Positions 1-64,000 of a stretch of DNA of 64,000 nt are shown here, piece by piece (position 1 is the stretch's first letter; each line of letters opens with the position of its first letter). This stretch comes from Actinokineospora xionganensis (GTDB taxonomy: Bacteria > Actinomycetota > Actinomycetes > Mycobacteriales > Pseudonocardiaceae), in contig NZ_JABVED010000006.1 in the NCBI RefSeq assembly GCF_014323725.1, positions 248,001 through 312,000 of the forward strand. The letters run 5' to 3'. Both the position numbers and the translations under genes were made by a program. The notes beneath the pieces are model-generated. The model saw nothing but the letters and a program-made list of their open reading frames with translations. It was not told where the DNA came from and searched no databases.

Positions 1-1071
1 GTCGTCGCGATGACCCCGGCGATGCTGTGGCTGCACCGCCGCGCCCCGGTGCTCACGCCGCTGGCGCAGGCGGCGGTCGTGGTCGGGATCGGGGCGTTCG
101 GGTCCGGGGTGTTCGCCGCGCACCTCGGTGGCGTGGTCCTCGCGGCCCTGTTCGGCCAGCTCGCGTTCCACTACGCCGACGGCACGCTGTGGCGGCTGCC
201 CCGAGCGGTGCTCGCGGGGGTCGGGCTGGCCGCGGTCGCCGCCCTGGCCGTGCTGACGACCGTCGGCCCGCTGTCGCCGCTGGTGATGGCCGAGCCGACC
301 GGGTCGGCGAGCTTCGTGCCGTCGGCGCCCGCCGTTCTGCTCATCGGCCTTGCCCAGGTCTGCCTGGTCGCGCTGCCCCGGCGCGCGGGCGCGCGGGCCG
401 TCGCGCGCAGCGCCCTGGCCCAGGCGGCGCGGTTCGTCCACTCCGCGCCGATGACCGTGTATCTGGCCTACCTGTGCGGGATGCTGGTCATCGCCGGGGT
501 CATCAGCGCCGCCCGCACCGCCGGGCTGCCCACGACCGCGGTCGACTGGCTGGTCCAGCCGCGCCCGCTGCTCGCCCTCGCGCTGCTCGGGGTGCCGACG
601 GCGCTGGCGTTCCTGCTGTTCGAATGGCGTTCCACCATGGACCCGGACACGGGCGCGGCGCCGCACCGGGCGGGTTCCCGCTGGGACTCGGTGGCCGCGA
701 CGCTGGGCACCGGATACGGCGCGATCGGCACCCTCGGCTTCGCGGTGACCGGGCTGACCGGCACGCACGCGACCCCGGTGCTGCTCGGCGTCCCCCTGGA
801 CCCGATGTCGAGCATCATCCATCTGCTGCTGGGCTGGTATCTGCTGCACTCGGTCCGCACCGGCGCCACGGCGACGCCCTGGCCATGGCTGCTGACCGCC
901 GTCGCCTGTGTCCCGCCGATCGCCGGATCGACCGGGATCACCGTCCACTGGGTCACGCTGGTCTTGGCGCTCGGCCTCGCGACCAGCCGATTCCTGACCG
1001 ATCGTCGCAGGTCAGAGCCTTCGGCGCGGGCGCGGCATGAGGCGCTCGCCACGGCGGAGAGTGTGCCGTGA
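1..1071 (+). CDS. Multi-pass membrane protein, acyltransferase-3-like C-terminal part (5' truncated)
   Basis: The reading frame is open to the window edge, so the gene very probably starts upstream; the first ATG at position 10 need not be the start. The visible 353 residues hold roughly eight to nine hydrophobic helices. The segment around residues 145-165 resembles the end of the acyltransferase-3 fold, and residues 230-330 resemble the four-helix DUF4383 type (motif HLLLGWYLL). If the acyltransferase assignment is right, the protein would O-acylate a surface glycan or secondary metabolite at the membrane; this is inference. Its tail is polar and Arg-rich. It ends 128 bp before the LCP gene on the same strand. 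Confidence 0.5.
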   Translation, partial: VVAMTPAMLWLHRRAPVLTPLAQAAVVVGIGAFGSGVFAAHLGGVVLAALFGQLAFHYADGTLWRLPRAVLAGVGLAAVAALAVLTTVGPLSPLVMAEPTGSASFVPSAPAVLLIGLAQVCLVALPRRAGARAVARSALAQAARFVHSAPMTVYLAYLCGMLVIAGVISAARTAGLPTTAVDWLVQPRPLLALALLGVPTALAFLLFEWRSTMDPDTGAAPHRAGSRWDSVAATLGTGYGAIGTLGFAVTGLTGTHATPVLLGVPLDPMSSIIHLLLGWYLLHSVRTGATATPWPWLLTAVACVPPIAGSTGITVHWVTLVLALGLATSRFLTDRRRSEPSARARHEALATAESVP

Positions 1072-1199
1072 CCAGTGACTCACATCCGTGTGACACGCTA
1101 CGGCCCAACCTGGGGAGCTCCTTCGGCGTCTTACCAGGTGTCCGCGGTTCCGGGTCGTCATGAGCGGCCCCATGCCTGAAGAGACGGAAGGGAGTAGGC

Positions 1200-2858
1200 G
1201 TGGAGTACCGGCCGCCGCCTGAGTCAGCGAGCCGAGCGGGCCAAGGCAGGCCCGCCGCGCGGCGCTCGTCGACCGGCACCGGGCGACCCACCGCCACTCC
1301 CCGCATCACCGGCAGACCGCACCACTCGGCGCCGACCGAGCGGATGGCCGAGCGGGCCACCCCGCCGCCCCGGTCGCGCCCGCCGCGGCCCTCGGCGCGC
1401 CGCCCGCCGCCCCCGCCGAAGCGGAATATGACCGGCGGCAAGGTGTTCGTGACCATGCTGTCCGCGCTGGTGCTGGTCGCCACGGGCTACTACTCGCAGC
1501 TCGCGGACAGCTTCACCGACGGGCTGTCGACGGCCGACGTCATCTCCGGCTCCGGTGAGAAGCCCGCGGACGGCGCGGTCGACATCCTCATGGTCGGCAT
1601 GGACAGCCGCACCGACGCGCAGGGCAACCCGCTGTCGAAGGAGCAGCTCGCGATGCTCAACGCGGGCAAGTTCGACGGCGAGATCAACACCGACACGCTG
1701 ATCATGATCAGGATCCCGAACGACGGCGGGAAGGCGGTCGGTATCTCGCTGCCCCGCGACTCCTACGTCGACATCCCGAACTACGGCAAGCACAAAATCA
1801 ACTCCGCGTACGGCCGGGCCAAGCTCGAAGCGCGCGCCAGGCTGCAGAAGCAGGGCGTGCAGGGCCGCGACCTCGAGGTCAAGTCGAACCTCGACGGCGC
1901 GAAGAGCCTCATCGCCACGGTGGAGAAGCTGACCGGCGCCAAGATCGACCACTACGCCGAGGTCAACCTGCTCGGCTTCTACGACATCACCAACGCCATC
2001 GGCGGCATCGACGTCTGCCTGAACAAGGCGGTCAAGGACAACTACTCCGGCGCGAACTTCCCGGCGGGTAGGCAGAACCTTCAGGGCACCTCGGCGCTCG
2101 CGTTCGTCCGACAACGGCACGGGCTGCCCAACGGCGACATCGACCGGATCGCCCGCCAGCAGGTGTTCATGAGCGGCATGGCGAAGAAGATCCTGTCGAA
2201 GGACCTGCTGGTCCCCGGCTCGGCGACGCTGGGAAAGCTGCAGGAGGCGATCAAGAAGTCGGTCGTGCTGGACCCGGGCTGGGACATCATGAAGTTCGCC
2301 CAGCAGATGATGGGCTTCACCGGCGGCAACGTGTCCTTCCAGACCATCCCGATCGTCACGATCGACTTGTCCACGCCCAACGACGGCAGTGCGGTCGGCG
2401 TCGACCCGGTGGCGGTGCGCAAGTTCGTCCAGGCGCTCATCACCCCCGGCGGTCCTCCGTCCACGGACGCCACCTCGCCCGGAACGTCCACCTCGGACGG
2501 AACATCGGCCGTGAAGCCGACGGTGAACGTCCTCAACGGCTCCGGCCGCGACGGGCTGGCGGGCGACGTGTCGGACACGCTGGCAGGGCAGGGGTTCAAG
2601 CCGGGCACCACGGGCAACGCGGCGGCCAGGCAGAAGACCGTGGTCCGCCACGCCAAGGGCGACAAGGCCGCCGGCGAGGCCGTGGCGCAGGCGCTGGAAG
2701 GCGAGTTCCCCGTCGAGGAGGACGCCAACCTGGGCAAGGGCAAGGTCACCGTGATCCTCGGCAAGGACTACGGGCAGGCGGGCCAGCGGCTCGCGGGCGA
2801 CCGCCTGCTGACCTTCAACGGCCTGGCACAGGAGCCACAGCCCGCCTGCATCAACTAA
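1200..2858 (+). CDS. LCP (LytR-CpsA-Psr) family cell-wall glycopolymer ligase
   Basis: The GTG start follows an AGGGAG ribosome site. The 552-residue protein has a Pro/Arg-rich cytoplasmic N-terminus (1-78), one transmembrane helix (about 81-97), an extracellular LCP domain (about 127-300, beginning DILMVGMDSRTD, with Arg/Asp-rich phosphate-binding segments such as SLPRDSYVDIP), and a LytR_C-type domain (about 430-525). LCP enzymes transfer undecaprenyl-phosphate-linked glycopolymers such as arabinogalactan or teichoic acids onto peptidoglycan outside the cell. The domain order is the usual actinobacterial one. The polymer attached cannot be told from sequence. It appears to be monocistronic. 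Confidence 0.85.
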   Translation: MEYRPPPESASRAGQGRPAARRSSTGTGRPTATPRITGRPHHSAPTERMAERATPPPRSRPPRPSARRPPPPPKRNMTGGKVFVTMLSALVLVATGYYSQLADSFTDGLSTADVISGSGEKPADGAVDILMVGMDSRTDAQGNPLSKEQLAMLNAGKFDGEINTDTLIMIRIPNDGGKAVGISLPRDSYVDIPNYGKHKINSAYGRAKLEARARLQKQGVQGRDLEVKSNLDGAKSLIATVEKLTGAKIDHYAEVNLLGFYDITNAIGGIDVCLNKAVKDNYSGANFPAGRQNLQGTSALAFVRQRHGLPNGDIDRIARQQVFMSGMAKKILSKDLLVPGSATLGKLQEAIKKSVVLDPGWDIMKFAQQMMGFTGGNVSFQTIPIVTIDLSTPNDGSAVGVDPVAVRKFVQALITPGGPPSTDATSPGTSTSDGTSAVKPTVNVLNGSGRDGLAGDVSDTLAGQGFKPGTTGNAAARQKTVVRHAKGDKAAGEAVAQALEGEFPVEEDANLGKGKVTVILGKDYGQAGQRLAGDRLLTFNGLAQEPQPACIN

Positions 2859-2978
2859 ACGTTCACCCGTTCGGCCTAATTTCGGACGAGGTCCGGCCGA
2901 TCCGCGTCAGAGTCGCGTGGTTCATCGCTTCCTCAAGTGAGACCGGGAGTAACACCCGGACCTGACGAAGGGCTGAAC

Positions 2979-3470
2979 GTGCGGATCGATGCGGCGGTCT
3001 ACCAGCGCGTACTCGGAGACGAGATCCGCCGCCTGCGCAAGCAGCGCGGCTGGACCCGCAAGGAACTCAACCGGAGGCTGCAGACCGAGATCTCGCTGCA
3101 GACACTCGCGACCTACGAGTTGGGCACGCGGCAGTGCTCGGTCGTGCGACTGGTGGAGATCTGCTTCGCCCTCGACGAACACCCCCATGAGCTGATGGCC
3201 CGCGTGCACGACCGCGTCTTCTCGGGCACCACGGTCGGCCGAATCCGCGTCGACCTGCGTTCGGTCGTGCACGAGCGGGGCTCCGACCTGCTCCCCCTGC
3301 GCCGCTGGGCCGCCGAACGCCTCACCGAGCACACCGGACCAGCACCCGCCGAGGTCCATCTCGACATCTCCGCGATCGAGCGGATGGCCGAGCTGTGCGG
3401 GGTGGAGGTCCGTGACCTCGTCGCCCGCCTGAGGGCCTTACGCCCCGCCCCTCCCGCGCCCGCCACCTGA
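2979..3470 (+). CDS. Small XRE-family helix-turn-helix regulator
   Basis: I place the start at a GTG seven bases after GAAGG; an in-frame GTG at 2937 lacks a convincing ribosome site. The 163-residue protein has an N-terminal Cro/C1-type HTH (about 5-70, with QTLATYELGTRQCS as the recognition region) and a C-terminal helical part ending in a leucine-rich segment. It is clearly paralogous to the protein at 53446-53946: both carry AxYQRxLG near the start, a YExGTR turn, a conserved VHDxV segment, and ELCGV/ALCGL near the end. Probably a DNA-binding regulator; its target is unknown. Confidence 0.7.
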   Translation: MRIDAAVYQRVLGDEIRRLRKQRGWTRKELNRRLQTEISLQTLATYELGTRQCSVVRLVEICFALDEHPHELMARVHDRVFSGTTVGRIRVDLRSVVHERGSDLLPLRRWAAERLTEHTGPAPAEVHLDISAIERMAELCGVEVRDLVARLRALRPAPPAPAT

Positions 3471-3609
3471 CCTTCGGACAGCTCGACTCGTCCTTCGCTC
3501 GCGACCGTCCAGGGTCGCGGGCCATTCGCGGATGTCCCGCACCGCACGAACCTCCTGGACCGGACAGCGCCGCTACGGGGCATGTGGCAGGACGCGTCCG
3601 ACCAGGAGA

Positions 3610-3697
3610 GCCGGCCCGTCGCGCCCACGCGGCGGGCCGGCCCAAACATCACCGGTGACGACAAACCGGCCCGCCACGGGGCATGTGGCGGGCCGGT
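3610..3697. terminator. Two stacked GC-rich hairpins
   Basis: Hairpin one is 3610-3641 (14-nt arms, one mismatch, 4-nt loop). Hairpin two is 3665-3697 (13-bp perfect arms starting ACCGGCCCGCCAC, 7-nt loop). They share the GCCGGCCCG/CCGGCCCG core, and GGGGCATGTGGC occurs both just before the first and inside the second, so one may derive from the other. They lie just past the stop of the minus-strand monooxygenase and serve as its likely terminator. Neither has a clear U tract. Confidence 0.6.
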
Positions 3698-3711
3698 CTT
3701 GGTCGTCGGGG

Positions 3712-5220
3712 TCAGCCCGTGGCTACGGCGCTGGACTGCTTGACCTTGCCGCGGGTGATCAGCTCGAAGTCGGCCGGGTCGACCTTGCGGGTGCGCATCC
3801 AGTATCGCCAGGTGAAGCCAGGCCAGATGGTGCGGTTGACGCCCTTGGCGTCGAGGTACCAGCTCTGGCAGCCACCCTGGGTCCACACGCCGTCGGCGAG
3901 CTTGCGCTGCACCTCCTGGTTGAACCGCTCCTGGGCCGAGGCGCGCACGTCGATGGCGTCGGCGCCGTGCTTCTCGACCAGGCGAAGGGCGTCGGCGATG
4001 TAGCGGATCTGCGACTCGATCATGAACACGACCGAGTTGTGGCCCAGGCCGGTGTTCGGGCCGAGCAGGTAGAACAGGTTCGGGTAGCCGGAGACGGTGA
4101 TGCCGAGGTGGGTGTTGATCCCGTTCTCGCGCCACTCCTTGGCCAGGTCGCGGCCGTCGCGGCCCGTGACCGTGAGGTAGTCGTAGGCGTCGGTCACGTG
4201 GAAGCCGGTGCCGTAGATGATCGCGTCGACCTGGTGCTCGCGGCCGTCGCGGCCGACGATGCTGTTCTCCCGGACCTCGGCGACGCCGTCGGTGTCGAGG
4301 TGCACGTTGGGCCGGTTGAACGTCGGGTAGTAATCGTTCGAGACCAGCACCCGCTTGCAGCCCATGACGTAGTCGGGCGTGAGCTTGCGGGCCAGCTCCG
4401 GGTCCTTGACCGAGCGCTTGATGTTCCAGGCGGCCAGCTTGGAGGCGAACTTGAGGATGTTCTGGTGGCCGTTGAAGCCGACCGCGCGCACCTCGTTGAT
4501 CCAGTACAGCAGGTGCCGGTAGCCGCGCTGGACGCCGGGCGCCTTGGCGAATAGGGTCTGCGACCAGGTCGGCATCGCGTGGTCGGGCTTGGGCATGACC
4601 CACGGCGCCGTTCGCTGGAACAGGGTCAGCTCGGCGACGTCGGGGGCGATCTTCGGGACGAACTGGATGGCGCTGGCGCCGGTCCCGATCACCGCGACCC
4701 GCTTGCCCTTGAGGTCGTAGTCGTGGTCCCACTGTGCGGAGTGGAACGTCGCGCCCTGGAACTTCTCGATGCCGGGCAGCGCCGGGACCGACGGGATGTG
4801 CAGCGCGCCGATGCCCGCGACCAGGTATTTGCCGACGTAGGTGTCGCCGGAGGCGGTGCCGACGTACCAGCGGCTCTCCTCCTCGTCCCAGCGCGCGCTG
4901 GTGACCTCCACGCCGAAGCGGGTGTAGCGGCGCAGGCCCCACTTGGCCGCGACGCCGCGCATGTAGTCCCAGATCTCGGCCTGCGGGGCGTACGAGCGGG
5001 TCCAGTCGGACTTCTGCTCGAAGGAGAACGAGTACATGTGGGACTGGATGTCGCAGGCGCAGCCCGGATAGCTGTTGTCGCGCCAGGTGCCGCCGAAATC
5101 GGCCGCCTTCTCCAGGATGACGAAGTCGTCGCGGCCTTCCCGGCGGAGCTGGATAGCCATCCCCATGCCGGAGAAACCGGTCCCGACCACCACCACACCG
5201 GTGTGGATGAGCTCGCCCAT
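3712..5220 (-). CDS. Flavin-containing (Baeyer-Villiger-type) monooxygenase
   Basis: The ATG at 5220 sits eight bases after GGAGG. The 502-residue protein has an FAD Rossmann motif GTGFSG (about 13-18), the GGTWRDNSYPGCACD segment, the BVMO fingerprint FxGxxxHxxxW as FQGATFHSAQWD (about 150-165) and an NADPH site GTGASA (about 180-185). Class B flavoprotein monooxygenases of this type insert oxygen next to a ketone or oxidise N/S atoms using NADPH and O2, in the cytoplasm. The substrate is unknown. It is divergent from a TetR gene across 81 bp with repeated sequence, so it is probably repressed by that regulator and induced by its substrate. Confidence 0.85.
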   Translation of the reverse strand: MGELIHTGVVVVGTGFSGMGMAIQLRREGRDDFVILEKAADFGGTWRDNSYPGCACDIQSHMYSFSFEQKSDWTRSYAPQAEIWDYMRGVAAKWGLRRYTRFGVEVTSARWDEEESRWYVGTASGDTYVGKYLVAGIGALHIPSVPALPGIEKFQGATFHSAQWDHDYDLKGKRVAVIGTGASAIQFVPKIAPDVAELTLFQRTAPWVMPKPDHAMPTWSQTLFAKAPGVQRGYRHLLYWINEVRAVGFNGHQNILKFASKLAAWNIKRSVKDPELARKLTPDYVMGCKRVLVSNDYYPTFNRPNVHLDTDGVAEVRENSIVGRDGREHQVDAIIYGTGFHVTDAYDYLTVTGRDGRDLAKEWRENGINTHLGITVSGYPNLFYLLGPNTGLGHNSVVFMIESQIRYIADALRLVEKHGADAIDVRASAQERFNQEVQRKLADGVWTQGGCQSWYLDAKGVNRTIWPGFTWRYWMRTRKVDPADFELITRGKVKQSSAVATG

Positions 5221-5248
5221 CTCCCGATCCTCCATGCGTCTGTGTGTG

Positions 5249-5288
5249 TTACCCGGAGTCCAGCTTACCCGGAGTAGGTTACTTGCGG
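5249..5288. promoter_or_regulatory. Direct repeats in the monooxygenase/TetR divergent promoter
   Basis: TTACCCGGAGT occurs exactly twice, at 5249-5259 and 5265-5275 (16-bp period), and a weaker copy TTACTTGCGG follows at 5279-5288. The repeats lie between two divergent starts, so they are a candidate operator for the TetR protein. TetR operators are usually inverted rather than direct repeats, which lowers certainty. Confidence 0.4.
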
Positions 5289-5301
5289 TAGAGTCAATTC
5301 C

Positions 5302-5913
5302 GTGACCACCAGCGAGCGCAAGCGTCGGATGCCGCGCGCAGAGCGCGAACGGCAGATGATGGGCGTCGCCGAAGAGATCTTCGCCGAACGCGGCTACGCG
5401 GCGGTCTCCATGGACGAGATCGCCGAGCGCTGCGGCGTGTCCAAGCCGATGATCTACGAGTACTTCGGCTCCAAGGAGGGCCTGCTCGTGGCCTGCATCC
5501 GCGCGGCGCGGGCCGACCTGTCGAAGTGCACGTTGGAGGCCGTCGCGGGCGCGGGCAGCGTCGAGGAAGCCCTGCGCCGGGGCCTGGTCGCCTTCTTCGA
5601 CTTCACCGACACGCACCGCCGCTCGTGGTCGCTGATGCTGCGCAACGAGGCCGCGCTGGCGGGGCCGGTGGCGATCGCCGAGGTCGAGGAGGCCCGCCGC
5701 GAGCAGGTGGAACTCGACATCACACTGTTCGCCGCGTTCGTGCCGGACAAGCCGAGGACCGAATTGGAGATGCTCGCGCAGATCCTCGTCGGCGCCTGTG
5801 AGCGGCTGTCGCTCTGGTACGTCAACCAGTCCGAGGTGACCGCCGCGCAAGCCGCGGACATGCTGATGTCGGTGCTGTGGAGCGGTGTCGCGGGCGACAT
5901 CCCGCCCGGATAA
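5302..5913 (+). CDS. TetR/AcrR-family transcriptional regulator
   Basis: The 203-residue protein starts with GTG; an internal ATG at 5329 is an alternative. Residues about 12-60 form the TetR helix-turn-helix (IFAERGYAAVSMDEIAERCG, then SKPMIYEYFGSKEGLL), followed by an all-helical ligand-binding domain. Length and layout are typical of the family. The divergent position suggests it represses the monooxygenase at 3712-5220 and itself. The ligand cannot be inferred. Confidence 0.85.
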   Translation: MTTSERKRRMPRAERERQMMGVAEEIFAERGYAAVSMDEIAERCGVSKPMIYEYFGSKEGLLVACIRAARADLSKCTLEAVAGAGSVEEALRRGLVAFFDFTDTHRRSWSLMLRNEAALAGPVAIAEVEEARREQVELDITLFAAFVPDKPRTELEMLAQILVGACERLSLWYVNQSEVTAAQAADMLMSVLWSGVAGDIPPG

Positions 5914-6014
5914 ATCGCCCGCGCGGGGCTACCCGAATGAATTTCCCGGTGCTAGCCGTCCGGCGGAATCGGCCTGCGTTGTGTTAAGTATCAACCACGG
6001 ACGTCTGAGGGGCG

Positions 6015-6314
6015 ATGCACATGTTCGAGCCGATCGAGGCCAACTACACACCGGACGGCGACGACTGGAAAGTCGAGGTGACCTGCCGCGGGAAGACGCT
6101 CAAGGCGACCGCGCCGGGTCTCATCGCCGCCCGCGACCGGGCCGACCAACTGGTGGAGAAGCTGGCGCCGAACGAGGAGATCAGGACCGTGGTCCACACC
6201 CTCGAAGGCGACGCGGTGAAGTTCACCGCGGCCTACCTGACCGCGCGCCTGGGCACCGAGCCCAAGAAGGCGGACGAGGTCACGACAACCCCGCCCGCCG
6301 CCACTGGCTCTTGA
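6015..6314 (+). CDS. Conserved-looking small hypothetical protein
   Basis: The ATG follows GAGGGGCG. The 99-residue soluble protein has a beta-strand-rich start (DDWKVEVTCRGKTLKATA), a helix with alternating charge (ARDRADQLVEKLA) and a Thr/Pro-rich tail. There is no signal peptide or membrane segment. I do not recognise the family. It ends 3 bp before the stop of the convergent DUF3618-type gene. Confidence 0.6.
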   Translation: MHMFEPIEANYTPDGDDWKVEVTCRGKTLKATAPGLIAARDRADQLVEKLAPNEEIRTVVHTLEGDAVKFTAAYLTARLGTEPKKADEVTTTPPAATGS

Positions 6315-6317
6315 CTT

Positions 6318-6539
6318 CTACCTGAAGAGCTTGCGCACCAGCAGGAAGCCGACTACGACGCCGATGCCGATGAGTGCGAACTTGACCTTCGGCTCGTCGG
6401 CCTTCGCACGGGCGGACGTCTTCGCGTTGTCCACCAGCCGCTTCGGGCTCGCCTTGGTGCCCAGCTGGTCCAACGTCGATGCCAGTGCGTCGCGCGCCTG
6501 CTCGATCTCGCGCTGGATGGTGTCGGGGTCGCGGGCCAC
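6318..6539 (-). CDS. DUF3618-type small membrane protein
   Basis: GTG start behind a perfect TAGGAGG. The 73-residue protein matches the DUF3618 pattern: an amphipathic start with DPDTIQREIEQARDALASTLDQL, a basic linker, and one C-terminal membrane helix (FALIGIGVVVGFLLVRKLF). Family members are widespread actinobacterial proteins of unknown function. It probably sits in the membrane with the N-terminal helix in the cytoplasm. Confidence 0.75.
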   Translation of the reverse strand: MARDPDTIQREIEQARDALASTLDQLGTKASPKRLVDNAKTSARAKADEPKVKFALIGIGVVVGFLLVRKLFR

Positions 6540-6644
6540 GTGTCCTCCTAGAAGTCCGGCGACACCACGTTAGATCACCGGCCGGCCGCACCGCGCAGGG
6601 GCCACGCCGTTAGGCTGTTCCCGCCCGCGCTATGTGCCGGGCGG

Positions 6645-6721
6645 GGGACCGTAGCCCAATTGGCAGAGGCACACGGTTTAGGTCCGTGCCAGTGAGAGTT
6701 CGAGTCTCTCCGGTCCCACCA
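6645..6721 (+). tRNA. tRNA with UAG (Leu) anticodon but class I short variable loop
   Basis: A full cloverleaf is visible: acceptor GGGACCG/CGGTCCC with encoded CCA, D arm GCCCAATTGGCAGAGGC, anticodon stem CACGG/CCGTG around loop TTTAGGT (anticodon UAG, which reads CUA), a 5-nt variable loop CCAGT, and T arm GAGAG-TTCGAGT-CTCTC. G37 after G36 fits the m1G37 pattern of Leu tRNAs reading CUN. Bacterial tRNA-Leu normally has a long class II variable arm, which this lacks. Identity by anticodon is Leu, but charging by LeuRS is uncertain. Confidence 0.85.
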
Positions 6722-6723
6722 GC

Positions 6724-6758
6724 GAGGGCCCCGACGCCGGGTAGGCGCCGGGGCCCTC
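6724..6758. terminator. Bidirectional terminator between tRNA and metalloprotease gene
   Basis: Ten-bp perfect arms GAGGGCCCCG (6724-6733) and CGGGGCCCTC (6749-6758), with an inner CGCC/GGCG pairing. It lies 2 bp past the tRNA CCA end and 8 bp from the stop of the convergent metalloprotease gene, so it can end both transcripts. Confidence 0.75.
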
Positions 6759-6766
6759 CCCGGTGA

Positions 6767-8179
6767 TCAGGGCTTGGTCATCCCGAAGGTGTAAGCGCCG
6801 GAGCCCGCGTAGGCCACGACCTTGTACTGGTAGTAACCGGCGGTTCCGCTGTAGGACAGCGTCTCGTCGGCCTTCTCGGTCTCGGCCTTGGCCACGTTCA
6901 CCCAGCCGCTGCCGTTCCACTTCTGCAGGTAGAGATCGAAGTCCGTGCCCTCAGGCCCGTCCACGCAGCCGGCGTGGGTGCCGCTGGTCGTGGACTGGTA
7001 CCAGGTGCCGTTGGGCTGGATCGCCGAGGCGCCCTGGTTCAGCGAGCCGGTGTGCTTGGTGGCGTAGGCCGAGCAGAACCCGGGTGTCGGGTCGGTCGAG
7101 CCGCCGCCGACCAGCCAGAGGCTGTCGGCCATGTTCCAGTAGGTCGCCAGGTAGCTGCCCGCGGGCGGATTCGTGTGGTAGTAGTCGTTGTGGCCGCAGT
7201 CGAAGCGCGCGTCCTTGGCCCGGTCGGTGCAGATGTAGCGCATCTGCGGGTAGTTGGGATGGTCGCTGTAACACATCAGGTCCCACTCGTCGGTGCAGTG
7301 CGCGCCGCCGCTGGCGTTGGGGGCGTTGTTGTTGACCGCGCCCAGGTTGTGGCCCAGTTCGTGCGCGGGCGTGTCCGGCCCCCAGCAGCTGGTGTCGGTG
7401 CGGCCGTAGGACGGCCCGTAGTTGCTGCGGTTCGTGGCGCCCTTGCGGGTGTCACCGGCGAAGTCGCCGATGCCGCAGTACACCGATGAGTCGGCGAAGA
7501 TCACGTACTTGCGATCCTGACGGTTGTAGCCCTTCTGCGACAACGCGTTGCTCATGCTGGTGAAGTCCGCCAGCTGGCTCGAGGTGACCTGCACCTTGCT
7601 CACGATCGGCGTGCAGTTCGCGTCGTGCAGGAGCCGGACGTGCCGGGTGCCACCGGTCTCCTTGGCGCTCTCGTTGTAGATGTCGCTCATGCCGATCGCC
7701 CATTGCTCGATCGACGCCTTGTACTGCGAGAACCGGTCCGTGGTGGCGTAGACGTAGAGCACCTGGGCCCGGTTGCCGCTGGAGCCGTCACCGACGCAGA
7801 CTCCGGCGGCCGTGGCCTGCTGCGCGGACAGCGGCTGGACCTCGGTGCCCATGCGGTAGCCGGGCGGCGGCTGATCCGGCCCATGCGAGCACACATCGTG
7901 CCCGCGCACCAGGTAGGTGCCCTTGCAGGGACCGGCCTGGGCGATGTTCAGTCCTTTGTAGACCAGTCCGCGCGCGGGCTGGTCCTCCGGGACCGATTCG
8001 ATGACGGGGTGGGAATGTCCATCCGGGGCCACGGGAAGCGGCCCCGCCTTGGCGCTCGCCGCCGGGGTGGGCGAGGCGTTGGCGGAGATGGTCTGCACAC
8101 CGACGACGGTCAGACCGACGGCGGCGACAAGCACGCAGGCGGCACGTAACCGCCTGCCTGTGGAGCGTGGTGAACGCAT
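6767..8179 (-). CDS. Secreted zinc metalloprotease (metzincin-like) with PPC-type C-terminal domain
   Basis: The ATG at 8179 has GAAGGG ten bases upstream; longer in-frame starts lack a site. The 470-residue protein has a signal peptide (basic start, then LRAACVLVAAVGLTVVGVQ, cleavage after about residue 35), a propeptide-like region, and HELGHNLGAVNNN, the HExxHxxGxxN zinc motif of metzincins, followed by a Met-turn-like DLMCYSD. The last 80 residues (FDLYLQKWNGSGW to the end) look like a bacterial pre-peptidase C-terminal domain that is often removed after secretion. It probably degrades extracellular protein. A related truncated enzyme is at 63318-64000. Confidence 0.82.
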   Translation of the reverse strand: MRSPRSTGRRLRAACVLVAAVGLTVVGVQTISANASPTPAASAKAGPLPVAPDGHSHPVIESVPEDQPARGLVYKGLNIAQAGPCKGTYLVRGHDVCSHGPDQPPPGYRMGTEVQPLSAQQATAAGVCVGDGSSGNRAQVLYVYATTDRFSQYKASIEQWAIGMSDIYNESAKETGGTRHVRLLHDANCTPIVSKVQVTSSQLADFTSMSNALSQKGYNRQDRKYVIFADSSVYCGIGDFAGDTRKGATNRSNYGPSYGRTDTSCWGPDTPAHELGHNLGAVNNNAPNASGGAHCTDEWDLMCYSDHPNYPQMRYICTDRAKDARFDCGHNDYYHTNPPAGSYLATYWNMADSLWLVGGGSTDPTPGFCSAYATKHTGSLNQGASAIQPNGTWYQSTTSGTHAGCVDGPEGTDFDLYLQKWNGSGWVNVAKAETEKADETLSYSGTAGYYQYKVVAYAGSGAYTFGMTKP

Positions 8180-8206
8180 GGCGAATTGCCCTTCATGCAG
8201 GGAAGG

Positions 8207-8246
8207 ACCTGGACGTGCCTGCCGTTGCAGGGGTGCAGGCACAGGT
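8207..8246 (-). promoter_or_regulatory. 5'-leader hairpin of the metalloprotease gene
   Basis: Perfect arms GTGCCTGC (8215-8222) and GCAGGCAC (8235-8242), extended by ACCT/AGGT with a 4-nt bulge. It lies 28 bp upstream of the metalloprotease ATG and would fold in its leader, or be a protein-binding palindrome. The rest of 8180-8345 is an AT-richer divergent promoter region shared with smpB. Confidence 0.4.
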
Positions 8247-8345
8247 CGAGGTGACAATCGCAGCGTCGGGAGCGGCTATATATCCGCCAACCAGCCCAAT
8301 GATTTAAGAAAACGGTGTGAACCATCTGTGAATTAAGGTGACGTC

Positions 8346-8816
8346 ATGGCCACGACCACGGTGATCGCCACGAACCGGCGAGCGCGCCACCTCTACGCCG
8401 TCCTCGACACGCTGGAGGCGGGCGTGATGCTCGTCGGCACCGAGGTCAAGAGCCTGCGGCTGGGGCGGGTGTCGCTGGTCGACGCCTTCGCCACGATCGA
8501 CGACGGCGAGGTATGGCTGCGCGGCCTGCACATCAACGAGTACGCCATGGGCACGTGGACCAACCACACCCCGCGCCGCGTGCGCAAACTGCTGCTCAAC
8601 CGCCGCGAGATCGACCGCTGGGACATCCGGGTCCGGGAGAGCGGGCTGTCGCTGATCCCGATGTCGATGTACTTCAGCGACGGCCGGGCCAAGGTCGAAC
8701 TGGCCCTGGTGAAGGGCAAGAAGACCTGGGACAAGCGCCAGGACCTGGCCACCCGCGACGCCAACCGGGAGATCGAGCGCGAATTCGCCCGGCACGTCAA
8801 AGGGCAGCGCCGCTGA
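8346..8816 (+). CDS. smpB: SsrA-binding protein SmpB
   Basis: SmpB binds tmRNA and delivers it to stalled ribosomes for trans-translation. The 156-residue protein shows the family hallmarks: NRRARHLYAVLDTLEAGVML, GTEVKSLRLGRVSL, the conserved RKLLLNRREID segment and a basic C-terminal tail (WDKRQDLATRD, then a helix ending HVKGQRR) that enters the mRNA channel. Length is normal. No tmRNA gene was seen nearby. It is divergent from the metalloprotease gene. Confidence 0.95.
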   Translation: MATTTVIATNRRARHLYAVLDTLEAGVMLVGTEVKSLRLGRVSLVDAFATIDDGEVWLRGLHINEYAMGTWTNHTPRRVRKLLLNRREIDRWDIRVRESGLSLIPMSMYFSDGRAKVELALVKGKKTWDKRQDLATRDANREIEREFARHVKGQRR

Positions 8817-8860
8817 ACCGCGTTGCGGCGGATCCCCGCCGCTCGTGACACGATCAGCGC

Positions 8861-9043
8861 ATGCGCGCCCCGCGGCCCTTCGCGGCGCTCCTGCGACTGG
8901 TCGACCGGTTCGAGGAGCGCGGCGTCTACGTGCCCGGCGAGGACAACCACGCGATCTCGCCGTGGCGTGACTTCGGCTGGCTGATCGCCGCCTGGCTCGT
9001 GTTCATCGGCGTCTTCGTGCTCTTCTTCGCGCTCGCGGGCTGA
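8861..9043 (+). CDS. Small single-pass membrane protein
   Basis: The 60-residue ORF has a cytoplasmic-looking N-terminal half (LLRLVDRFEERGVYVPGEDNH) and one C-terminal membrane helix (WLIAAWLVFIGVFVLFFALAG). It lies 44 bp after smpB with no strong ribosome site. Codon use matches the neighbours, and the charged half plus helix is a plausible protein. The family was not recognised. Confidence 0.5.
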   Translation: MRAPRPFAALLRLVDRFEERGVYVPGEDNHAISPWRDFGWLIAAWLVFIGVFVLFFALAG

Positions 9044-9215
9044 CCCGCCCTCGACAGTGGCGCTGATCACTCGTGGTGCTCTCCTGATCACGGCTCGGCC
9101 ACAGCACGACACCAGGTACGACTCAACGGCCTAACGGAGGCCGCATTCGGCTGGTCGGGCAGTAAAAGTGGACAGGCATCCCCGAGCGTCCCCAGGCAAG
9201 GAAGTGGCACTGACC

Positions 9216-9728
9216 GTGAAAACCGTCGGATGGGCGGCTGCCCTCTGCGCGCTGCTGGTGTTGGTCACCGGCTGCGGCAGCGGTCCCGCGTACTCCGAAC
9301 CGGCTGAGCGGTCCATCGCCGCGTCCGCCGCCTCGAACCCGTCGCGCAGCGGCGAGCGCAGGCCGCTGGGCGACGACCTCTCGATCACGGTTTCGGGACC
9401 CACCTCGTTCGTGCCGACCGACTCGGCGTACCCGAAGAGCCCGCGCGCGCTGGGCTTCGACGTGACCGTGGAGAACCACGGCACGACGGCGTACCGGCCG
9501 ACCGTGCTCGTGCTCACCGCGACCGCCGACGGCGCAGGCGCCCGACAGGTGATCGACTCGACCCAGGGCTACGCCGGGATGGTCGGCGACATCGAGATCG
9601 CCCCCGGCGCGAAGGCCCGGTTCTCCGTGGCGTTCGCCGTGCCCGAGGAACGCGTGACGGTGCGGCTGAGCGCCCAGCCGGACCCGGCGTCGCGGTCGAT
9701 GGTGATGGTGTTCGAGGGGCTCGCTTGA
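9216..9728 (+). CDS. Putative lipoprotein
   Basis: I chose the GTG at 9216 because AAGGAAG lies 11 bases upstream and the product then begins with a compact lipoprotein signal peptide ending in the lipobox VTGC (Cys20). The 170-residue product has a Ser/Ala-rich linker and then a beta-sandwich-like domain (GFDVTVENHGTTAYRPTV, IAPGAKARFSVAF) typical of DUF4352-like extracellular domains. It is probably anchored on the outer face of the membrane. Function unknown. Confidence 0.65.
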   Translation: MKTVGWAAALCALLVLVTGCGSGPAYSEPAERSIAASAASNPSRSGERRPLGDDLSITVSGPTSFVPTDSAYPKSPRALGFDVTVENHGTTAYRPTVLVLTATADGAGARQVIDSTQGYAGMVGDIEIAPGAKARFSVAFAVPEERVTVRLSAQPDPASRSMVMVFEGLA

Positions 9729-9905
9729 CGTTCTCTCTGCCCGTATGGGACGGAGATTCCTTCCACGCCGCGTGTGGAACGCGCGGCGTTGGGTGGATTA
9801 CCGCTTCGCCGCGCGGCGCCGGCATCGCTGCTGGTCGAGCGGCAAACCGCTCGGTCTAGGACACTGGCCCCCGCATCCTGGCAGCCGCGCGCTAGTTTCA
9901 ACGGC

Positions 9906-10370
9906 ATGACGCGACTTTCCGAGGGCGACCAGGCTCCTGATTTCACGCTCCTCGACAGCGAGGGCAACGAGGTCTCGCTGTCCGACTTCCGCGGCAAGTC
10001 CGTGGTCGTCTACTTCTACCCGGCGGCGGCCACCCCCGGCTGCACCAAGCAGGCCTGCGACTTCCGGGACAACCTCGCGGAACTCAACGACGCGGGCTTC
10101 GCCGTTCTCGGCATCTCCCCGGACAAGCCCGCGAAGCTGGCCAAGTTCGTCGCCGACGAGGGCCTCACCTTCCCGCTGCTGTCCGACCCGGACCGCGCGG
10201 TGCTCACCGCGTGGGGCGCGTACGGCGAGAAGCAGCTCTACGGCAAGACGGTGACCGGTGTGATCCGGTCCACTTTCATCGTCGACCCCGAGGGCCGCAT
10301 CGCGCACGCCTTCTACAACGTGCGGGCCACCGGACACGTCGCCAAGCTGCGCAAAGACCTCAAGCTCTGA
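9906..10370 (+). CDS. bcp: Thioredoxin-dependent thiol peroxidase (Bcp/PrxQ)
   Basis: This peroxiredoxin reduces H2O2 and organic hydroperoxides with thioredoxin. The 154 residues contain PDFTLLDSEG, YFYPAAATPGCTKQACDFRD with peroxidatic Cys46 and resolving Cys51 (the atypical 2-Cys PrxQ arrangement), and the RSTFIVDPEGRI segment. Length is standard. A strong hairpin follows the stop. Confidence 0.93.
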   Translation: MTRLSEGDQAPDFTLLDSEGNEVSLSDFRGKSVVVYFYPAAATPGCTKQACDFRDNLAELNDAGFAVLGISPDKPAKLAKFVADEGLTFPLLSDPDRAVLTAWGAYGEKQLYGKTVTGVIRSTFIVDPEGRIAHAFYNVRATGHVAKLRKDLKL

Positions 10371-10378
10371 TCGAATTC

Positions 10379-10418
10379 GCGGTGCGCGACAACCAAATCG
10401 ACGGTTGTCGCGTACCGC
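10379..10418 (+). terminator. Hairpin after bcp
   Basis: Arms GCGGTGCGCGACAACC (10379-10394) and GGTTGTCGCGTACCGC (10403-10418) pair over 16 bp with one G-T wobble and an 8-nt loop. It starts 9 bp after the bcp stop. No U tract follows, as is common in high-GC actinobacteria. Confidence 0.65.
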
Positions 10419-10485
10419 GGGCCCAGCGGAACAGTTGCCTGCCGAGGACGTCAACTTCACCATCGGGTGACGGCGTATTCACGGC

Positions 10486-11391
10486 ATGCGCCTGCTGTCG
10501 TTCCTCGTGCTCATCCTGCTCGCCGGGTGCTCCTCGGCACCGATCGGCGTGGTCTCGGCCAGGATCGTGCCGGTCGAGGTCGCCACGCCGACCGTGGCGC
10601 CGGTTCAGCCCTCCGCCGCCGCGTCGGCCACCCCGACCCAGCCGTCGCCCCCGCCCCAGCCGTCGACCCCGGCGCCGCCCAAAAGACCGGTGGACGTGGC
10701 AGGCGCGGTGCGCGGGATCCAGAAATCGGCCACCGTGGGCGCGCTGGTGATCGACCGGCACACGGGCGCGGAACTGGTGTCGGTCAACCCCGACCGCGGG
10801 TTCCACTCGGCGTCGCTGGTCAAGCTCCTCATCGCCCTCGACGTGCTGCGCTCCGGCGACGGCGACGGCGACCGTGGCCGGGTCCGGCGGATGCTGCAGC
10901 TGTCGGACGACCCGATCGCCAGCGAGCTGTGGACACGGTCGGGCGGGGTCGCCATGGTGACCCGCACGGCGAAGCGGCTGGGTCTCACCGACACCCGACC
11001 GCCCGCCGACCCTGGCCGATGGGGCGACACACGGCTCAGCGCGCGTGATGTCGCCCGGATCTACACGCACGTGATGAACGACCTGCCCGCCGCGGACAAG
11101 GCCCTCGTCGTCGACGCGCTGGCCACGGCGCCGCGGGTGGCGGCGGACGGGTTCGACCAGCACTTCGGGATTCCCGCCGGGGTGGACGCGGACTGGGCGG
11201 TCAAACAGGGCTGGGGCGACAACGCGAAGGTGGACTTCGTGCACAGCACCGGGCTGGTCGGGGCGAAGTGGCGTTACGTCGTTGTGCTGCTGACCGAGCA
11301 CCCGCCCACGACTCGGCTCTCGACAGCGGCCTCGTCGGTCACCGCGGGCGCCGAGGCGATCGGCCGGTTGGTGTCCGAAAGCGAGGGGTAG
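10486..11391 (+). CDS. Beta-lactamase/penicillin-binding-like serine hydrolase lipoprotein
   Basis: The 301-residue protein has a lipoprotein signal (LLAGC, Cys15), a Pro/Thr/Ser-rich linker to about residue 68, and a class A beta-lactamase-like domain: SxxK as SLVK (Ser110/Lys113), an SDD segment at the SDN position, and KQGWG near the position of the KTG motif. The KTG triad is not canonical, so hydrolysis of beta-lactams is doubtful. A peptidoglycan-related or degenerate role outside the membrane is possible. It is upstream of, but not clearly in operon with, the glxA-like gene. Confidence 0.7.
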   Translation: MRLLSFLVLILLAGCSSAPIGVVSARIVPVEVATPTVAPVQPSAAASATPTQPSPPPQPSTPAPPKRPVDVAGAVRGIQKSATVGALVIDRHTGAELVSVNPDRGFHSASLVKLLIALDVLRSGDGDGDRGRVRRMLQLSDDPIASELWTRSGGVAMVTRTAKRLGLTDTRPPADPGRWGDTRLSARDVARIYTHVMNDLPAADKALVVDALATAPRVAADGFDQHFGIPAGVDADWAVKQGWGDNAKVDFVHSTGLVGAKWRYVVVLLTEHPPTTRLSTAASSVTAGAEAIGRLVSESEG

Positions 11392-11433
11392 GCGTCCTTG
11401 CGGACATGACCCCGCTGCCAGAGGCTGGACCAC

Positions 11434-12393
11434 ATGGCACACAGGGTCGTTCTCGTCGTCTTCCCCGGTGTTCAGCTGCTCGACGTCGTCGGCCCCGCCG
11501 AGGTCTTCGCGGGCGCGGCGCAGTTCGAACCGGACGCCTACGACCTTGTCGTCGCCTCCCCGGACGGCTCGGCCGTGCGCGGCGCTTCGGGCCTGCGGCT
11601 CGACGCCGACGCCGGGCTGGCCGAGGTCGACCACGCCGACACCCTGCTGATCGCGGGCGGATGGGGATACCAGGAGGCGTGCGCTCCTTCGGTGGTCGAG
11701 CAGGTGCGTCGGCTCGCGGCGACCGCGTCCCGGGTCTGCTCGGTGTGCACGGGCGCGTTCGTGCTCGGCACTGCCGGGCTGCTGGACGGGCGTCGGGCGA
11801 CGACGCACTGGGCGATGGCCGGGCGGCTGCGGTCGGCCTTCCCCGGGGTGGTCGTGGAGCCCGACCGCATCTTCGTGCGCGACGGGTCGGTGTACACGTC
11901 GGCGGGGGTGACGGCGGGGATGGACTTGGCGCTCGCCCTGGTGGAGTCCGACCACGGCGCGGAGACCGCCCGCACGGTGGCGCGGTGGCTGGTGCTGTTC
12001 CTGCAGCGGCCGGGCGGGCAGTCCCAGTTCTCCACCCGTCTGGACTACGCGGTGGCGTCCGCGTCACCGCTGCGCCCGTTGTGTGACGAGATCACCGCCG
12101 ACCCGGCCGCCGACCACCGGGTGCCCCGGCTCGCGCGGCGGGCGGGGATGTCCGAACGGCACCTCGGCAGGTTGTTCGCGGAGCAGCTGGGCACGACACC
12201 GGCCCGGTTCGTCGAACGGGTTCGCGTGGAGGCGGCGCGGGGGCTGCTGGAAGCCGAGTCGACCACCGTGGCGGCCGTGTCGGCGCGCACCGGCTTCGGC
12301 AGCCCGGAGACATTGCGGCGGGCTTTCGTGCGCGTCCTGGGCGTGGGCCCGGACGACTACCGAGCGCGGTTCCGTACCGCGGAGAGGATCTGA
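11434..12393 (+). CDS. GlxA-family AraC-type transcriptional regulator
   Basis: The 319-residue protein joins an N-terminal DJ-1/PfpI domain (FPGVQLLDVVGPAEVFA; nucleophile-elbow segment VCSVCTGAFVLGTAGLL) to a C-terminal AraC double HTH (about 225-315: LARRAGMSERHLGRLFAEQLG and AVSARTGFGSPETLRRAF). Such proteins are cytoplasmic regulators whose DJ-1 domain probably senses a metabolite. It ends one base before the next gene, a stand-alone DJ-1 domain protein. Confidence 0.88.
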   Translation: MAHRVVLVVFPGVQLLDVVGPAEVFAGAAQFEPDAYDLVVASPDGSAVRGASGLRLDADAGLAEVDHADTLLIAGGWGYQEACAPSVVEQVRRLAATASRVCSVCTGAFVLGTAGLLDGRRATTHWAMAGRLRSAFPGVVVEPDRIFVRDGSVYTSAGVTAGMDLALALVESDHGAETARTVARWLVLFLQRPGGQSQFSTRLDYAVASASPLRPLCDEITADPAADHRVPRLARRAGMSERHLGRLFAEQLGTTPARFVERVRVEAARGLLEAESTTVAAVSARTGFGSPETLRRAFVRVLGVGPDDYRARFRTAERI

Positions 12394-12394
12394 C

Positions 12395-13030
12395 ATGCAG
12401 GTCGCGATCGTGCTCTACCCCGGGGTCACCGCCCTGGACGCGGTGGGACCGTACGAGGTGCTGCGGCTGATGCCGGACACGGAGCTTCGGTTCGTCGGCC
12501 ACTCACCGGGTCCGCTGATGACCGACGCGGGCATCCTGACCCTCGGCGTGACCCACACCTTCGCCTCGACCCCGGCCCCGGACCTGCTCCTCGTCCCCGG
12601 CTCGGAACGCGGCACACAGGCGGCGATGGCCGACCCGGTGCTGCGGCAATGGCTGATCGAAGCGCACCAGACGACCCGCTGGACGACGTCGGTATGCAGC
12701 GGAGCCCTGATCCTGGGCGCGGCGGGGCTGCTGAAGGGTGTGGACGCGACCACCCACTGGCTGGTCCAGGACGCCCTACCGCACTTCGGGGCGCGGTCGT
12801 GCCCGGCGGAGCGGGTGGTGCACCAGGGGCGGATCGCGACGGCGGCGGGGGTGTCGGCGGGGATCGATCTGGCGCTGTGGCTGGCCGGGGAGATCCATGG
12901 GCGGGAGGTGGCGGAGGCCATCCAACTGATGATCGAGTACGACCCGCGACCACCGTTCGACTCAGGACACCTGTCCAAGGCAAGCGAGCCGGTTGTCGCG
13001 TTGGCAAGGGCAGCATTCACCGAGCGGTGA
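12395..13030 (+). CDS. DJ-1/PfpI family protein
   Basis: ATG start one base after the upstream stop, with GGAGAGGATC as ribosome site, so it is co-transcribed with the GlxA-type regulator. The 211-residue protein has LYPGVTALDAVGPYEV and the elbow TSVCSGALILGAAGLLKG with its conserved Cys, but no HTH. Relatives include isonitrile hydratase and glutamine-amidotransferase-like proteins. The pairing suggests it modifies or senses the same compound; the reaction is unknown. Confidence 0.8.
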   Translation: MQVAIVLYPGVTALDAVGPYEVLRLMPDTELRFVGHSPGPLMTDAGILTLGVTHTFASTPAPDLLLVPGSERGTQAAMADPVLRQWLIEAHQTTRWTTSVCSGALILGAAGLLKGVDATTHWLVQDALPHFGARSCPAERVVHQGRIATAAGVSAGIDLALWLAGEIHGREVAEAIQLMIEYDPRPPFDSGHLSKASEPVVALARAAFTER

Positions 13031-13054
13031 TCACACCGCACAGAGGCCGGGCCG

Positions 13055-13153
13055 AGAGCACCGCTCCAACTCGAGAGCACCGCTCTCGCCCGCACCAGAG
13101 CACCGCTCCAATTCCCGCACCAAAGCAGTGCTAACAAGAGAGAGCGCCGCTCT
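13055..13153. repeat. Cluster of five short palindromes AGAGCACCGCTC
   Basis: Three exact copies (13055-13066, 13074-13085, 13097-13108), a degenerate copy AAAGCAGTGCTA (13122-13133) and AGAGCGCCGCTCT (13141-13153) lie in 100 bp. Each is a GAGC-acc-GCTC inverted repeat, and the second extends to GAGAGC/GCTCTC. They fill the gap between convergent genes. They may act as a terminator or be a genome-wide interspersed repeat. Confidence 0.7.
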
Positions 13154-13188
13154 GGTGTGAGACCGGGTCGTGCGGCTGGAAGTCCGGC

Positions 13189-13794
13189 TCAGTCAGCCAA
13201 TGACCGCAGGTGGTCGAGGAGTAGGCGGAGGGCTCGGCCGCGGTGGGACTGGGCGTCCTTCTCCGCGGGCGCCAACTCAGCCGACGTCCTCGTCTCCCCC
13301 TCGGGCACGAAGATCGGGTCGTAGCCGAACCCGTTCTCCCCGCGTCCGGCCCTGATCAGCGTCCCGCGCCATTCGCCGCGGACCACCACCTCGGGACCGC
13401 CAGGAACCACCAGTGCCGCCGTGCACACGAAGGCCGCGCCCCGGCGCTCATCCGGAACATCCGTCAGTTGCCCCAGCACAAGGTCCAGGTTGGCCTGGTC
13501 GTCACCGTGTTTGCCCGACCACCGCGCCGACAACACCCCCGGCATCCCGTTGAGCGCGTCGACCGCGAGGCCCGAGTCGTCGGCTATCGACGGGAGGCCG
13601 GTGGCGGCCACCGCGTCGCGGGCCTTGGCCAGGGCGTTTTCCTCGAATGTGGCGCCGGTCTCCGGGGCGTCCGGGAATTCGGGGACGTCGGCGAGGCCGA
13701 TGATCTCGATGCCCGACACCTCGGCGTCGGCCAGGATTCGGCGGAGTTCGCCCAGCTTCTTGGCGTTGCGGGACGCCACCAGCACGCGGGTCAT
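13189..13794 (-). CDS. rdgB: Non-canonical purine NTP pyrophosphatase (RdgB/HAM1)
   Basis: It hydrolyses dITP, XTP and ITP to monophosphates, keeping deaminated purines out of DNA and RNA. The 201-residue protein has the N-terminal substrate loop ([14 protein letters not shown]), the [10 protein letters not shown] segment, [22 protein letters not shown] and SHRGRAL. Its ATG overlaps the rph stop by ATGA, so translation is coupled. It is the last gene of a seven-gene minus-strand run. Confidence 0.94.
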
Positions 13795-14537
13795 CCGGTC
13801 AGCTCGCCCGGGTACGGCAGCGCCAGGGCCTCCGCCTGGATGCGGTTGAGCTCCGCGCACCCGGCGAGGGCGTAGTCGAGCATCTGGTCGAGGGTGGAGC
13901 GGGCGAACGTCGCGCCCTCGCCCGTGCCCTGGACCTCGATGAGCGTGCCCGCGTCGGTCGCGACGACGTTCATGTCGACCTCGGCGCGCACGTCCTCCTC
14001 GTAGGGCAGGTCGAGCCGCACCCGGCCGCCGACCACACCCACGCTCACCGCGGACACCGCGCAGGAGAACGGCTGCGGGTCCGCGAGCTTGCCCTTCGCG
14101 CCCAGGTACGTCACGGCGTCGTGCAGCGCGACATACGCGCCGGTGATCGCGGCCGTTCGGGTGCCGCCGTCGGCTTGGATGACGTCGCAGTCGAGGTGGA
14201 TGGTGTTCTCACCGAGCGCCGCCAGGTCGATGCAGGCGCGCAGCGAGCGGCCGATGAGCCTGCTGATCTCGTGCGTGCGCCCGCCGATGCGGCCCTTAAC
14301 CGACTCGCGGTCGCCGCGGGTGTTGGTCGCCGAGGGCAGCATCGCGTACTCGGCGGTGACCCAGCCGAGCCCGGAGCCCTTGCGCCACCGGGGCACGCCC
14401 TCGGTCACGCTGGCCGCGCACAGCACCCTGGTCTTCCCGAACTCCACGAGCACCGAGCCCGCGGGCCAGTCCTGGTAGCCCCGGGTGAGCTTGATGTCCC
14501 TGAGCTGGTCGTCGTTCCTGCCATCGCTTCGCGCCAC
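13791..14537 (-). CDS. rph: Ribonuclease PH
   Basis: A 3'-5' phosphorolytic exoribonuclease trimming tRNA 3' ends. I place the start at a GTG (14537) ten bases past the upstream MBL stop, preceded by AGGGTG. The 248-residue protein then begins [14 protein letters not shown] and carries [14 protein letters not shown], the [20 protein letters not shown] core, the [20 protein letters not shown] phosphate site and the [11 protein letters not shown] end motif. The overlap with rdgB and the gene order match M. tuberculosis. Confidence 0.94.
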
Positions 14538-14547
14538 GTGCAACACC

Positions 14548-15318
14548 CTAGATGTCGTACTTGGCGCCCTGTTCGACGAGGACCATTTCACCGTCGTACG
14601 CCGCCCGGACCTCGGCCATCACCGCGTCGGCGTCGGTCCACGGCGGGATGTGGGTGACCAGCACCCGCTCGACGCCCGCGCCCGTGGCGAGGACGCCCGC
14701 CTCGTGTCCGGACAGGTGCAGGTTCGGCGGGTTGTTCGGCGAGTGCGTCCACGAAGCCTCGGACAGCAGCACGTCCGCGCCGTGGACGACCTCGATGAGC
14801 GCGTCGCACATCGCCGTGTCGCCGGTGTAGGCCAGGGACCGGCCGCCGTGGCTGATCCGGAAGCTGAACGACTCGCACGGGTGCGCCGCCGGGGCGACGA
14901 CCACCTCGAAGGGTCCGATGTGGACTTTCCCGGGCCGCAGCGCGTGGAATTCGTACACATCGGACAGATCGGTGACCGCCCGGTCGGCCTCGTCGGTGGC
15001 GTAGGCCGCGATGAACCGGGTCGGCGCCTCACTCGGCGCGTAGACGTCCAGCTTGTTCACCCGCGGGTCGTACGGCGGCGCCGGGTGGTAGCGGCGCAGC
15101 ACCGACAGGCCGGAGAAGTCGGCGCAGTGGTCGGCGTGCAGGTGGGAGAACATCAGCGCGTCGAGGTCGAACGGGTCGACCACCGCCTGCATCGCGGCGA
15201 AGGCGCCGTTGCCGAGTTCGATTCCCAGCAGGAAATCGTCAGCGGCCAGCAGGTAGCCGGAGGCGGGCGCGTTCGGGCCGGGGAAGCTCCCCGAACAGCC
15301 GAGGACTGTCAGTAGCAC
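14548..15318 (-). CDS. MBL-fold metallo-hydrolase
   Basis: The 256-residue protein has HLHADH (His59, His61, Asp63, His64), a further metal-binding His in the APAAHPCES region, GDTAMCD, and a C-terminal THIPPW. The GTG start directly follows GAGG, which is tight, but homologues as I know them begin with the same [10 protein letters not shown]. It resembles Rv1339 of M. tuberculosis, which sits in the same position and whose relatives have been described as cyclic-nucleotide phosphodiesterases; that function is inferred here. Confidence 0.85.
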
Positions 15319-15353
15319 CTCGACAGACTGTCACAGCGAGCGCCCGGACACGA

Positions 15354-16157
15354 TCACCGTCGAGCCAATGGAGCAACACTTGCCAACTCCGGCCCGAGGA
15401 ATCTGCGTGCCAGGCGATGAAACGGCTCCGCGGGCCCGGTGGCGACGAACTCGTGCGCGGGCTCGCCCGCGTCCTCGGCGAACAGGTCGTGCTCGGCGAG
15501 GACCCGGAACACGTCTTTCGCGCACTCCTCCGCGCTCGACACGAGGGTCACGTCCTGGCCCATGACGATCTGCACGACGCCGGTCAGCAGCGGGTAGTGC
15601 GTGCAGCCGAGCACGACAGTGTCCACCTCCGCCTCCTGCAGCGGCTCGAGGTAGGACTGGGCGAGGCCGAGGATCTGCCTGCCCGAGGTGACGCCCTTCT
15701 CGACGAAGTCGACGAAGCGCGGGCAGGCCGAGCTGGTCACGGTGACGCCGGGCGCGGCGGCGAAAGCGTCGTCGTACGCGCGAGAGCGGACCGTCCCCGC
15801 GGTGCCGATCACCCCGACGCGACCCGACCGGGTCGCCGCCACGGCGCGGCGCACGGCGGGCACGATGACCTCGACCACGGGGATGTCATAGCGCTCGCGC
15901 GCGTCGCGCAGGCACGCCGATGAGGCCGTGTTGCAGGCGATGACCAGCATCTTCACCCCGTCGTCGACCAGCCGGTCGGCGATCGCCAGCGAGTGCGCCC
16001 GGACGTCGGCGATGGGCCGCGGGCCGTACGGGCTGTTGGCGGTGTCGCCGACGTAGCGCAGCCGCTCGTGCGGGAGTTGGTCGAGGATGGCGCGCGCGAC
16101 GGTGAGTCCCCCGACGCCGGAGTCGAAGATCCCGATCGGAGCCTGAGGTCGCGTCAC
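15354..16157 (-). CDS. murI: Glutamate racemase
   Basis: MurI supplies D-glutamate for peptidoglycan. The 267-residue protein has [16 protein letters not shown] at its N-terminus, catalytic Cys motifs IACNTAS and LGCTHYPLL, and [11 protein letters not shown]. The GTG start overlaps the rhomboid stop by 4 bp (GTGA). It precedes the MBL gene by 35 bp in the conserved rhomboid-murI-MBL-rph-rdgB order. Confidence 0.94.
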
Positions 16158-16774
16158 GCCTTGAACGTACCGGGAACCGCGGGCTTGTCCGCCACGGCGG
16201 CGAACCAGGCGGCCAGGACGCCGCCGACCGCGCCGAACAGGTGGCCCTGCCAGGAGATCCCGGTGTCGCCAGGCAGCACGCCGAGCAGCGTCGTGCCCCA
16301 GTACGCGAGCAGGACGGCGGCCACGCCCAGTTGCAGGATGCTCCGGTTGAACAGGCCGCGCACCAGCAGGAACAGCAGCCAGCCGAAGCACAGCCCGGAC
16401 GCGCCGATGGTGACCGTGCCGTCGGGACTGGTGAGCCATACGCCGATGCCGCTGACCAGCCAGATCGTCGCGGTTACCGCGACCCACTGGCCCAGCCCGT
16501 TGGCCATCGCGAGGAAGGCGAAGACCAGCAGCGGCACGCTGTTGCCGATCAGGTGCGCCCATTCCCCGTGCAGCAGCGGGGACCAGATGATGCCGTCGAG
16601 CCCCTCGACGCTGCGCGGGATGATCCCGTTCATCTCCAGGTCCGCGGGCAGCAGCCGGTCGGCGAACTCGATCAGGTAGAGCAGGACGGCGAAGCCGCCC
16701 ACGACGATGCCTGCCTGGGCCAGGTTCGGCGGAAGGACACGGTTCGCGGGTCGCTTGGCGGGGACGGTGCTCAC
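16154..16774 (-). CDS. Rhomboid-family intramembrane serine protease
   Basis: The GTG start at 16774 gives 206 residues with six predicted membrane helices. GASGLCFGW carries the catalytic Ser, and HLFGAVGG near the C-terminus carries the catalytic His. [15 protein letters not shown] is the conserved His/Asn helix. Rhomboids cut substrate helices within the membrane. The same gene lies between cysM and murI in mycobacteria (Rv1337). The ribosome site is weak, and a longer ORF upstream is not credible. Confidence 0.88.
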
Positions 16775-16784
16775 GAAACCGAGG

Positions 16785-17507
16785 TTACGTGCTCGCGGGC
16801 CGCCGCGGATCCGGAAGAACCCTGAGGTCGTCCCCGAGCGCCACGTCGACGGCCAGTTCCGCGTGAAGGCGGGCGGTCGGGAACACCGGCACCGGGCTGT
16901 CGGCCTGGGTGAGGAGGAGTTCGATCTCGGTGCAGCCGAGGATGACCCCTTCGGCACCGCGATCGACAAGCCTGCCGATGACCTCGCGATACGCCTGGCG
17001 GGACTCGTCGCGCACGACGCCGAGGACGAGTTCGTCGTAGATCACCCGGTGCACGGTCGCGCGGTCGGCGGCGTCGGGGACGACGACGTCGAGGCCGAGT
17101 TCGGCGAGCCTGCCAGTGTAGAAGTCCTGCTCCATGGTGAACGCGGTCCCGAGCAGCCCGACCCGCCGCAGCCCCGCCCGGCGCACCGCGGCGGCCGTGG
17201 TGTCGGCGAGGTGCAGCAGCGGCGCGTCGATCCGGTCGGCGACCTTGTGCATGGTGTTGGTGCACAGCACGACAAGTTCCGCCCCGGCTCGCACCAGCGC
17301 CTGCGCGGCGTCGTCCAGGACGGCGGCGGCGTCGTCCCAGCGGCCTTCGACCTGCATGCGCTCGATGTCGGCGAAGTCCACGGAATACAGCACGCAGCGC
17401 GCCGAGTGCAGGCCGCCGAGGCGTTCACGGACGCGCTCGTTGACCACACGGTAGTACTCCGCCGACGACTCCCAGCTCATCCCGCCGAGGAGTCCGATGA
17501 CCTTCAC
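16785..17507 (-). CDS. Aspartate/glutamate racemase family protein
   Basis: The 240-residue protein begins MKVIGLLGGMSWESSAEYY, the signature of the aspartate racemase (YgeA/RacX-type) group, with Cys82 in LCTNTMH and a second Cys in LGCTEIELL as the two-base catalytic pair. It would make a D-amino acid in the cytoplasm. Its GTG overlaps the stop of the SRPBCC gene (GTGA). It is extra relative to the mycobacterial cluster and sits two genes from murI, the other racemase. Confidence 0.88.
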   Translation of the reverse strand: MKVIGLLGGMSWESSAEYYRVVNERVRERLGGLHSARCVLYSVDFADIERMQVEGRWDDAAAVLDDAAQALVRAGAELVVLCTNTMHKVADRIDAPLLHLADTTAAAVRRAGLRRVGLLGTAFTMEQDFYTGRLAELGLDVVVPDAADRATVHRVIYDELVLGVVRDESRQAYREVIGRLVDRGAEGVILGCTEIELLLTQADSPVPVFPTARLHAELAVDVALGDDLRVLPDPRRPAST

Positions 17508-17974
17508 GACGCGACGGCGCCCGGGAGCCGGTGCAGCGACTCCTCCATCCGGCCGGTGATGTCCCGCGAGCCGAACAGCTTCAGCGCGAGCTTCTTGAAG
17601 CCGTCGGCAGGCTCCTGCAGCAGGCGGAGCCGGACGGTCGTGCCGTCGCCGTCGGCTTCAAGTTCGATGCGGAAGACGACGGAGGAGGCGTACACGGTCG
17701 CCGGTTTGCCGTCGACCCGCTCGGCGGTGTGCTTCCAGGCGATCAGCTTGTCGGGGACGAACTCGATGACCTCCTGCTCGATCTCGGAGGTCTTCGTGCG
17801 CCAACGGCCGTGCTGCAGCCGCTTCTCGCCGCGGCCGCTGCCGGAGAGGATCTCGGTGCGCACGGCGAAGCTGAACCAGTCGGGGGCACGGCGGGCATCG
17901 GAGACCACGGTCCAGACGTCGGCTGGGGATGCCGGGACATGGCCGGAGCGCTCGATCTCAATCACGGCGGTCAA
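17504..17974 (-). CDS. SRPBCC (polyketide cyclase/dehydrase-like) protein
   Basis: The 156-residue protein shows the START-like helix-grip pattern: VIEIERSGHVPASPADVW, DARRAPDWFS, and a long C-terminal helix after LRLLQEPADGFKKLALK. Such proteins bind hydrophobic small molecules. The start may be TTG at 17974 or the GTG at 17965; neither has a clear ribosome site. It is the first gene of the minus-strand run and is translationally coupled to the racemase. Confidence 0.7.
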   Translation of the reverse strand: MTAVIEIERSGHVPASPADVWTVVSDARRAPDWFSFAVRTEILSGSGRGEKRLQHGRWRTKTSEIEQEVIEFVPDKLIAWKHTAERVDGKPATVYASSVVFRIELEADGDGTTVRLRLLQEPADGFKKLALKLFGSRDITGRMEESLHRLPGAVAS

Positions 17975-18028
17975 ATTACGCCATCAAGCGAGGTGGACAG
18001 CACGCGCACGTCGACGCATACTTGCTGT

Positions 18029-18253
18029 ATGCAGACCAGCATGCGGGTGTCGGTGCGCAACCGCGACGCGTTAGCGCGGATCGCGGAGACCGAACTGGGC
18101 GGGGTCAGCCTGGACGAAGCGCTGCGGATCGTGCTGTTCGAGCACGCGACGCGCGCAGCTTTGGCGCGCTTGGCGGCGGATCCGGAGGCCGCGGGCGGCT
18201 ACGCCGACGAGGCCGCGAGCCTTGCGGAAATAGACGCGGCGGCCAAGGAGTGA
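18029..18253 (+). CDS. mazE: MazE/MazE-like antitoxin
   Basis: The 74-residue protein has a short N-terminal DNA-binding part (MRVSVRNRDALARIAETELGG, VSLDEALRIVLFEH) and an acidic Ala-rich tail (GYADEAASLAEIDAAAKE) typical of antitoxin toxin-wrapping ends. Its stop overlaps the start of a MazF/PemK toxin gene. It would repress the pair and neutralise the toxin. The ATG at 18041 is an alternative start. Confidence 0.72.
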   Translation: MQTSMRVSVRNRDALARIAETELGGVSLDEALRIVLFEHATRAALARLAADPEAAGGYADEAASLAEIDAAAKE

Positions 18254-18588
18254 CGATTCGAACGCTCGCACCGTGGCAGGTGTGGTGGACCGACTTCAAC
18301 CCACAGATCGGCCGAGAGCAGGCAGGGCAGCGCCCCTCCATAGTCGTGGGCACGTCGCTGGCGTGTGAATTGCCCAACCGATTGGCAATCGTCTTGCCGT
18401 GCACGACCACCGACCGCGGGCTGCCGTTCCACCCGGCTGTCGACCTGGGGCGGCCGTCGTTCGCGATGTGCGACCAGATCAAATCCGTGAGCGTGGAACG
18501 GCTGGTCAGGCGCCACCCCGCACGCCTGCGCGACGACGAGATCGAAACGGTCCGGTTCGCCCTCCGCCAGATGATCGACTTGGCTTGA
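18250..18588 (+). CDS. mazF: MazF/PemK-family mRNA interferase toxin
   Basis: GTG start overlapping the antitoxin stop (GTGA) and AAGGAG directly before it. The 112-residue protein shows the PemK/MazF fold signature: GQVWW-type start (APWQVWWTDFNP), GREQAGQRPSIVVG, IVLPCTTTDRGLPFH and CDQIKSVSVERL. MazF toxins cut single-stranded mRNA at short sequences. The pair is inserted between the cysM and murI blocks that are adjacent in mycobacteria. Confidence 0.85.
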   Translation: MTIRTLAPWQVWWTDFNPQIGREQAGQRPSIVVGTSLACELPNRLAIVLPCTTTDRGLPFHPAVDLGRPSFAMCDQIKSVSVERLVRRHPARLRDDEIETVRFALRQMIDLA

Positions 18589-18597
18589 CCGCACCCC

Positions 18598-18717
18598 CGA
18601 GTCGCCCCGCCCGGCAACCGAGTCGCCCCCTCCGACGAGTGAATTCAACATTCGTGATCGCGAAAGTCGAACTCAGTCGCTGGAGGGGGCGACTCGGTTG
18701 CTGGAGGGGGCGACTCG
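18598..18717. repeat. Symmetric inverted-repeat element between convergent mazF and cysM
   Basis: Perfect 20-bp arms GCAACCGAGTCGCCCCCTCC (18614-18633) and its complement (18682-18701) flank an imperfect inner palindrome exactly centred on GATC (18656-18659). A further GAGTCGCCCC copy lies outside at 18598-18608, and TGGAGGGGGCGACTCG repeats at 18702-18717. The whole 88-bp core can fold as one long hairpin. It could be a bidirectional terminator or a REP/MITE-type repeat. Confidence 0.75.
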
Positions 18718-18726
18718 CGAGGGGGG

Positions 18727-19689
<963 letters not shown>

Positions 19690-19968
19690 TTAGCGGGAGC
19701 CGCCCGCGACCGCGGGCAGGATGGTCACGGAGTCGCCGTCGGCGACCTTGGCCTCAAGGCCGCCCGCGAAGCGCACGTCCTCATCGTTGACGTAGATGTT
19801 GACGAAGCGGTGCAGCGTGCCGTCCTTGACCAGGCGCGCCTTAAGACCGCCGTGCTTGTCCTCGAGGTGGTCGATGACCTCGGCGACGGTCGTGCCCGCG
19901 GCGGGGACGGACTTCTCGCCGCCGGTGTGGGTGCGCAGGATGGTGGGGATGGAAACGGTGACGGCCAC
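19690..19968 (-). CDS. cysO: Sulfur-carrier protein CysO (ThiS/MoaD-like)
   Basis: Ubiquitin-fold carrier whose C-terminal Gly-Gly is thiocarboxylated and donates sulfur to CysM. The 92-residue protein has a GTG start behind GGAGG, the LEDKHGGLKARLV helix, FVNIYVNDEDVRF, and ends AVAGGSR. Two residues (Ser-Arg) follow the Gly-Gly, whereas the M. tuberculosis protein as I recall it ends at GG, so C-terminal trimming would be needed, perhaps by the JAMM protease encoded upstream. Confidence 0.92.
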   Translation of the reverse strand: MAVTVSIPTILRTHTGGEKSVPAAGTTVAEVIDHLEDKHGGLKARLVKDGTLHRFVNIYVNDEDVRFAGGLEAKVADGDSVTILPAVAGGSR

Positions 19969-20045
19969 GTGAAACCTCCGGGTTTGCCTGTTCGATCAGA
20001 TATGACGTGCAGAGACGCGGCCGGTATTCCGGATGCCGCGCAAAG

Positions 20046-20507
20046 TCACAGAGCGCTTGGCTCGGGAATGTCGTCGGGGCCCGTGTGGGCGAACCGGTAG
20101 GACTCCACGACCTCGACGGGCTCTTCGGTGATGACGCCGTCGACGATCCGGTACGAACGCAGCTCGTGCTCGTTCGCGTCGCGGGTGGAGACCAGCACGT
20201 AGTGCGCGTCCGGCTCGGAGGCGTAGGACACGTCGGTGCGCGACGGGTAGGCCTCGGTGGCGGTGTGCGAGTGGTAGATGACCACCGGCACCTCGTCGTT
20301 GGCGTCCATGTCGCGGTAGAGCTTCAGCAGGTCGGCCGAGTCGAACTCGTAGAACGTCGGCGACCGCGCGGCGTTGAGCATCGGGATGAATCGCTCGGGG
20401 CGGTCACTGCCCTCGGGACCCGCGATGACGCCGCATGCCTCGTCCGGGTGGTCGCGACGGGCATGCGCCACCATCGCGTCCACTAGGTCTCGGCGTATCT
20501 GCAACAC
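20046..20507 (-). CDS. mec: Mec-type JAMM metalloprotease (CysO-cysteine peptidase)
   Basis: It releases cysteine from CysO-cysteine. The 153-residue protein has the JAMM signature: an upstream Glu in PDEACGVI, then HSHTATEAYPSRTD (HxH-x7-S-x2-D). The GTG at 20507 has AGGA nine bases upstream; an ATG at 20516 is an alternative but its ribosome site would overlap it. It is first of mec-cysO-cysM; a tnpB remnant lies directly upstream. Confidence 0.92.
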   Translation of the reverse strand: MLQIRRDLVDAMVAHARRDHPDEACGVIAGPEGSDRPERFIPMLNAARSPTFYEFDSADLLKLYRDMDANDEVPVVIYHSHTATEAYPSRTDVSYASEPDAHYVLVSTRDANEHELRSYRIVDGVITEEPVEVVESYRFAHTGPDDIPEPSAL

Positions 20508-20559
20508 ACCGCCCATCCTACGTGGTGGATGGGCACCTCCCACTGTGTGAGAGTCGGCA

Positions 20560-20595
20560 CTTGGCATCCTCCCCAGCCGATAAAGGGATTCCAAC
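20560..20595 (-). ncRNA. Candidate omega-RNA (reRNA) 3' scaffold of element 1
   Basis: TnpB systems use an RNA made from the tnpB 3' end through the element right end, with the guide taken from the flank. The segment GTTGGAATCCC, a short loop, then GGGGAGGATGCCAAG can form a CCC/GGG stem and matches the same position in element 2. The 5' boundary of the RNA is unknown and probably lies inside tnpB. A guide would correspond to 20559 down to about 20541. Confidence 0.45.
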
Positions 20596-20599
20596 AGCA

Positions 20600-21824
20600 C
20601 TACCGCACGAGGAGGTACTCATGTTGAGGTTCACGGTTCTCGGGCCCGCCCAACGGCGGGCCTCCCCGTGCGGTCACGGCATGCCCTGCCGCGAATCGAA
20701 TATTCAGCGCCGCGTTCACATCGGCATTGCAGGCGAAACCGCAGGACCGGCAGCGGAAGACGGCTTGGCTCTCGCGCGCCTCCCGATCCACGATCCCACA
20801 CGCCGAGCAACGCTGACTGGTGAACCGCGGGTCGACCTTCACCACCCGGCCCGGAGCCTTCTGCTCCAGCCGAGTCACCAACTGCCCCCACCCGTTGGCG
20901 AGGATTCCCCTGTTCAGGCCCGCCTTCTGCCGCACGCCCCGACCCGGGGCTTCGAGCGTGCCCTTCGCCGACCGGGTCATATTGCTGATCTTGAGGTCCT
21001 CGACCGCGATCACATCGAACTCCCGGGCCAGGCGGGTACTGGTCTTCTCCACCCAGTCCTTGCGCCGATCGGTCTCGCGGGCCTTGAGTCGCGCGATCGC
21101 AGTCTTGACCTTGCGTCGCCGGTTGGAGCCGCGTTGTGCCCGGGCGAGCTTTCGCTGCAACCGCAACAACCGCGCCTTCTCGCCGTCGCGCAGAGCGGGC
21201 ACATTCAGCAATTCCCCGGTCGACAGGGCCGCCGATACCACCACGCCTCGATCGACACCCACCGCCGCACCCGTGCCCGGTGCGGCGATGGGTTCGGGCG
21301 CCACGGCGAAGGCAACGTGCCATCGGCCCGCCCTATCACGGGTGATGCGGTAGGACTTCGCACCGTCGGCGACCGCGCGCGACCACCGGAAACGCAGCCA
21401 GCCCACCTTTGGCACCCAGACTTCACCCACATTGCGCGACACTCGCCGCACATCAGCAGGGTTGACCGCCACGATCCGAAAGCCCTCCCCTTGGCCGCGT
21501 CTGCGCCAGGTCGGGGCGCCGATGAGTCCCTCCGAAGAAGTTCGCCATTGCCTGGTCGAAGTCCTTCAGCGCCTGCTGCTGCACGACCACGGACCCAGCC
21601 GCCAACCACAGATTTTCCGCCCGCGCCTGGGTCGACTGTCGACACTGATCAGCGAAGCCTGGAGCCGACTTCTTCCCCTGCCGCCAGTGACTATGCTGCT
21701 CGACCGCCAGATTCCACACAAACCGGGCATGTCCACAGTGCAGCGACAGCAATCGCTCCTGAGCGAGCGTCGGGCGAAGTCGGAAACGGGTCACGCCGAT
21801 CAACATAGACACGGGCACCGACAA
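20600..21824 (-). pseudogene. tnpB: Frameshifted TnpB (RuvC-like, OrfB) gene 1
   Basis: The N-terminal part (21824 to about 21515) has the OrfB helix-turn-helix (RFRLRPTLAQERLL, FVWNLAVEQHSHW, KDFDQAMANFFGG). The C-terminal part (ending 20600) has the RuvC acidic residues in GVDRG, VEDLKIS and CNADVNAALN and the zinc ribbon CSACG...CRSCG. They are joined across a one-base shift at the G4 run near 21513-21516: dropping one base restores HRRPTWR and GFRIVAVNP. All catalytic residues survive. Confidence 0.85.
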
Positions 21825-21940
21825 TTACGGACGCCGTTGAACAGGTAATCCGAGCACGCCAGAGGTCCTCATCTCCGCACCGGCGGCCACCGGAGACGCG
21901 AACCCCGGAGCACCCGGGGACCGTACTCATAACCGCACGG

Positions 21941-22891
21941 CTAGAACCAGACGTCCTGGTAGGAGCGCAATTCCCCGACCGTCCTCGCCGCCAGAACGCC
22001 GTGGACCATCGCCCTGGCGAACACGTCGGCGGCCGCCGCGTAGAGGGCGTCGAGTTCGAACGGGCCGGAGACCGGGCGCGCGCCGGTGGCCGCGGCGAAG
22101 ACGGTGTCGCCGTCGAACAGGGAATGCGCTGGTCGGACCGCGCGCGCCAGGCCGTCCTGGGCAGCCATCGCGAGCCTGCGGCAGGCCGCCTTGTCGAGCT
22201 TGGCGTCGGTGGCGACGACCCCGATCGTGGTGTTCAGGTCCGACGCGACCGTCGGCAGCTCCGCCGCCCGGCCCGGCGACGCCGGGAACTCGCCGGGCAG
22301 GCCCAGGTCGGCCGCCCACGGGGTGCCGGTCTTCAGGTCGACGACCTCCCCGCGCGCGTTCACCGCCGCGATAGCCCCCACGGTGAACTCGCCCACCCGC
22401 ACGCTCGCCGTCCCGATACCGCCCTTGAGCGACCCCGCCCGGGCGCCGGCTCCCGCGCCGACGCAGCCCTGCTCGACCGACGTCGACGCCGCCGCGCAGG
22501 CCTCATACCCGAAGTCCGAGGTCGGCCGGTTGCCCCAGGCCCCGCGCGGGAGGTCGAACAGCACGGCGGCGGGCACGATCGGAACCACCTCGTGCGGCGC
22601 CGCGCCCACCGGGAAGCCGCGGTTGCGCTCGGCCAGCCAGCGCATCACGCCGTCGGCCGCGACCAGGCCGTACGCGCTGCCGCCGGACAGGCAGACCGCG
22701 TCGATCCGGTCGACCAGGTTCTCCGGGGCCAGCAGGTCGGTCTCGCGGGTGCCGGGCGCGCCCCCGCGCCCGTCGACGCCGCCGACCGTGCCCTCGGGCA
22801 GCAGCACGACCGTGGTGCCCGTGGCCCAGCCCTCGCCGACGCGGTGGTGGTGGCCGACGAGGACGCCGGGCACGTCGGTGATCGCGTTCAT
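21941..22891 (-). CDS. P1 (DmpA-like) family Ntn-type peptidase
   Basis: The 316-residue protein resembles autoprocessing aminopeptidases of family S58: N-terminal DVPGVLVGHHH, LSGGSAYGLVAADGVMRWL, the SDFGYEA segment, and LKGGIGTASV, the expected self-cleavage region. It would be a cytoplasmic aminopeptidase. The ATG overlaps the DUF2017 stop (ATGA). In mycobacteria it is followed directly by mec; here tnpB intervenes. Confidence 0.85.
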   Translation of the reverse strand: MNAITDVPGVLVGHHHRVGEGWATGTTVVLLPEGTVGGVDGRGGAPGTRETDLLAPENLVDRIDAVCLSGGSAYGLVAADGVMRWLAERNRGFPVGAAPHEVVPIVPAAVLFDLPRGAWGNRPTSDFGYEACAAASTSVEQGCVGAGAGARAGSLKGGIGTASVRVGEFTVGAIAAVNARGEVVDLKTGTPWAADLGLPGEFPASPGRAAELPTVASDLNTTIGVVATDAKLDKAACRRLAMAAQDGLARAVRPAHSLFDGDTVFAAATGARPVSGPFELDALYAAAADVFARAMVHGVLAARTVGELRSYQDVWF

Positions 22892-23448
22892 TCCGCCGAC
22901 AGGGCCTGGACCAGCGACTCCTGCACCCAGGTCAGCCAGTGGTACACCGCCAGGTGCGGACTGCGGGGGTCGTCGTCGGGCAGTTCGTCGGGCATGTCGT
23001 CGCTGACGTCGATGGCCGTGCCCAGCGCGAGCCGCACGTCGTTGAGCGCCGACAGCCACGCGTCGGCCTGCTCCAGCGAGAGCCGGACCCCACCACCGAA
23101 CATGGGGCAGGTGTCGAGCACGACGCCCGCGACGCCGGTCTTGAGGTCGAGCAGTGTGGGCTCGTGGATCGAGCGCAGCGCCGCGGCGGAGTCCAGCTCG
23201 GCCTTGCCCGGGTTGTCGTCGTCGAGCCGGTGGAAGTCGGGCAGCAGCCGCGAGAGCACCGGGTCGTCCGGGGAGGTGGTCGGGCCGGTGCGGATGCCGG
23301 TCAGCTCGGCCAGCTCGTCCTGGGGCGTCTCCTCGATGCGTGCCTTGAGCATGTCGTCGATCTGCGACACCAGGCCGCGCAGGACAGCGGCCTCCTGCTT
23401 GTCGAGCTCCCCGAAGACCTTGTCACCCTTGCGCTTCCACGGCTTCAT
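22888..23448 (-). CDS. DUF2017 family protein
   Basis: The 186-residue protein begins [20 protein letters not shown] and has the [12 protein letters not shown] and [19 protein letters not shown] segments of DUF2017 proteins found next to clpS in actinobacteria. Acidic, soluble, function unknown. Overlaps clpS and the peptidase gene by ATGA on both sides, so the three are tightly coupled. The link to clpS suggests a role in ClpAP-type proteolysis, which is inference. Confidence 0.85.
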
Positions 23449-23744
23449 GACTGATGCTCCATCGTCGCCCACAGGCCGGCGGCGTGCAGTTTCGCCACGT
23501 CGCCCTCGACCTTCTCCTTGGAGCCATGGGAGACGATGGCTTTGCCTTCGTGGTGGACGTCGAGCATCAGCTTCGTCGCCTTGTCGCGGCTGTAGCCGAA
23601 CAGCTTCTGGAAGACGTAGGTCACGTACGACATCAGGTTCACCGGATCGTTCCAGACGACCGTCTGCCACGGCACGTCCTCGGAGACGACTGCGGCGCCT
23701 GTCGGGTCGGACTGCGTCTGTTCCATGTCGACGGGGGCGGTCAT
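23445..23744 (-). CDS. clpS: ATP-dependent Clp protease adaptor ClpS
   Basis: ClpS delivers N-degron substrates to ClpC/ClpA. The 99-residue protein has a flexible N-terminus, then [41 protein letters not shown] and [18 protein letters not shown], covering the N-degron pocket and Clp-binding face. It is the first gene of clpS-DUF2017-P1 peptidase and is divergent from pncB. Confidence 0.93.
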
Positions 23745-23862
23745 GGTGTCAATGGTGGCATGTCCGCTTCGCGCGGGTGCGGCGGATCTTCATTCATTCG
23801 GAGTACGACATCACAGATCGCATCCACCCGCGGGAACGTGCCGGGCAATAGGCTTCCCGACC

Positions 23863-25158
23863 ATGGTTGCGACCTCACCGAGCACGGCCCTGCTGACCGA
23901 CCACTACGAGTTGACCATGCTGGCGGCCGCGCTCGCGGACGGCACTGGCGACCGCACCTGCGTGTTCGAGACCTTCGCCCGGCGGCTGCCCGACGGCAGG
24001 CGCTACGGCGTCGTCGGCGGCACCCAGCGGTTCATCGACGCCCTGGCCGATTTCCGCTTCGGCGACGACGAGCTGCGCCACCTACGGGCGACGAAGGTCG
24101 TCGACGAGGCCACCCTGGGCCTGCTGGCCGACTACCGCTTCGCCGGTGACGTCGACGGCTACCCCGAGGGCGAGCTGTACTTCCCGGGCTCGCCGATCCT
24201 CACCGTGACCGGCACCTTCGCCGACGCCGTGGTGCTGGAGACGCTGGCCCTGTCGATCCTCAACCACGACAGCGCCATCGTCTCGGCGGGCGCGCGGATG
24301 GCGAGCGCCGCCAACGGCAGGCCGATCATCGAGATGGGCTCGCGGCGCACGCATGAGCACGCGGCGGTGTCCTCGGCCCGTGCCGCGTTCCTCGCCGGGT
24401 TCTCCACCACGTCCAACCTGGAGGCCGGGCGGACGTTCGCGATCCCCACGACGGGGACCTGCGCGCACGCGTTCACCCTGCTGCACGACTCGGAGAAGGC
24501 CGCGTTCGAGGCGCAGATCGCCGCGCTCGGCACGGCCACGACGCTGTTGGTCGACACCTACGACATCACCCAGGGCATCGCCACCGCGATCGAGGTCGCG
24601 GGCACGGACCTCGGCGCGATCCGCATCGACTCCGGCGACGTCGGCGTGCTGGCCCGGCAGGCCCGCGAGCAGCTCGACGAGCTTGGGGCGACGCAGACGC
24701 GGATCGTGGTCTCCGGCGACCTCGACGAGTACGCCATCGCCGCGCTGCGGGCCGAGCCGGTCGACGCCTACGGCGTGGGCACGTCCCTGGTCACCGGCTC
24801 GGGCGCGCCGACCGCGGGGATGGTCTACAAGCTGGTGGAGGTGGCCGGTCGCCCGGTCGCGAAGCGCAGCTCGCACAAGGAGTCGCGCGGCGGCCGGAAG
24901 CTGGCCCTGCGCAGGCACAAGCCGACGGGCACGGCGCTCGAAGAGGTCGTCTACCTCGCCGAAGGTGAGCAGCCGGAGGTCGGCGAGCACGATCGGCCGC
25001 TGCAGATTCCCCTGATGCGGGCTGGACAGCCGGTGGCCGGACTGCCCACGCTGGAGGACAGCAGGCAGCGGGTCCGCCAGGGCCTGGTGAGCCTGCCGTG
25101 GGAGGGCTTGAAGCTGTCGGCGGGCGAGCCCGCGATCCCGACCGTCTACATGAACTAG
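23863..25158 (+). CDS. pncB: Nicotinate phosphoribosyltransferase
   Basis: It makes nicotinate mononucleotide for NAD salvage. The 431-residue protein has ALLTDHYELTMLAAAL, FETFARRLPDGRRYGV, GSRRTHEHAAVSSARAAFLA, RIDSGDVGVLARQ and VGTSLVTGSGAPTAGMVYKL. Divergent from clpS as in M. tuberculosis and followed 34 bp later by a nicotinamidase gene, so nicotinamide to nicotinate to NaMN is encoded together. Confidence 0.94.
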   Translation: MVATSPSTALLTDHYELTMLAAALADGTGDRTCVFETFARRLPDGRRYGVVGGTQRFIDALADFRFGDDELRHLRATKVVDEATLGLLADYRFAGDVDGYPEGELYFPGSPILTVTGTFADAVVLETLALSILNHDSAIVSAGARMASAANGRPIIEMGSRRTHEHAAVSSARAAFLAGFSTTSNLEAGRTFAIPTTGTCAHAFTLLHDSEKAAFEAQIAALGTATTLLVDTYDITQGIATAIEVAGTDLGAIRIDSGDVGVLARQAREQLDELGATQTRIVVSGDLDEYAIAALRAEPVDAYGVGTSLVTGSGAPTAGMVYKLVEVAGRPVAKRSSHKESRGGRKLALRRHKPTGTALEEVVYLAEGEQPEVGEHDRPLQIPLMRAGQPVAGLPTLEDSRQRVRQGLVSLPWEGLKLSAGEPAIPTVYMN

Positions 25159-25192
25159 TGTCCTGCGCAGGACACGAGGGAGCGAGTCAGCG

Positions 25193-25762
25193 ATGACCGA
25201 GCGGACCGCGTTGATCGTGGTGGACGTGCAGAACGACTTCTGTGAGGGCGGGTCGCTGCCGGTCGCGGGTGGCGCGGCGGTGGCGGCGGCGATCAGCGCC
25301 CACATGGCGTCGGCGGGATACGACCACATCGTCGCCACCCGGGACTACCACATCGACCCGGGCGCGCACTTCAGCGAGAACCCGGACTTCGTCGACACCT
25401 GGCCCGCGCACTGCGTGGCGGGCACGGCGGGCGCGTCGTTCCACCCGGAACTCGACGTCACCGCGGTCGAGGCGGTGTTCTCCAAGGGCGCCCACGCCGC
25501 GGCGTACTCCGGGTTCGAAGGTGTCGGGCCCGAGGGCCGCTCACTGACGCAGTGGCTGCGGGACAAGGGCGTCTCGAAGGTCGACGTCGTCGGCATCGCG
25601 ACCGACCACTGCGTGCGGGCCACCGCGGTCGACGCGGCGCGCGACGGCTTCGACACCACCGTCCTGCTCGACCTCACCGCCGCCGTCTCCCCCGACACCG
25701 CCGAGACCGCGCTCGCGACCCTGCGCGCCGCGGACGTCCAACTGGTCGGCACCCTGCGCTGA
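25193..25762 (+). CDS. pncA: Nicotinamidase (isochorismatase-like hydrolase)
   Basis: It deamidates nicotinamide to nicotinate. The 189-residue protein carries the Asp-Lys-Cys triad (Asp11 in VVDVQNDF, Lys98 in VFSKG, Cys140 in ATDHCVRAT) and a metal-binding region around DYHIDPGAHFS. It is in operon with pncB. Its last 222 bp are also read on the other strand by the 3' extension of the epimerase gene. Confidence 0.93.
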   Translation: MTERTALIVVDVQNDFCEGGSLPVAGGAAVAAAISAHMASAGYDHIVATRDYHIDPGAHFSENPDFVDTWPAHCVAGTAGASFHPELDVTAVEAVFSKGAHAAAYSGFEGVGPEGRSLTQWLRDKGVSKVDVVGIATDHCVRATAVDAARDGFDTTVLLDLTAAVSPDTAETALATLRAADVQLVGTLR

Positions 25763-26878
25763 GCCGGGCAGCAGCAGCCGCTCCAGCGCTTCGAGGACCC
25801 GGCCAGCGGCCTTGCCGTCACCGAAGGGGTTGCGGTCGGCCGGGACACGCAGATTCGTGCCGAGGATCCGGTCCGCGCCCGAGAGCAGCATCTCGCGGTC
25901 GGTGCCGACGAGCCACGCGCAGCCCGCGCGGACGGCCTCGCGCCGCTCGGTCACCTCGCGGGCGACCAGGACGGGGACGCCGAAGCTCGGCGCCTCCTCC
26001 TGGATGCCGCCGGAATCGGTGACGACCAGGGCGGCCAGGCGCAGGGCCCGGACCAGGTCGGGGTAGTCGAGTGGACCCGTGACCGACACCCGCTCGACGC
26101 CGTCGAGCGCGGCCCGAACCTGGGCGCCCACGGCCGGATTCGGGTGCGTGGGCAGCAGGACGCGGATGTCGGGGTGGCGCTCGACCATCGTGCGGACGGC
26201 GCCGAGGACCTCGTCGAGCGGGGCGCCCCATGACTCGCGGCGGTGCACGGTGACCAGCACCAGCCTGCCACCGGAGTCGGCGAGGTCACGCTCGACGGCG
26301 GCCAGGCTCGGGTCGCCTGCCGGACGGTCCGTCGCGGCGATGTGCAGCACGGCGTCGACGACGGTGTTGCCGGTGACCACGATGTCGCGCCCGGCCACCG
26401 CCTCGGCACGCAGGGCCGCGGCGGCGTCGTCGGTCGGGGCCAGGTGCAGCGCGGCGATCCGCGCCACCATCTGCCGGTTGCCCTCCTCCGGAAAGGGCGC
26501 GGCGAGGTCGCCGGTGCGCAGGCCCGCTTCGAGGTGCACGACCGGGATTCCGCGCCAGAACGCGCAAAGCGCTCCCGCGAGGGTCGTCGTCGTGTCGCCT
26601 TGGACGATGACGGCCGCCGGGCGGCGGCGGGTGAGCAGTTCGTCGAGAGCGGGCAGCAGTTCGGCCACGAGTTCGGCCTGGGTGCCCGTTCCCCGGTTCA
26701 CTTCGAGAACTTCGGTGTGGCTGAGGCCGAAGGGTTCCAGCGCCTGCTCGACCATCCCGGCATGTTGTCCACTGTGGACGATGACCGACCGCAGCACGGG
26801 GTGGCCGTCCAGGGCGAGCGCGACCGGGGCGGCTTTCACCGCCTCGGGTCGGGTGCCGACGAGGAGCAGGACTTCCAC
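25541..26878 (-). CDS. wecB: Non-hydrolysing UDP-N-acetylglucosamine 2-epimerase, with unusual 3' extension
   Basis: Interconverts UDP-GlcNAc and UDP-ManNAc for surface polysaccharide. GTG start five bases after GGAGG. Family motifs present: VGTRPEAVKAAPV, VQGDTTTTLAGAL, HLEAGLRTGD, FPEEGNRQM, VTVHRRESWG, TDSGGIQEEAPSFGVPVL. The family normally ends near residue 370, at LEALERLLL. Here no stop occurs and the frame runs a further 73 residues antisense through pncA as a Gly/Asp-rich tail. The enzyme is probably active; the tail is probably incidental. Confidence 0.88.
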   Translation of the reverse strand: MEVLLLVGTRPEAVKAAPVALALDGHPVLRSVIVHSGQHAGMVEQALEPFGLSHTEVLEVNRGTGTQAELVAELLPALDELLTRRRPAAVIVQGDTTTTLAGALCAFWRGIPVVHLEAGLRTGDLAAPFPEEGNRQMVARIAALHLAPTDDAAAALRAEAVAGRDIVVTGNTVVDAVLHIAATDRPAGDPSLAAVERDLADSGGRLVLVTVHRRESWGAPLDEVLGAVRTMVERHPDIRVLLPTHPNPAVGAQVRAALDGVERVSVTGPLDYPDLVRALRLAALVVTDSGGIQEEAPSFGVPVLVAREVTERREAVRAGCAWLVGTDREMLLSGADRILGTNLRVPADRNPFGDGKAAGRVLEALERLLLPGSAQGADQLDVRGAQGRERGLGGVGGDGGGEVEQDGGVEAVARRVDRGGPHAVVGRDADDVDLRDALVPQPLRQ

Positions 26879-26951
26879 GGTGCCTCCAGCTTGCCAGACA
26901 AGGAAAAGAGGGCCCCGGGCGGGAATCCGTCTCGCCCGGGGTCCTCGTGGA

Positions 26952-27119
26952 TCAGTCTTTCTTCGCCGCGACGGTTCGGCGTCGGTGCGAGTGCAGCAGC
27001 AACGCGCCGGTGATGAGCAGTGCGATGCCCAGCGCCAGCCACCAGCCGATGTCGGCGCCGGTCACCGCGAGTCCGGTGCCACCACCGATGACGGCACCTC
27101 CGCCTGGAGCTCGGTACAC
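26952..27119 (-). CDS. Tiny LAVTG-type surface-anchor peptide
   Basis: A GTG start seven bases after GGGAGG makes this 55-residue ORF credible. It consists of a Gly-rich stretch, LAVTG (17-21), a hydrophobic helix (24-43: DIGWWLALGIALLITGALLL), then HRRR and a basic tail, the complete three-part layout of a sortase or exosortase sorting signal. LAxTG is the motif of class E sortases in actinobacteria. It follows the anchored protein gene by 17 bp. A mature product of about 20 residues would be remarkably short. Confidence 0.6.
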   Translation of the reverse strand: MYRAPGGGAVIGGGTGLAVTGADIGWWLALGIALLITGALLLHSHRRRTVAAKKD

Positions 27120-27136
27120 GCTCGGACCTCCCGCCG

Positions 27137-27892
27137 TTATCCGGTGACCAGTGTGCGCCGCTTGCGGATCACGCTGAAGCCGACCGGGATCGCGACCGCG
27201 CCCAGCAGGCCCAGGCCGATCCACAGACCCGCGCCGGACGCCATCGGGATCGGCGGGGCCGCCGGTCCACAGGTGGCGCTGCTGATGATCACATCACCGG
27301 AGATGATCGGCGTGTTGGCCCTGATGTGGATCGCGTTGACGGTCAGGCTGCCGTCGCCGTTCACGATCTGCTCGTTGAGGGTGATCGACAGCACCGGCGG
27401 GGGCACCGGGCCCGGCGGGACGGCGATCACGGTGTTCGGTGGTGGGTTGGCGGGCAGGGACTGCCCGTTGAAGGTGCCGTTGACAATCGAGGTGGATCCG
27501 GTGTTGCCGCCCTGGGTGGCGTCACAGGCAGCTTCGACGAGGCCGATCGAGCCTGAGAAGCCGCCCAGACTGAGGGCGACGTTCGCGACCGAGGCCTCGC
27601 TGTGCACGCCGCCGGTGGCGTCGTCACGGATGGCCTCGCTCGTCGCCACACCCGCGGTGAGCACGTTCGGGATGCTGACGCTCGCCACTTCCGCCGTGGT
27701 CGGTCCGTCAGTGTGGGAGGGGGCCAAGGGGCCCACGTTGATCGCCGGACCGCCTACCAAGGTGAGATTCGCCGAGACGACGAAAGCTGATCCGTCACCA
27801 GGAGCGGCCGATGCGGGCAGTGCGCCTACGAGCAGCGCGGCCGCGGCCAGAAGGCCCACCACACCACCGCGACGCACCATGTGCTTGTGCAT
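27137..27892 (-). CDS. Secreted protein with C-terminal sorting-like anchor (choice-of-anchor P-like)
   Basis: The ATG at 27892 follows GGAGG by six bases. The 251-residue protein has a signal peptide (VVGLLAAAALLVGALPASA), a Gly/Ser/Thr-rich beta-type domain starting SANLTLVGGPAINVGPLAPS with two Cys (ACDATQGG, SATCGPAA), a Pro-rich linker, then IPMASG, a membrane helix (about 221-242) and RKRR. The first part resembles actinobacterial choice-of-anchor P proteins. The tail fits an exosortase-type signal, and an exosortase-like gene is divergent from it. Confidence 0.7.
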   Translation of the reverse strand: MHKHMVRRGGVVGLLAAAALLVGALPASAAPGDGSAFVVSANLTLVGGPAINVGPLAPSHTDGPTTAEVASVSIPNVLTAGVATSEAIRDDATGGVHSEASVANVALSLGGFSGSIGLVEAACDATQGGNTGSTSIVNGTFNGQSLPANPPPNTVIAVPPGPVPPPVLSITLNEQIVNGDGSLTVNAIHIRANTPIISGDVIISSATCGPAAPPIPMASGAGLWIGLGLLGAVAIPVGFSVIRKRRTLVTG

Positions 27893-27978
27893 CAAATCCT
27901 CCGATTCGTTTGGGACTCAAGCTCGTCGCCCGGGGCTAATAGCCGAACTCGGGGCAGCGACCGAGCCTGCGCCTTCGT

Positions 27979-28112
27979 ATCGGTGATAACGGCCAAATTG
28001 CGACCATCGAAACGGATCGCTACCCGATCGAGTGATATTTCAACGAATTTCGTACCCCTAGGTGGGGTCAGTCGTTGCGGCAGTGTGCACCTGGACCGGG
28101 TTATCACCCGAT
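27979..28112. promoter_or_regulatory. Motif GTTATCACC(C)GAT upstream of both divergent operons
   Basis: On the minus strand GTTATCACCGAT occupies 27990-27979, 86 nt before the anchor-protein ATG. On the plus strand GTTATCACCCGAT occupies 28100-28112, 82 nt before the exosortase-like GTG. Same relative orientation and nearly the same spacing indicate shared control by one regulator or sigma factor. A palindrome ACCCC-taggt-GGGGT (28054-28068) lies between. The 302-bp region has no gene. Confidence 0.55.
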
Positions 28113-28194
28113 TCGGCGATGAAGTTTGTTCACGAAAGCCCCGATAGTCACATGACGGGTCGGGGACTCGACGCACGAGACGGAGGAGTGCCGG

Positions 28195-28749
28195 GTGGCG
28201 TTCGCAGGGTCTCTACCGGTTACGAACACGCCAAGAACCACTGTCGGATCCCGAATCCTGATCGGTGCGCTCGGGGCTGTCGTCGTGGCGCTGATCGTGA
28301 TGAACCGCGCCTACCGGACCGGCGAAATGGCGTTGGCCAGTGGCATTCTGAGCCTGATCACGTCCTCGGGCGTCTATCTCGCGCCGCAGCGGCAGTCGCT
28401 CTATTTCGGCCTCGGAACCGATCATGCTTTCGGCCTGCAAATGAGCCCGGAATGCACGTCGGCATTCCTCGTGCTGCCGTTGCTCGTCGTCGGCGCGGTA
28501 ATGATCGCGCTCCGGCCGAGAATCGCCGGTCGCGTTCTCGGCGCGCTCGCGATCGCGACGCTCGCGGTGATCCTGGTGAACCAACTCCGGATCCTGACCC
28601 TGGTCGGCCTGATCGACTGGCTGGGCACCGACCGTGGTTACTACTGGGGCCACACCCTGCTCGGATCGATGGTGAGCATCATCGGCGGCGCGGCGGCCCT
28701 GGTGATGTTCGTCTGGCTCGCCACCCGCAAACCCAAGGCGGAACGTTGA
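28195..28749 (+). CDS. Exosortase/archaeosortase family transpeptidase-like membrane protein
   Basis: GTG start seven bases after GGAGGAG. The 184-residue protein has about five membrane helices and the exosortase catalytic pattern: Cys87 in MSPECTSAFLVLP, Arg132 in VNQLRILTLVG and His153 in YYWGHTLLGS. Exosortases cut C-terminal sorting signals and are thought to transfer the protein to a lipid or glycan. The actinobacterial type linked to choice-of-anchor P proteins (XrtP) is the closest description I know. Its stop overlaps the GT2 start (TTGA). Confidence 0.78.
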   Translation: MAFAGSLPVTNTPRTTVGSRILIGALGAVVVALIVMNRAYRTGEMALASGILSLITSSGVYLAPQRQSLYFGLGTDHAFGLQMSPECTSAFLVLPLLVVGAVMIALRPRIAGRVLGALAIATLAVILVNQLRILTLVGLIDWLGTDRGYYWGHTLLGSMVSIIGGAAALVMFVWLATRKPKAER

Positions 28750-30122
28750 ACCTCTCGCTGCTGCTGGGCCTCACCCAGGCGCTCGCGCTGACGATGAGCG
28801 TCGCGTTCGTGACCTACGTGTGCCTCATCGTGGTGCCGTACATGCGGCACAAACCGCTTCCCACGGGCGATCCCGCGCGGCTGGAATGGCACTTCTTCGT
28901 GCCCTGCCGCGACGAGGAGCCGGTCATCGCCGACACGATTGTCTACCTGCGCACCACGTTCCCGCACGCGCACGTCTGGGTCATCGACGACGACTCCGAG
29001 GACGGCACGGCGGCGGTGGTCACCTCCCTGCGCGGCCCCAGGCACGGCGGCAGCGGCGACAAACACCTGCACCTCGTGCAGCGCAGGCGGCCGCTGGCCA
29101 GGACCGGCAAGGGCGACGCGCTCAACGCCGCCTACCGGGCGCTCAAGCACTGGATGGGCAAGCACGCCGACACCGACCGGGCGATCATCGTCGTGGTCGA
29201 CGCCGACGGCAGGCCCGCGGCGAACTGCCTCGAGGTCTGCTCTGCGGGCCACCTCTTCGGCGACGGCCGGGTCGGCGCCGTGCAGGTCGACGTCCGGATG
29301 AGCAACCGGGGGATGCCACCCGCCGAGGGCGGGTTCTTCGCCAAGCGCTTCGGCTCGGCGCTGGTCCGCATGCAGGACCTGGAGTTCCGCAGCGCGATCG
29401 CCGCGATCCAGCTCTCCCGCGGCCACACCGGCACGATCTCCATGGGCGGCAACGGCCAGTTCACCCGACTGTCCGCGTTGGACAGCATCGTCGAGGGCGC
29501 CGGCCCGTGGCGCGGCGCGCTGCTGGAGGACTTCGAGCTCGGCGTGCATCTGCTCACCGTGGGCTGGCACACCGGGTTCACCGTGGACACCCACGTCGAC
29601 CAGGAGGCGCTCTACAGCATGCGCCGGTTCCTCACCCAGCGGACCCGCTGGGGCCAGGGCACCATGCAGTGCTCCCGATACGTCCGGCGCATCTGGGACT
29701 CGCGGCACCTGTCCACCCTGGGCGCCGCCGAGATGCTCTATTACCTGGCGCAGCCGTGGATGCAGCTGCTGGGCACCCTCATCTACCCGATCCCGTTCGT
29801 TCTGTTGGGCTTCCGGGCGGCCGAAGACCCGGTGGCGGTGTGGGAGTGGTTCTCCGGCGGCGCCTGGCTGCTGTTCGCCACGTACGGGTCGTTCGGGCTG
29901 ATGCCCTTCTTGATCTGGGGACCGATCTACCGCAAGAAATGCGAACCGGACAAGAGTTTCCTGCGCGGCGTGGCCTATGGGTTCGGCTACGCGCTGTACA
30001 TCTACACGTTCTACATCACGTCTTGGCGTGCGCTGATCCGGATGATCCGGGGGAACAACGGGTGGACCAAGACCCGGCGCAACACTGAGACGCACACGTC
30101 TGTGGTGGCGCTGGACCACTAG
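28746..30122 (+). CDS. Processive GT2-family membrane glycosyltransferase
   Basis: TTG start overlapping the upstream stop. The 458-residue protein has an N-terminal helix (about 12-32), a GT2 domain with VIDDDSEDG, VVDADG (Asp152/Asp154), SMGGNGQF, LLEDFELG and QRTRWGQG (QxxRW, near residue 298), then C-terminal membrane helices. This is the motif set of cellulose-, chitin- and hyaluronan-synthase-like enzymes. It probably builds and exports a polysaccharide or glycolipid. Coupling to the exosortase-like gene suggests its product may be the attachment target. Confidence 0.82.
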   Translation: MNLSLLLGLTQALALTMSVAFVTYVCLIVVPYMRHKPLPTGDPARLEWHFFVPCRDEEPVIADTIVYLRTTFPHAHVWVIDDDSEDGTAAVVTSLRGPRHGGSGDKHLHLVQRRRPLARTGKGDALNAAYRALKHWMGKHADTDRAIIVVVDADGRPAANCLEVCSAGHLFGDGRVGAVQVDVRMSNRGMPPAEGGFFAKRFGSALVRMQDLEFRSAIAAIQLSRGHTGTISMGGNGQFTRLSALDSIVEGAGPWRGALLEDFELGVHLLTVGWHTGFTVDTHVDQEALYSMRRFLTQRTRWGQGTMQCSRYVRRIWDSRHLSTLGAAEMLYYLAQPWMQLLGTLIYPIPFVLLGFRAAEDPVAVWEWFSGGAWLLFATYGSFGLMPFLIWGPIYRKKCEPDKSFLRGVAYGFGYALYIYTFYITSWRALIRMIRGNNGWTKTRRNTETHTSVVALDH

Positions 30123-30210
30123 GAGCCGCGGTTCTTGTGGCTGGGTGCCTGTTGGGATCGACCCCTTGCGTATCGGGACGGTGGGCGACGTCGCTCAGCA
30201 GACTGTCGGG

Positions 30211-30338
30211 GACCGGGCCGCGGCGTGACGCTGGTGGGCGGGCGTCCGGTTCCGGACAGACCGGGCCGCGGCGTGACGCTGGTGGGCGGGCGTCCGGTTC
30301 CGGACAGACCGGGCCGCGGCGTGGCGCTTGGGGGTGGC
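30211..30338. repeat. 48-bp tandem repeat, 2 exact copies plus a partial third
   Basis: Units begin at 30211, 30259 and 30307 (partial, diverging after about 17 bp). Each full unit contains the palindrome GTCCGG-tt-CCGGAC. The array fills most of the 253-bp gap upstream of dinG. I see no coding evidence in it. Confidence 0.85.
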
Positions 30339-30375
30339 CTCGGCTTGTCAGTACACCCCGGTACCGTCTTGTGCT

Positions 30376-32406
30376 GTGCCGGACAACCTCCCCTCGTTGC
30401 GTGAGCTGCTCGCCGCCGCGGTCACCGCGGTCGGCGGCGCCGAGCGACCGGGGCAGGTGGAGATGGCCGAGGCCGTCGACGCGTCCATTCGGACCGGCGA
30501 CCACCTGGCCGTCCAGGCGGGCACGGGCACCGGCAAGTCCCTGGCCTACCTCGTCCCCGCAGTGCGGCACGCGGTGGCAAACGGCAGCACGGTGGTCATC
30601 TCCACGGCCACCATCGCCCTGCAGCGCCAGCTGGTCGACCGTGACCTTCCTCGACTGACGAAGGCGCTGGCCAAGCCCCTCAAGCGCACGCCGACGTTCG
30701 CCATCCTCAAGGGCAGGCGCAACTACCTGTGCCTGCACCGCCTCGACGGTGGGCCGCAGGACGAGCCCGAGGACCAGGCGCTCTTCGATCCGTTCGCCAT
30801 CTCCCGGCTCGGGCGTGAGGTCACCCGCCTGCGGGAGTGGGTCAGCGACACCGAGACCGGCGACCGCGACGAGTTGGTCCCGGGCGTGTCCGAGCAGGCC
30901 TGGCGGCAGGTGTCGGTGTCGGCGCGGGAGTGTCTCGGGGCCTCGAAGTGTCCGATGGGCACCGACTGCTTCGCCGAGAAGGCGCGCGCGGAGGCCGGTC
31001 GAGCCGACGTCGTGGTCACCAACCACGCGCTGCTCGCCATCGACGCGCTGCAGGGCTACCAGGTGCTGCCCGAGCACGACGTGGTGATCGTCGACGAGGC
31101 CCATGACCTGGTCGACCGGGTCACCTCAGTGGCCACGGGCGAGCTGTCCGCCGCCATGGTCTCCATCGCCTCACGCAGGGTCGGCAGGCTGGTCGAGGAG
31201 GACACGGCCGACCGGCTCAACGAGTGCGGCGACGGCCTGGCAATGCTGCTCGAAGACGTCCCCACCGGCCGTCTCGACAAGATCCCCGAGCCGCTGCGGG
31301 TCACCATCACCGCGATCCGCGACGCCGCCCACCACTGCATCTCCTCGCTGGGCCCCGAGCGCGGGGCCGACGCGGACGTGGTCGCCGCCCGCAAGCTGGC
31401 GATGTCCGTCCTCGAAGAGGTCCACGACAACGCGGTCCGCGTCCTGGAGGCGTTCGACACCGACGACGCCCACCGCCGCGACGTCGTCTGGATCACCGGC
31501 GACTACGGCTCGAACACCCCGCGCCCGCCGACCCTGAAGGTTGCGCCCCTGGGCGTGGCCGGGTTGTTGCGGGAGAAGCTGTTCGGCGAGAACACCACCA
31601 TCCTCACCTCCGCGACGCTCACGTTGGGCGGCAGCTTCGACGCGCTCGCCCGGCAGTGGGGGCTGCCCGGGCAGAGCGCGGGCGAGAAGGTCGACGGCAT
31701 GGCCTCCGAGAAGGAGGTCGCGCCGGACTCGATCCGCTGGACCGGCATCGACGTCGGTTCCCCCTTCGACCACGCGCGCAGCGGCATCCTCTACACCGCC
31801 CGCCACCTGCCCCCTCCCGGCCGCGACGGCCTGCCCGAGGCCTACCTCGAGGAACTGAAGTCTCTGGTGGAGGCTGCGGGCGGGCGCACCCTGGGGTTGT
31901 TCTCGTCGATGCGCGCGGCCAAGAACGCCGCCGCCGAACTGCGAGAGCGGACCGACGTCGAAATCCTGTGCCAGGGCGACGACTCGACGTCGCTGCTGGT
32001 CAAGAAGTTCGCGGAGAACCCGCAGACGTGTCTGTTCGGGACACTGTCGCTGTGGCAGGGCGTCGACGTCCCCGGGCCGTCACTGTCGCTTGTGGTCATG
32101 GACCGCATCCCGTTCCCACGACCGGACGACCCGCTCGCCTCCGCCCGCCAGCGTGCCGTGGAGGCCCGCGGCGGCAACGGTTTCCTCTCCGTCGCCGCCA
32201 CCCACGCGGCGCTGCTCCTCGCGCAGGGCGCGGGCAGGCTGTTGCGCTCCATGGACGACCGCGGCGTCGTCGCGATCCTCGACCCACGCCTCGCCACCGC
32301 GCGCTACGGCGGCTTCCTGCGGGCGTCCCTCCCCCCGTTCTGGCCCACGACCGATGCCGAGGTCGTCCGGGCCGCGCTGCGCAGACTCGACGACGCGGCG
32401 AACTAG
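30376..32406 (+). CDS. dinG: DinG-family ATP-dependent DNA helicase
   Basis: The 676-residue protein starts at GTG with PDNLPSLRELLAAAV. It has a Walker A GTGTGKS (49-55), an Fe-S-cluster Cys set (one near residue 119, then ECLGASKCPMGTDCF near 187-203), VIVDEAHDL (about 236-244) and C-terminal motifs LFGTLSLWQGVDVPG, DRIPFPRP and QGAGRLLRS. XPD-like 5'-3' helicases unwind forked DNA, R-loops or G-quadruplexes. The dinG-pncB neighbourhood matches M. tuberculosis. Confidence 0.92.
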   Translation: MPDNLPSLRELLAAAVTAVGGAERPGQVEMAEAVDASIRTGDHLAVQAGTGTGKSLAYLVPAVRHAVANGSTVVISTATIALQRQLVDRDLPRLTKALAKPLKRTPTFAILKGRRNYLCLHRLDGGPQDEPEDQALFDPFAISRLGREVTRLREWVSDTETGDRDELVPGVSEQAWRQVSVSARECLGASKCPMGTDCFAEKARAEAGRADVVVTNHALLAIDALQGYQVLPEHDVVIVDEAHDLVDRVTSVATGELSAAMVSIASRRVGRLVEEDTADRLNECGDGLAMLLEDVPTGRLDKIPEPLRVTITAIRDAAHHCISSLGPERGADADVVAARKLAMSVLEEVHDNAVRVLEAFDTDDAHRRDVVWITGDYGSNTPRPPTLKVAPLGVAGLLREKLFGENTTILTSATLTLGGSFDALARQWGLPGQSAGEKVDGMASEKEVAPDSIRWTGIDVGSPFDHARSGILYTARHLPPPGRDGLPEAYLEELKSLVEAAGGRTLGLFSSMRAAKNAAAELRERTDVEILCQGDDSTSLLVKKFAENPQTCLFGTLSLWQGVDVPGPSLSLVVMDRIPFPRPDDPLASARQRAVEARGGNGFLSVAATHAALLLAQGAGRLLRSMDDRGVVAILDPRLATARYGGFLRASLPPFWPTTDAEVVRAALRRLDDAAN

Positions 32407-32434
32407 AATTTCCATTTCCACCTTCGGAGGTCGC

Positions 32435-32758
32435 GTGTCAGGCAATCCCGGCGATGCAGGAATCACCGTCGACGACGACGGCGTGCGCAGGCACCTCGCC
32501 GACGGCACCGAAGAGGCCGTGTCCTGGTCCGAGCTGGCGGAGGTCGCGATCCGGACCACGCCCGAGGGACCGTGGAAAGAGGACGTCTTCTTCCTGCTGA
32601 TGCGCGCGGGCGGCGGCGGCTGCGCCGTGCCCGCGGGCGACCCGGCCGCCGACGACCTGATGAGCAGGCTGCAGTCCATGCCGGGCTTCGACAACGACGC
32701 CTTCATCGAGGCCATGACGACCACTGAGGACGGTCTGTTCGTCGTCTGGCAGCGCTGA
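32435..32758 (+). CDS. Hypothetical small acidic protein
   Basis: GTG start four bases after GGAGG, 28 bp after dinG. The 107-residue soluble protein has ITVDDDGVRRHLADGTEEAVSWSEL, a hydrophobic strand with VFFLLM, and PGFDNDAFIEAMTTTEDGLFVVW. The layout resembles small actinobacterial proteins with a PH-like or YcxB-like strand order, but I do not recognise it securely. Probably co-transcribed with dinG. Confidence 0.65.
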   Translation: MSGNPGDAGITVDDDGVRRHLADGTEEAVSWSELAEVAIRTTPEGPWKEDVFFLLMRAGGGGCAVPAGDPAADDLMSRLQSMPGFDNDAFIEAMTTTEDGLFVVWQR

Positions 32759-32761
32759 GGT

Positions 32762-33700
32762 TCAGGGGCGCGGCAGGTCGAACTCCGCGTCCCACAGCAT
32801 CCGGCGGACGAGCACCTCCTCGCCGCCCTCCCGCTCCGCCGCCGCCGCGAGCGCGCGCAGGTCGGCTTCCGCGGTGGTGACCCAGTCCGCGGAGGACGCC
32901 CAGAACCGCTTGATCTCGCCTTCGAGGTGCCTGCGGATCCGCCTGCGCGCGACGAGCAGCACCACCCGACCCAGCCCACGGGCACGCAGCGACAAAGCGC
33001 CATCGAGTTTCCACTCCCTGGCCGACCCGGCGACCTCGGCTTGGGTGGCGCCGCGGAACCGGTTCGCCTGCCCCTTGGCTTCGAGCAGTCCGCCCCCGTT
33101 GCCTGCCAAGGTGCCAAGATCCAGCGTGGCCGACCCCTCCCCCGACCCGCCGAGCAGCTGGGCAAGGCAGCCCGAGCCCACCTCGTCCTTGATCATCGCG
33201 GTCAGGTCCACCCATCCGGCGACCTCGATCCGCGGCAACACCCCACGGCGGAGGTCGACGGTGACGGCCCACCGCCCCCTGTCCTCGCTCACCGTCGCCG
33301 CCATACCGCGCGCGTCGTCCTCTTTGAGAGTCACGAAACAGGTGGACTGCTCGACCCCCACCCGCACCATCGCGTCGTTCCGCCGCTGGTAGTGCGCCGC
33401 CCACTCTTCCTCGGTGTGCCTGCCGCCGCCGAGCGCCGCCATCTCCCGGTCGAACTCGGCCCGGCGAGCCTCGGGCAACTCAAGCTTCGGTGTCTCGATG
33501 GTCACGGAGTACCGCGCGCCTGCCGCCCGATGACGACCCTCGACGAGCGCGAACGCGGGAACAGCGGCCCCGGTGAGCGGGTTGAGCACCGCCCCCGACC
33601 CGTCGAACTCAAGCCGCGCCCACTCGCCGAACAAGGACGGGACCAGCTTCACCACCGGCACGATATCGATCCGCCGCACGGTCCCAGACGTCTTCACCAT
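32762..33700 (-). CDS. Hypothetical protein
   Basis: The 312-residue ORF from the ATG at 33700 has actinobacterial codon use and an even mix of strands and charged helices: VPSLFGEWARLEFDGSG, VTIETPKLELPEARRAEFD, then a domain with DLRRGVLPRIEVAGW and a C-terminal basic/helical region (RVVLLVARRRIRRHLEGEIKRF, WASSADW). No signal peptide. The C-terminal half has an SRPBCC-like strand pattern but no diagnostic motif. Convergent with the gene before it, 3 bp apart. Confidence 0.6.
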   Translation of the reverse strand: MVKTSGTVRRIDIVPVVKLVPSLFGEWARLEFDGSGAVLNPLTGAAVPAFALVEGRHRAAGARYSVTIETPKLELPEARRAEFDREMAALGGGRHTEEEWAAHYQRRNDAMVRVGVEQSTCFVTLKEDDARGMAATVSEDRGRWAVTVDLRRGVLPRIEVAGWVDLTAMIKDEVGSGCLAQLLGGSGEGSATLDLGTLAGNGGGLLEAKGQANRFRGATQAEVAGSAREWKLDGALSLRARGLGRVVLLVARRRIRRHLEGEIKRFWASSADWVTTAEADLRALAAAAEREGGEEVLVRRMLWDAEFDLPRP

Positions 33701-33902
33701 CACGGCCCGGGAGCGTACGCGAGCACCGATCACCTCCGGGGGCGAGATCACGAGTCGCCTGATTAGCACAGCAAGCAAGCAACCGATCGCGCAACGACGG
33801 CCGTCCTTGACACCGCCCGACCAGAACAAGACCATCGTGGATATCGAGGATGAGGTGCGCCCGATCAACCCCAACGGGGGAAAACACAACGGAAAGGGCG
33901 GA

Positions 33903-34249
33903 GTGGGACAGAACCCGCCAATCGCGCAGCATCACGTCTCGTGGACTGCGGTGATCCTCGGTTCAGCAGCACTGGCGGGCGCGTGGGTGCTCACGGTGCC
34001 GATCCTCGGCATGATGCTCATGGCCTCCGACAGCTGCCGCTCCCGAAACGACAAACCCATCTGCGACCCGAGGAACCAAACCCTGGTGCTCGTCTTGCCG
34101 ACGGCAGCCATGGTGGCGGGAGTGCTGCTGATCGCCATAGCCGGCGGCATCGCCGTCCGACACGGCCGAAAGACAGTCCACTGGCAAATCGTGGCCTGGC
34201 TACTCCTGCTCACCGCGTGGATCGCCTCATGCACCATCCTCACAGCCGG

Positions 34250-34253
<4 letters not shown>
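33903..34253 (+). CDS. Small membrane protein
   Basis: GTG start with AAAGG upstream. The 116-residue protein has three predicted membrane helices (VILGSAALAGAWVLTVPILGMMLM, LVLVLPTAAMVAGVLLIAIAGGIAV, IVAWLLLLTAWIASCTIL) and a Cys pair in a loop (SCRSRNDKPICDP). It is not a recognised family. It overlaps the end of the convergent Pth2-like gene by 4 bp. Confidence 0.6.
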
Positions 34254-36336
<2,083 letters not shown>

Positions 36337-36360
36337 TCACCGGGGCGAACCTCACACAAC

Positions 36361-36401
36361 GCGAACGGCCCGGCTCCCTGAGTGGGAACCGGGCCGTTCG
36401 C
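36361..36401 (-). terminator. Terminator hairpin after ctaD
   Basis: Thirteen-bp perfect arms GCGAACGGCCCGG (36361-36373) and CCGGGCCGTTCGC (36389-36401), with additional CTCCC/GGGAA pairing inside. It lies 11 bp past the ctaD stop and upstream of the serB promoter, separating the two units. Confidence 0.75.
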
Positions 36402-36411
36402 GATGCCGAAA

Positions 36412-38187
36412 TCAGTTGGGCTTCAGCGGGTCTTCCTTGTCGATCTCCGGCGGGTTCATCGCCGCGGCAAGCTCCTGGGACGGCGCCGGGATGGCGTGCC
36501 CGTTCTTGTCGTGGCCGATGTTCCGCTCGGCTTCGATGCGCTCCAGCATGTGCGGGTAGTGCAGGTCGAAGGCGGGCCGCTCGGAGCGGATCCTGGGTAG
36601 CTCGGTGAAGTTGTGCCGCGGCGGCGGGGAGCTGGTGGCCCACTCCAGGGAGTTGCCGTAGCCCCACGGGTCGTCCGCGGTGGTGATCTCACCGAAGCGG
36701 TAGGACTTGAAGACGTTCCAGATGAACGGGAGCGTCGACGCGCCCAGGATGTAGGCGCCGATCGTGGAGATCGTGTTCAGCGTGGTGAAGCCGTCGCTGG
36801 CCAGGTAGTCGGCGTACCGACGCGGCATGCCCTCGTTGCCCAGCCAGTGCTGGACGAGGAACGTGCCGTGGAAGCCGAGGAACGTGGTCCAGAAGTGCAG
36901 CTTGCCCAGCGGCTCGTCCAGGAACCGGCCCGTGATCTTCGGGAACCAGAAGTAGATTCCGGCGAAGGTCGCGAACACGATCGTGCCGTAGAGCACGTAG
37001 TGGAAGTGGGCGACGACGAAGTACGTGTCGGACACGTGGAAGTCGATCGCCGGGGCCGCGAGAAGCACGCCGGTGAGACCACCGAAGAGGAACGTCACCA
37101 GGAAGCCGACGCTGAACAGCATCGGCGTCTCGAAGGTGAGCTGCCCCTTCCACATCGTGCCGATCCAGTTGAAGAACTTCACACCGGTCGGGACCGCGAT
37201 GAGGAACGTCATGAACGAGAAGAACGGCAGCAGGACCGCGCCGGTCGCGTACATGTGGTGCGCCCACACCGTCATCGACAGCGCCGCGATACCCAGCGTC
37301 GCGTAGATGAGGGTGCGGTAGCCGAATAGCGGCTTGCGGCTGAAGACCGGGAAGATCTCGGACACGATACCGAAGAACGGCAAGGCGACGATGTAGACCT
37401 CTGGGTGTCCGAAGAACCAGAACAGGTGCTGCCAGAGGATCACGCCACCGTTGGCCGGGTCGAACACGTGGGCCCCGAGCTGGCGGTCGGCGAGCAGGCC
37501 GAACAGCGCGGCGGTGAGGATCGGGAACGCGAGCAGCACCAGGATGCTGGTGATCAGGATGTTCCACACGAAGATGGGCATCCGGAACATGGTCATACCG
37601 GGCGCGCGCAGGCAGACGATCGTGGTGATCATGTTGACCGCGCCGAGGATGGTGCCGAGACCACCGACCGCGAGTCCGACGATCCACAGGTCGGCGCCGA
37701 CGCCGGGTGAGTGGATCTTGTCCGACAGCGGGGTGTAGGCGAACCAGCCGAAGTCGGCCGCGCCACCCGGGGTCAGGAAGCCCGCCATCACGATCAGGCC
37801 GCCGAAGAGGTACAGCCAGTACGAGAAGGCGTTGAGCCTCGGGAACGCCACGTCCGGCGAGCCGATCTGCAGCGGCAGCACGAAGTTCGCGAAGCCGAAG
37901 AGAATCGGCGTCGCGTACAGCAGCAGCATGATCGTGCCGTGCATGGTGAAGAGCTGGTTGTACTGCTCCTGCGACAGGAACTGCTGTCCCGGAACGGCGA
38001 GCTCACTGCGAATCAGCATCGCCATCGCCCCGCCCACCATGAAGAAGGCGAACGACGTGACTAGGTACATGATGCCGATTTGCTTGTGGTCCGTCGTGCG
38101 GAACAACCGCAGCAGGTACGAACCCTTGAGCGTCTCGCGGGCCGGATACGGCCGCGTCGCGATCGGCTGCGGGGCTACTGCAGTCAC
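36412..38187 (-). CDS. ctaD: Cytochrome c oxidase subunit I (aa3-type)
   Basis: Haem-copper core subunit of the terminal oxidase. The GTG at 38187 has AGGAGG five bases upstream and is better than the in-frame ATG at 38220. The 591-residue protein has 12 membrane helices, [29 protein letters not shown] (Cu_B and cross-linked Tyr), WAHHMYATG, and [11 protein letters not shown] (haem ligands). A Pro-rich cytoplasmic tail ends it. A tnpB remnant lies about 130 bp upstream, so its promoter may be affected. Confidence 0.96.
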
Positions 38188-38320
38188 TCCTGCCTCCTGC
38201 GTGCCTCGAGGTGTGAACATGGGTGAGTTCGCCTTGGCGGCGGTTACTCGGGAGGAATCCTAGCCCGCTCCACGAGGCGTGGCGCGCCTGGGTTGGGCCC
38301 CTGTGACGTGGTACTCGCCA

Positions 38321-38359
38321 CTTGACGTGCTCCCCGATTCGCATGCCGGGGATTCCAAC
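38321..38359 (-). ncRNA. Candidate omega-RNA (reRNA) 3' scaffold of element 2
   Basis: Reads GTTGGAATCCC, a GC-containing loop, then GGGGAGCACGTCAAG, aligning with element 1 in both arms and the terminal CAAG while the loop differs. It can form a CCCCG/CGGGG stem. The 5' boundary is unknown. The guide would correspond to 38320 down to about 38301. Confidence 0.45.
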
Positions 38360-39568
38360 GCGGCGGTGCCGCGTATGGGGCCTCCTGCTTCTACACCCAA
38401 CGCCTCCTGGGAGGGAGGACTGACACGGGCTCCACTGGCGTTTAGCCTCTCCGCACGCCCTGCGGCGAGAATGTTACGCGCTGCGTTGTAGTCGCGATCG
38501 TGCGTGACCATGCATTCGGGGCAGGCCCATTCGCGAATGCGCAGCGGCATCGCGCTAATGACATGGCCGCAATCGGCACACGTTTTCGAGCTGGGCAGCC
38601 ATCGGGATACCTTCGCGACAGTCCGGCCGTAGCGCTTGGCCTTCTCCTCGATCAGCCCGACGAACTGAGCCCATCCAGCGTCGTGGATAGCCTGGGCCAA
38701 CTTGCGGTTGCGAACGAGTCCGGCGATGTTCAAGTCCTCCACGTAGACCGCTTGGTTGTCGCGGACCAGTTGAAGAGCTTGTTTGTGCTGATAGTCGCGT
38801 CGGGCTCGAGAGACCTTGCCATGTTGCACGGCTACCTTCCGCCGCGACTTCGACCGATTCGCACCGGTATTTGGCGCGGCGCGCTTTCTCACGTTCCAGG
38901 CGGGCGAGTTTCCGCTGCTTGCGAGCAAGATGCTTCGGGTTCGCGACATCTACCCTCTGGCCCTCGGTGTCGGCGACCGTCGCCAATCGAGTAATGCCCA
39001 GGTCAACACCGGCTTCTCGCGCAATCTCCGGCAGCGGGATGGGTGCGACATCCACGACGAACGAAGCGTAGTAGTGCCCATCCGGCTCCCGGATGATCGT
39101 TACCGAGGACGGTTGCGAGGGCAGCCCACGCGACCAGCGCACACGAATGTCCCCGACCTTCGCCAAATACAGCCTGCCGTCCGACCGGATGTGGAATCCG
39201 TTTCGGGTCAGCCGGAACGACTGCCGATTGTCCTTGCGGGACTTGAACCGCGGCTTGCCGACCCGCCCCTTGTGTGACCCCGCGGCCGAGGCGAAGAAGT
39301 TCGAGTAGGCACGATGTGCGTCCTGCACTGACTGCACCAACGCCACCGAAACAACTTCGGCCAACCAGGCCCGTGCTTCCGTGGTCCTGGCTTGAGTGAT
39401 GACCCGACGCTGCACCTCGGCCGGCGTGACCTTCTCCCCGACCGAATACGCATGCTCTCGGGTCCGCAGGACATCGTTGAACACCACTCGGCAGCATCCG
39501 AACGTCCTGGCCATCATCGACCGCTGAACCGCGGAGGGTTCGATGCGGTATCTGTATCGGACCAGCAC
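38321..39568 (-). mobile_element. Solo-tnpB (IS200/IS605-type) remnant 2
   Basis: The right end is placed at about 38321 from the CAAG-terminated block shared with element 1. The left end is unresolved and probably lies in 39569-39620. There is no tnpA. The element sits between ctaD and proA in the same orientation as ctaD, close to the ctaD start. Confidence 0.7.
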
Positions 39569-39673
39569 AGTGATCAGTAGAGCATGTGGCTACGACAATC
39601 TCGCAGGTCGCGTGCGAACGGCCGGGGGAAACGAAATTCCGCCAGCCGCGGCGAACGCGTCACAGGCGGTGAC

Positions 39674-40921
39674 TCAGGCCGGGACGACGGCGAACTGGCG
39701 CAGCACGAGGTCGGTGAAGGTGACCGGGCCGCGCGGACCGGGGACCCGGTCGAGGTTGATGCCGGTCTCGGGCACCCCGCGCAGCTTGAAGCCGTCGAGC
39801 AGCCGGGTCGGCGCGTTCCAGAACACGCCGGTGCCGGTGTAGCCGGAGATGAACGCGTCGGCGGCCTTCTTGTCCGTGGTGACGATGCCCGCGGCCAGAC
39901 CTGAGGTCTCCTCGTTCGCGACCCGGAGCGCGTCGGCGAGGCTGTCGACCGGGGCGATGGTGACGGTGGCCTCGCGGTCGGAGTCCAGCGCCCACTCGTA
40001 GCCGATGGCGTGGTCGTGCGGGGGCAGCGACGGCTCCACGCCCGCCTTGTCGAGCGCGGCCTGGATGCCGGGCAGCGCCGCGTCGTAGACGTCGCGGTGG
40101 ACCAGGAGCAGGTTGAGACGGTTGCAGACGCCCAACCGGTCGAGGCTGCGGGTGATGAGGTCCTCGGCGAACGAGTGGTCGGCTTTGACGTCGTAGTAGA
40201 GGACACCGCCGCCGTCGGCGTGGGCCAGGGTCCGCACCCCGTGGGCCGCCGCCCGGCGGTCGAGTTCGCGGGTTGTCTCGCCGCTGCCGCGCACGATGAC
40301 CAGCGGGATCAGGTGCGGCAGCTCGACCAGCGCGCCCGCGGCGGCGCGGTCGGGGGTGGGCACCAGCTGGATGACGTCGGGGTCGATGTTCGCGTCGGAC
40401 AGCCCGGGCGCGATGACCTCGTTGAGCAGGGCCATGGCCGAGCGCAGAGCGGCGGAGCCGGTGCGCAGGACGCCCGCGTTGCGGGACTTCACCAGCTGGG
40501 ACGCGACGTCGACGGTGACGTTCGGGCGGGCCTCGTAGTTGGCGCCGATGACGCCGACCGGCCTGCGCAGCTCGATCAGCCGCAGACCGCCGTCGAGGTC
40601 ACGCACGGGGGTCTCGCGCGCGGGATGCGGCACCGAGGCGAGCAGTCGCAGCTGCTCGGCCATGTCCTCCAGGCGCTCCTCGGTGATGCGCAGCCGGTCG
40701 AGGAGACCACCGCTCATCCCGGCGGCCTCGGCGGAGGCGACGTCCTCGGCGTTGGCGGCGAGGATCTTCGCGCGGGCAGAGGACAGCCGGGCGGCCATCT
40801 CACCGATCGCCGCGTCGACCGCTTCGTCGGAGGCCCCCGCCAGGTCCGGCGCGGCGAGCTTCGCCTTCGACGCGCACCTGGCCACGATCTCGCCGATGGC
40901 TTCGGGGGTCTGCTCGCTCAC
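39674..40921 (-). CDS. proA: Gamma-glutamyl phosphate reductase
   Basis: Second step of proline synthesis, reducing gamma-glutamyl phosphate with NADPH. The 415-residue protein has LRRPVGVIGANYEARPNVT, HADGGGVLYYD, the catalytic Cys in GVCNRLNLLLVH (about 265), and EVGTGVFWNAPTR-like YTGTGVFWNAPTRLLDGF. The GTG start follows AAGGGA by six bases. No proB is adjacent. Confidence 0.94.
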   Translation of the reverse strand: MSEQTPEAIGEIVARCASKAKLAAPDLAGASDEAVDAAIGEMAARLSSARAKILAANAEDVASAEAAGMSGGLLDRLRITEERLEDMAEQLRLLASVPHPARETPVRDLDGGLRLIELRRPVGVIGANYEARPNVTVDVASQLVKSRNAGVLRTGSAALRSAMALLNEVIAPGLSDANIDPDVIQLVPTPDRAAAGALVELPHLIPLVIVRGSGETTRELDRRAAAHGVRTLAHADGGGVLYYDVKADHSFAEDLITRSLDRLGVCNRLNLLLVHRDVYDAALPGIQAALDKAGVEPSLPPHDHAIGYEWALDSDREATVTIAPVDSLADALRVANEETSGLAAGIVTTDKKAADAFISGYTGTGVFWNAPTRLLDGFKLRGVPETGINLDRVPGPRGPVTFTDLVLRQFAVVPA

Positions 40922-40986
40922 GGTGATTCCCTTCGATTGGCTGAATTCAAAGTGTGCCTCATGGGCTGATCTGCTCGGATGGGGCG

Positions 40987-41742
40987 GTGACCACGCACGC
41001 CAAGCTGCTCGACCTACTGGCCGAGCCGCCCGCCGAGCCCGACTTCCGCGCCGGTTACCTGAACCTGCTCGGCGCCGAGGTGCAGGCCGGTCCGCCGACC
41101 GGGCTCGTGCAGCGGCTGATGCGCACCAACCTGGTGCCGATGATCTACGAGCGCTGGTGGCGGCCCGCGCTCGGTCGGGTGATCAAGGGGCCGAGCGGCC
41201 CGAGCATGGCCGAGGAGCACGACATCGCCGTCCGGCTCCTGCGCCTCAAGCCCGGTGGGGTGGCGCTGGACGTGGCCTGCGGGACCGGCGGATTCACCCG
41301 ACGCTTCGGGGCCGAGGTCGGTCCGACCGGGCTGGCCGTGGGCCTGGACGCGTCCGCGCCGATGCTGGAGCGGGCGGTCGCCGCGACCCCGGCGGGCAGC
41401 CCGGTCGAGTACCTGCGGGCCGGCGCGGTCCGTCCGCCATTGCGCGAGAGCGTGGTCGACGCGGTGTGCTGCTTCGCGGCCCTGCACATGTTCGCCGAGC
41501 CGACGGTGGCCCTGACGTCGTTCGCGCGGGTGCTCAGGCCGGGTGGGCGGGTCGCGCTGCTGACCTCGGCACGCGAGTCGTGGGAGCCCGCGCGCACCGT
41601 GCAGACGGCGATGGGCTGGGCCTCCGGGCAGCGGATGTTCGCCCGCGACGAGGTGCGCGACCTGCTGACCGAGCGCGGGTTCACCGACATCGAGGTCCGC
41701 TTCGCGGGCGCCACCCAGTTCGTCGGGGCGACCGCGACCTGA
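40987..41742 (+). CDS. Class I SAM-dependent methyltransferase
   Basis: The GTG at 40987 is preferred because GGGGCG is just upstream; an in-frame GTG at 40954 would add 11 residues. The 251-residue protein has the SAM-binding ALDVACGTGGFTRRFG, VGLDASAPML, and VLRPGGRVALLTS. It resembles UbiE/COQ5-type methyltransferases with an N-terminal segment like those in polyketide modification. Substrate unknown. It abuts the convergent M50-like gene with no gap. Confidence 0.82.
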   Translation: MTTHAKLLDLLAEPPAEPDFRAGYLNLLGAEVQAGPPTGLVQRLMRTNLVPMIYERWWRPALGRVIKGPSGPSMAEEHDIAVRLLRLKPGGVALDVACGTGGFTRRFGAEVGPTGLAVGLDASAPMLERAVAATPAGSPVEYLRAGAVRPPLRESVVDAVCCFAALHMFAEPTVALTSFARVLRPGGRVALLTSARESWEPARTVQTAMGWASGQRMFARDEVRDLLTERGFTDIEVRFAGATQFVGATAT

Positions 41743-42450
41743 TCACGGGATCAGCAGCCAGCCCGCGGCGACAAACAGCGCGCCGAGGTTGATCAGGGCG
41801 AAGGAGCTGACCCAGAAGAACCCGGGGGCGCCGGTGAGCCGGGCCAACTGGTCGGCGTCGGAGTCCCTGGCCTGCCCGCGCCTGCGCTTGCTCTGCAGTT
41901 CCATGATCGGGCGGACGCCGCCGAGCAGCAGGAACCAGGTGATGAGGTAGGCGAAGGCGGCCTGGATCTCCTCGGTGGCGAACCAGGAGACACCGAACAG
42001 GATCGCGCCCGTGGTCACCACGGAAAGCACGCCGTAGACGTTGCGGATCATGACCAGCACCGCGAACAGCAGCACCGCGCACGTGACCAGCAGCGCGGAC
42101 ACGCGATCCGCGCCCAGGAGGGCGGCGAAGCCGAGTCCGAGCAGCGACGGCGCGACGTAGCCCGCGAGCGCGGTGCACACCATTCCGGGTCCGTGTGGCC
42201 GTCCGCGGGACACGGTCACGCCCGAGGTGTCGGAGTGCAGGCGGATACCGGCGAGCCGCCTGCCCGCGAGCACGGCCACCAGGGCGTGTCCGGCCTCGTG
42301 GACGATGGTGATCACGTTGCGCGCGGGGCGCCAGAGCACGTTGGTCAGCACGACGGCGATGGCGACACCCGCGGTCACGAGGATCATCGTGGCGGGCGGG
42401 CGCCACTGGTCGCCGAAGATCTGCTGCCAGAGATCAGGAGTGGACTGCAC
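41743..42450 (-). CDS. M50-like (HExxH) membrane metalloprotease
   Basis: The 235-residue protein starts at a GTG and has HEAGHALVAVLAGRR in its first third within a hydrophobic context, followed by about five further membrane helices (MVCTALAGYVAPSLLGLGFAALL and others). That is the B subclass M50 layout seen in small actinobacterial proteins. A second metal ligand is not obvious, so proteolysis is inferred. It lies 28 bp downstream of the flavin monooxygenase gene on the same strand. Confidence 0.72.
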   Translation of the reverse strand: MQSTPDLWQQIFGDQWRPPATMILVTAGVAIAVVLTNVLWRPARNVITIVHEAGHALVAVLAGRRLAGIRLHSDTSGVTVSRGRPHGPGMVCTALAGYVAPSLLGLGFAALLGADRVSALLVTCAVLLFAVLVMIRNVYGVLSVVTTGAILFGVSWFATEEIQAAFAYLITWFLLLGGVRPIMELQSKRRRGQARDSDADQLARLTGAPGFFWVSSFALINLGALFVAAGWLLIP

Positions 42451-42478
42451 ACCTCCGATCTTCCCGCAAGCGCGGGAC

Positions 42479-43600
42479 TCAGCTCGCAGTGGCCGGTTCC
42501 GCGGGCAGCGGTGAATCAAGCATCCGGGTCAGAGAGCGGCGCATCACGGAGGCGGGCATCAGCCGAAGTGCGGTGTTGCGCAAGGCGGCCAGCGGCGGCG
42601 GTGAGATATGCGCCATCCTGACCGCGCCCAGGGAGCGGGCGGCGATTCGCTGCGCCCGGGGCCTGCGCACCGCGTCGTACTCGCGCAGCGCCGCCGGGAC
42701 GTCGGGGCCCGCGGCGAGGATGGCCAGGCTCACGGCGTCCTCCAGCGCCTGGCAGCCGCCCTGGCCCAGGTAGGGGGCCATCGCGTGCGCGGCGTCGCCG
42801 ACGAGGGCGACCTTGCCGCGGACGAAGGTGCGCAGGGGCGGCAGGGTGTAGATGTCGTGGCGCAGGACCGCGGTGGGCTCGGCGGCGGCGAGGATCCGCG
42901 GGATCGGGTCGGGCCAGGCGCCGAAGAGCCACCGGAGTTCGGTCAACTCGTCGGTCCGCACGCCTTCGGCCGCCTTTGCTCCCGCGTAGCAGTAGATCTG
43001 ATCCTCGCCCATCGGGAAGGCGCCGAAGACGCGGCCGTCGCGCCAGGTCTCGCTGCCGACGAACGGCTCGATGCCCTCGGCGGACACGGCCAGCCGCCAC
43101 GCCGTGGCGCCGATGTGACGCAAGGGCCTGGCATCCGGCCAGAACGCCTGGCGGACGCCGCTGCGGGCGCCGTCCGCGCCGATCAGGAGGTCGACGTCGG
43201 ACAGCAGGAGATCGCGTTCGGACTGGTCGAAGGTCGTCGGGTCGATCCGGGCTCCGACGTGCAGGCAGTCCGCCGGGACGGCGTCGAGCAGGATCTTGAG
43301 CAGGTCGGCGCGGTGGATCACCAGCACGTCATCCGGGTCGCCGGATCCGCGCACGATCCAGTTTCCGCGCCCGTCACGGAACCCGCCGATGCCCGCCTGG
43401 GCGCCCGCGCCGCGAACGGCCGCGCCGAGACCGAGGACGTCCAGGGCGCGCAACGCGTTGCTCCACAGCGAAATCCCCGCGCCGACCGCGCTGAAGGCCT
43501 CCGCCTGCTCGTACACCCGCACCTGCCAGCCGCGCTGGGTGAGCCCGGCCGCCGTGGCCAGGCCCGCGATGCCGCCGCCGATGATCGCCGCTGTCCGCAT
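42479..43600 (-). CDS. FAD-dependent aromatic-type monooxygenase (class A)
   Basis: The 373-residue protein has the FAD motif AIIGGGIAGLATAAGL (GxGxxG), the DG motif LIGADGARSGVR, and GDAAHAMAPYLGQGGCQALEDAV. These are the hallmarks of PHBH-fold NAD(P)H hydroxylases such as salicylate hydroxylase-like enzymes. It acts in the cytoplasm on an unknown aromatic or polyketide. It is divergent from a TetR gene with two palindromic operators, so probably substrate-induced. Confidence 0.88.
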   Translation of the reverse strand: MRTAAIIGGGIAGLATAAGLTQRGWQVRVYEQAEAFSAVGAGISLWSNALRALDVLGLGAAVRGAGAQAGIGGFRDGRGNWIVRGSGDPDDVLVIHRADLLKILLDAVPADCLHVGARIDPTTFDQSERDLLLSDVDLLIGADGARSGVRQAFWPDARPLRHIGATAWRLAVSAEGIEPFVGSETWRDGRVFGAFPMGEDQIYCYAGAKAAEGVRTDELTELRWLFGAWPDPIPRILAAAEPTAVLRHDIYTLPPLRTFVRGKVALVGDAAHAMAPYLGQGGCQALEDAVSLAILAAGPDVPAALREYDAVRRPRAQRIAARSLGAVRMAHISPPPLAALRNTALRLMPASVMRRSLTRMLDSPLPAEPATAS

Positions 43601-43615
43601 GCCGAAACCCTTCTC

Positions 43616-43650
43616 CTCTACATCCGTAGAGCCACTCTACACTTGTAGAG
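43616..43650. promoter_or_regulatory. Two palindromic TetR operators
   Basis: CTCTACATCCGTAGAG (43616-43631) and CTCTACACTTGTAGAG (43635-43650) are perfect inverted repeats with the same CTCTAC/GTAGAG half-sites, 19 bp apart (about two helical turns). They lie in the 60-bp gap between the divergent monooxygenase and TetR starts. Confidence 0.8.
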
Positions 43651-43660
43651 TGGAGGAATC

Positions 43661-44239
43661 ATGACGACTGCGCCACAGCGCCGCGCCGCCATCGCCGACG
43701 CCGCCATCGCCACGCTCGCCGCCGAGGGAATGCGGGGCCTCACCCATCGGGCGGTGGATCGACGGGCAGGGCTGCCGGAGGGCTCGTGCTCGTACTACTT
43801 CCGCACCCGCCAGGCGCTGCTGGAAGCGACGGTGCAGCGCCTTTCGACCCTCGATGACGAGATGGTCGCGCCGATCTCGACGAAGCCGCTGATGGCGGAC
43901 CTGCCGGAACTGCTGACCGGCATGGTCGAGTTCGCCGTCACCACGGGGCGCGACTGGGCGATCGCCCGCTACGAACTGTCCCTGGAGGCCACCCGACGCC
44001 CCGAACTGCGGGCGGTGCTGGTCGCCGTGGGCAAGAGGTACCGCGATCTCGCGATCGCGGTACTGACCGAGGCGGGCGCCTCCGATCCGCAGCGCCAGGG
44101 GCGGGACCTGGTCGCGTACGCCGACGGGCTGATCTTCGACACGGTGGCGGGCGCGGGCGGGCGGGAGTTCGACCGGGCCGAGGTACGCAAGTCGATTGTC
44201 GAACTCCTGACTCAGACGATCCCTGGATTCCAAAGCTAG
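43661..44239 (+). CDS. TetR-family regulator of the adjacent monooxygenase
   Basis: The 192-residue protein has an N-terminal HTH (IADAAIATLAAEGMRGLTHRAVD, AGLPEGSCSYYFRTRQALLEA) and a TetR_C-type helical domain. ATG start five bases after GGAGG inside the second operator's edge. The two CTCTAC/GTAGAG palindromes upstream are its likely binding sites, giving autoregulation and control of the monooxygenase. Confidence 0.88.
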   Translation: MTTAPQRRAAIADAAIATLAAEGMRGLTHRAVDRRAGLPEGSCSYYFRTRQALLEATVQRLSTLDDEMVAPISTKPLMADLPELLTGMVEFAVTTGRDWAIARYELSLEATRRPELRAVLVAVGKRYRDLAIAVLTEAGASDPQRQGRDLVAYADGLIFDTVAGAGGREFDRAEVRKSIVELLTQTIPGFQS

Positions 44240-44278
44240 AACACGTTACATTTTTCGCACCGGACGAAGGGTGCGGGA

Positions 44279-45160
44279 ATGAAGTTCACGATGAGCGTGG
44301 CGATGAGCCCGCTGGAGCAGCTCACCGAGCTCGCGCGCACGGCCGAGGAGTGCGGGTTCAATTCGATCGCCCTGCCGGACTCACTTTTCTACGCCGAGTC
44401 GGTGGCCGCGAAGTACCCCTACACCGACGACGGAAGCCGGTTCTGGGACGCCGCCACACCCTGGCCCGACCCGTTCGTCGCGGCCGCCGCGATGGGCGCG
44501 GTGACGAACAGGATCAGGTTCTATCCGCAGGTGCTGAAACTGGGACCGCGCAACCCGCTGCTGCTCGCCAGGCAGGTCGGCAGTGTCGCGGTGCTGACCG
44601 GTGACCGCTTCGGCCTCGGCGTGGGGCTGGGCTGGTCGCCGGAGGAGTCCGAATGGTGCGGGGCACCGTTCTCCGACCGCGGCGCGCGTGCCGACGAGGC
44701 GATAGAGATCCTGCGACTGGTCTTGGGCGGCGGGATGGTCGAGTACCCGGGCCGGTTCTACCAGTTCGGCAAGCTTCGGATGAGCCCCGCGCCCGCCGTC
44801 CCCGTGCCCATCTACGTGGGCGGACACTCCCCCGCGGGGCTGCGGCGCGCCGCCCGCCTCGGCGACGGCTGGACCTCCGCGATGATGCGGTTCGAGGAAC
44901 TGCGCGAGACGGTCCAGACCCTGCGTCGGCTGCGCGAAGAGTATGGGCGCGCCGAAGAGCCGTTCGAGGTCCAGGCGGTCTGCGTCGACCGGTTCGGCCT
45001 CGACGGGTACCGCGCGCAGGCCGAGATCGGGGTGACCGACGCCGTGACGGTGCCGTGGATGTTCTACGGCGCGGGGTTCGACGCGCCGCTGCGAGCCAAA
45101 CAGGACGGCATCCGGCGCTTCGCCGAAGACATCATCGACCGCTTCCAGGAGGACAAGTGA
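44279..45160 (+). CDS. LLM-class flavin/F420-dependent oxidoreductase
   Basis: The 293-residue protein is luciferase-like: MKFTMSVAMSPLEQLTELA, EECGFNSIALPDS, RIRFYPQVLKLGPRNPLLLARQ, LGVGLGWSPEESEWCG and VPIYVGGHSPAGLRRAARLGDGW. Actinobacterial members usually use F420. A hairpin (CGCACC 44256-44261 / GGTGCG 44270-44275) overlaps its ribosome site. It is followed by an overlapping SnoaL-like gene, so the two probably act on one substrate. Confidence 0.85.
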   Translation: MKFTMSVAMSPLEQLTELARTAEECGFNSIALPDSLFYAESVAAKYPYTDDGSRFWDAATPWPDPFVAAAAMGAVTNRIRFYPQVLKLGPRNPLLLARQVGSVAVLTGDRFGLGVGLGWSPEESEWCGAPFSDRGARADEAIEILRLVLGGGMVEYPGRFYQFGKLRMSPAPAVPVPIYVGGHSPAGLRRAARLGDGWTSAMMRFEELRETVQTLRRLREEYGRAEEPFEVQAVCVDRFGLDGYRAQAEIGVTDAVTVPWMFYGAGFDAPLRAKQDGIRRFAEDIIDRFQEDK

Positions 45161-45600
45161 CCGCTGTTATCTGGGAGGCGACAACCGTCGAGCATCCCGC
45201 GCGGACCGCCGCGCTCGCATCGATGACCGCTGTCAGCCGCAAGGACAAGGCGGGGTGGCTCGAACTGTTCGCCGCGGACGGTGTCGTCGAGGATCCTGTC
45301 GGAAAGTCGCCGTTCGACCCCGATGGGCTTGGTCACCACGGTCATGGCGGCATCTCCGCTTTCTGGGACAAGGCAATCGCGGCGGTGGAGCGTTTCGAGT
45401 TCCGGATCGCCGACTCGTTCGCCGCGGGCGACGAGGTGGCCAACGTCGGCACCATCACGGCGTTTCTGGCCGGTGGCATGCGGATCGATACCGACGGCGT
45501 GTTCGTGTACCGCGTCGCCGAGGACGGGTTGATCCGGTCGATGCGCGCGTTCTGGGAGCTGCAACGCGCGATGGCGACGATTCGACAAGACGGGCCTTGA
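45157..45600 (+). CDS. SnoaL-like (NTF2-fold) protein
   Basis: GTG start overlapping the LLM gene stop (GTGA). The 147-residue protein has the cone-shaped NTF2 pattern: a first helix with ALASMTAVSRKDKAGWLELFA, DGVVEDPVGKSPF, GHGGISAFWDKAI and ITAFLAGGMRIDTDGVFVYRVAEDG, ending in FWELQRAM. Relatives are ketosteroid isomerase-like enzymes and polyketide cyclases. The steroid-like active-site guess is inference. Confidence 0.8.
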   Translation: MTAVIWEATTVEHPARTAALASMTAVSRKDKAGWLELFAADGVVEDPVGKSPFDPDGLGHHGHGGISAFWDKAIAAVERFEFRIADSFAAGDEVANVGTITAFLAGGMRIDTDGVFVYRVAEDGLIRSMRAFWELQRAMATIRQDGP

Positions 45601-45765
45601 GGCTTTCACCGGAAGGTGAACATGCTCGCCGGGCCGCTTCGCTTGTGGTTGACTGACCGTGGCTGATCGGATCGCCGCCGTGTTCAGCGGCGGTGACCGC
45701 CTCGGCCACAGGAATGACAGGTGTCCGCAATAGCGGTCACAGTGAAGAAACGCTAGGAGAAACGC

Positions 45766-45969
45766 ATGGCCCAGGGCACCGTCAAGTGGTTCAACGCCGA
45801 AAAGGGCTTTGGCTTCATCGCCCCTGACGACGGAACCTCCGACGTGTTCGTGCACTACTCGGAGATCCAGTCCAACGGATTCCGCAGCCTGGAAGAGAAC
45901 CAGAAGGTGCAGTACGACGTCGGGCAGGGCGCCAAGGGCCCCCAGGCCACCGGTGTGACCATCCTCTGA
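45766..45969 (+). CDS. cspA: Cold-shock protein (CspA family)
   Basis: The 67-residue protein is a single cold-shock domain: [15 protein letters not shown] (RNP1), [10 protein letters not shown] (RNP2), then [17 protein letters not shown]. It binds single-stranded RNA/DNA as an RNA chaperone. It has TAGGAG upstream and a 165-bp leader containing a CGCCGC/GCGGCG stem-loop (45673-45692). A strong terminator follows. Confidence 0.95.
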
Positions 45970-46021
45970 CACACGTCTCCTCCCGCGGTTCACGCCGCGT
46001 CTTGAGACCTGGAACGGTTGG

Positions 46022-46045
46022 GCCCCGCTCGTGCCGGAGCGGGGC
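46022..46045 (+). terminator. Rho-independent terminator after cspA
   Basis: GCCCCGCTC (46022-46030) pairs with GAGCGGGGC (46037-46045) around GTGCCG, followed by the T-rich TCTTCCTATT. It lies 53 bp past the cspA stop. Confidence 0.85.
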
Positions 46046-46185
46046 TCTTCCTATTCACGGGTCCACTTTCCCGTCCACAGAGGACTTTTCGGCGAAGTTG
46101 TCCACAGGCGCGTGCCCCTGCACCCCACGGTGCCCGGGTTTCCGACAGAATGGCCGTCGGAACCGAGACCAGGAAGCAGGAGTGC

Positions 46186-48558
46186 ATGAGCGAGCAGGCT
46201 CTGGGGATCCATCAGCGCATCGCCGAGGAACTCGGTGTACGTGAGCGACAGGTCGCCGCGGCTGTCGAGTTGCTCGACGGCGGCGCCACGGTGCCGTTCA
46301 TCGCGCGGTACCGCAAAGAGGTCACCGGCACGCTCGACGACGCGCAACTGCGCACCCTTGACGAGCGCCTGCGCTACCTGCGTGAGCTGGAAGAACGCCG
46401 CGCCGCCGTGCTCGACTCGATCCGCGAGCAGGGCAAGCTCGACGACGCGCTCACCGCGCGGATCATGGGCGCCGACTCCAAGGCCCGCCTCGAGGACATC
46501 TACCTGCCGTTCAAGCCGAAGCGGCGCACCAAGGCCGCCATCGCCCGCGAGGCGGGGCTCGAACCGCTGGCCGACACCCTGATCAACGACCCGACGCAGG
46601 TCCCGGAGACCGTCGCGGCCGGCTATGTCGACGCCGACAAGGGCGTGGCCGACGTCAAGGCCGCGCTCGACGGCGCGCGGTCGATCCTGGTCGAGCGCTT
46701 CGCCGAGGACCCGGACCTGATCGGCGAGCTCCGCGAGCGCATGTGGACCCGCGGCGCGCTGGTGTCGAAGGTCCGCGAAGGCAAGGAGACCGACGGCGCG
46801 AAGTTCGCCGACTACTTCGACTTCTCCGAGCCGTTCGGCAAGCTGCCGTCGCACCGCATCCTGGCGATGTTCCGCGGCGAGAAAGAGGAAGTCCTCGAAC
46901 TGGTCATGGAGGCCTCCCCCGAGGTCGACCCGACCGTGCTCCCGGTGCCGCGCACCGAATACGAGGTCCGCATCGCGCAGCGGTTCGGCATCTCCGACCA
47001 GGGCCGACCGGGCGACAAATGGCTGTCGGACACCGTCCGCTGGGCCTGGCGCACCCGGATCCTGGTCCACCTCGGCATCGACCTGCGCGGCAGGCTCCGG
47101 CAGGCCGCCGAGGACGAGGCCGTGCGAGTGTTCGCCACCAACCTGCGCGACCTGCTGCTGGCCGCCCCCGCGGGCACCCGGGCCACCATGGGTCTCGACC
47201 CGGGCTTCCGCACCGGCGTCAAGGTCGCCGTGGTCGACGCGACAGGCAAGGTCGTGGCCACCGAGACGATCTACCCGCACGTTCCCCAGCAGCGCTGGGA
47301 CGAGGCGCTCGCCGTGCTCGGCAAGCTTGCCGCGCGACACAAGGTGGAACTGGTCGCGATCGGCAACGGCACCGCCTCGCGGGAGACCGACAAGCTCGCC
47401 GCCGAGCTGATCGCCAAGTTCCCGGACCTCAAGCTGACCAAGGTCATGGTCTCCGAAGCCGGCGCGTCGGTGTACTCCGCGTCGGCATACGCCTCCTCCG
47501 AACTCCCCGACCTCGACGTGTCCATCCGCGGCGCGGTGTCCATCGCCCGGCGCCTGCAGGACCCGCTCGCCGAGTTGGTGAAGATCGACCCCAAGTCCAT
47601 CGGCGTCGGCCAGTACCAGCACGACCTGTCCGAGGTGAAGCTGTCCCGGTCCCTCGACGCGGTCGTCGAGGACTGCGTGAACGGCGTCGGCGTCGACGTC
47701 AACACCGCGTCCGCCCCGCTGCTCACCAGGGTTTCCGGCATCGGCGCCGGGCTGGCGGAGAACATCGTCGCCCACCGCGACCTCCACGGCCCGTTCCGCT
47801 CCCGCAAGGGACTCAAGGAGGTTCCGCGCCTCGGCGCCAAGGCGTTCGAGCAGTGCGCGGGCTTCCTGCGCATCCCCGCGGGCGACGACCCGCTCGACGC
47901 CTCCAGCGTCCACCCGGAGTCCTACCCGGTGGTCCGCAAGATCCTCGCCGCCACCGGGGGCGACCTGTCGTCGCTGATCGGAAACACCAGCACCCTGCGT
48001 TCGCTGCGACCGGAGCAGTTCGTCACGGAGACGTTCGGCCTCCCCACGGTGACCGACATCCTGGCGGAACTGGAAAAGCCCGGCCGCGACCCACGTCCCG
48101 CCTTCAAGACCGCCACCTTCGCCGACGGAGTCGAGAAGCTGAGCGACCTCAAGCCCGGCATGACCCTCGAAGGTGTGGTCACGAACGTCGCCGCCTTCGG
48201 CGCTTTCGTCGACATCGGTGTCCACCAGGACGGTTTGGTCCACGTGTCGGCCCTGTCGAAGACCTTCGTCAAGGATCCCCGCGACGTCGTGAAGTCGGGT
48301 GACGTGGTGAAGGTGAAGGTCCTAGAGGTCGACATTCCGCGCAAGCGAATCTCCCTGACCCTCCGCCTCGACGACGAACTCCCCACCCCCGGCCAGCCGA
48401 CCCAACAGGGCAACCGCCGAGACAACAACCGAGGCGGCAACCGCCAACAGCAGCAACCCCGCGCCAACAACAACTCCCGCCGCGACACCGCCCGCACCGA
48501 CAACGCCGCCGCGGGCACCATGGCCGACGCCCTGCGCCGGGCAGGCTTCAAGAGCTGA
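46186..48558 (+). CDS. tex: Tex-family transcription-accessory RNA-binding protein
   Basis: The ATG at 46186 follows AGGAAGCAGGAG. The 790-residue protein has the Tex N-terminal domain ([21 protein letters not shown]), a YqgF/RuvC-like domain ([17 protein letters not shown]), the HhH segment ([18 protein letters not shown]-like [15 protein letters not shown]) and a C-terminal S1 RNA-binding domain ([21 protein letters not shown]). An Asn/Gln/Arg-rich tail of about 50 residues follows the S1 domain. Tex acts in transcription and RNA metabolism. Confidence 0.94.
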
Positions 48559-49033
48559 CACCCCAACAGCAACAACGCGACACCGCGCGGCGACTGTCGT
48601 GGGCGGATGCGGTCCGACCCCGGACCCACGCTCAGCGCATGCGGCGACCGGTGTCCTGGCCCGGATCCGACGCGGCTTGTCTCCCGCCGCCGGGTCGGTG
48701 TCGCGGGGCGTGGCCGAGCCGCGCATTGGGGCGTTGTGGCGGTGCCCCGCGCGGGCCGAGGGTGGCGCTCACGCCCTCACTGGTCGGCGCGGGCGCCGAC
48801 CGCCGCACTGGGAACGGGCATGGGTCGCCCTGGAACTCGCACGTGCCAGCGGATGCGGCCTCGACGCGCCGCCGCGGGTGCCGCACTGGCTGCACACAGC
48901 GCAGTGCGTGCGGGTGGAGCCTGGTGACCTGCGACAGCAACACGGGATCTACCCGTCCCACTGCCATGCGCGCGCCCACTCGTCGCTCCGTGATGATGGT
49001 GCGGAGGGGATCGTCGCGTCGCCCCGGCTCGGC
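48559..49033. other. 475-bp region with no supported gene
   Basis: High-GC sequence between tex and a convergent membrane protein gene. Open frames exist on both strands, but none has a ribosome site, recognisable domain or protein-like composition. It may hold a decayed gene. Confidence 0.5.
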
Positions 49034-49492
49034 CTAGTTCTGCACGGCCAGACAGAGCAATACGAAGCCCGCGGTCGCGGCGACCATGCGGACCTGGTTC
49101 CACCGCACCCACGGGGCCTCGAACGCCTTGCGCGCCTGCCCGATGTCGGCCGGGTCGGCTGCGTCGAGCCGGTTGTTGAGTGGGATGTTGACGGCGAAGG
49201 TGATCAGCAGTGACAGCAGGAACAACGCCGCGCCCGCCACGGCGCGTGCGTCCAGCCCGCCACCGTCGACCAGGTCGATCACGATGACGGCGCCGGAGCT
49301 GAGCAGCGACCCCATGAACACCAGGCCGAACAGTCCATTCTGGATGGACCGGTTGATCCGCCGCATCACGTCCACGAACACCCGGTCCTCGACACCGCCG
49401 AGGCCGAGCATCACCGAGCAGGCGAAAGCGAAGAACAGACCCGCGATCAACCCGGACGTGACCGTCGCGAGCACAAGCACCACCTGGGACAT
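49034..49492 (-). CDS. DUF1772-like four-helix membrane protein
   Basis: The ATG at 49492 has AAAGG seven bases upstream. The 152-residue protein has four membrane helices, the first with VTSGLIAGLFFAFACSVMLGL, then INRSIQNGLFGLVFMGS, LFLLSLLITFAVNIPLNNRLD and VRMVAATAGFVLLCL. The conserved NIPLNNRL and W-x-x-WN-x-x-R pattern (APWVRWNQVR) match DUF1772 (anthrone-oxygenase-like) proteins. Function is unknown. Confidence 0.8.
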   Translation of the reverse strand: MSQVVLVLATVTSGLIAGLFFAFACSVMLGLGGVEDRVFVDVMRRINRSIQNGLFGLVFMGSLLSSGAVIVIDLVDGGGLDARAVAGAALFLLSLLITFAVNIPLNNRLDAADPADIGQARKAFEAPWVRWNQVRMVAATAGFVLLCLAVQN

Positions 49493-49649
49493 CGGCAACC
49501 TTTCTGGACCGGGACATCCGATCGGACACCGCGGATGAAACGTACTGGGCGAAGCCGTCAAGATCGAGGCCCCGCGGGTGGGCGATGCGAGCACACCAAG
49601 CGATTCATATGAGCCACAGCCGAGAAGCTCAACCGCGTACGCGGTCGCC

Positions 49650-51014
49650 TCACCTCGCGTCGCGACCGAAGATCACCGCCCAGTAGTAGCCGCACGGCCC
49701 GCCCTCGGCTCGGCCGACGCCGATGGCGTCCACCTCACAGGACAGCCCGACCGCGTCGCCCGCGGCCAGGGACTTCACGACCTCCGAGGCCCTCTCGCTG
49801 TAGGCCGCGACGAATCCGCCGCGCATCCCGCGGTATCCCGTGGCGGCGACCCGGTCCTGCAACGTGGTGCCGTCCGGCCCGGTCATCCCGATGTACTCGC
49901 CGCGCATCATGTCGTCGCTGTGCGCACGGGCGGCCGTCATCAGCCGCGGAACCGCGCGCAGCGGGCCGCAACCCTCCGCTATCCGCCGGTTGTTGAGCGC
50001 CACGATCAGCCGGTCGGCCTCCGACTGCGGCGGCGCGGCCGACGCCGCTGGCGGCGGCGGCGCGGGTGCGGTCGTGGTGGGAACCGCGGCCACGGGCGCG
50101 AAGCTGATCGGCGTCGACGACGTGACCGTGGGCAGCGAGACGACCGGGTCGTCCTCGACACCGGGGATGCACCACCAGCCGACCGTCAGCGCGAAGGTCA
50201 GCACCAGCGTCACCGCGCTCTTGCGGAGCAGGTGCGGCGACGGGTCGACCAGCGACCACGCGGCGTTGTCCACCGCGACCGGTTCGCGCTCCGCGGCGGC
50301 GAGCAGGACCGCGATGATCGCGACCGGCGCGGTGACCCGGCCCGCGAGGTCACGACATTCCCCGCACCTGCGGATATGCCGGTCGACACGCACCCGCTGG
50401 GCGGCCGAGAGGGTGCGCGGATGTTCCGGCACCAACCCGGCCAGCCGCTCGCAGCGGCGAGGGTTGCGGACCAACAGCAGCAGCCGCACCGCGTGGCCGA
50501 GTGCCGTCCGCGCGCGGTGCGCGAGCACGGCGGCGTGCGCGGGCCGGACGTCGAGGGCTTGGGCGAGTTCGGTGTTCGACACCTCGTCGCGCACGGTCAG
50601 TTCGAGGATCGCCAGCTGCCGCGGCTCCAGGCTCGCCGCCGCGTCCCACACCAGTCCCGCGGCCTCCCGCGCGGCCGCCGCCTCGTGCGGCGTCTCACCG
50701 CCGTCGGCGAGTTCGGGCAGTTCGGCGAGCAGCAGCGGCCCGCCCTTGCGGACATGGTCGAGCGCGGCGCGGTGGGCGATGCTGAACAGCCACGGCCGGA
50801 ACCGCGCGGGCTCACGCAGCCCGTCGAGGTTGCGCAGCGCGCTGACGAACGCGTCCTGCACCAAGTCCTCGGCCAGATGCGGGTCGCCCACGGTGCGGGT
50901 GACGAATCTCGTCACCGGCGCGCGGTACCGGTCGTGGAGCTGGGTGAAGGCATCGTCGTCGCCCGCGCGGGCGTCGAGGACCAGGGTCGCGTCCGAGGGT
51001 TCACCGGACTGCAT
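49650..51014 (-). CDS. ECF sigma factor fused to zinc anti-sigma motif, membrane helix and CAP-like domain
   Basis: The ATG at 51014 follows GAAGGCGG. In 454 residues: sigma region 2 (about 15-90, LAEDLVQDAFVSALRNLDGL, RFRPWLFSIAHRAALDHVRK), region 4 (about 125-182, LEPRQLAILELTVRDEVSNTEL), a ZAS-type Hx3Cx2C (His213, Cys217, Cys220), one membrane helix (266-283), a Pro/Thr-rich linker, and a CAP/SCP-like domain (about 333-451, NNRRIAEGCGPL, ARAHSDDMM). The CAP part lacks the usual SPGHxxNI segment, suggesting sensing rather than catalysis. Release of the sigma part would need proteolysis or a conformational change. Confidence 0.82.
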   Translation of the reverse strand: MQSGEPSDATLVLDARAGDDDAFTQLHDRYRAPVTRFVTRTVGDPHLAEDLVQDAFVSALRNLDGLREPARFRPWLFSIAHRAALDHVRKGGPLLLAELPELADGGETPHEAAAAREAAGLVWDAAASLEPRQLAILELTVRDEVSNTELAQALDVRPAHAAVLAHRARTALGHAVRLLLLVRNPRRCERLAGLVPEHPRTLSAAQRVRVDRHIRRCGECRDLAGRVTAPVAIIAVLLAAAEREPVAVDNAAWSLVDPSPHLLRKSAVTLVLTFALTVGWWCIPGVEDDPVVSLPTVTSSTPISFAPVAAVPTTTAPAPPPPAASAAPPQSEADRLIVALNNRRIAEGCGPLRAVPRLMTAARAHSDDMMRGEYIGMTGPDGTTLQDRVAATGYRGMRGGFVAAYSERASEVVKSLAAGDAVGLSCEVDAIGVGRAEGGPCGYYWAVIFGRDAR

Positions 51015-51039
51015 ATCGCCGCCTTCGCGGAAGATCTTT

Positions 51040-51063
51040 GAACTCTTCGGCCTCAGACCGTAA
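51040..51063 (+). promoter_or_regulatory. Possible ECF-type promoter of the CAP gene
   Basis: TTTGAAC (GAAC at 51040-51043) and CGTAA (51059-51063) are separated by 15 nt, close to the GAAC/CGTC pattern of ECF promoters. Transcription from here would give a leader of about 65 nt to the GTG at 51132. It lies in the 117-bp gap divergent from the sigma fusion gene. Confidence 0.3.
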
Positions 51064-51131
51064 TGCCTCAGGCAAACCCACCGTCCAATGGGCATAGCCA
51101 TCCGCCGAGTTTTCATGAAGGATCCCCACCC

Positions 51132-51812
51132 GTGTCCCACCGCAAGAGCAGGCTCGTCCTTATCGCGTTGGGCGCCGTCCTCGCGTCCGCCGCCTTGACC
51201 TTCGCCCTGCCCGCAATGCAAGACCTGACGCAGGTCGCGGGCACAGCCACCAACGTGCCCGACCCAGCGGAGACGCTGGAGTCCTATCCGACGTCGGCGA
51301 CCACCACCACGACCGCGACGCCGACCACCCCGACCACTGTGGTCACCACCACTGTCGAACCGACCACCACGACGACAACCACGGTCGCACCGACGACCAC
51401 CGCCGCTCCCACGACCACCACCTCGCAGATCCCCAAGGCGGAGACCGACGTGTTGGCGCTGGTCAACCGCCAGCGGTCGGCCGCGGGCTGCTCGCCGGTG
51501 CGGTGGAACGACAAGCTCGGCGTCTCGGCGCGCAAGCACAGCGCCGACATGGCCGCGCGCAACTACTTCGACCACACCTCGCTCGACGGCCGCTCACCGT
51601 TCGACCGGATGAAGGCCGAGGGCTACGCCCGAGCGGGCGGCGAGAACATCGCGGCGGGCCAGGCGACCGCGGAGGCCGTGATGAAGTCGTGGATGAACAG
51701 CCCCGGACACAAGGCGAACATCCTCAACTGCGAGTTCAAGGACCTCGGCATCGGCATGGCCAAGGGCGGCAGCTACCGCATCTACTGGACGCAGAACTTC
51801 GGCTACGGCTGA
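51132..51812 (+). CDS. Secreted or membrane-anchored CAP/SCP-domain protein
   Basis: The GTG at 51132 has AAGGAT eight bases upstream. The 226-residue protein has an N-terminal signal or anchor helix (LVLIALGAVLASAALTFAL), a Thr/Pro-rich stalk (about 55-100) and a CAP domain (105-226) with VNRQRSAAGCSPV, ARKHSADMAARNYFDH, GGENIAAG, MNSPGHKANILN and WTQNFGYG. It is a complete version of the degenerate domain on the divergent sigma fusion. CAP proteins act outside the cell; their biochemical role is mostly undefined. Confidence 0.85.
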   Translation: MSHRKSRLVLIALGAVLASAALTFALPAMQDLTQVAGTATNVPDPAETLESYPTSATTTTTATPTTPTTVVTTTVEPTTTTTTTVAPTTTAAPTTTTSQIPKAETDVLALVNRQRSAAGCSPVRWNDKLGVSARKHSADMAARNYFDHTSLDGRSPFDRMKAEGYARAGGENIAAGQATAEAVMKSWMNSPGHKANILNCEFKDLGIGMAKGGSYRIYWTQNFGYG

Positions 51813-52999
51813 TCGGACCGCAGGTACTCGACCACCCGGTCGTGCCGGTTGTGCTCCGCCCAGCCCAACGGGGTTGAGCCGTGCGAAGTGTCCCTTATGG
51901 ACCGATCGGCGCCCAGGTGGAGCAGCAGCCGGACCAAGTCCAGGTTTCCGGCGAACGCGGCTTGGTGCAGCGCGGTCTCGCACTCAGCGGCGTTGACGTC
52001 GAACCCGGCGCCGACCAGAATCCGTACCGCGTCGCGCTTTCCGAGCGCAGCGGCCCGCACGACGGCGTACGGGTCGCGCGCGATGGCTTGGGCGACAAGC
52101 GAAGGCGGCGCGGCGATGGGAATGCCTGCCATCGCGTCGGCGACGACCTGGTCGACCGGGTCAAGCGGGGTGGGCACCGCCCCGGCGGCCTCCAGCAGCG
52201 CGGCGATCTCACGGTTGCCCGACCGGACCGCGAGTTCGTGCGCGCTTCGCCCCTGGTGCAGCGGGTGGCCGCGCCATGGCGACTCCGGCGGCACGCCGTG
52301 CGCGAGCAGCAACTCGACCCGGGCGCGCTGGTCCTGCGCGGCGGCCCAGAGCAGCACGTCGTGCAGCATCTCGGCCGGACTCGCCTGCCTGGGCGCGCGG
52401 GTCCGCCATGGGCCGCCGTCGCCGGTGCCCAGCCCGAACTCGAAGAGCAGCCGCAGGTGTCCGTCGTCCGCACCGAACATGCGGTTGTAGAGCGTCTGGC
52501 CGTCGTCGGGGTCGGCTCCCCGTTCGAGCAGCAACCGAGCCAGCGAGAGTTCGGCGCGGTGGCGGGGTTGGTTGCTCGCGTCCTCGCCTTCACCGAAGGC
52601 GCCGGTCAGCGCGGTGAACGGCGGGCTGTTGCCCTCCCAGAGGTAGCCCGCGTTCGGGTCGGCACCCGCGTCGAGCAGGAGCCGCGCCACCGCCACCGGG
52701 TCGCCGCCGGGCAGCCGCGCGTACGCCAGGTACAGCAGGGGTTCCCAGTCGAACGGCCCACCGTGGCGGCTTGCGAGACCGGGGTCGGTGGCAAGTGCGG
52801 CGGCCGCGCCCTCGGCGTCCCCGAGGACGGCCATGGTGAAGATGTTCGCCTTGGCGATACCCGGATCCGCAGACAGCAGGGCCTGGGCGTGAGCGAGCCG
52901 ATCTGGCGTGCCACCGCCGTAGACCAGGCAGGCATGGGCCAGGAACTCGTCGACCGGCCCGGCGAAATCGGTGAGCTTGTGCGGAGAACGCTCGTACAT
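51803..52999 (-). CDS. Ankyrin-repeat protein
   Basis: The 398-residue protein holds several ankyrin repeats: LLYLAYARLPGGDPVAVARLLLDAGADPNA, SLARLLLERGADPDDG, RVELLLAHGVPPES, SAHELAVRSGNREIAALLEAAGA, ALHQAAFAGNLDLVRLLLHLGADRSI; each is quoted in part. No signal peptide, so it is probably a cytoplasmic protein-binding scaffold. Its start shares one base with the STAS gene stop (TGATG), and its end overlaps the convergent CAP gene by 10 bp. Confidence 0.85.
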   Translation of the reverse strand: MYERSPHKLTDFAGPVDEFLAHACLVYGGGTPDRLAHAQALLSADPGIAKANIFTMAVLGDAEGAAAALATDPGLASRHGGPFDWEPLLYLAYARLPGGDPVAVARLLLDAGADPNAGYLWEGNSPPFTALTGAFGEGEDASNQPRHRAELSLARLLLERGADPDDGQTLYNRMFGADDGHLRLLFEFGLGTGDGGPWRTRAPRQASPAEMLHDVLLWAAAQDQRARVELLLAHGVPPESPWRGHPLHQGRSAHELAVRSGNREIAALLEAAGAVPTPLDPVDQVVADAMAGIPIAAPPSLVAQAIARDPYAVVRAAALGKRDAVRILVGAGFDVNAAECETALHQAAFAGNLDLVRLLLHLGADRSIRDTSHGSTPLGWAEHNRHDRVVEYLRSDQP

Positions 53000-53322
53000 C
53001 AGGACTCCGTCACGCGCAGCCTGGTGTTCATCCCCTCGACGTCGAGCACCCGCGCCACCGCGGGCGAGGGGTCGACCAGGCGCAGCCAGCCGCCGCCCGC
53101 CTCAAGCCTGCACTGGGCGGTGAGCAGTGCGTTGAGGCCCGCGCAGCCGAAGAACTCGGCGTCGGACAGGTCGACGATCAGCCCGGGAGCGGCGCTGCGC
53201 TGCTCGGCGACCGCGCCGAGCAGGAAACGCTCCAGCACACCCGCGGCGACCAGGTCGACCTCGCCGCCGATGGCGACCATCATGACCCCGGCCGCGGGCG
53301 GCGCCTCCAACCGAAGGTCCAC
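52999..53322 (-). CDS. STAS-domain anti-sigma-factor antagonist-like protein
   Basis: The 107-residue protein has the STAS pattern MVAIGGEVDLVAAGVLERFL and GLIVDLSDAEFFGCAGLNALL. In SpoIIAA-type antagonists the loop reads DSSG with a phosphorylated Ser; here it is Gly59-Cys60-Ala61-Gly62, so kinase control by phosphorylation at that site is not possible. It could bind a partner constitutively. It is coupled to the ankyrin gene. The GTG start has only a weak ribosome site. Confidence 0.75.
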   Translation of the reverse strand: MDLRLEAPPAAGVMMVAIGGEVDLVAAGVLERFLLGAVAEQRSAAPGLIVDLSDAEFFGCAGLNALLTAQCRLEAGGGWLRLVDPSPAVARVLDVEGMNTRLRVTES

Positions 53323-53445
53323 GCGTTTCTCCCACCGTCGCCAGGCATTTCCCGAATGGGCAGGCTACCGGGTGGAACGGTGCCCCGCCGCGCCGAAACA
53401 CTCGGCCGATCGGGCACGAAAACCGCGCCTGGCTTAGGCAGTGTC

Positions 53446-53946
53446 CTAGCTGTTCGACCCCACCCGTGAGGGCTCGACCTGTTCGGCGTCCTGGCGGAGC
53501 ATCCTGATCAGCTCCACTGTCGGCAGCCCGCACAACGCGGCCAGCGACTCCAACGCGGCCAGGTCCAGTTCGCGGGCCTGCGCGGCATGCCGGGCCACCT
53601 CGGCGTGGGCCCAGCCGCGGGCGGGCCCGAGTTCGGGGCGGTGGTCCGCCGCGAGCCGTTCGAGATCGATGCGGAGGGTGGCCGGGAACTCCGAGTGCAC
53701 CACTTGGTCGTGGACGCGTTCGAGCAGGTCGTGCGGTGACGCGTCGAGCGCGCCGCAGAGTTCGATGAACCGGACGACCGTGCACGAGCGCGTGCCGGTC
53801 TCATAGGAGGCGAGCGCCTGGGCGGAAAGCTCGCTCGGCAGTTGCTTGACCAACTGCGCGCGCGTCCATTTGCGCCGCAGCCGTAGTCGCTGCAGCTCAC
53901 GCCCGAGGGCGCGTTGGTATGCGGCCCCGTCCATCACACGCCCCAT
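53446..53946 (-). CDS. Small XRE-family helix-turn-helix regulator (paralogue of 2979-3470)
   Basis: The 166-residue protein has an N-terminal HTH (YQRALGRELQRLRLRRKWTR, LSAQALASYETGTRSCTVV) and the same C-terminal layout as the protein at 2979-3470 (VHDQV, LRIDLERL, LAALCGLPTVELI). Starts at 53946, 53937 or 53934 are possible; I give the longest, which has GGGGA seven bases upstream. A 22-bp palindrome 69 bp upstream may be its operator. Confidence 0.7.
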   Translation of the reverse strand: MGRVMDGAAYQRALGRELQRLRLRRKWTRAQLVKQLPSELSAQALASYETGTRSCTVVRFIELCGALDASPHDLLERVHDQVVHSEFPATLRIDLERLAADHRPELGPARGWAHAEVARHAAQARELDLAALESLAALCGLPTVELIRMLRQDAEQVEPSRVGSNS

Positions 53947-54504
53947 CCGGCGTCCCCGACACCATCATTGACCAGTACTTACGCCGTTGTGGTGCAACGC
54001 TACGCACTTTTGCGCGCGCGGTACCCGTACCGCGCGTACTGCTATCCGATCGAGTGAGAGGGGCTCACTTCGAGCCACCGACAGTAGATCTTGAAAACCC
54101 GTCCGATTACCGGCCGGTAGCCCTGGACCGCCGCGTTTCGCGGGCACATACTCGCGGGGCACGGGAACTCGTGGTCCGCATCGAGGACCCGCTTGACGCA
54201 AGGCGGGGCGGACACGTCGAGAGTGCGCGCCCCGGAGGCCGTCGTGCCGGACGCCTCCGGGGCGCTTCGACGTCCAGGGACTACCAGTGCGATGTGGACA
54301 CTGAGCCAGACGAGGTTTGTCACCCCTTAAGGGGTCACCCAGCTGCGCGATATCGCCACTTCTTGTTACCAAATCACCGATGACCCGCGTCACGCAGAGC
54401 GCACGGATAGTCGATACCGGTCACCGATGGGCGGGCGTAGCGTCGCTCGTCAGGTGTACACCGTCGCAGTTCCGGCCCGACCCCCCTGCCTATGGAGGCC
54501 GTTC
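53947..54504. other. 558-bp region without a supported gene
   Basis: Contains a 22-bp palindrome (54015-54036), a hairpin with 13-bp perfect arms GCGCCCCGGAGGC (54227-54239) and GCCTCCGGGGCGC (54253-54265), and the palindrome ACCCCTTAAGGGGT (54322-54335). The strong hairpin suggests that a transcript ends here, but no credible coding frame or structural RNA was identified on either strand. Confidence 0.6.
54015..54036. promoter_or_regulatory. Perfect 22-bp palindrome upstream of the XRE gene
   Basis: CGCGCGGTAC-cc-GTACCGCGCG. It lies 69 bp upstream of the 53946 start in an intergenic region and is a candidate operator for a dimeric regulator such as the XRE protein itself. Confidence 0.45.
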
Positions 54505-55596
54505 GTGAGTCGACGTACCTTGAGTTCCGCCCTGCCCTTGATCTGCGCCGCCGTGACCGCGGCGGCGCTCGCCACCCCCGCCTCAGCCGCCCCCGCGTCC
54601 GCTCTGGACGCTTCGGCGAGTCCGTCCACACTGGCCGCGACCGAGCAGTCGCTGCGCGACCGGTTGGGCGGCGCCTACGCCCACTCCTGGCTGGACACCG
54701 CGACGGGCAAGTTCGTCGTCGGCGTCACCGACGCCGCCCGCGCCAGCGAGGTCCGCGCGTCCGGCGCCCAAGCCAAGGTGGTCGCCCACAGCGCGGCCGC
54801 GCTCGACGCCGTGCAGTCCACACTGGACCAGCGGGCCCGGTCCGCGCCCGATTCGGTCACCGGCTGGTACGTCGACGCGCCAGCCAACCAGGTCGTCGTG
54901 TCCGTGCTGGGCAACGACGCCGCGGGCCTGGCCTGGGCCCGCTCGGCCAACCACGGCGCCGTCCGGATCGACCACGCCACCGAAGCCCCGCGTCCACTGT
55001 GGAGCATCATCGGCGGCCAGGCGATCTACCTCGGCGGCGGCCGCTGTTCGGTCGGATTCAACGCCCGCAGTTCCTCCGGCGCCCGCTACGTGATCACGGC
55101 GGGGCACTGCACGAAGGGCGCCAGCTCGGTGTCCGGCACCGGCGGCTCGATCGGCTCAGTCGCCGCTTCGTCGTTCCCCACCAACGACTACGGGCTCATC
55201 CGGGTCACCAGCGGCACGGCGCTGTCCACCGCACTGGTCGACCGCTACTCCAGCGGAAGTGACGTGACCGTGGCGGGCTCCACGGTGACCACCATCGGCG
55301 GCACGGTGTGCCGCTCCGGCTCCACGACGGGCTGGCGCTGCGGAAGCGTGCAGGCCTACAACCAGACGGTCAACTACGGCGGCGGCAACGTCGTCTACGG
55401 GCTGACCCGCACCAGCGCGTGCGCCGAACCCGGCGACTCCGGCGGCTCGTTCGTGAGCGCCCCGTCGTCCGGGCGGGTTCAGGCTCAGGGCATGACTTCT
55501 GGTGGGTCTGGTAACTGCAGCAGCGGTGGGACGACGTTCTTCCAGCCGGTCCGGGAGGCGTTGTCGGCTTACGGGCTCACGCTTTACACGGGCTGA
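54505..55596 (+). CDS. Secreted S1 (streptogrisin/alpha-lytic-like) serine protease
   Basis: GTG start six bases after GGAGG. The 363-residue preproprotein has a signal peptide (SALPLICAAVTAAALATPASA, in part), a propeptide of about 140 residues (LRDRLGGAYAHSWLD, GWYVDAPANQVVVSVLG) of the alpha-lytic type, and a mature protease from about residue 172 with the triad His201 (VITAGHC), Asp228 (TNDYG) and Ser312 (EPGDSGGS). The propeptide acts as folding chaperone and inhibitor in this family. A terminator follows. Confidence 0.93.
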   Translation: MSRRTLSSALPLICAAVTAAALATPASAAPASALDASASPSTLAATEQSLRDRLGGAYAHSWLDTATGKFVVGVTDAARASEVRASGAQAKVVAHSAAALDAVQSTLDQRARSAPDSVTGWYVDAPANQVVVSVLGNDAAGLAWARSANHGAVRIDHATEAPRPLWSIIGGQAIYLGGGRCSVGFNARSSSGARYVITAGHCTKGASSVSGTGGSIGSVAASSFPTNDYGLIRVTSGTALSTALVDRYSSGSDVTVAGSTVTTIGGTVCRSGSTTGWRCGSVQAYNQTVNYGGGNVVYGLTRTSACAEPGDSGGSFVSAPSSGRVQAQGMTSGGSGNCSSGGTTFFQPVREALSAYGLTLYTG

Positions 55597-55603
55597 TGAT
55601 TCT

Positions 55604-55639
55604 CCCAGCCGCGTCCGGTCTTGACCGGACGCGGCTGGG
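55604..55639 (+). terminator. Terminator after the S1 protease gene
   Basis: Inverted repeat CCCAGCCGCGTCCGGTC (55604-55620) and GACCGGACGCGGCTGGG (55623-55639), 17 bp perfect, only TT between the arms so the loop takes some of the stem. Eight bases past the stop. Confidence 0.85.
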
Positions 55640-55735
55640 GCCATCAATTGATGACGCCGAACGATTCGTTTGGAATGCCCGGGCCCTACAAACGGGCCGA
55701 ACCACCCGACAGGCACCCGCCACCGAAACACCCAG

Positions 55736-57121
55736 TCAGCGGTGACGGACTCTGCTTGCCGCGGCTCCCGCTCCCAGAACCAACACCAACACAGCCACTC
55801 CCCAGCGGCGCTTCTTCTCGGTCTCGGCGCCTCGGATGTCCATCGCAACCGGGGGTGGCTCCTCACTTGCCCGCAATCTCGGTCGTTTCGTCGCCGGTGG
55901 TGCCGGTGGTGGTTGGACCGCCACCTGTGGCGGCGGTGGCGGGATCGGGGTGGCAGGCGGGGCCGTGGGCGACGGGGCGGGCGGGATCGGTGGCGGTGCC
56001 ACAGGGGGAACGGGGGGACCGGTGTTGGTCGCCGTCGGCCCGGCCGCGCCCGGGGCGGGTGGGAACAGGGTGATCTCCACCGACCCGGAGATCTCCGGCA
56101 TCGGCGGTAGCGAGTTGCTCTCCGGCACCGCGACCCCAGGTTCGTGTGGGCGGGTGTTGCTCTGCGGGGGTGCGGCTCCGGGGGCGGGTGGCCGGGTGTT
56201 GGTCTGGGTGAGCCCCACGCCGGGGGCCGGCGGGCGGGTGTTGGTCGCCGTCGGGCCGCCGACTGGTGGGGTGGGCGCGCTCGCCACGCAGCCGGTCGCG
56301 TCGGCGGCGTCGACCGCGGGCCAGATGGCGATCGGTCGCACCGCCGCGTGTGGGTCGTGCAGGTCGACGCGGTAGAAGTGGCTGCGGCCCGCGATGCGGT
56401 TGGCCGCGGCGTAGAGGGCGCCGTCCGGGCCGATGAGGGCCGCGCCGTAGGGGCGACCCGGGGGGAGCTTCGGGTCGATCGCGTAGGTGACTTTGCCGGT
56501 CACGGGGTCGATCTTGACCGCTTTGCCGTAGTACGCGACGTGGGCCGAGACGCCGTAGAGCATTCCGCCGCGCGTGTCGAAGTCGTCGACCGTGCGGGCC
56601 AGTTCGTACGGGCGCAGTTCCGTGGTCCGCGCGATGCCGAGGTAGCGGGGGCTGTTCGGATCGAGCTCGATAGCGAACAGGTAGTGGCCGTCGCGGACGA
56701 GCAGATCGCCCTCGTGGATGGTGCCCGCCGTGGCGCCGGTGAGCCGGTCCTTGGGCAGGCCCGGGCCGCGCACCGCGCCCAGGTCGCGCACCGTTCCCTT
56801 CGCGTCGATCGTGACCACGTGGGCGCCGTCGGGGAACGGCCCGGTCAGGTTCCGACTCGCCAGGCCGTAGGACAGCGGGCTGCCGGGGGCGTGGCCCAGC
56901 GCGTCGACGCGGTAGCCGAGGACGCCGACGCGGTCGAGGGCGCCGTCGGCGAGGCGGACCCTGGTCAGCACGGACAGGCCGAGATCACCGATGCTGTGCA
57001 CGCGCAGGAAGACGCAACCCGCCGGGGCGGGCGCCGCGGTGCCCGGTCCGGTGACGGCCATGACACCGGCCGCACCGACCGTGCAGGCCGCGACGATGCC
57101 GGCGAGCAGGCGTCTGCTCAT
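55736..57121 (-). CDS. Secreted Pro-rich repeat protein with C-terminal membrane anchor (DUF6923-like)
   Basis: The 461-residue protein has a signal peptide (LLAGIVAACTVGAAGVMAV), a beta-propeller-like domain (about 35-290: LTRVRLADGALDRVG, GAALIGPDGALYAAANR, FYRVDLHDP) resembling DUF6923, and a long Pro-rich stalk with 14-residue repeats beginning NTRPPAPG. It ends with a basic patch, a membrane helix (WGVAVLVLVLGAGAAA) and RVRHR. It is probably displayed on the cell surface. Its ATG overlaps the stop of the DUF4239-type gene. Confidence 0.7.
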   Translation of the reverse strand: MSRRLLAGIVAACTVGAAGVMAVTGPGTAAPAPAGCVFLRVHSIGDLGLSVLTRVRLADGALDRVGVLGYRVDALGHAPGSPLSYGLASRNLTGPFPDGAHVVTIDAKGTVRDLGAVRGPGLPKDRLTGATAGTIHEGDLLVRDGHYLFAIELDPNSPRYLGIARTTELRPYELARTVDDFDTRGGMLYGVSAHVAYYGKAVKIDPVTGKVTYAIDPKLPPGRPYGAALIGPDGALYAAANRIAGRSHFYRVDLHDPHAAVRPIAIWPAVDAADATGCVASAPTPPVGGPTATNTRPPAPGVGLTQTNTRPPAPGAAPPQSNTRPHEPGVAVPESNSLPPMPEISGSVEITLFPPAPGAAGPTATNTGPPVPPVAPPPIPPAPSPTAPPATPIPPPPPQVAVQPPPAPPATKRPRLRASEEPPPVAMDIRGAETEKKRRWGVAVLVLVLGAGAAASRVRHR

Positions 57122-57882
57122 TGCAAGCGCGCCAGAACCGACTCGAACGCGTCCGGTCCGACCTGTGCGCCGCCCGCGTACGGGTTCTGCAGTTGGTGGG
57201 TCGCGAACAGCAGCAGCGACAGCGTGCCCGCGAGGACCGCCACGATCAGGATGTGCGTCTTCGGGCGCGGCCCGCCGAACAGCAGCGGCAGGGCGACCGA
57301 CATGACGCTGCCCGCGAGCAGCGCGAACCACACCACGTCGCTGACGCCTTCACTGCCCGCGGCGTTGAGGCGCTCCTGCCTGGCCTCGTAGACCGTCCAC
57401 AGCTTGTCCGCCGCCTCGGTCTTCTGGTCGTTCTGCCACTCGTCGGCGGCGGTGGCCTGGCTGATCGCGGAGCGCATCCGCTCGAGGTCGCGCCAGCCCT
57501 GATCACCCGTGTCGCCGTTGCCCTCGCGCATCAGCGGCCACTCCTTGTCGAGGACCGTGCTCGCGTAGGACACCGACAGGTCGCGCACCTCCGACCGGGT
57601 GGGCTCCGGCAGCGCCTCGGCCGCCCAACTGGCCGCGACCAGGCTGTCGGCCTCGCGGTACGCGCCTTCCTCGGCGTGGCTGACCGCGTCGAACAGGGAG
57701 ATCAGGACGAACGCGAGAAGCACCGCGTGCAGCCCGCCGACGATGGTGAACACCTGGCCCGCCGCCTCGTTGTTCTCGACCACGCCGTGCGTCTCGCCGA
57801 CGCGGCGGACCACATAGGCAACCAGACCGGCGACGACCGCCGCGCCCAACACCCAGAAGAGGCCGGCGACGTAGATGTGCAT
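57118..57882 (-). CDS. DUF4239-like membrane protein
   Basis: The ATG at 57882 has GAAGG six bases upstream; an ATG at 57888 is the alternative. The 254-residue protein has two N-terminal helices (LFWVLGAAVVAGLVAYVV, VGGLHAVLLAFVLISLFDAV), a long soluble helical middle (DSLVAASWAAEALPEPTRSE, WRDLERMRSAI) and two C-terminal helices, the DUF4239 layout. Function unknown. Coupled by ATGA to the surface repeat protein gene. Confidence 0.8.
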   Translation of the reverse strand: MHIYVAGLFWVLGAAVVAGLVAYVVRRVGETHGVVENNEAAGQVFTIVGGLHAVLLAFVLISLFDAVSHAEEGAYREADSLVAASWAAEALPEPTRSEVRDLSVSYASTVLDKEWPLMREGNGDTGDQGWRDLERMRSAISQATAADEWQNDQKTEAADKLWTVYEARQERLNAAGSEGVSDVVWFALLAGSVMSVALPLLFGGPRPKTHILIVAVLAGTLSLLLFATHQLQNPYAGGAQVGPDAFESVLARLQ

Positions 57883-58027
57883 GCCCATCCTTCCCAGAGA
57901 AAAATGCTTAAACACCAAGGAAATCGTGTCCGGCCGGGAAGCGCATGGGATGTCTGGATGATCTTTGTACTCGATCGGATGACGCCCGCTACGCCGGCTG
58001 TGCACTCCGCGCTCCTACACTCCACCC

Positions 58028-59077
58028 GTGGAATACCAGCTCACCGCCAGCCTGTCCCCCGCGCCCGGGACCGCCGACCTCGACCCGCTGCAGCGCCACG
58101 GCGTCGCCGCCCTGCTCGACGAGCAGCTCGACCTGCTGGCCGGGATCGAGGGTCCCGACGGCATCGAGGTCGAGCCGCTCGACCACCGGATCGCGGTTCA
58201 CCCGACCGGCGCGGTGATCACGTGGCTGGTCGACTCGCCCGCCCTGGCCTTCGCCGAGGAAGCGGCCCGGCACGTGCTCACCGAGATGATCGCGCAGACC
58301 GAGCTGCTCGAAGGGTGGACGGTCGGCCGCTGCGAGGTCATCGCCTCCGACGACGACCTCGAGGCCGCGCTCGGCGCGAAGATCACCGAGCCGGAGGAAC
58401 TGGAGGACGACGAGGCCGAGCTGACCGAGGAGGAGATCACCGCCCTGCGCGATGAGCTGCTCGTCTCGGCGGCGACGCTGCGCGCGTTCGGCCCGGAGGC
58501 GTTCGGCCACAACCCGGACGACCCGGAGTGCGTGATCTCCGAGGAGGCGGCCCGGCTGGTGGCGGGCGCGCTGGTGCAGGGCATGGAGATCCTCACCGAC
58601 GAGCTGTTCGCCGACATCCAGGAGCTCGAGGACGCCGAGGGCGCCGCGGGCGAGGTCGAGGCGCTCAGCGTGATCAACCAGCTCCCGCTGCGCTACGCCG
58701 ACCACTACGGCGCGCTGTTCGCCAAGCAGTTCCTGGTGACGACGTCGATCCTGGGCTATCGCCTCTCCCAGCCCGACTGGGTCGCGCCGCTGTGCACGGC
58801 CGAGGCGCTGGCGCTGCACGTGCTCAAGGGCGAGGCCGCGGTCCAGCTCGACCTGGCGGGCCTGCTCGACGAGCTGCCGATCAAGGAGATCCTCACCGCG
58901 TTCGACGAGCACGCCTTCGCCGACCTCGACCACGAGCGGCTCTTCGACCTCGCGACCGAGGGCGAGGACGACATCGACCTGCTCGGCACCCCCGGCCTCG
59001 ACTTCGACGAGTGGTTCCTGCCGCGCAACGCGGGACCGCTGCACCCGTACCTGGCGATCGAGCACTTCCCGGAGTAG
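58028..59077 (+). CDS. Hypothetical acidic cytoplasmic protein
   Basis: The 349-residue protein (GTG start) is strongly acidic, with an EPEELEDDEAELTEEEI linker and a largely helical remainder (LRYADHYGALFAKQFLVTTSI, LLDELPIKEILTAFDEHAF). No signal peptide, membrane helix or known motif. Codon use matches the neighbours, so it is a real gene. The family was not recognised. Confidence 0.75.
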   Translation: MEYQLTASLSPAPGTADLDPLQRHGVAALLDEQLDLLAGIEGPDGIEVEPLDHRIAVHPTGAVITWLVDSPALAFAEEAARHVLTEMIAQTELLEGWTVGRCEVIASDDDLEAALGAKITEPEELEDDEAELTEEEITALRDELLVSAATLRAFGPEAFGHNPDDPECVISEEAARLVAGALVQGMEILTDELFADIQELEDAEGAAGEVEALSVINQLPLRYADHYGALFAKQFLVTTSILGYRLSQPDWVAPLCTAEALALHVLKGEAAVQLDLAGLLDELPIKEILTAFDEHAFADLDHERLFDLATEGEDDIDLLGTPGLDFDEWFLPRNAGPLHPYLAIEHFPE

Positions 59078-59214
59078 CGGTCCCAGAGTCCGGGACGCCG
59101 TTGACCGCGCGTCCCGGCCCTGGTCAACTCGCAGTGTGCGAATCGTGACCGTGCTGCCGCGATGTCGGCCTTGACCGCCGCCGACCCAGTCACCTCGCAC
59201 CCTTTGGATCCCAC

Positions 59215-59679
59215 ATGGCAACGCCTCTGTTCAGCGCGCCCGAAACCACCCGACTCGCCCTGACAGTCCACCTGACCGCCGACGCGGACCGGCTCCCCGA
59301 CCTGTTCGGCGCACTGAGCGCCCTTGGCACGGTCGAGTCGATCGACCCGCTGCCCGGCGTGGTCGTCCCCCTGCCGCGTTCAGCGCCGCTGCGGTTGGCG
59401 GTGGGCTCCCGCAAGGTGTTCTGGCGCGGCCGTGAGGTGGCGCTGACCAGGCTGGAGTTCGACCTGCTGCATCACCTCGTGGCTCGGCAGGCGCGGGTGC
59501 ACCGGCGGCGGGCGCTGATGGCGGAGGTGTGGCACACGACGTATGTCAGCGAGCGGACGGTGGATGTCCATGTGCGCAGGCTTCGCGGCAAGATCAACGC
59601 GGATCGGGAGCTGATTCGGACGGTTCGAGGGGTTGGTTATCAGTTCTCGGATCCGACGCTTGCGTTCGTCGAGATCTGA
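59215..59679 (+). CDS. Receiver-less OmpR/PhoB-type winged-helix protein
   Basis: The 154-residue protein has an N-terminal segment of about 60 residues not recognised, then a Trans_reg_C winged helix: VALTRLEFDLLHHLVARQARVHRR split over its start, LMAEVWHTTYVSERTVDVHV, RRLRGKINADRELIRTVRGVGYQF in part. No phospho-acceptor receiver domain is present, so it is not a standard response regulator. Small proteins of this type occur in actinobacteria and may be orphan regulators. Confidence 0.75.
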   Translation: MATPLFSAPETTRLALTVHLTADADRLPDLFGALSALGTVESIDPLPGVVVPLPRSAPLRLAVGSRKVFWRGREVALTRLEFDLLHHLVARQARVHRRRALMAEVWHTTYVSERTVDVHVRRLRGKINADRELIRTVRGVGYQFSDPTLAFVEI

Positions 59680-59737
59680 GGCGCTGACATTGGCCGGTGG
59701 CGCCTGTTTGGATCGAGAGATTTTGGGGTGTGCGATG

Positions 59738-60679
59738 TCAGCCGCGGAATGCCCGTCGATAGCCTGATGGTGAGGTGTGCAGGGCGCGGGAGAAGTGGTG
59801 GCGGAAGGTCACCGGGCTATCGAATCCCACGGCTGCGGCGATCTCCGCGACCGACTGGTCCGAAGCCTCCAGCAACGGCAGGCTCGCCTGCACCCGCTGG
59901 GCGATCAGCCACCGGATCGGACTGGTCCCGCTGCTGTCCTTGAACCGCCGCAAATACGACCGTGTCGACATGTGCGCCCGCTGGGCAAGCGAGCCGACGG
60001 TGATCGGTGAGGTCAGATTGGCCATTGCCCAAGCCATCGTCGCCGTCACCGCGTCGTCCTCCGGCGCTGGGACCGGGGACTCGATGAACTGTGCCTGCCC
60101 ACCCTCGCGATGTGGTGGCACGACAAGCCTCCGGGCGACCGCGTTCGCCACCGCGGCTCCATGATCGGTGCGGATCAGGTGCACGCAGAGGTCCAGGCCC
60201 GCGGCGCTGCCCGCGCTGGTCAGGACGTCGCCCTCGTCGACGTAGAGGACATCCGGGTCGACCGAGACCGATGGAAAGCGCGCAGCCAGCCGATCCGCGT
60301 AGCGCCAGTGCGTGGTCGCACGGCGGCCGTCGAGCAAACCGGCCTCGGCGAGGGCGAACGCGCCCGAGCAGATGGACACCAGCCGAGCGCCGCGCCCGTG
60401 GGCTGACCGCAGAGCTTCCAACAGCGCGCGCGAGCAAGATCCGCGCACGTCGGGCACGCCGGGGATGATCACTGTGTCCGCCGCCGCGAGGTCGTCGAGC
60501 CCGCCGTCGGTGTGCAGGCGCGCGCCGCCGATCACGGTGACCTCGTGGGCTTCCGCGCAGACGGTGAGGCGGTACCAGTCCACGTCGAGTTCCGGCCGTG
60601 GCAGCCCGAAGACCTCGGTGACGATGCCGAGTTCGAACATCGACATGCCTGGATAGGCCAGCACGCTCACAGTGCGCAT
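59738..60679 (-). CDS. GlxA-family AraC-type transcriptional regulator
   Basis: The 313-residue protein has a DJ-1/PfpI domain (LAYPGMSMFELGIVTEVFG, SICSGAFALAEAGLLDGRRA) and an AraC HTH pair (LAQRAHMSTRSYLRRFKDSSG, AEIAAAVGFDSPVTFRHHF). It is divergent from a rhodanese gene across 71 bp, an arrangement seen often in actinobacteria, so it probably controls that gene. Confidence 0.9.
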   Translation of the reverse strand: MRTVSVLAYPGMSMFELGIVTEVFGLPRPELDVDWYRLTVCAEAHEVTVIGGARLHTDGGLDDLAAADTVIIPGVPDVRGSCSRALLEALRSAHGRGARLVSICSGAFALAEAGLLDGRRATTHWRYADRLAARFPSVSVDPDVLYVDEGDVLTSAGSAAGLDLCVHLIRTDHGAAVANAVARRLVVPPHREGGQAQFIESPVPAPEDDAVTATMAWAMANLTSPITVGSLAQRAHMSTRSYLRRFKDSSGTSPIRWLIAQRVQASLPLLEASDQSVAEIAAAVGFDSPVTFRHHFSRALHTSPSGYRRAFRG

Positions 60680-60750
60680 GGCGAGATGTTAGCGAACAAC
60701 GGCATTCGCGCCACTCCCGCCGCCGGGGCTCGCGGCCCGAGGATTGCCCC

Positions 60751-61173
60751 ATGAACCACGCCGCCATCGCCCACTTCAGCATTCGCCTCGCCTTCGAGAC
60801 CGACGCCAGCGACGTGCACGCCGCCCTGCCGACCGGGGAGATCGTCCTGGTCGACTCGCGGTCCGCCGAGTCGTGGGACCAGGGGCACGTGCCCGGCGCG
60901 CTGCACCTGCCGACCGCCCGTGTCGCCGCCGAGGCGGCGGGACTCGTGCCGCTGACGGCGGCCGTCGTCACCTACTGCTGGGGGCCGGGCTGCAATGGCG
61001 CGACGCGGGCGGCGCTGGAGTTCGCGAAGCTCGGCTACCAGGTCAAGGAGATGCTCGGCGGGTTCGAATACTGGGCGCGCGAAGGGTTCGAGGTCGAAAG
61101 CGCGACCGGCCGCACACGCGGCGTGGTCGACCCGCTGACCGCCCCGGCGCACGCGATCACCTGCGGGTGCTGA
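60751..61173 (+). CDS. Rhodanese-like sulfurtransferase
   Basis: The 140-residue single-domain protein has VDSRSAESWDQGHVPGALHLP and the active-site loop YCWGPGCNGATRAA with its catalytic Cys, then LGYQVKEMLGGFEYWAREG. Rhodaneses carry a persulfide sulfur. The C-terminal HAITCGC adds two further Cys. It is divergent from the GlxA-type regulator. Confidence 0.88.
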   Translation: MNHAAIAHFSIRLAFETDASDVHAALPTGEIVLVDSRSAESWDQGHVPGALHLPTARVAAEAAGLVPLTAAVVTYCWGPGCNGATRAALEFAKLGYQVKEMLGGFEYWAREGFEVESATGRTRGVVDPLTAPAHAITCGC

Positions 61174-61247
61174 CAGCGTTTCGGCAGGCCGGAGCGGGGT
61201 AGCCAGAAGAGATCCCTTTTGTTCCTTTCGCTCCGGAAGGAGACGAC

Positions 61248-61799
61248 ATGTCAACCGGCACGATCATCGGCATCGTCATCGCCGTCGTCGTGATCCTCGT
61301 GGTGATCGCGGTCCTGGCCATGATGCGCGGGCGCCGCACGCACCTGCGCGAGCAGTTCGGCCCGGAATATGACCGCACCGTGCGCGAACACCCGCGCCGC
61401 GAGGCCGAGCGCGAGTTGGCCCAGCGGGAGAAGCGGCACTCCAAGCTCGACATCAAGGAGCTCTCGCCGACGCTGCGGGACCGCTACTCACAGCACTGGG
61501 CGCTCGTGCAGGAGCAGTTCGTGGACCAGCCGAGCCCGTCGGTCGAGGAGGCTGACCGGCTCGTGACCGCGCTGATGGCCGAGCGCGGCTACCCCACGGA
61601 GGACTACGACCAGCAGGTCGCCGACCTGTCGGTCGGACACGCCCGGACCTTGGAGCACTACCGCGAGGCGCACGAGATCAAGGAGCGCAACGCCCGCACC
61701 CAGGTCTCCACCGAGGAACTGCGCGCCGCGATGGTGCATTACCGGGCGCTGTTCGACGACCTGCTCGGGAAGGCCGAACACCGCGCTGACCAGCGATAA
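61248..61799 (+). CDS. Membrane-anchored protein, first of a paralogous pair
   Basis: ATG start after AAGGAGACGAC. The 183-residue protein has one N-terminal membrane helix (IIGIVIAVVVILVVIAVLAMM), a charged coiled-coil-like stretch (EAERELAQREKRHSKLDI) and a C-terminal domain with YSQHWALVQEQFVDQPSPSV, DRLVTALM and TEELRAAMVHYRALFDDLL. That last domain is shared with the next gene. Known as a common actinobacterial type without assigned function. Confidence 0.75.
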   Translation: MSTGTIIGIVIAVVVILVVIAVLAMMRGRRTHLREQFGPEYDRTVREHPRREAERELAQREKRHSKLDIKELSPTLRDRYSQHWALVQEQFVDQPSPSVEEADRLVTALMAERGYPTEDYDQQVADLSVGHARTLEHYREAHEIKERNARTQVSTEELRAAMVHYRALFDDLLGKAEHRADQR

Positions 61800-61813
61800 C
61801 CGTGGAGGTACCC

Positions 61814-62668
61814 GTGCCACACGAGACCGAACACCAAGATCCTCGACAACAACCGAGCCAGCCCCCGCGGAACGTCGGCTTATCCGCATCGGATGAGGAC
61901 CGGCGGCCCGGGGATGAAAGCCACTCCACCGAAGTCCCCACGAGACGGGCGCCCACGCACGACGAGTCTGCGGACGTCCGGCGCGAAGGCAGGCCGCAGC
62001 CCGGCCCCCGCGGCACGCAGGCGCTGATGCCGCCGACCCACGGCGCGGACGAAGCGTCGCGGCAGCCGCAAGCAAGCAGGCCAACGGAAGCCGGGCCCAT
62101 GTCGGGACAACCTGAGCGGCCGATCGGCCCCGACCGGCCTGGCGGGCCGATGGACCGGCGCGGCGAACACGGCACCGCCGCGGGACAGCCAGGCAGGCCG
62201 ATTGCACCCGGGCAGCCCGGCGGTGTGGGCATGACGCAGCCGCACGCGGGCCTCGTCCCGCCCGCTGAGGCCGCCATGACGGTCCCGCCAGGCGAGGCGG
62301 CCGTCGCGCAGGAGGCGCCCCGCGCCGACGCGGGCGACCGGGCGGCGGAGTTCGGTCCGCGCTCGACGGACCGGATAGCCCCCGAGATCGACCGCGACGC
62401 AGGTCAAACCGGACCCGGCAAGCTGTTCCGGCCGGACGAGGCCTCGCGGCTGCGGGGTGAGTGGCAGCGGGTGCAGGCGACCTTCGTCGACAATCCCCAG
62501 GAGGCGGTGCGGGGCGCGGACGCGCTGGTCACCGATGTGATCCGGACGCTGCAGAACTCGATGGCCGACCGCCACAAGTCTCTCCGGCGTTCCACCCAGG
62601 ACACCGAGGAACTGCGCCAGAGCCTCCACCAATACCGAGCCCTGCTCGATCAGCTCCTCAACGCATGA
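61814..62668 (+). CDS. Disordered Pro-rich protein with the same C-terminal domain as its neighbour
   Basis: The GTG at 61814 has GGAGG five bases upstream; an in-frame GTG at 61802 is the alternative. The 284-residue protein has about 190 residues of low-complexity Pro/Gly/Gln/Arg sequence and a C-terminal domain with LRGEWQRVQATFVDNPQEAV, ADALVTDVIRTLQNSMADRH and TEELRQSLHQYRALLDQLL, matching the domain of the preceding gene. No membrane segment. The two are co-transcribed and may interact. Confidence 0.72.
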   Translation: MPHETEHQDPRQQPSQPPRNVGLSASDEDRRPGDESHSTEVPTRRAPTHDESADVRREGRPQPGPRGTQALMPPTHGADEASRQPQASRPTEAGPMSGQPERPIGPDRPGGPMDRRGEHGTAAGQPGRPIAPGQPGGVGMTQPHAGLVPPAEAAMTVPPGEAAVAQEAPRADAGDRAAEFGPRSTDRIAPEIDRDAGQTGPGKLFRPDEASRLRGEWQRVQATFVDNPQEAVRGADALVTDVIRTLQNSMADRHKSLRRSTQDTEELRQSLHQYRALLDQLLNA

Positions 62669-62763
62669 CACCTCTGCGGTCGCCCTTCCAGCCCCCGGCG
62701 GAAGGGCGACTCACCGTTTTGTCAGGCGCGTGGGGCAGACTGACAGTGCCCGAAGGAGACCTC

Positions 62764-63279
62764 ATGTATGCACTGTTCGACACGGCCATTGGTCGCTGTG
62801 GTGTCGCCTGGGGGCCGAACGGGATTACCGCTGTCCAGCTTCCCGAGAAGGACGACGCCGCAACGGTTCGTCGCCTCGGCGGTGGCGAGCAATCCCCTCC
62901 GCCCGCGCACGTGCGTGCGGCGATCGAGCGGATGACCGCGCTGCTGGCAGGTGCGGCCGACGATCTGGCCGACATCGAGCTCGATCCGGCCGGGATTCCC
63001 GAGTTCCACCAACAGGTCTACCGCATCGCCCGGGCCATCCCGCCGGGACAGACGCTCACCTACGGCGAGGTCGCGCGCGAGCTGGGCATGCCCGGTTCCG
63101 CCCAGGCTGTCGGACAGGCGCTGGGCCGCAACCCGTACCCGATCATCGTTCCGTGCCACCGGGTGCTCGGCGCGGGCGGCAAGATCGGCGGGTTCTCCGC
63201 GGGCGGCGGCTCCGCCACCAAGCTCCGCATGCTCACCATCGAGGGCGCGGCCCCCAACGGTCAGCCGTCTCTGTTCTGA
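62764..63279 (+). CDS. ogt: Methylated-DNA-protein-cysteine methyltransferase
   Basis: It repairs O6-alkylguanine by transfer to its own Cys. The ATG at 62764 follows GAAGGAG. The 171-residue protein has FHQQVYRIARAIPPGQTLTYGEVAR (quoted in part by role: the HTH), the active site IIVPCHRVLGAGGKIGGFS and a final LRMLTIEGA. Normal length for Ogt. Confidence 0.92.
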   Translation: MYALFDTAIGRCGVAWGPNGITAVQLPEKDDAATVRRLGGGEQSPPPAHVRAAIERMTALLAGAADDLADIELDPAGIPEFHQQVYRIARAIPPGQTLTYGEVARELGMPGSAQAVGQALGRNPYPIIVPCHRVLGAGGKIGGFSAGGGSATKLRMLTIEGAAPNGQPSLF

Positions 63280-63317
63280 CGCAGCCGAGGGGGCCTCAGC
63301 CCCCTCGGCAACGTGGG

Positions 63318-64000
63318 TCAGCTCGTGTAGTCCGCCACCAGACTCACGCCCGAGTAAGCGGAGTATCCGTACATGGTGACGTGGTACGTGCCCGCCTGCG
63401 CCGTGGTGAACGCGCAGCGCTCGGTCGACGAGCTCGTAGTCGAGCGGCAGTCGTAGGAACTGGTCGACGCGGCGCTGCCGAACTTGACGTACAGGTCCAT
63501 GTCGCCGGTGCCGCCAGAGGTCGAGAACGACAGGTTCGTCGCCCCCGCGGGAACGGACAGGGTGTACGCGGTCGACGAACCGGAGGCGCCGGACAGCCCG
63601 GTGAGCGTGGTGCCCCTGGACAGCTGGTTGGCCGGGGTGGCGGTGCCGCCGCGGAAGGCGGCGATGGTGGCCTTCGTCTGCTCGAGGACCCGCGCGTTGT
63701 CACTGCGGTCGGTGGTGCCCATCGCGACGCCGTTGTAGGTCTTGCGCGGGTTCGACCAGTAGTTGAGGCGCGGGCAGCTCGACGTGCAGTTGTAGGCCAT
63801 GATCGTGCGCCACGAGTTGCCGTACCGGTAGCCGTGGCCGTAGGCGTACGGCGTGGTCTTCGAGTCGGTCGCCGGGTCGTGCCGGGCGGACTGCAGGTGG
63901 CCGATCTCGTGGCCGAAGCTGTAGTAGCCGGTCGCGCAGGTGCGGGCCACCACGGCGAACGCGGTCGCCGCCGAGGAGCCGATGCCCGAGGCGATGCCGC
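63318..64000 (-). CDS. Secreted zinc metalloprotease with PPC domain (5' part outside window)
   Basis: The frame is open to the window edge, so the start and signal peptide are missing. Visible: GHEIGHLQSARHD, an HExxHxxxxxHD metzincin-like zinc motif, a Met-turn-like TIMAYNC, and from about residue 125 a PPC domain (TAYTLSVPAGATNLSFST, GDMDLYVKFG, GTYHVTMYGYSAYSGVSL). It is the same architecture as the protease at 6767-8179, though the sequences differ. Confidence 0.85.
   Translation of the reverse strand, partial: GIASGIGSSAATAFAVVARTCATGYYSFGHEIGHLQSARHDPATDSKTTPYAYGHGYRYGNSWRTIMAYNCTSSCPRLNYWSNPRKTYNGVAMGTTDRSDNARVLEQTKATIAAFRGGTATPANQLSRGTTLTGLSGASGSSTAYTLSVPAGATNLSFSTSGGTGDMDLYVKFGSAASTSSYDCRSTTSSSTERCAFTTAQAGTYHVTMYGYSAYSGVSLVADYTS

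Follow-up and report, generated by a model that had tools for sequence, protein, structure and literature searches.

To what does an exosortase attach its substrate in the cell envelope of an actinomycete? In the relevant passage of a 2020 paper, the attachment target of bacterial exosortase substrates is called an "unidentified compound" (PMC7468200). The question is raised here by a conserved locus in which five genes (wecB, a micro-protein gene, coaP, xrtP and a GT2 synthase gene) lie together in a window of 64,000 nucleotides, i.e. the whole stretch of Actinokineospora xionganensis DNA that was analysed (contig NZ_JABVED010000006.1, positions 248,001 to 312,000):

25541..26878, minus strand: wecB, UDP-GlcNAc 2-epimerase, the conserved fifth gene (TIGR00236, 365 bits, cut-off 210)
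26952..27119, minus strand: gene of a 55-aa micro-protein, MYRAPGGGAVIGGGTG-LAVTG-helix-RRR, with a sortase-type signal and without a signal peptide (NF058583, NF058582)
27137..27892, minus strand: coaP, secreted all-beta protein with the C-terminal exosortase signal PMASGAG-helix-RKRR (NF040603, NF053845)
27896..28194, no strand: divergent intergenic region between coaP and xrtP (from the sequence)
28195..28749, plus strand: xrtP, exosortase P, 184 aa, with Cys87, Arg132 and His153 (NF012139, 262 bits, cut-off 200)
28746..30122, plus strand: XrtP-associated GT2 synthase with a QRTRW motif (NF053846, 713 bits, cut-off 520)

The first-pass annotation had described four of these genes, whose reading frames we recovered at the same positions, but it missed wecB, directly downstream of the micro-protein gene. 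It had also proposed HMM searches as a check, and all four proteins exceed curated NCBIfam cut-offs. The locus is therefore the exosortase P system, an anchoring system for proteins that already has a name in NCBI's family library (NF012139, NF053845, NF040603, NF053846). Exosortase P, CoaP, the XrtP-associated glycosyltransferase and the LAXTG small protein are each known as NCBIfam families; the names of the exosortase P families, by which alone they were compared, mention neither the conserved wecB nor any link of exosortase P to the LAXTG small protein (NF058583). No sigma-70-like match was found in the coaP-xrtP intergenic region.

XrtP has the Cys, Arg and His residues in membrane helices (C87, R132, H153) by which the exosortase/archaeosortase superfamily is recognized, and alignment of 119 distinct relatives reveals Cys in 114, Arg in 117 and His in 116 of them at these positions; together with the NF012139 score, this conservation bears out the earlier assignment of the protein, by the same three residues, to the exosortase family. 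No other protein of the genome matches TIGR04178 at E <= 0.001. XrtP scores 14.3 bits against PF09721, the model of PEP-CTERM/EpsH exosortases (gathering cut-off 25.7), and the exosortase G model TIGR03110 does not appear among the matches listed for it up to E = 1. CoaP (frame 27137-27895 on the minus strand, with the ATG at 27892 as the likely start) is the cognate C-terminally tagged protein that had been supposed to lie beside the exosortase gene, as indicated by 103.7 bits against NF040603 (cut-off 27) and, for its C-terminal domain, 67.3 bits against NF053845 (cut-off 35); its structure model has a pLDDT of 87.5. In the P-x-A-S-G-x-G signal, P, A, S, G and G are invariant across 28 aligned sequences, including that of the window. 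A search of the source genome for other proteins with this signal, also suggested in the first pass, yielded none over the cut-off, and genomes as a rule encode a single CoaP_CTERM protein (135 loci, 132 genomes). XrtP very probably processes CoaP.

Both proteins encoded divergently from xrtP had been described as ending in similar sorting signals. Both tails are indeed of the motif-helix-basic form, but they are of two kinds, P-x-A-S-G-x-G of the exosortase type in CoaP and LAVTG of the sortase type in the micro-protein, and judged by these motifs they address different machines, so that the two proteins do not share a single enzyme as its substrates. The micro-protein has the L-A/P-x-T-G motif, helix and basic tail of sortase substrates; scanned as a 90-aa frame, it scores 78 bits against NF058583 (LAXTG small protein, cut-off 65) and 36 bits against NF058582 (cut-off 27), and it reaches 16.0 bits with TIGR01167 (cut-off 15.9). 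The 90-aa frame was set aside, the best start being the GTG at 27119 with GGGAGG upstream, which gives 55 aa with the stop at 26952. No N-terminal signal peptide, typical of sortase substrates, was found in this protein, in which just 16 mostly Gly-rich residues precede LAVTG, and we therefore describe it as carrying a sortase-type signal rather than as a classical sortase substrate. The source genome encodes at least two class E sortases (two of its four sortase-domain proteins were scanned with NF033747, and both, at 251.5 and 247.5 bits, exceed the cut-off of 160), and the micro-protein is likely to be cut by a sortase.

Tyr2 is found in 119 of 119 distinct micro-protein sequences, with the start set at the nearest start codon before the motif that precedes a Tyr, and with frames lacking L[AP]xTG dropped; the 119 include at least one that is long (233 aa). 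Starts placed by the ribosome-binding site give M-Y in most family loci too, the exceptions being L074, L076, L097, the decayed L105, L107-L109 and L111, and L122, where the frame is that of a large unrelated protein. The N-terminal tail is more constrained than the anchor (pN/pS 0.22 vs 0.585, uncorrected).

On inspection of the sequence, the GT2 gene probably starts at the TTG at 28746 and overlaps the xrtP stop by 4 bases; the NF053846 score and the neighbourhood counts given below substantiate the coupling of a GT2 gene to the exosortase gene noted in the first pass. The QRTRW motif, which we take to be of the QxxRW type, is conserved. The best structural neighbours of the AlphaFold model are processive GT2 enzymes, namely hyaluronan synthases (TM 0.60-0.65, at 11-15% identity), then cellulose and chitin synthases; a mannosyltransferase is also among the neighbours. 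By sequence, the GT2 profile has its best PDB match in a mannosyltransferase from an archaeon, with cellulose synthase behind it, which makes the enzyme no more than a candidate for processivity; synthesis of a polymer is somewhat favoured. WecB is the single copy in the genome over the TIGR00236 cut-off, besides two weaker matches.

In 390 genomes of the family, the gene arrangement is far beyond chance, and the co-occurrence of the genes, which had been put forward as a further check, is confirmed: a micro-protein lies opposite xrtP, within 2 kb, at 127 of 127 XrtP loci over the cut-off (in G384 and G570 it falls below the cut-off of its own model), and a CoaP C-terminal match is present at 126, the single miss being G450, where the end of CoaP falls in a stretch of Ns. 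Among the best 80 of 324 named GT loci, counted in fetched stretches of up to 15 kb, the micro-protein is found in 80, wecB in 78, xrtP in 77 and CoaP in 74. Exactly the five module genes, of eight genes scanned for, are present in 33 of the 80; the search of these stretches gave no pncA, NAPRT or dinG, and the module thus coheres apart from those neighbours. The gene set is also kept together in other families of the class.

Loci that depart from this pattern reveal which genes track each other. An XrtP-like gene is present at 77 of the named loci. CoaP is missing from three of these (L176, L197, L198), the very three that lack the catalytic Cys, together with His or Arg, yet GT, micro-protein and wecB are retained there; in L141 and L168 the His was missed by the regular expression, and the alignment lists no His loss there. 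The dead XrtP shows 58% identity between two genera and a pN/pS of 0.47, compared with 0.38 and 0.54 for two pairs of active XrtP (all uncorrected). The correlation of triad and CoaP is limited to the XrtP group, since exosortases with an intact triad and no CoaP in the fetched stretch occur at L092, L094, L097, L215-L219 and L222. In G518, CoaP and the XrtP-like gene are on different contigs. Six loci (L112, L114, L115, L118-L120) possess GT, micro-protein and wecB without xrtP or coaP, and two further loci lacking xrtP (L113, L116) possess GT and micro-protein together. Of the eight genomes with such xrtP-less loci, seven have XrtP elsewhere, and in G499 there is no TIGR04178 match in the genome. 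The micro-protein tracks GT at least as closely as it does the exosortase, because it persists in G499 and beside exosortases with a dead active site.

The reading we prefer, with a probability of about 0.42, is that the whole module is a dedicated cell-surface assembly module, as argued by the linkage counts, the tracking of substrate with triad, the tie of the micro-protein to GT and WecB, the polymer-synthase architecture, the class E sortases and the N-tail constraint. The lack in the micro-protein of a Sec signal peptide speaks against it, and so do the mannosyltransferase match of the GT2 profile, the XrtP elsewhere in seven of the eight genomes with xrtP-less loci, the intact triads without CoaP and the separate contigs in G518. 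From what is known of the families, WecB would provide UDP-ManNAc, and the membrane GT2, built like hyaluronan and cellulose synthases, would draw on UDP-ManNAc or UDP-GlcNAc for a glycan that it makes and exports, working with a micro-protein seated in the membrane with its N-terminus outside and its C-terminus inside. A class E sortase would cut the micro-protein between the T and G of LAVTG and fix it to peptidoglycan, giving the glycan a foothold in the wall, while XrtP, via Cys87, would cut CoaP at P-x-A-S-G-x-G and hand the C-terminus thus created to an acceptor within the glycan/micro-protein assembly. The locus suggests that two anchoring pathways, exosortase and sortase, may meet at one cell-surface glycan. 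The glycan as the acceptor of CoaP is a tentative choice; that CoaP is joined to the glycan of GT2, as the first-pass annotation proposed, is plausible.

PgaD/IcaD-type small proteins are accessory subunits of PgaC/IcaA. The micro-protein could likewise be a small accessory subunit of GT2 only, its sortase signal serving turnover or fixing of the synthase site, with XrtP anchoring CoaP to a membrane lipid as archaeosortase does; we regard this as rather unlikely. The lipid acceptor has its precedent in the archaeosortase system, as described in the pertinent part of PMC7157517. In a sample of the class, 10 of 345 genomes matched XrtP, the source genome, alone over the cut-off, included; the nine others minus L221, which held no module gene, left eight exosortase loci. 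The 20 GT loci without exosortase, counted in fetched stretches of up to 15 kb, have WecB nearby in 15 cases and, in 10, an upstream small one-helix protein without a sortase signal, seven of these starting M-Y, so that the micro-protein may be merely a GT subunit. A complete sortase-type signal, however, which a plain subunit would not need, is present in the micro-protein of 7 of the 8 loci with exosortase vs 0 of the 20 without (L217 being counted through an LPQTG placed further from the helix). No micro-protein was found at L220 and no wecB at L215; L222 belongs to the family set. When the class was searched for GT, with four candidates scored per genome, 24 of 28 other genomes were under the model cut-off, as was the control Lactococcus lactis, which matched as well; Fisher values on these locus contrasts overstate independence, because the genomes are related.

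Alternatively, the micro-protein might itself be the acceptor of the exosortase. XrtP would link the C-terminus of CoaP to the micro-protein at its free N-terminus (or Tyr2), a sortase would attach the opposite end of the micro-protein to the wall, and the glycan would be a separate decoration. The presence of the micro-protein at every XrtP locus over the cut-off, the uniform short Gly-rich tail with its invariant Met1-Tyr2 (as starts were chosen) and the tracking of exosortase by the sortase signal would agree with such a bridge, but the signal is kept beside catalytically dead XrtP without CoaP (L089, L093, L117) and in G499, where no exosortase was found, which makes it improbable. Least probable is mere neighbourhood, in which the wall glycan of wecB and GT has nothing to do with the other genes, and xrtP-coaP and the micro-protein gene, as surface genes, share regulation but no covalent link between pathways: wecB still adjoins pncA/NAPRT/dinG where the remaining module genes decay (L105-L111) and could be a resident gene there, but the set coheres at the 33 five-gene loci and in other families of the class.

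The assembly-module reading can be extended, speculatively and with considerable doubt, to one covalent pathway that joins exosortase and sortase, usually regarded as separate anchoring systems, in Actinobacteria: the Met-Tyr-(Lys/Arg)-Gly-rich peptide would prime or hold the WecB/GT2 glycan, perhaps via Tyr2, the only tyrosine of the tail, sortase E would tie the peptide to peptidoglycan, the exosortase would hang its single cargo on the glycan, and cargo-less loci would keep a dead exosortase as a structural part of the synthase. GT2-class active sites face the cytoplasm; with the N-tail outside for the sortase, direct glycosylation of Tyr2 is topologically awkward.

The soil actinomycetes that host this system have no outer membrane, unlike PEP-CTERM/EpsH bacteria. 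The Gram-negative PEP-CTERM/EpsH system, in the parts of the reports that describe it (PMC1569441, PMC12188702), shares the residue triad, the motif-helix-basic signal and the linkage to EPS genes; the window system differs in that it lacks a PEP motif, has as a rule a single substrate in each genome and scores below the PF09721 cut-off. The XrtG system of the Gram-positive Lactiplantibacillus plantarum also combines an exosortase, glycosyltransferases and one C-terminally tagged protein, but the relevant section of its report lists two glycosyltransferases and a Firmicu-CTERM protein, with no epimerase and no sortase-tagged small protein (PMC12854382), and XrtP has no match to the XrtG model. 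In type IX secretion (Porphyromonas, Tannerella), the pertinent passages describe a protein C-terminus amide-bonded to an amino-sugar derivative, with a predicted epimerase in the sugar pathway of one species (PMC7468200); this is a functional precedent for C-terminal sugar attachment, with a different sorting enzyme, secretion system and a Gram-negative host. Streptomyces class E sortase substrates share with the micro-protein the LAXTG-helix-basic signal, and class E sortases are present in the source genome; the substrates named in the relevant part of that work are chaplin proteins (PMC5148588), whereas the micro-protein of the window is a 55-aa peptide without signal peptide or ectodomain.

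The locus is near minimal, with a single exosortase and its one cargo protein beside a single synthase, a sugar-nucleotide enzyme and a peptide that can be anchored to the wall. This small set, carried by soil actinomycetes that lack an outer membrane, opens the acceptor question to experiment. If sortase and exosortase do meet on one glycan, this would be a new way to build a wall-bound protein-polysaccharide layer.

The reading frames of the cassette proved real, as the first-pass annotation had them, and the HMM search that it proposed placed all four proteins above their curated NCBIfam cut-offs, as exosortase P (XrtP, catalytic triad Cys87/Arg132/His153), the XrtP-associated glycosyltransferase (GT), a choice-of-anchor protein with the CoaP domain at its C-terminus (CoaP, the presumed cargo) and a LAXTG small protein of 55 aa (hereafter the micro-protein). 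The window (C56:248001-312000 of a 6.8-Mb genome in 70 contigs) belongs to a curated family set, and therefore finding the cassette is in itself no discovery. A fifth gene, wecB, lies 3' of the micro-protein gene on the same strand; its frame extends about 220 bases beyond the family match (window 25541-25762), overlapping the convergent pncA gene at its 3' end, and this gives WecB a C-terminal extension of roughly 78 aa outside the model. The GT shows 76-81% identity to its nearest named relatives at the locus, those of Actinokineospora. Between the GT gene and a dinG-like helicase gene there is a 48-base tandem repeat (window 30211-30328, 2.5 copies, 98% match).

XrtP is present in 139 of 390 Pseudonocardiaceae genomes (125 over the cut-off, 14 of 46 genera). 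When the match tables of XrtP, the micro-protein and the CoaP signal were joined for these 390 genomes, the co-occurrence on which the initial proposal depended was borne out: at 127/127 XrtP loci over the cut-off a micro-protein is encoded no more than 2 kb away on the other strand (match starts lie a median of 1558 bases apart; two of these micro-proteins score under their model's cut-off), and the CoaP signal is present at 126, the sole miss being an assembly gap. Over the cut-offs, 123 genomes carry both XrtP and the micro-protein, two XrtP only, three the micro-protein only, and 262 neither; the XrtP, micro-protein and CoaP-signal searches gave no match in 14 control genomes. Among the best 80 of 324 named GT loci, the order wecB, micro-protein, coaP (minus strand), xrtP, GT (plus strand) is the rule, with the micro-protein at 80, wecB at 78, xrtP at 77 and CoaP at 74. 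Neither the conserved wecB nor the general presence of a micro-protein with a sortase-type signal at exosortase loci of actinobacteria was met among the matches listed in the open-access literature searched. In seven genomes of the family (L105-L111), none with a TIGR04178 match (the exosortase/archaeosortase model), xrtP is either absent or reduced to a fragment; in six the GT is likewise absent or in pieces (that of L110 still scores 576 bits), and wecB is kept in all seven, anchored-type CoaP in six and the micro-protein in five, mostly with lower scores.

The motif-helix-basic tails noticed at first on both divergent proteins are present, but they belong to two different machines. CoaP has an exosortase-type signal, PPIPMASGAGLW followed by a helix and RKRR, in which P-x-A-S-G-x-G is invariant (28 aligned sequences, window included). 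The genome contains a single exosortase/archaeosortase match and a single match over the cut-off of the signal model CoaP_CTERM, so the suggested search for other proteins with this tail yielded none. The tail of the micro-protein consists of a sortase-type LAVTG, then a helix, then HRRR, and sortase-signal models match it; PMC5148588 describes LAXTG as the signal read by class E sortases. Four sortase-domain matches occur in the genome, and the two scanned are class E, one of them (G000:C56:323731-324252) about 12 kb past the window's right end. A second choice-of-anchor-P domain protein, encoded elsewhere in the genome (L132, G000:C7:165363-166202), ends in LAQTG, a helix and RRKR, not in the exosortase signal, and shows a single ectodomain family paired in nature with either anchor. 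Many relatives carry beside pncA or dinG a second CoaP-like gene whose product stops just past the ectodomain, lacks an anchor and is likely a secreted partner, at the following loci:
L066, L068, L074-L076, L082-L084, L087, L090, L098-L100, L104-L111

Among 175 micro-protein frames near the GT (119 distinct; frames without a LAxTG/LPxTG motif were left out), every one has a start that allows Tyr at position 2, and the tails have no other Tyr. Lys or Arg follows at position 3 in 104 of the 119, the tail is 41% Gly, and the motif in these counted frames is LAxTG in 115 and LPxTG in four. The protein lacks a signal peptide, and pN/pS is lower in its tail (0.22) than in its anchor (0.585). GT, micro-protein and wecB occur together without xrtP or coaP at L112, L114, L115, L118, L119 and L120, and at L113 and L116 the GT is accompanied by the micro-protein; XrtP lies elsewhere in seven of these eight genomes, and one of the eight, G499, gave no TIGR04178 match at E <= 0.01.

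Beyond the family, XrtP-like matches were found in 10 of 345 sampled Actinomycetes genomes, our own included, which alone exceeded the cut-off. One of the nine other loci (L221) held no module gene; all of the remaining eight have the GT, seven have wecB, and seven encode a micro-protein bearing LAxTG or LPxTG, counting L217 through an LPQTG sited further from the helix, with no micro-protein found at L220. For all ten exosortase-like proteins tested, six of the class sample and four of the family, the exosortase P, R or S models gave the best scores, each under the respective cut-off. A search with the GT model brought up 28 further genomes, of which 24 score below its cut-off. At the 20 GT loci without an exosortase, wecB is near in 15, a small one-helix protein lies upstream of the GT in 10 (seven begin M-Y), and a micro-protein with a sortase signal beside the helix is found in none, versus 7/8 with an exosortase (Fisher 6.8e-6, a value subject to phylogenetic non-independence). 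We read GT and WecB as the older pair, with a small membrane partner common and its sortase signal going with the exosortase. At four exosortase-free loci (L225, L226, L228, L230) the upstream protein of 108-123 aa starts with MYANSALA(L/F)TG or MYANGALALTG, a LAxTG-like stretch near the N-terminus and far from the single helix. L224 (G249, same genus) is a decayed remnant, in which the GT is without the Trp of QxxRW and xrtP and the micro-protein were not found at the locus.

In membrane GT2 enzymes of this class the active site faces the cytoplasm. The structures nearest to the GT model (pLDDT 82.5) are hyaluronan synthases (TM 0.60-0.65), followed by cellulose synthases, chitin synthases and an archaeal mannosyltransferase; the top match by sequence profile is the archaeal mannosyltransferase (3.8e-8), followed by cellulose synthase (3.8e-7). 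The acceptor of CoaP may be a glycan, a reading drawn from the GT/WecB linkage and the T9SS precedent, for which PMC7468200 describes a protein C-terminus amide-bonded to an amino-sugar derivative. CoaP itself is confidently modeled as all-beta (pLDDT 87.5), with no informative relative in the PDB. The main difficulty of the proposed mechanism is topology, a cytoplasmic GT active site versus an external micro-protein tail.

Among the 77 named loci that have an XrtP-like gene, three lack CoaP (L176, L197 and L198, the same loci as L117, L093 and L089), and these are the three at which the catalytic Cys is lost. One clade shows substitutions at Cys (TPEC to AQH/AQN) and His (GHT to GAT), the other at Cys (PEC to PEV) and Arg (LR to AH). 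The two genomes of these loci gave no CoaP_CTERM match at E <= 1e-5; in one of them, G430, there is also a third exosortase-like gene, close to a CoaP-like protein whose tail is different (L095). Loss of the triad together with absence of CoaP links the triad to CoaP. Triad residues are lost also at L082 and L090, but these loci are decayed. Outside the XrtP group, intact exosortases occur without CoaP in the fetched stretch (L092, L094, L097, L215-L219, L222), and therefore they must have other substrates or have them elsewhere. Active-site loss in cargo-free exosortase loci was not met among the matches listed in the open-access literature searched. The inactivated XrtP proteins are 58% identical across two genera within a clade, under constraint close to that of two active XrtP pairs, and their loci retain GT, micro-protein and wecB; triad loss where CoaP is absent, with constraint and these neighbors kept, suggests that the exosortase fold has a second, non-catalytic role.
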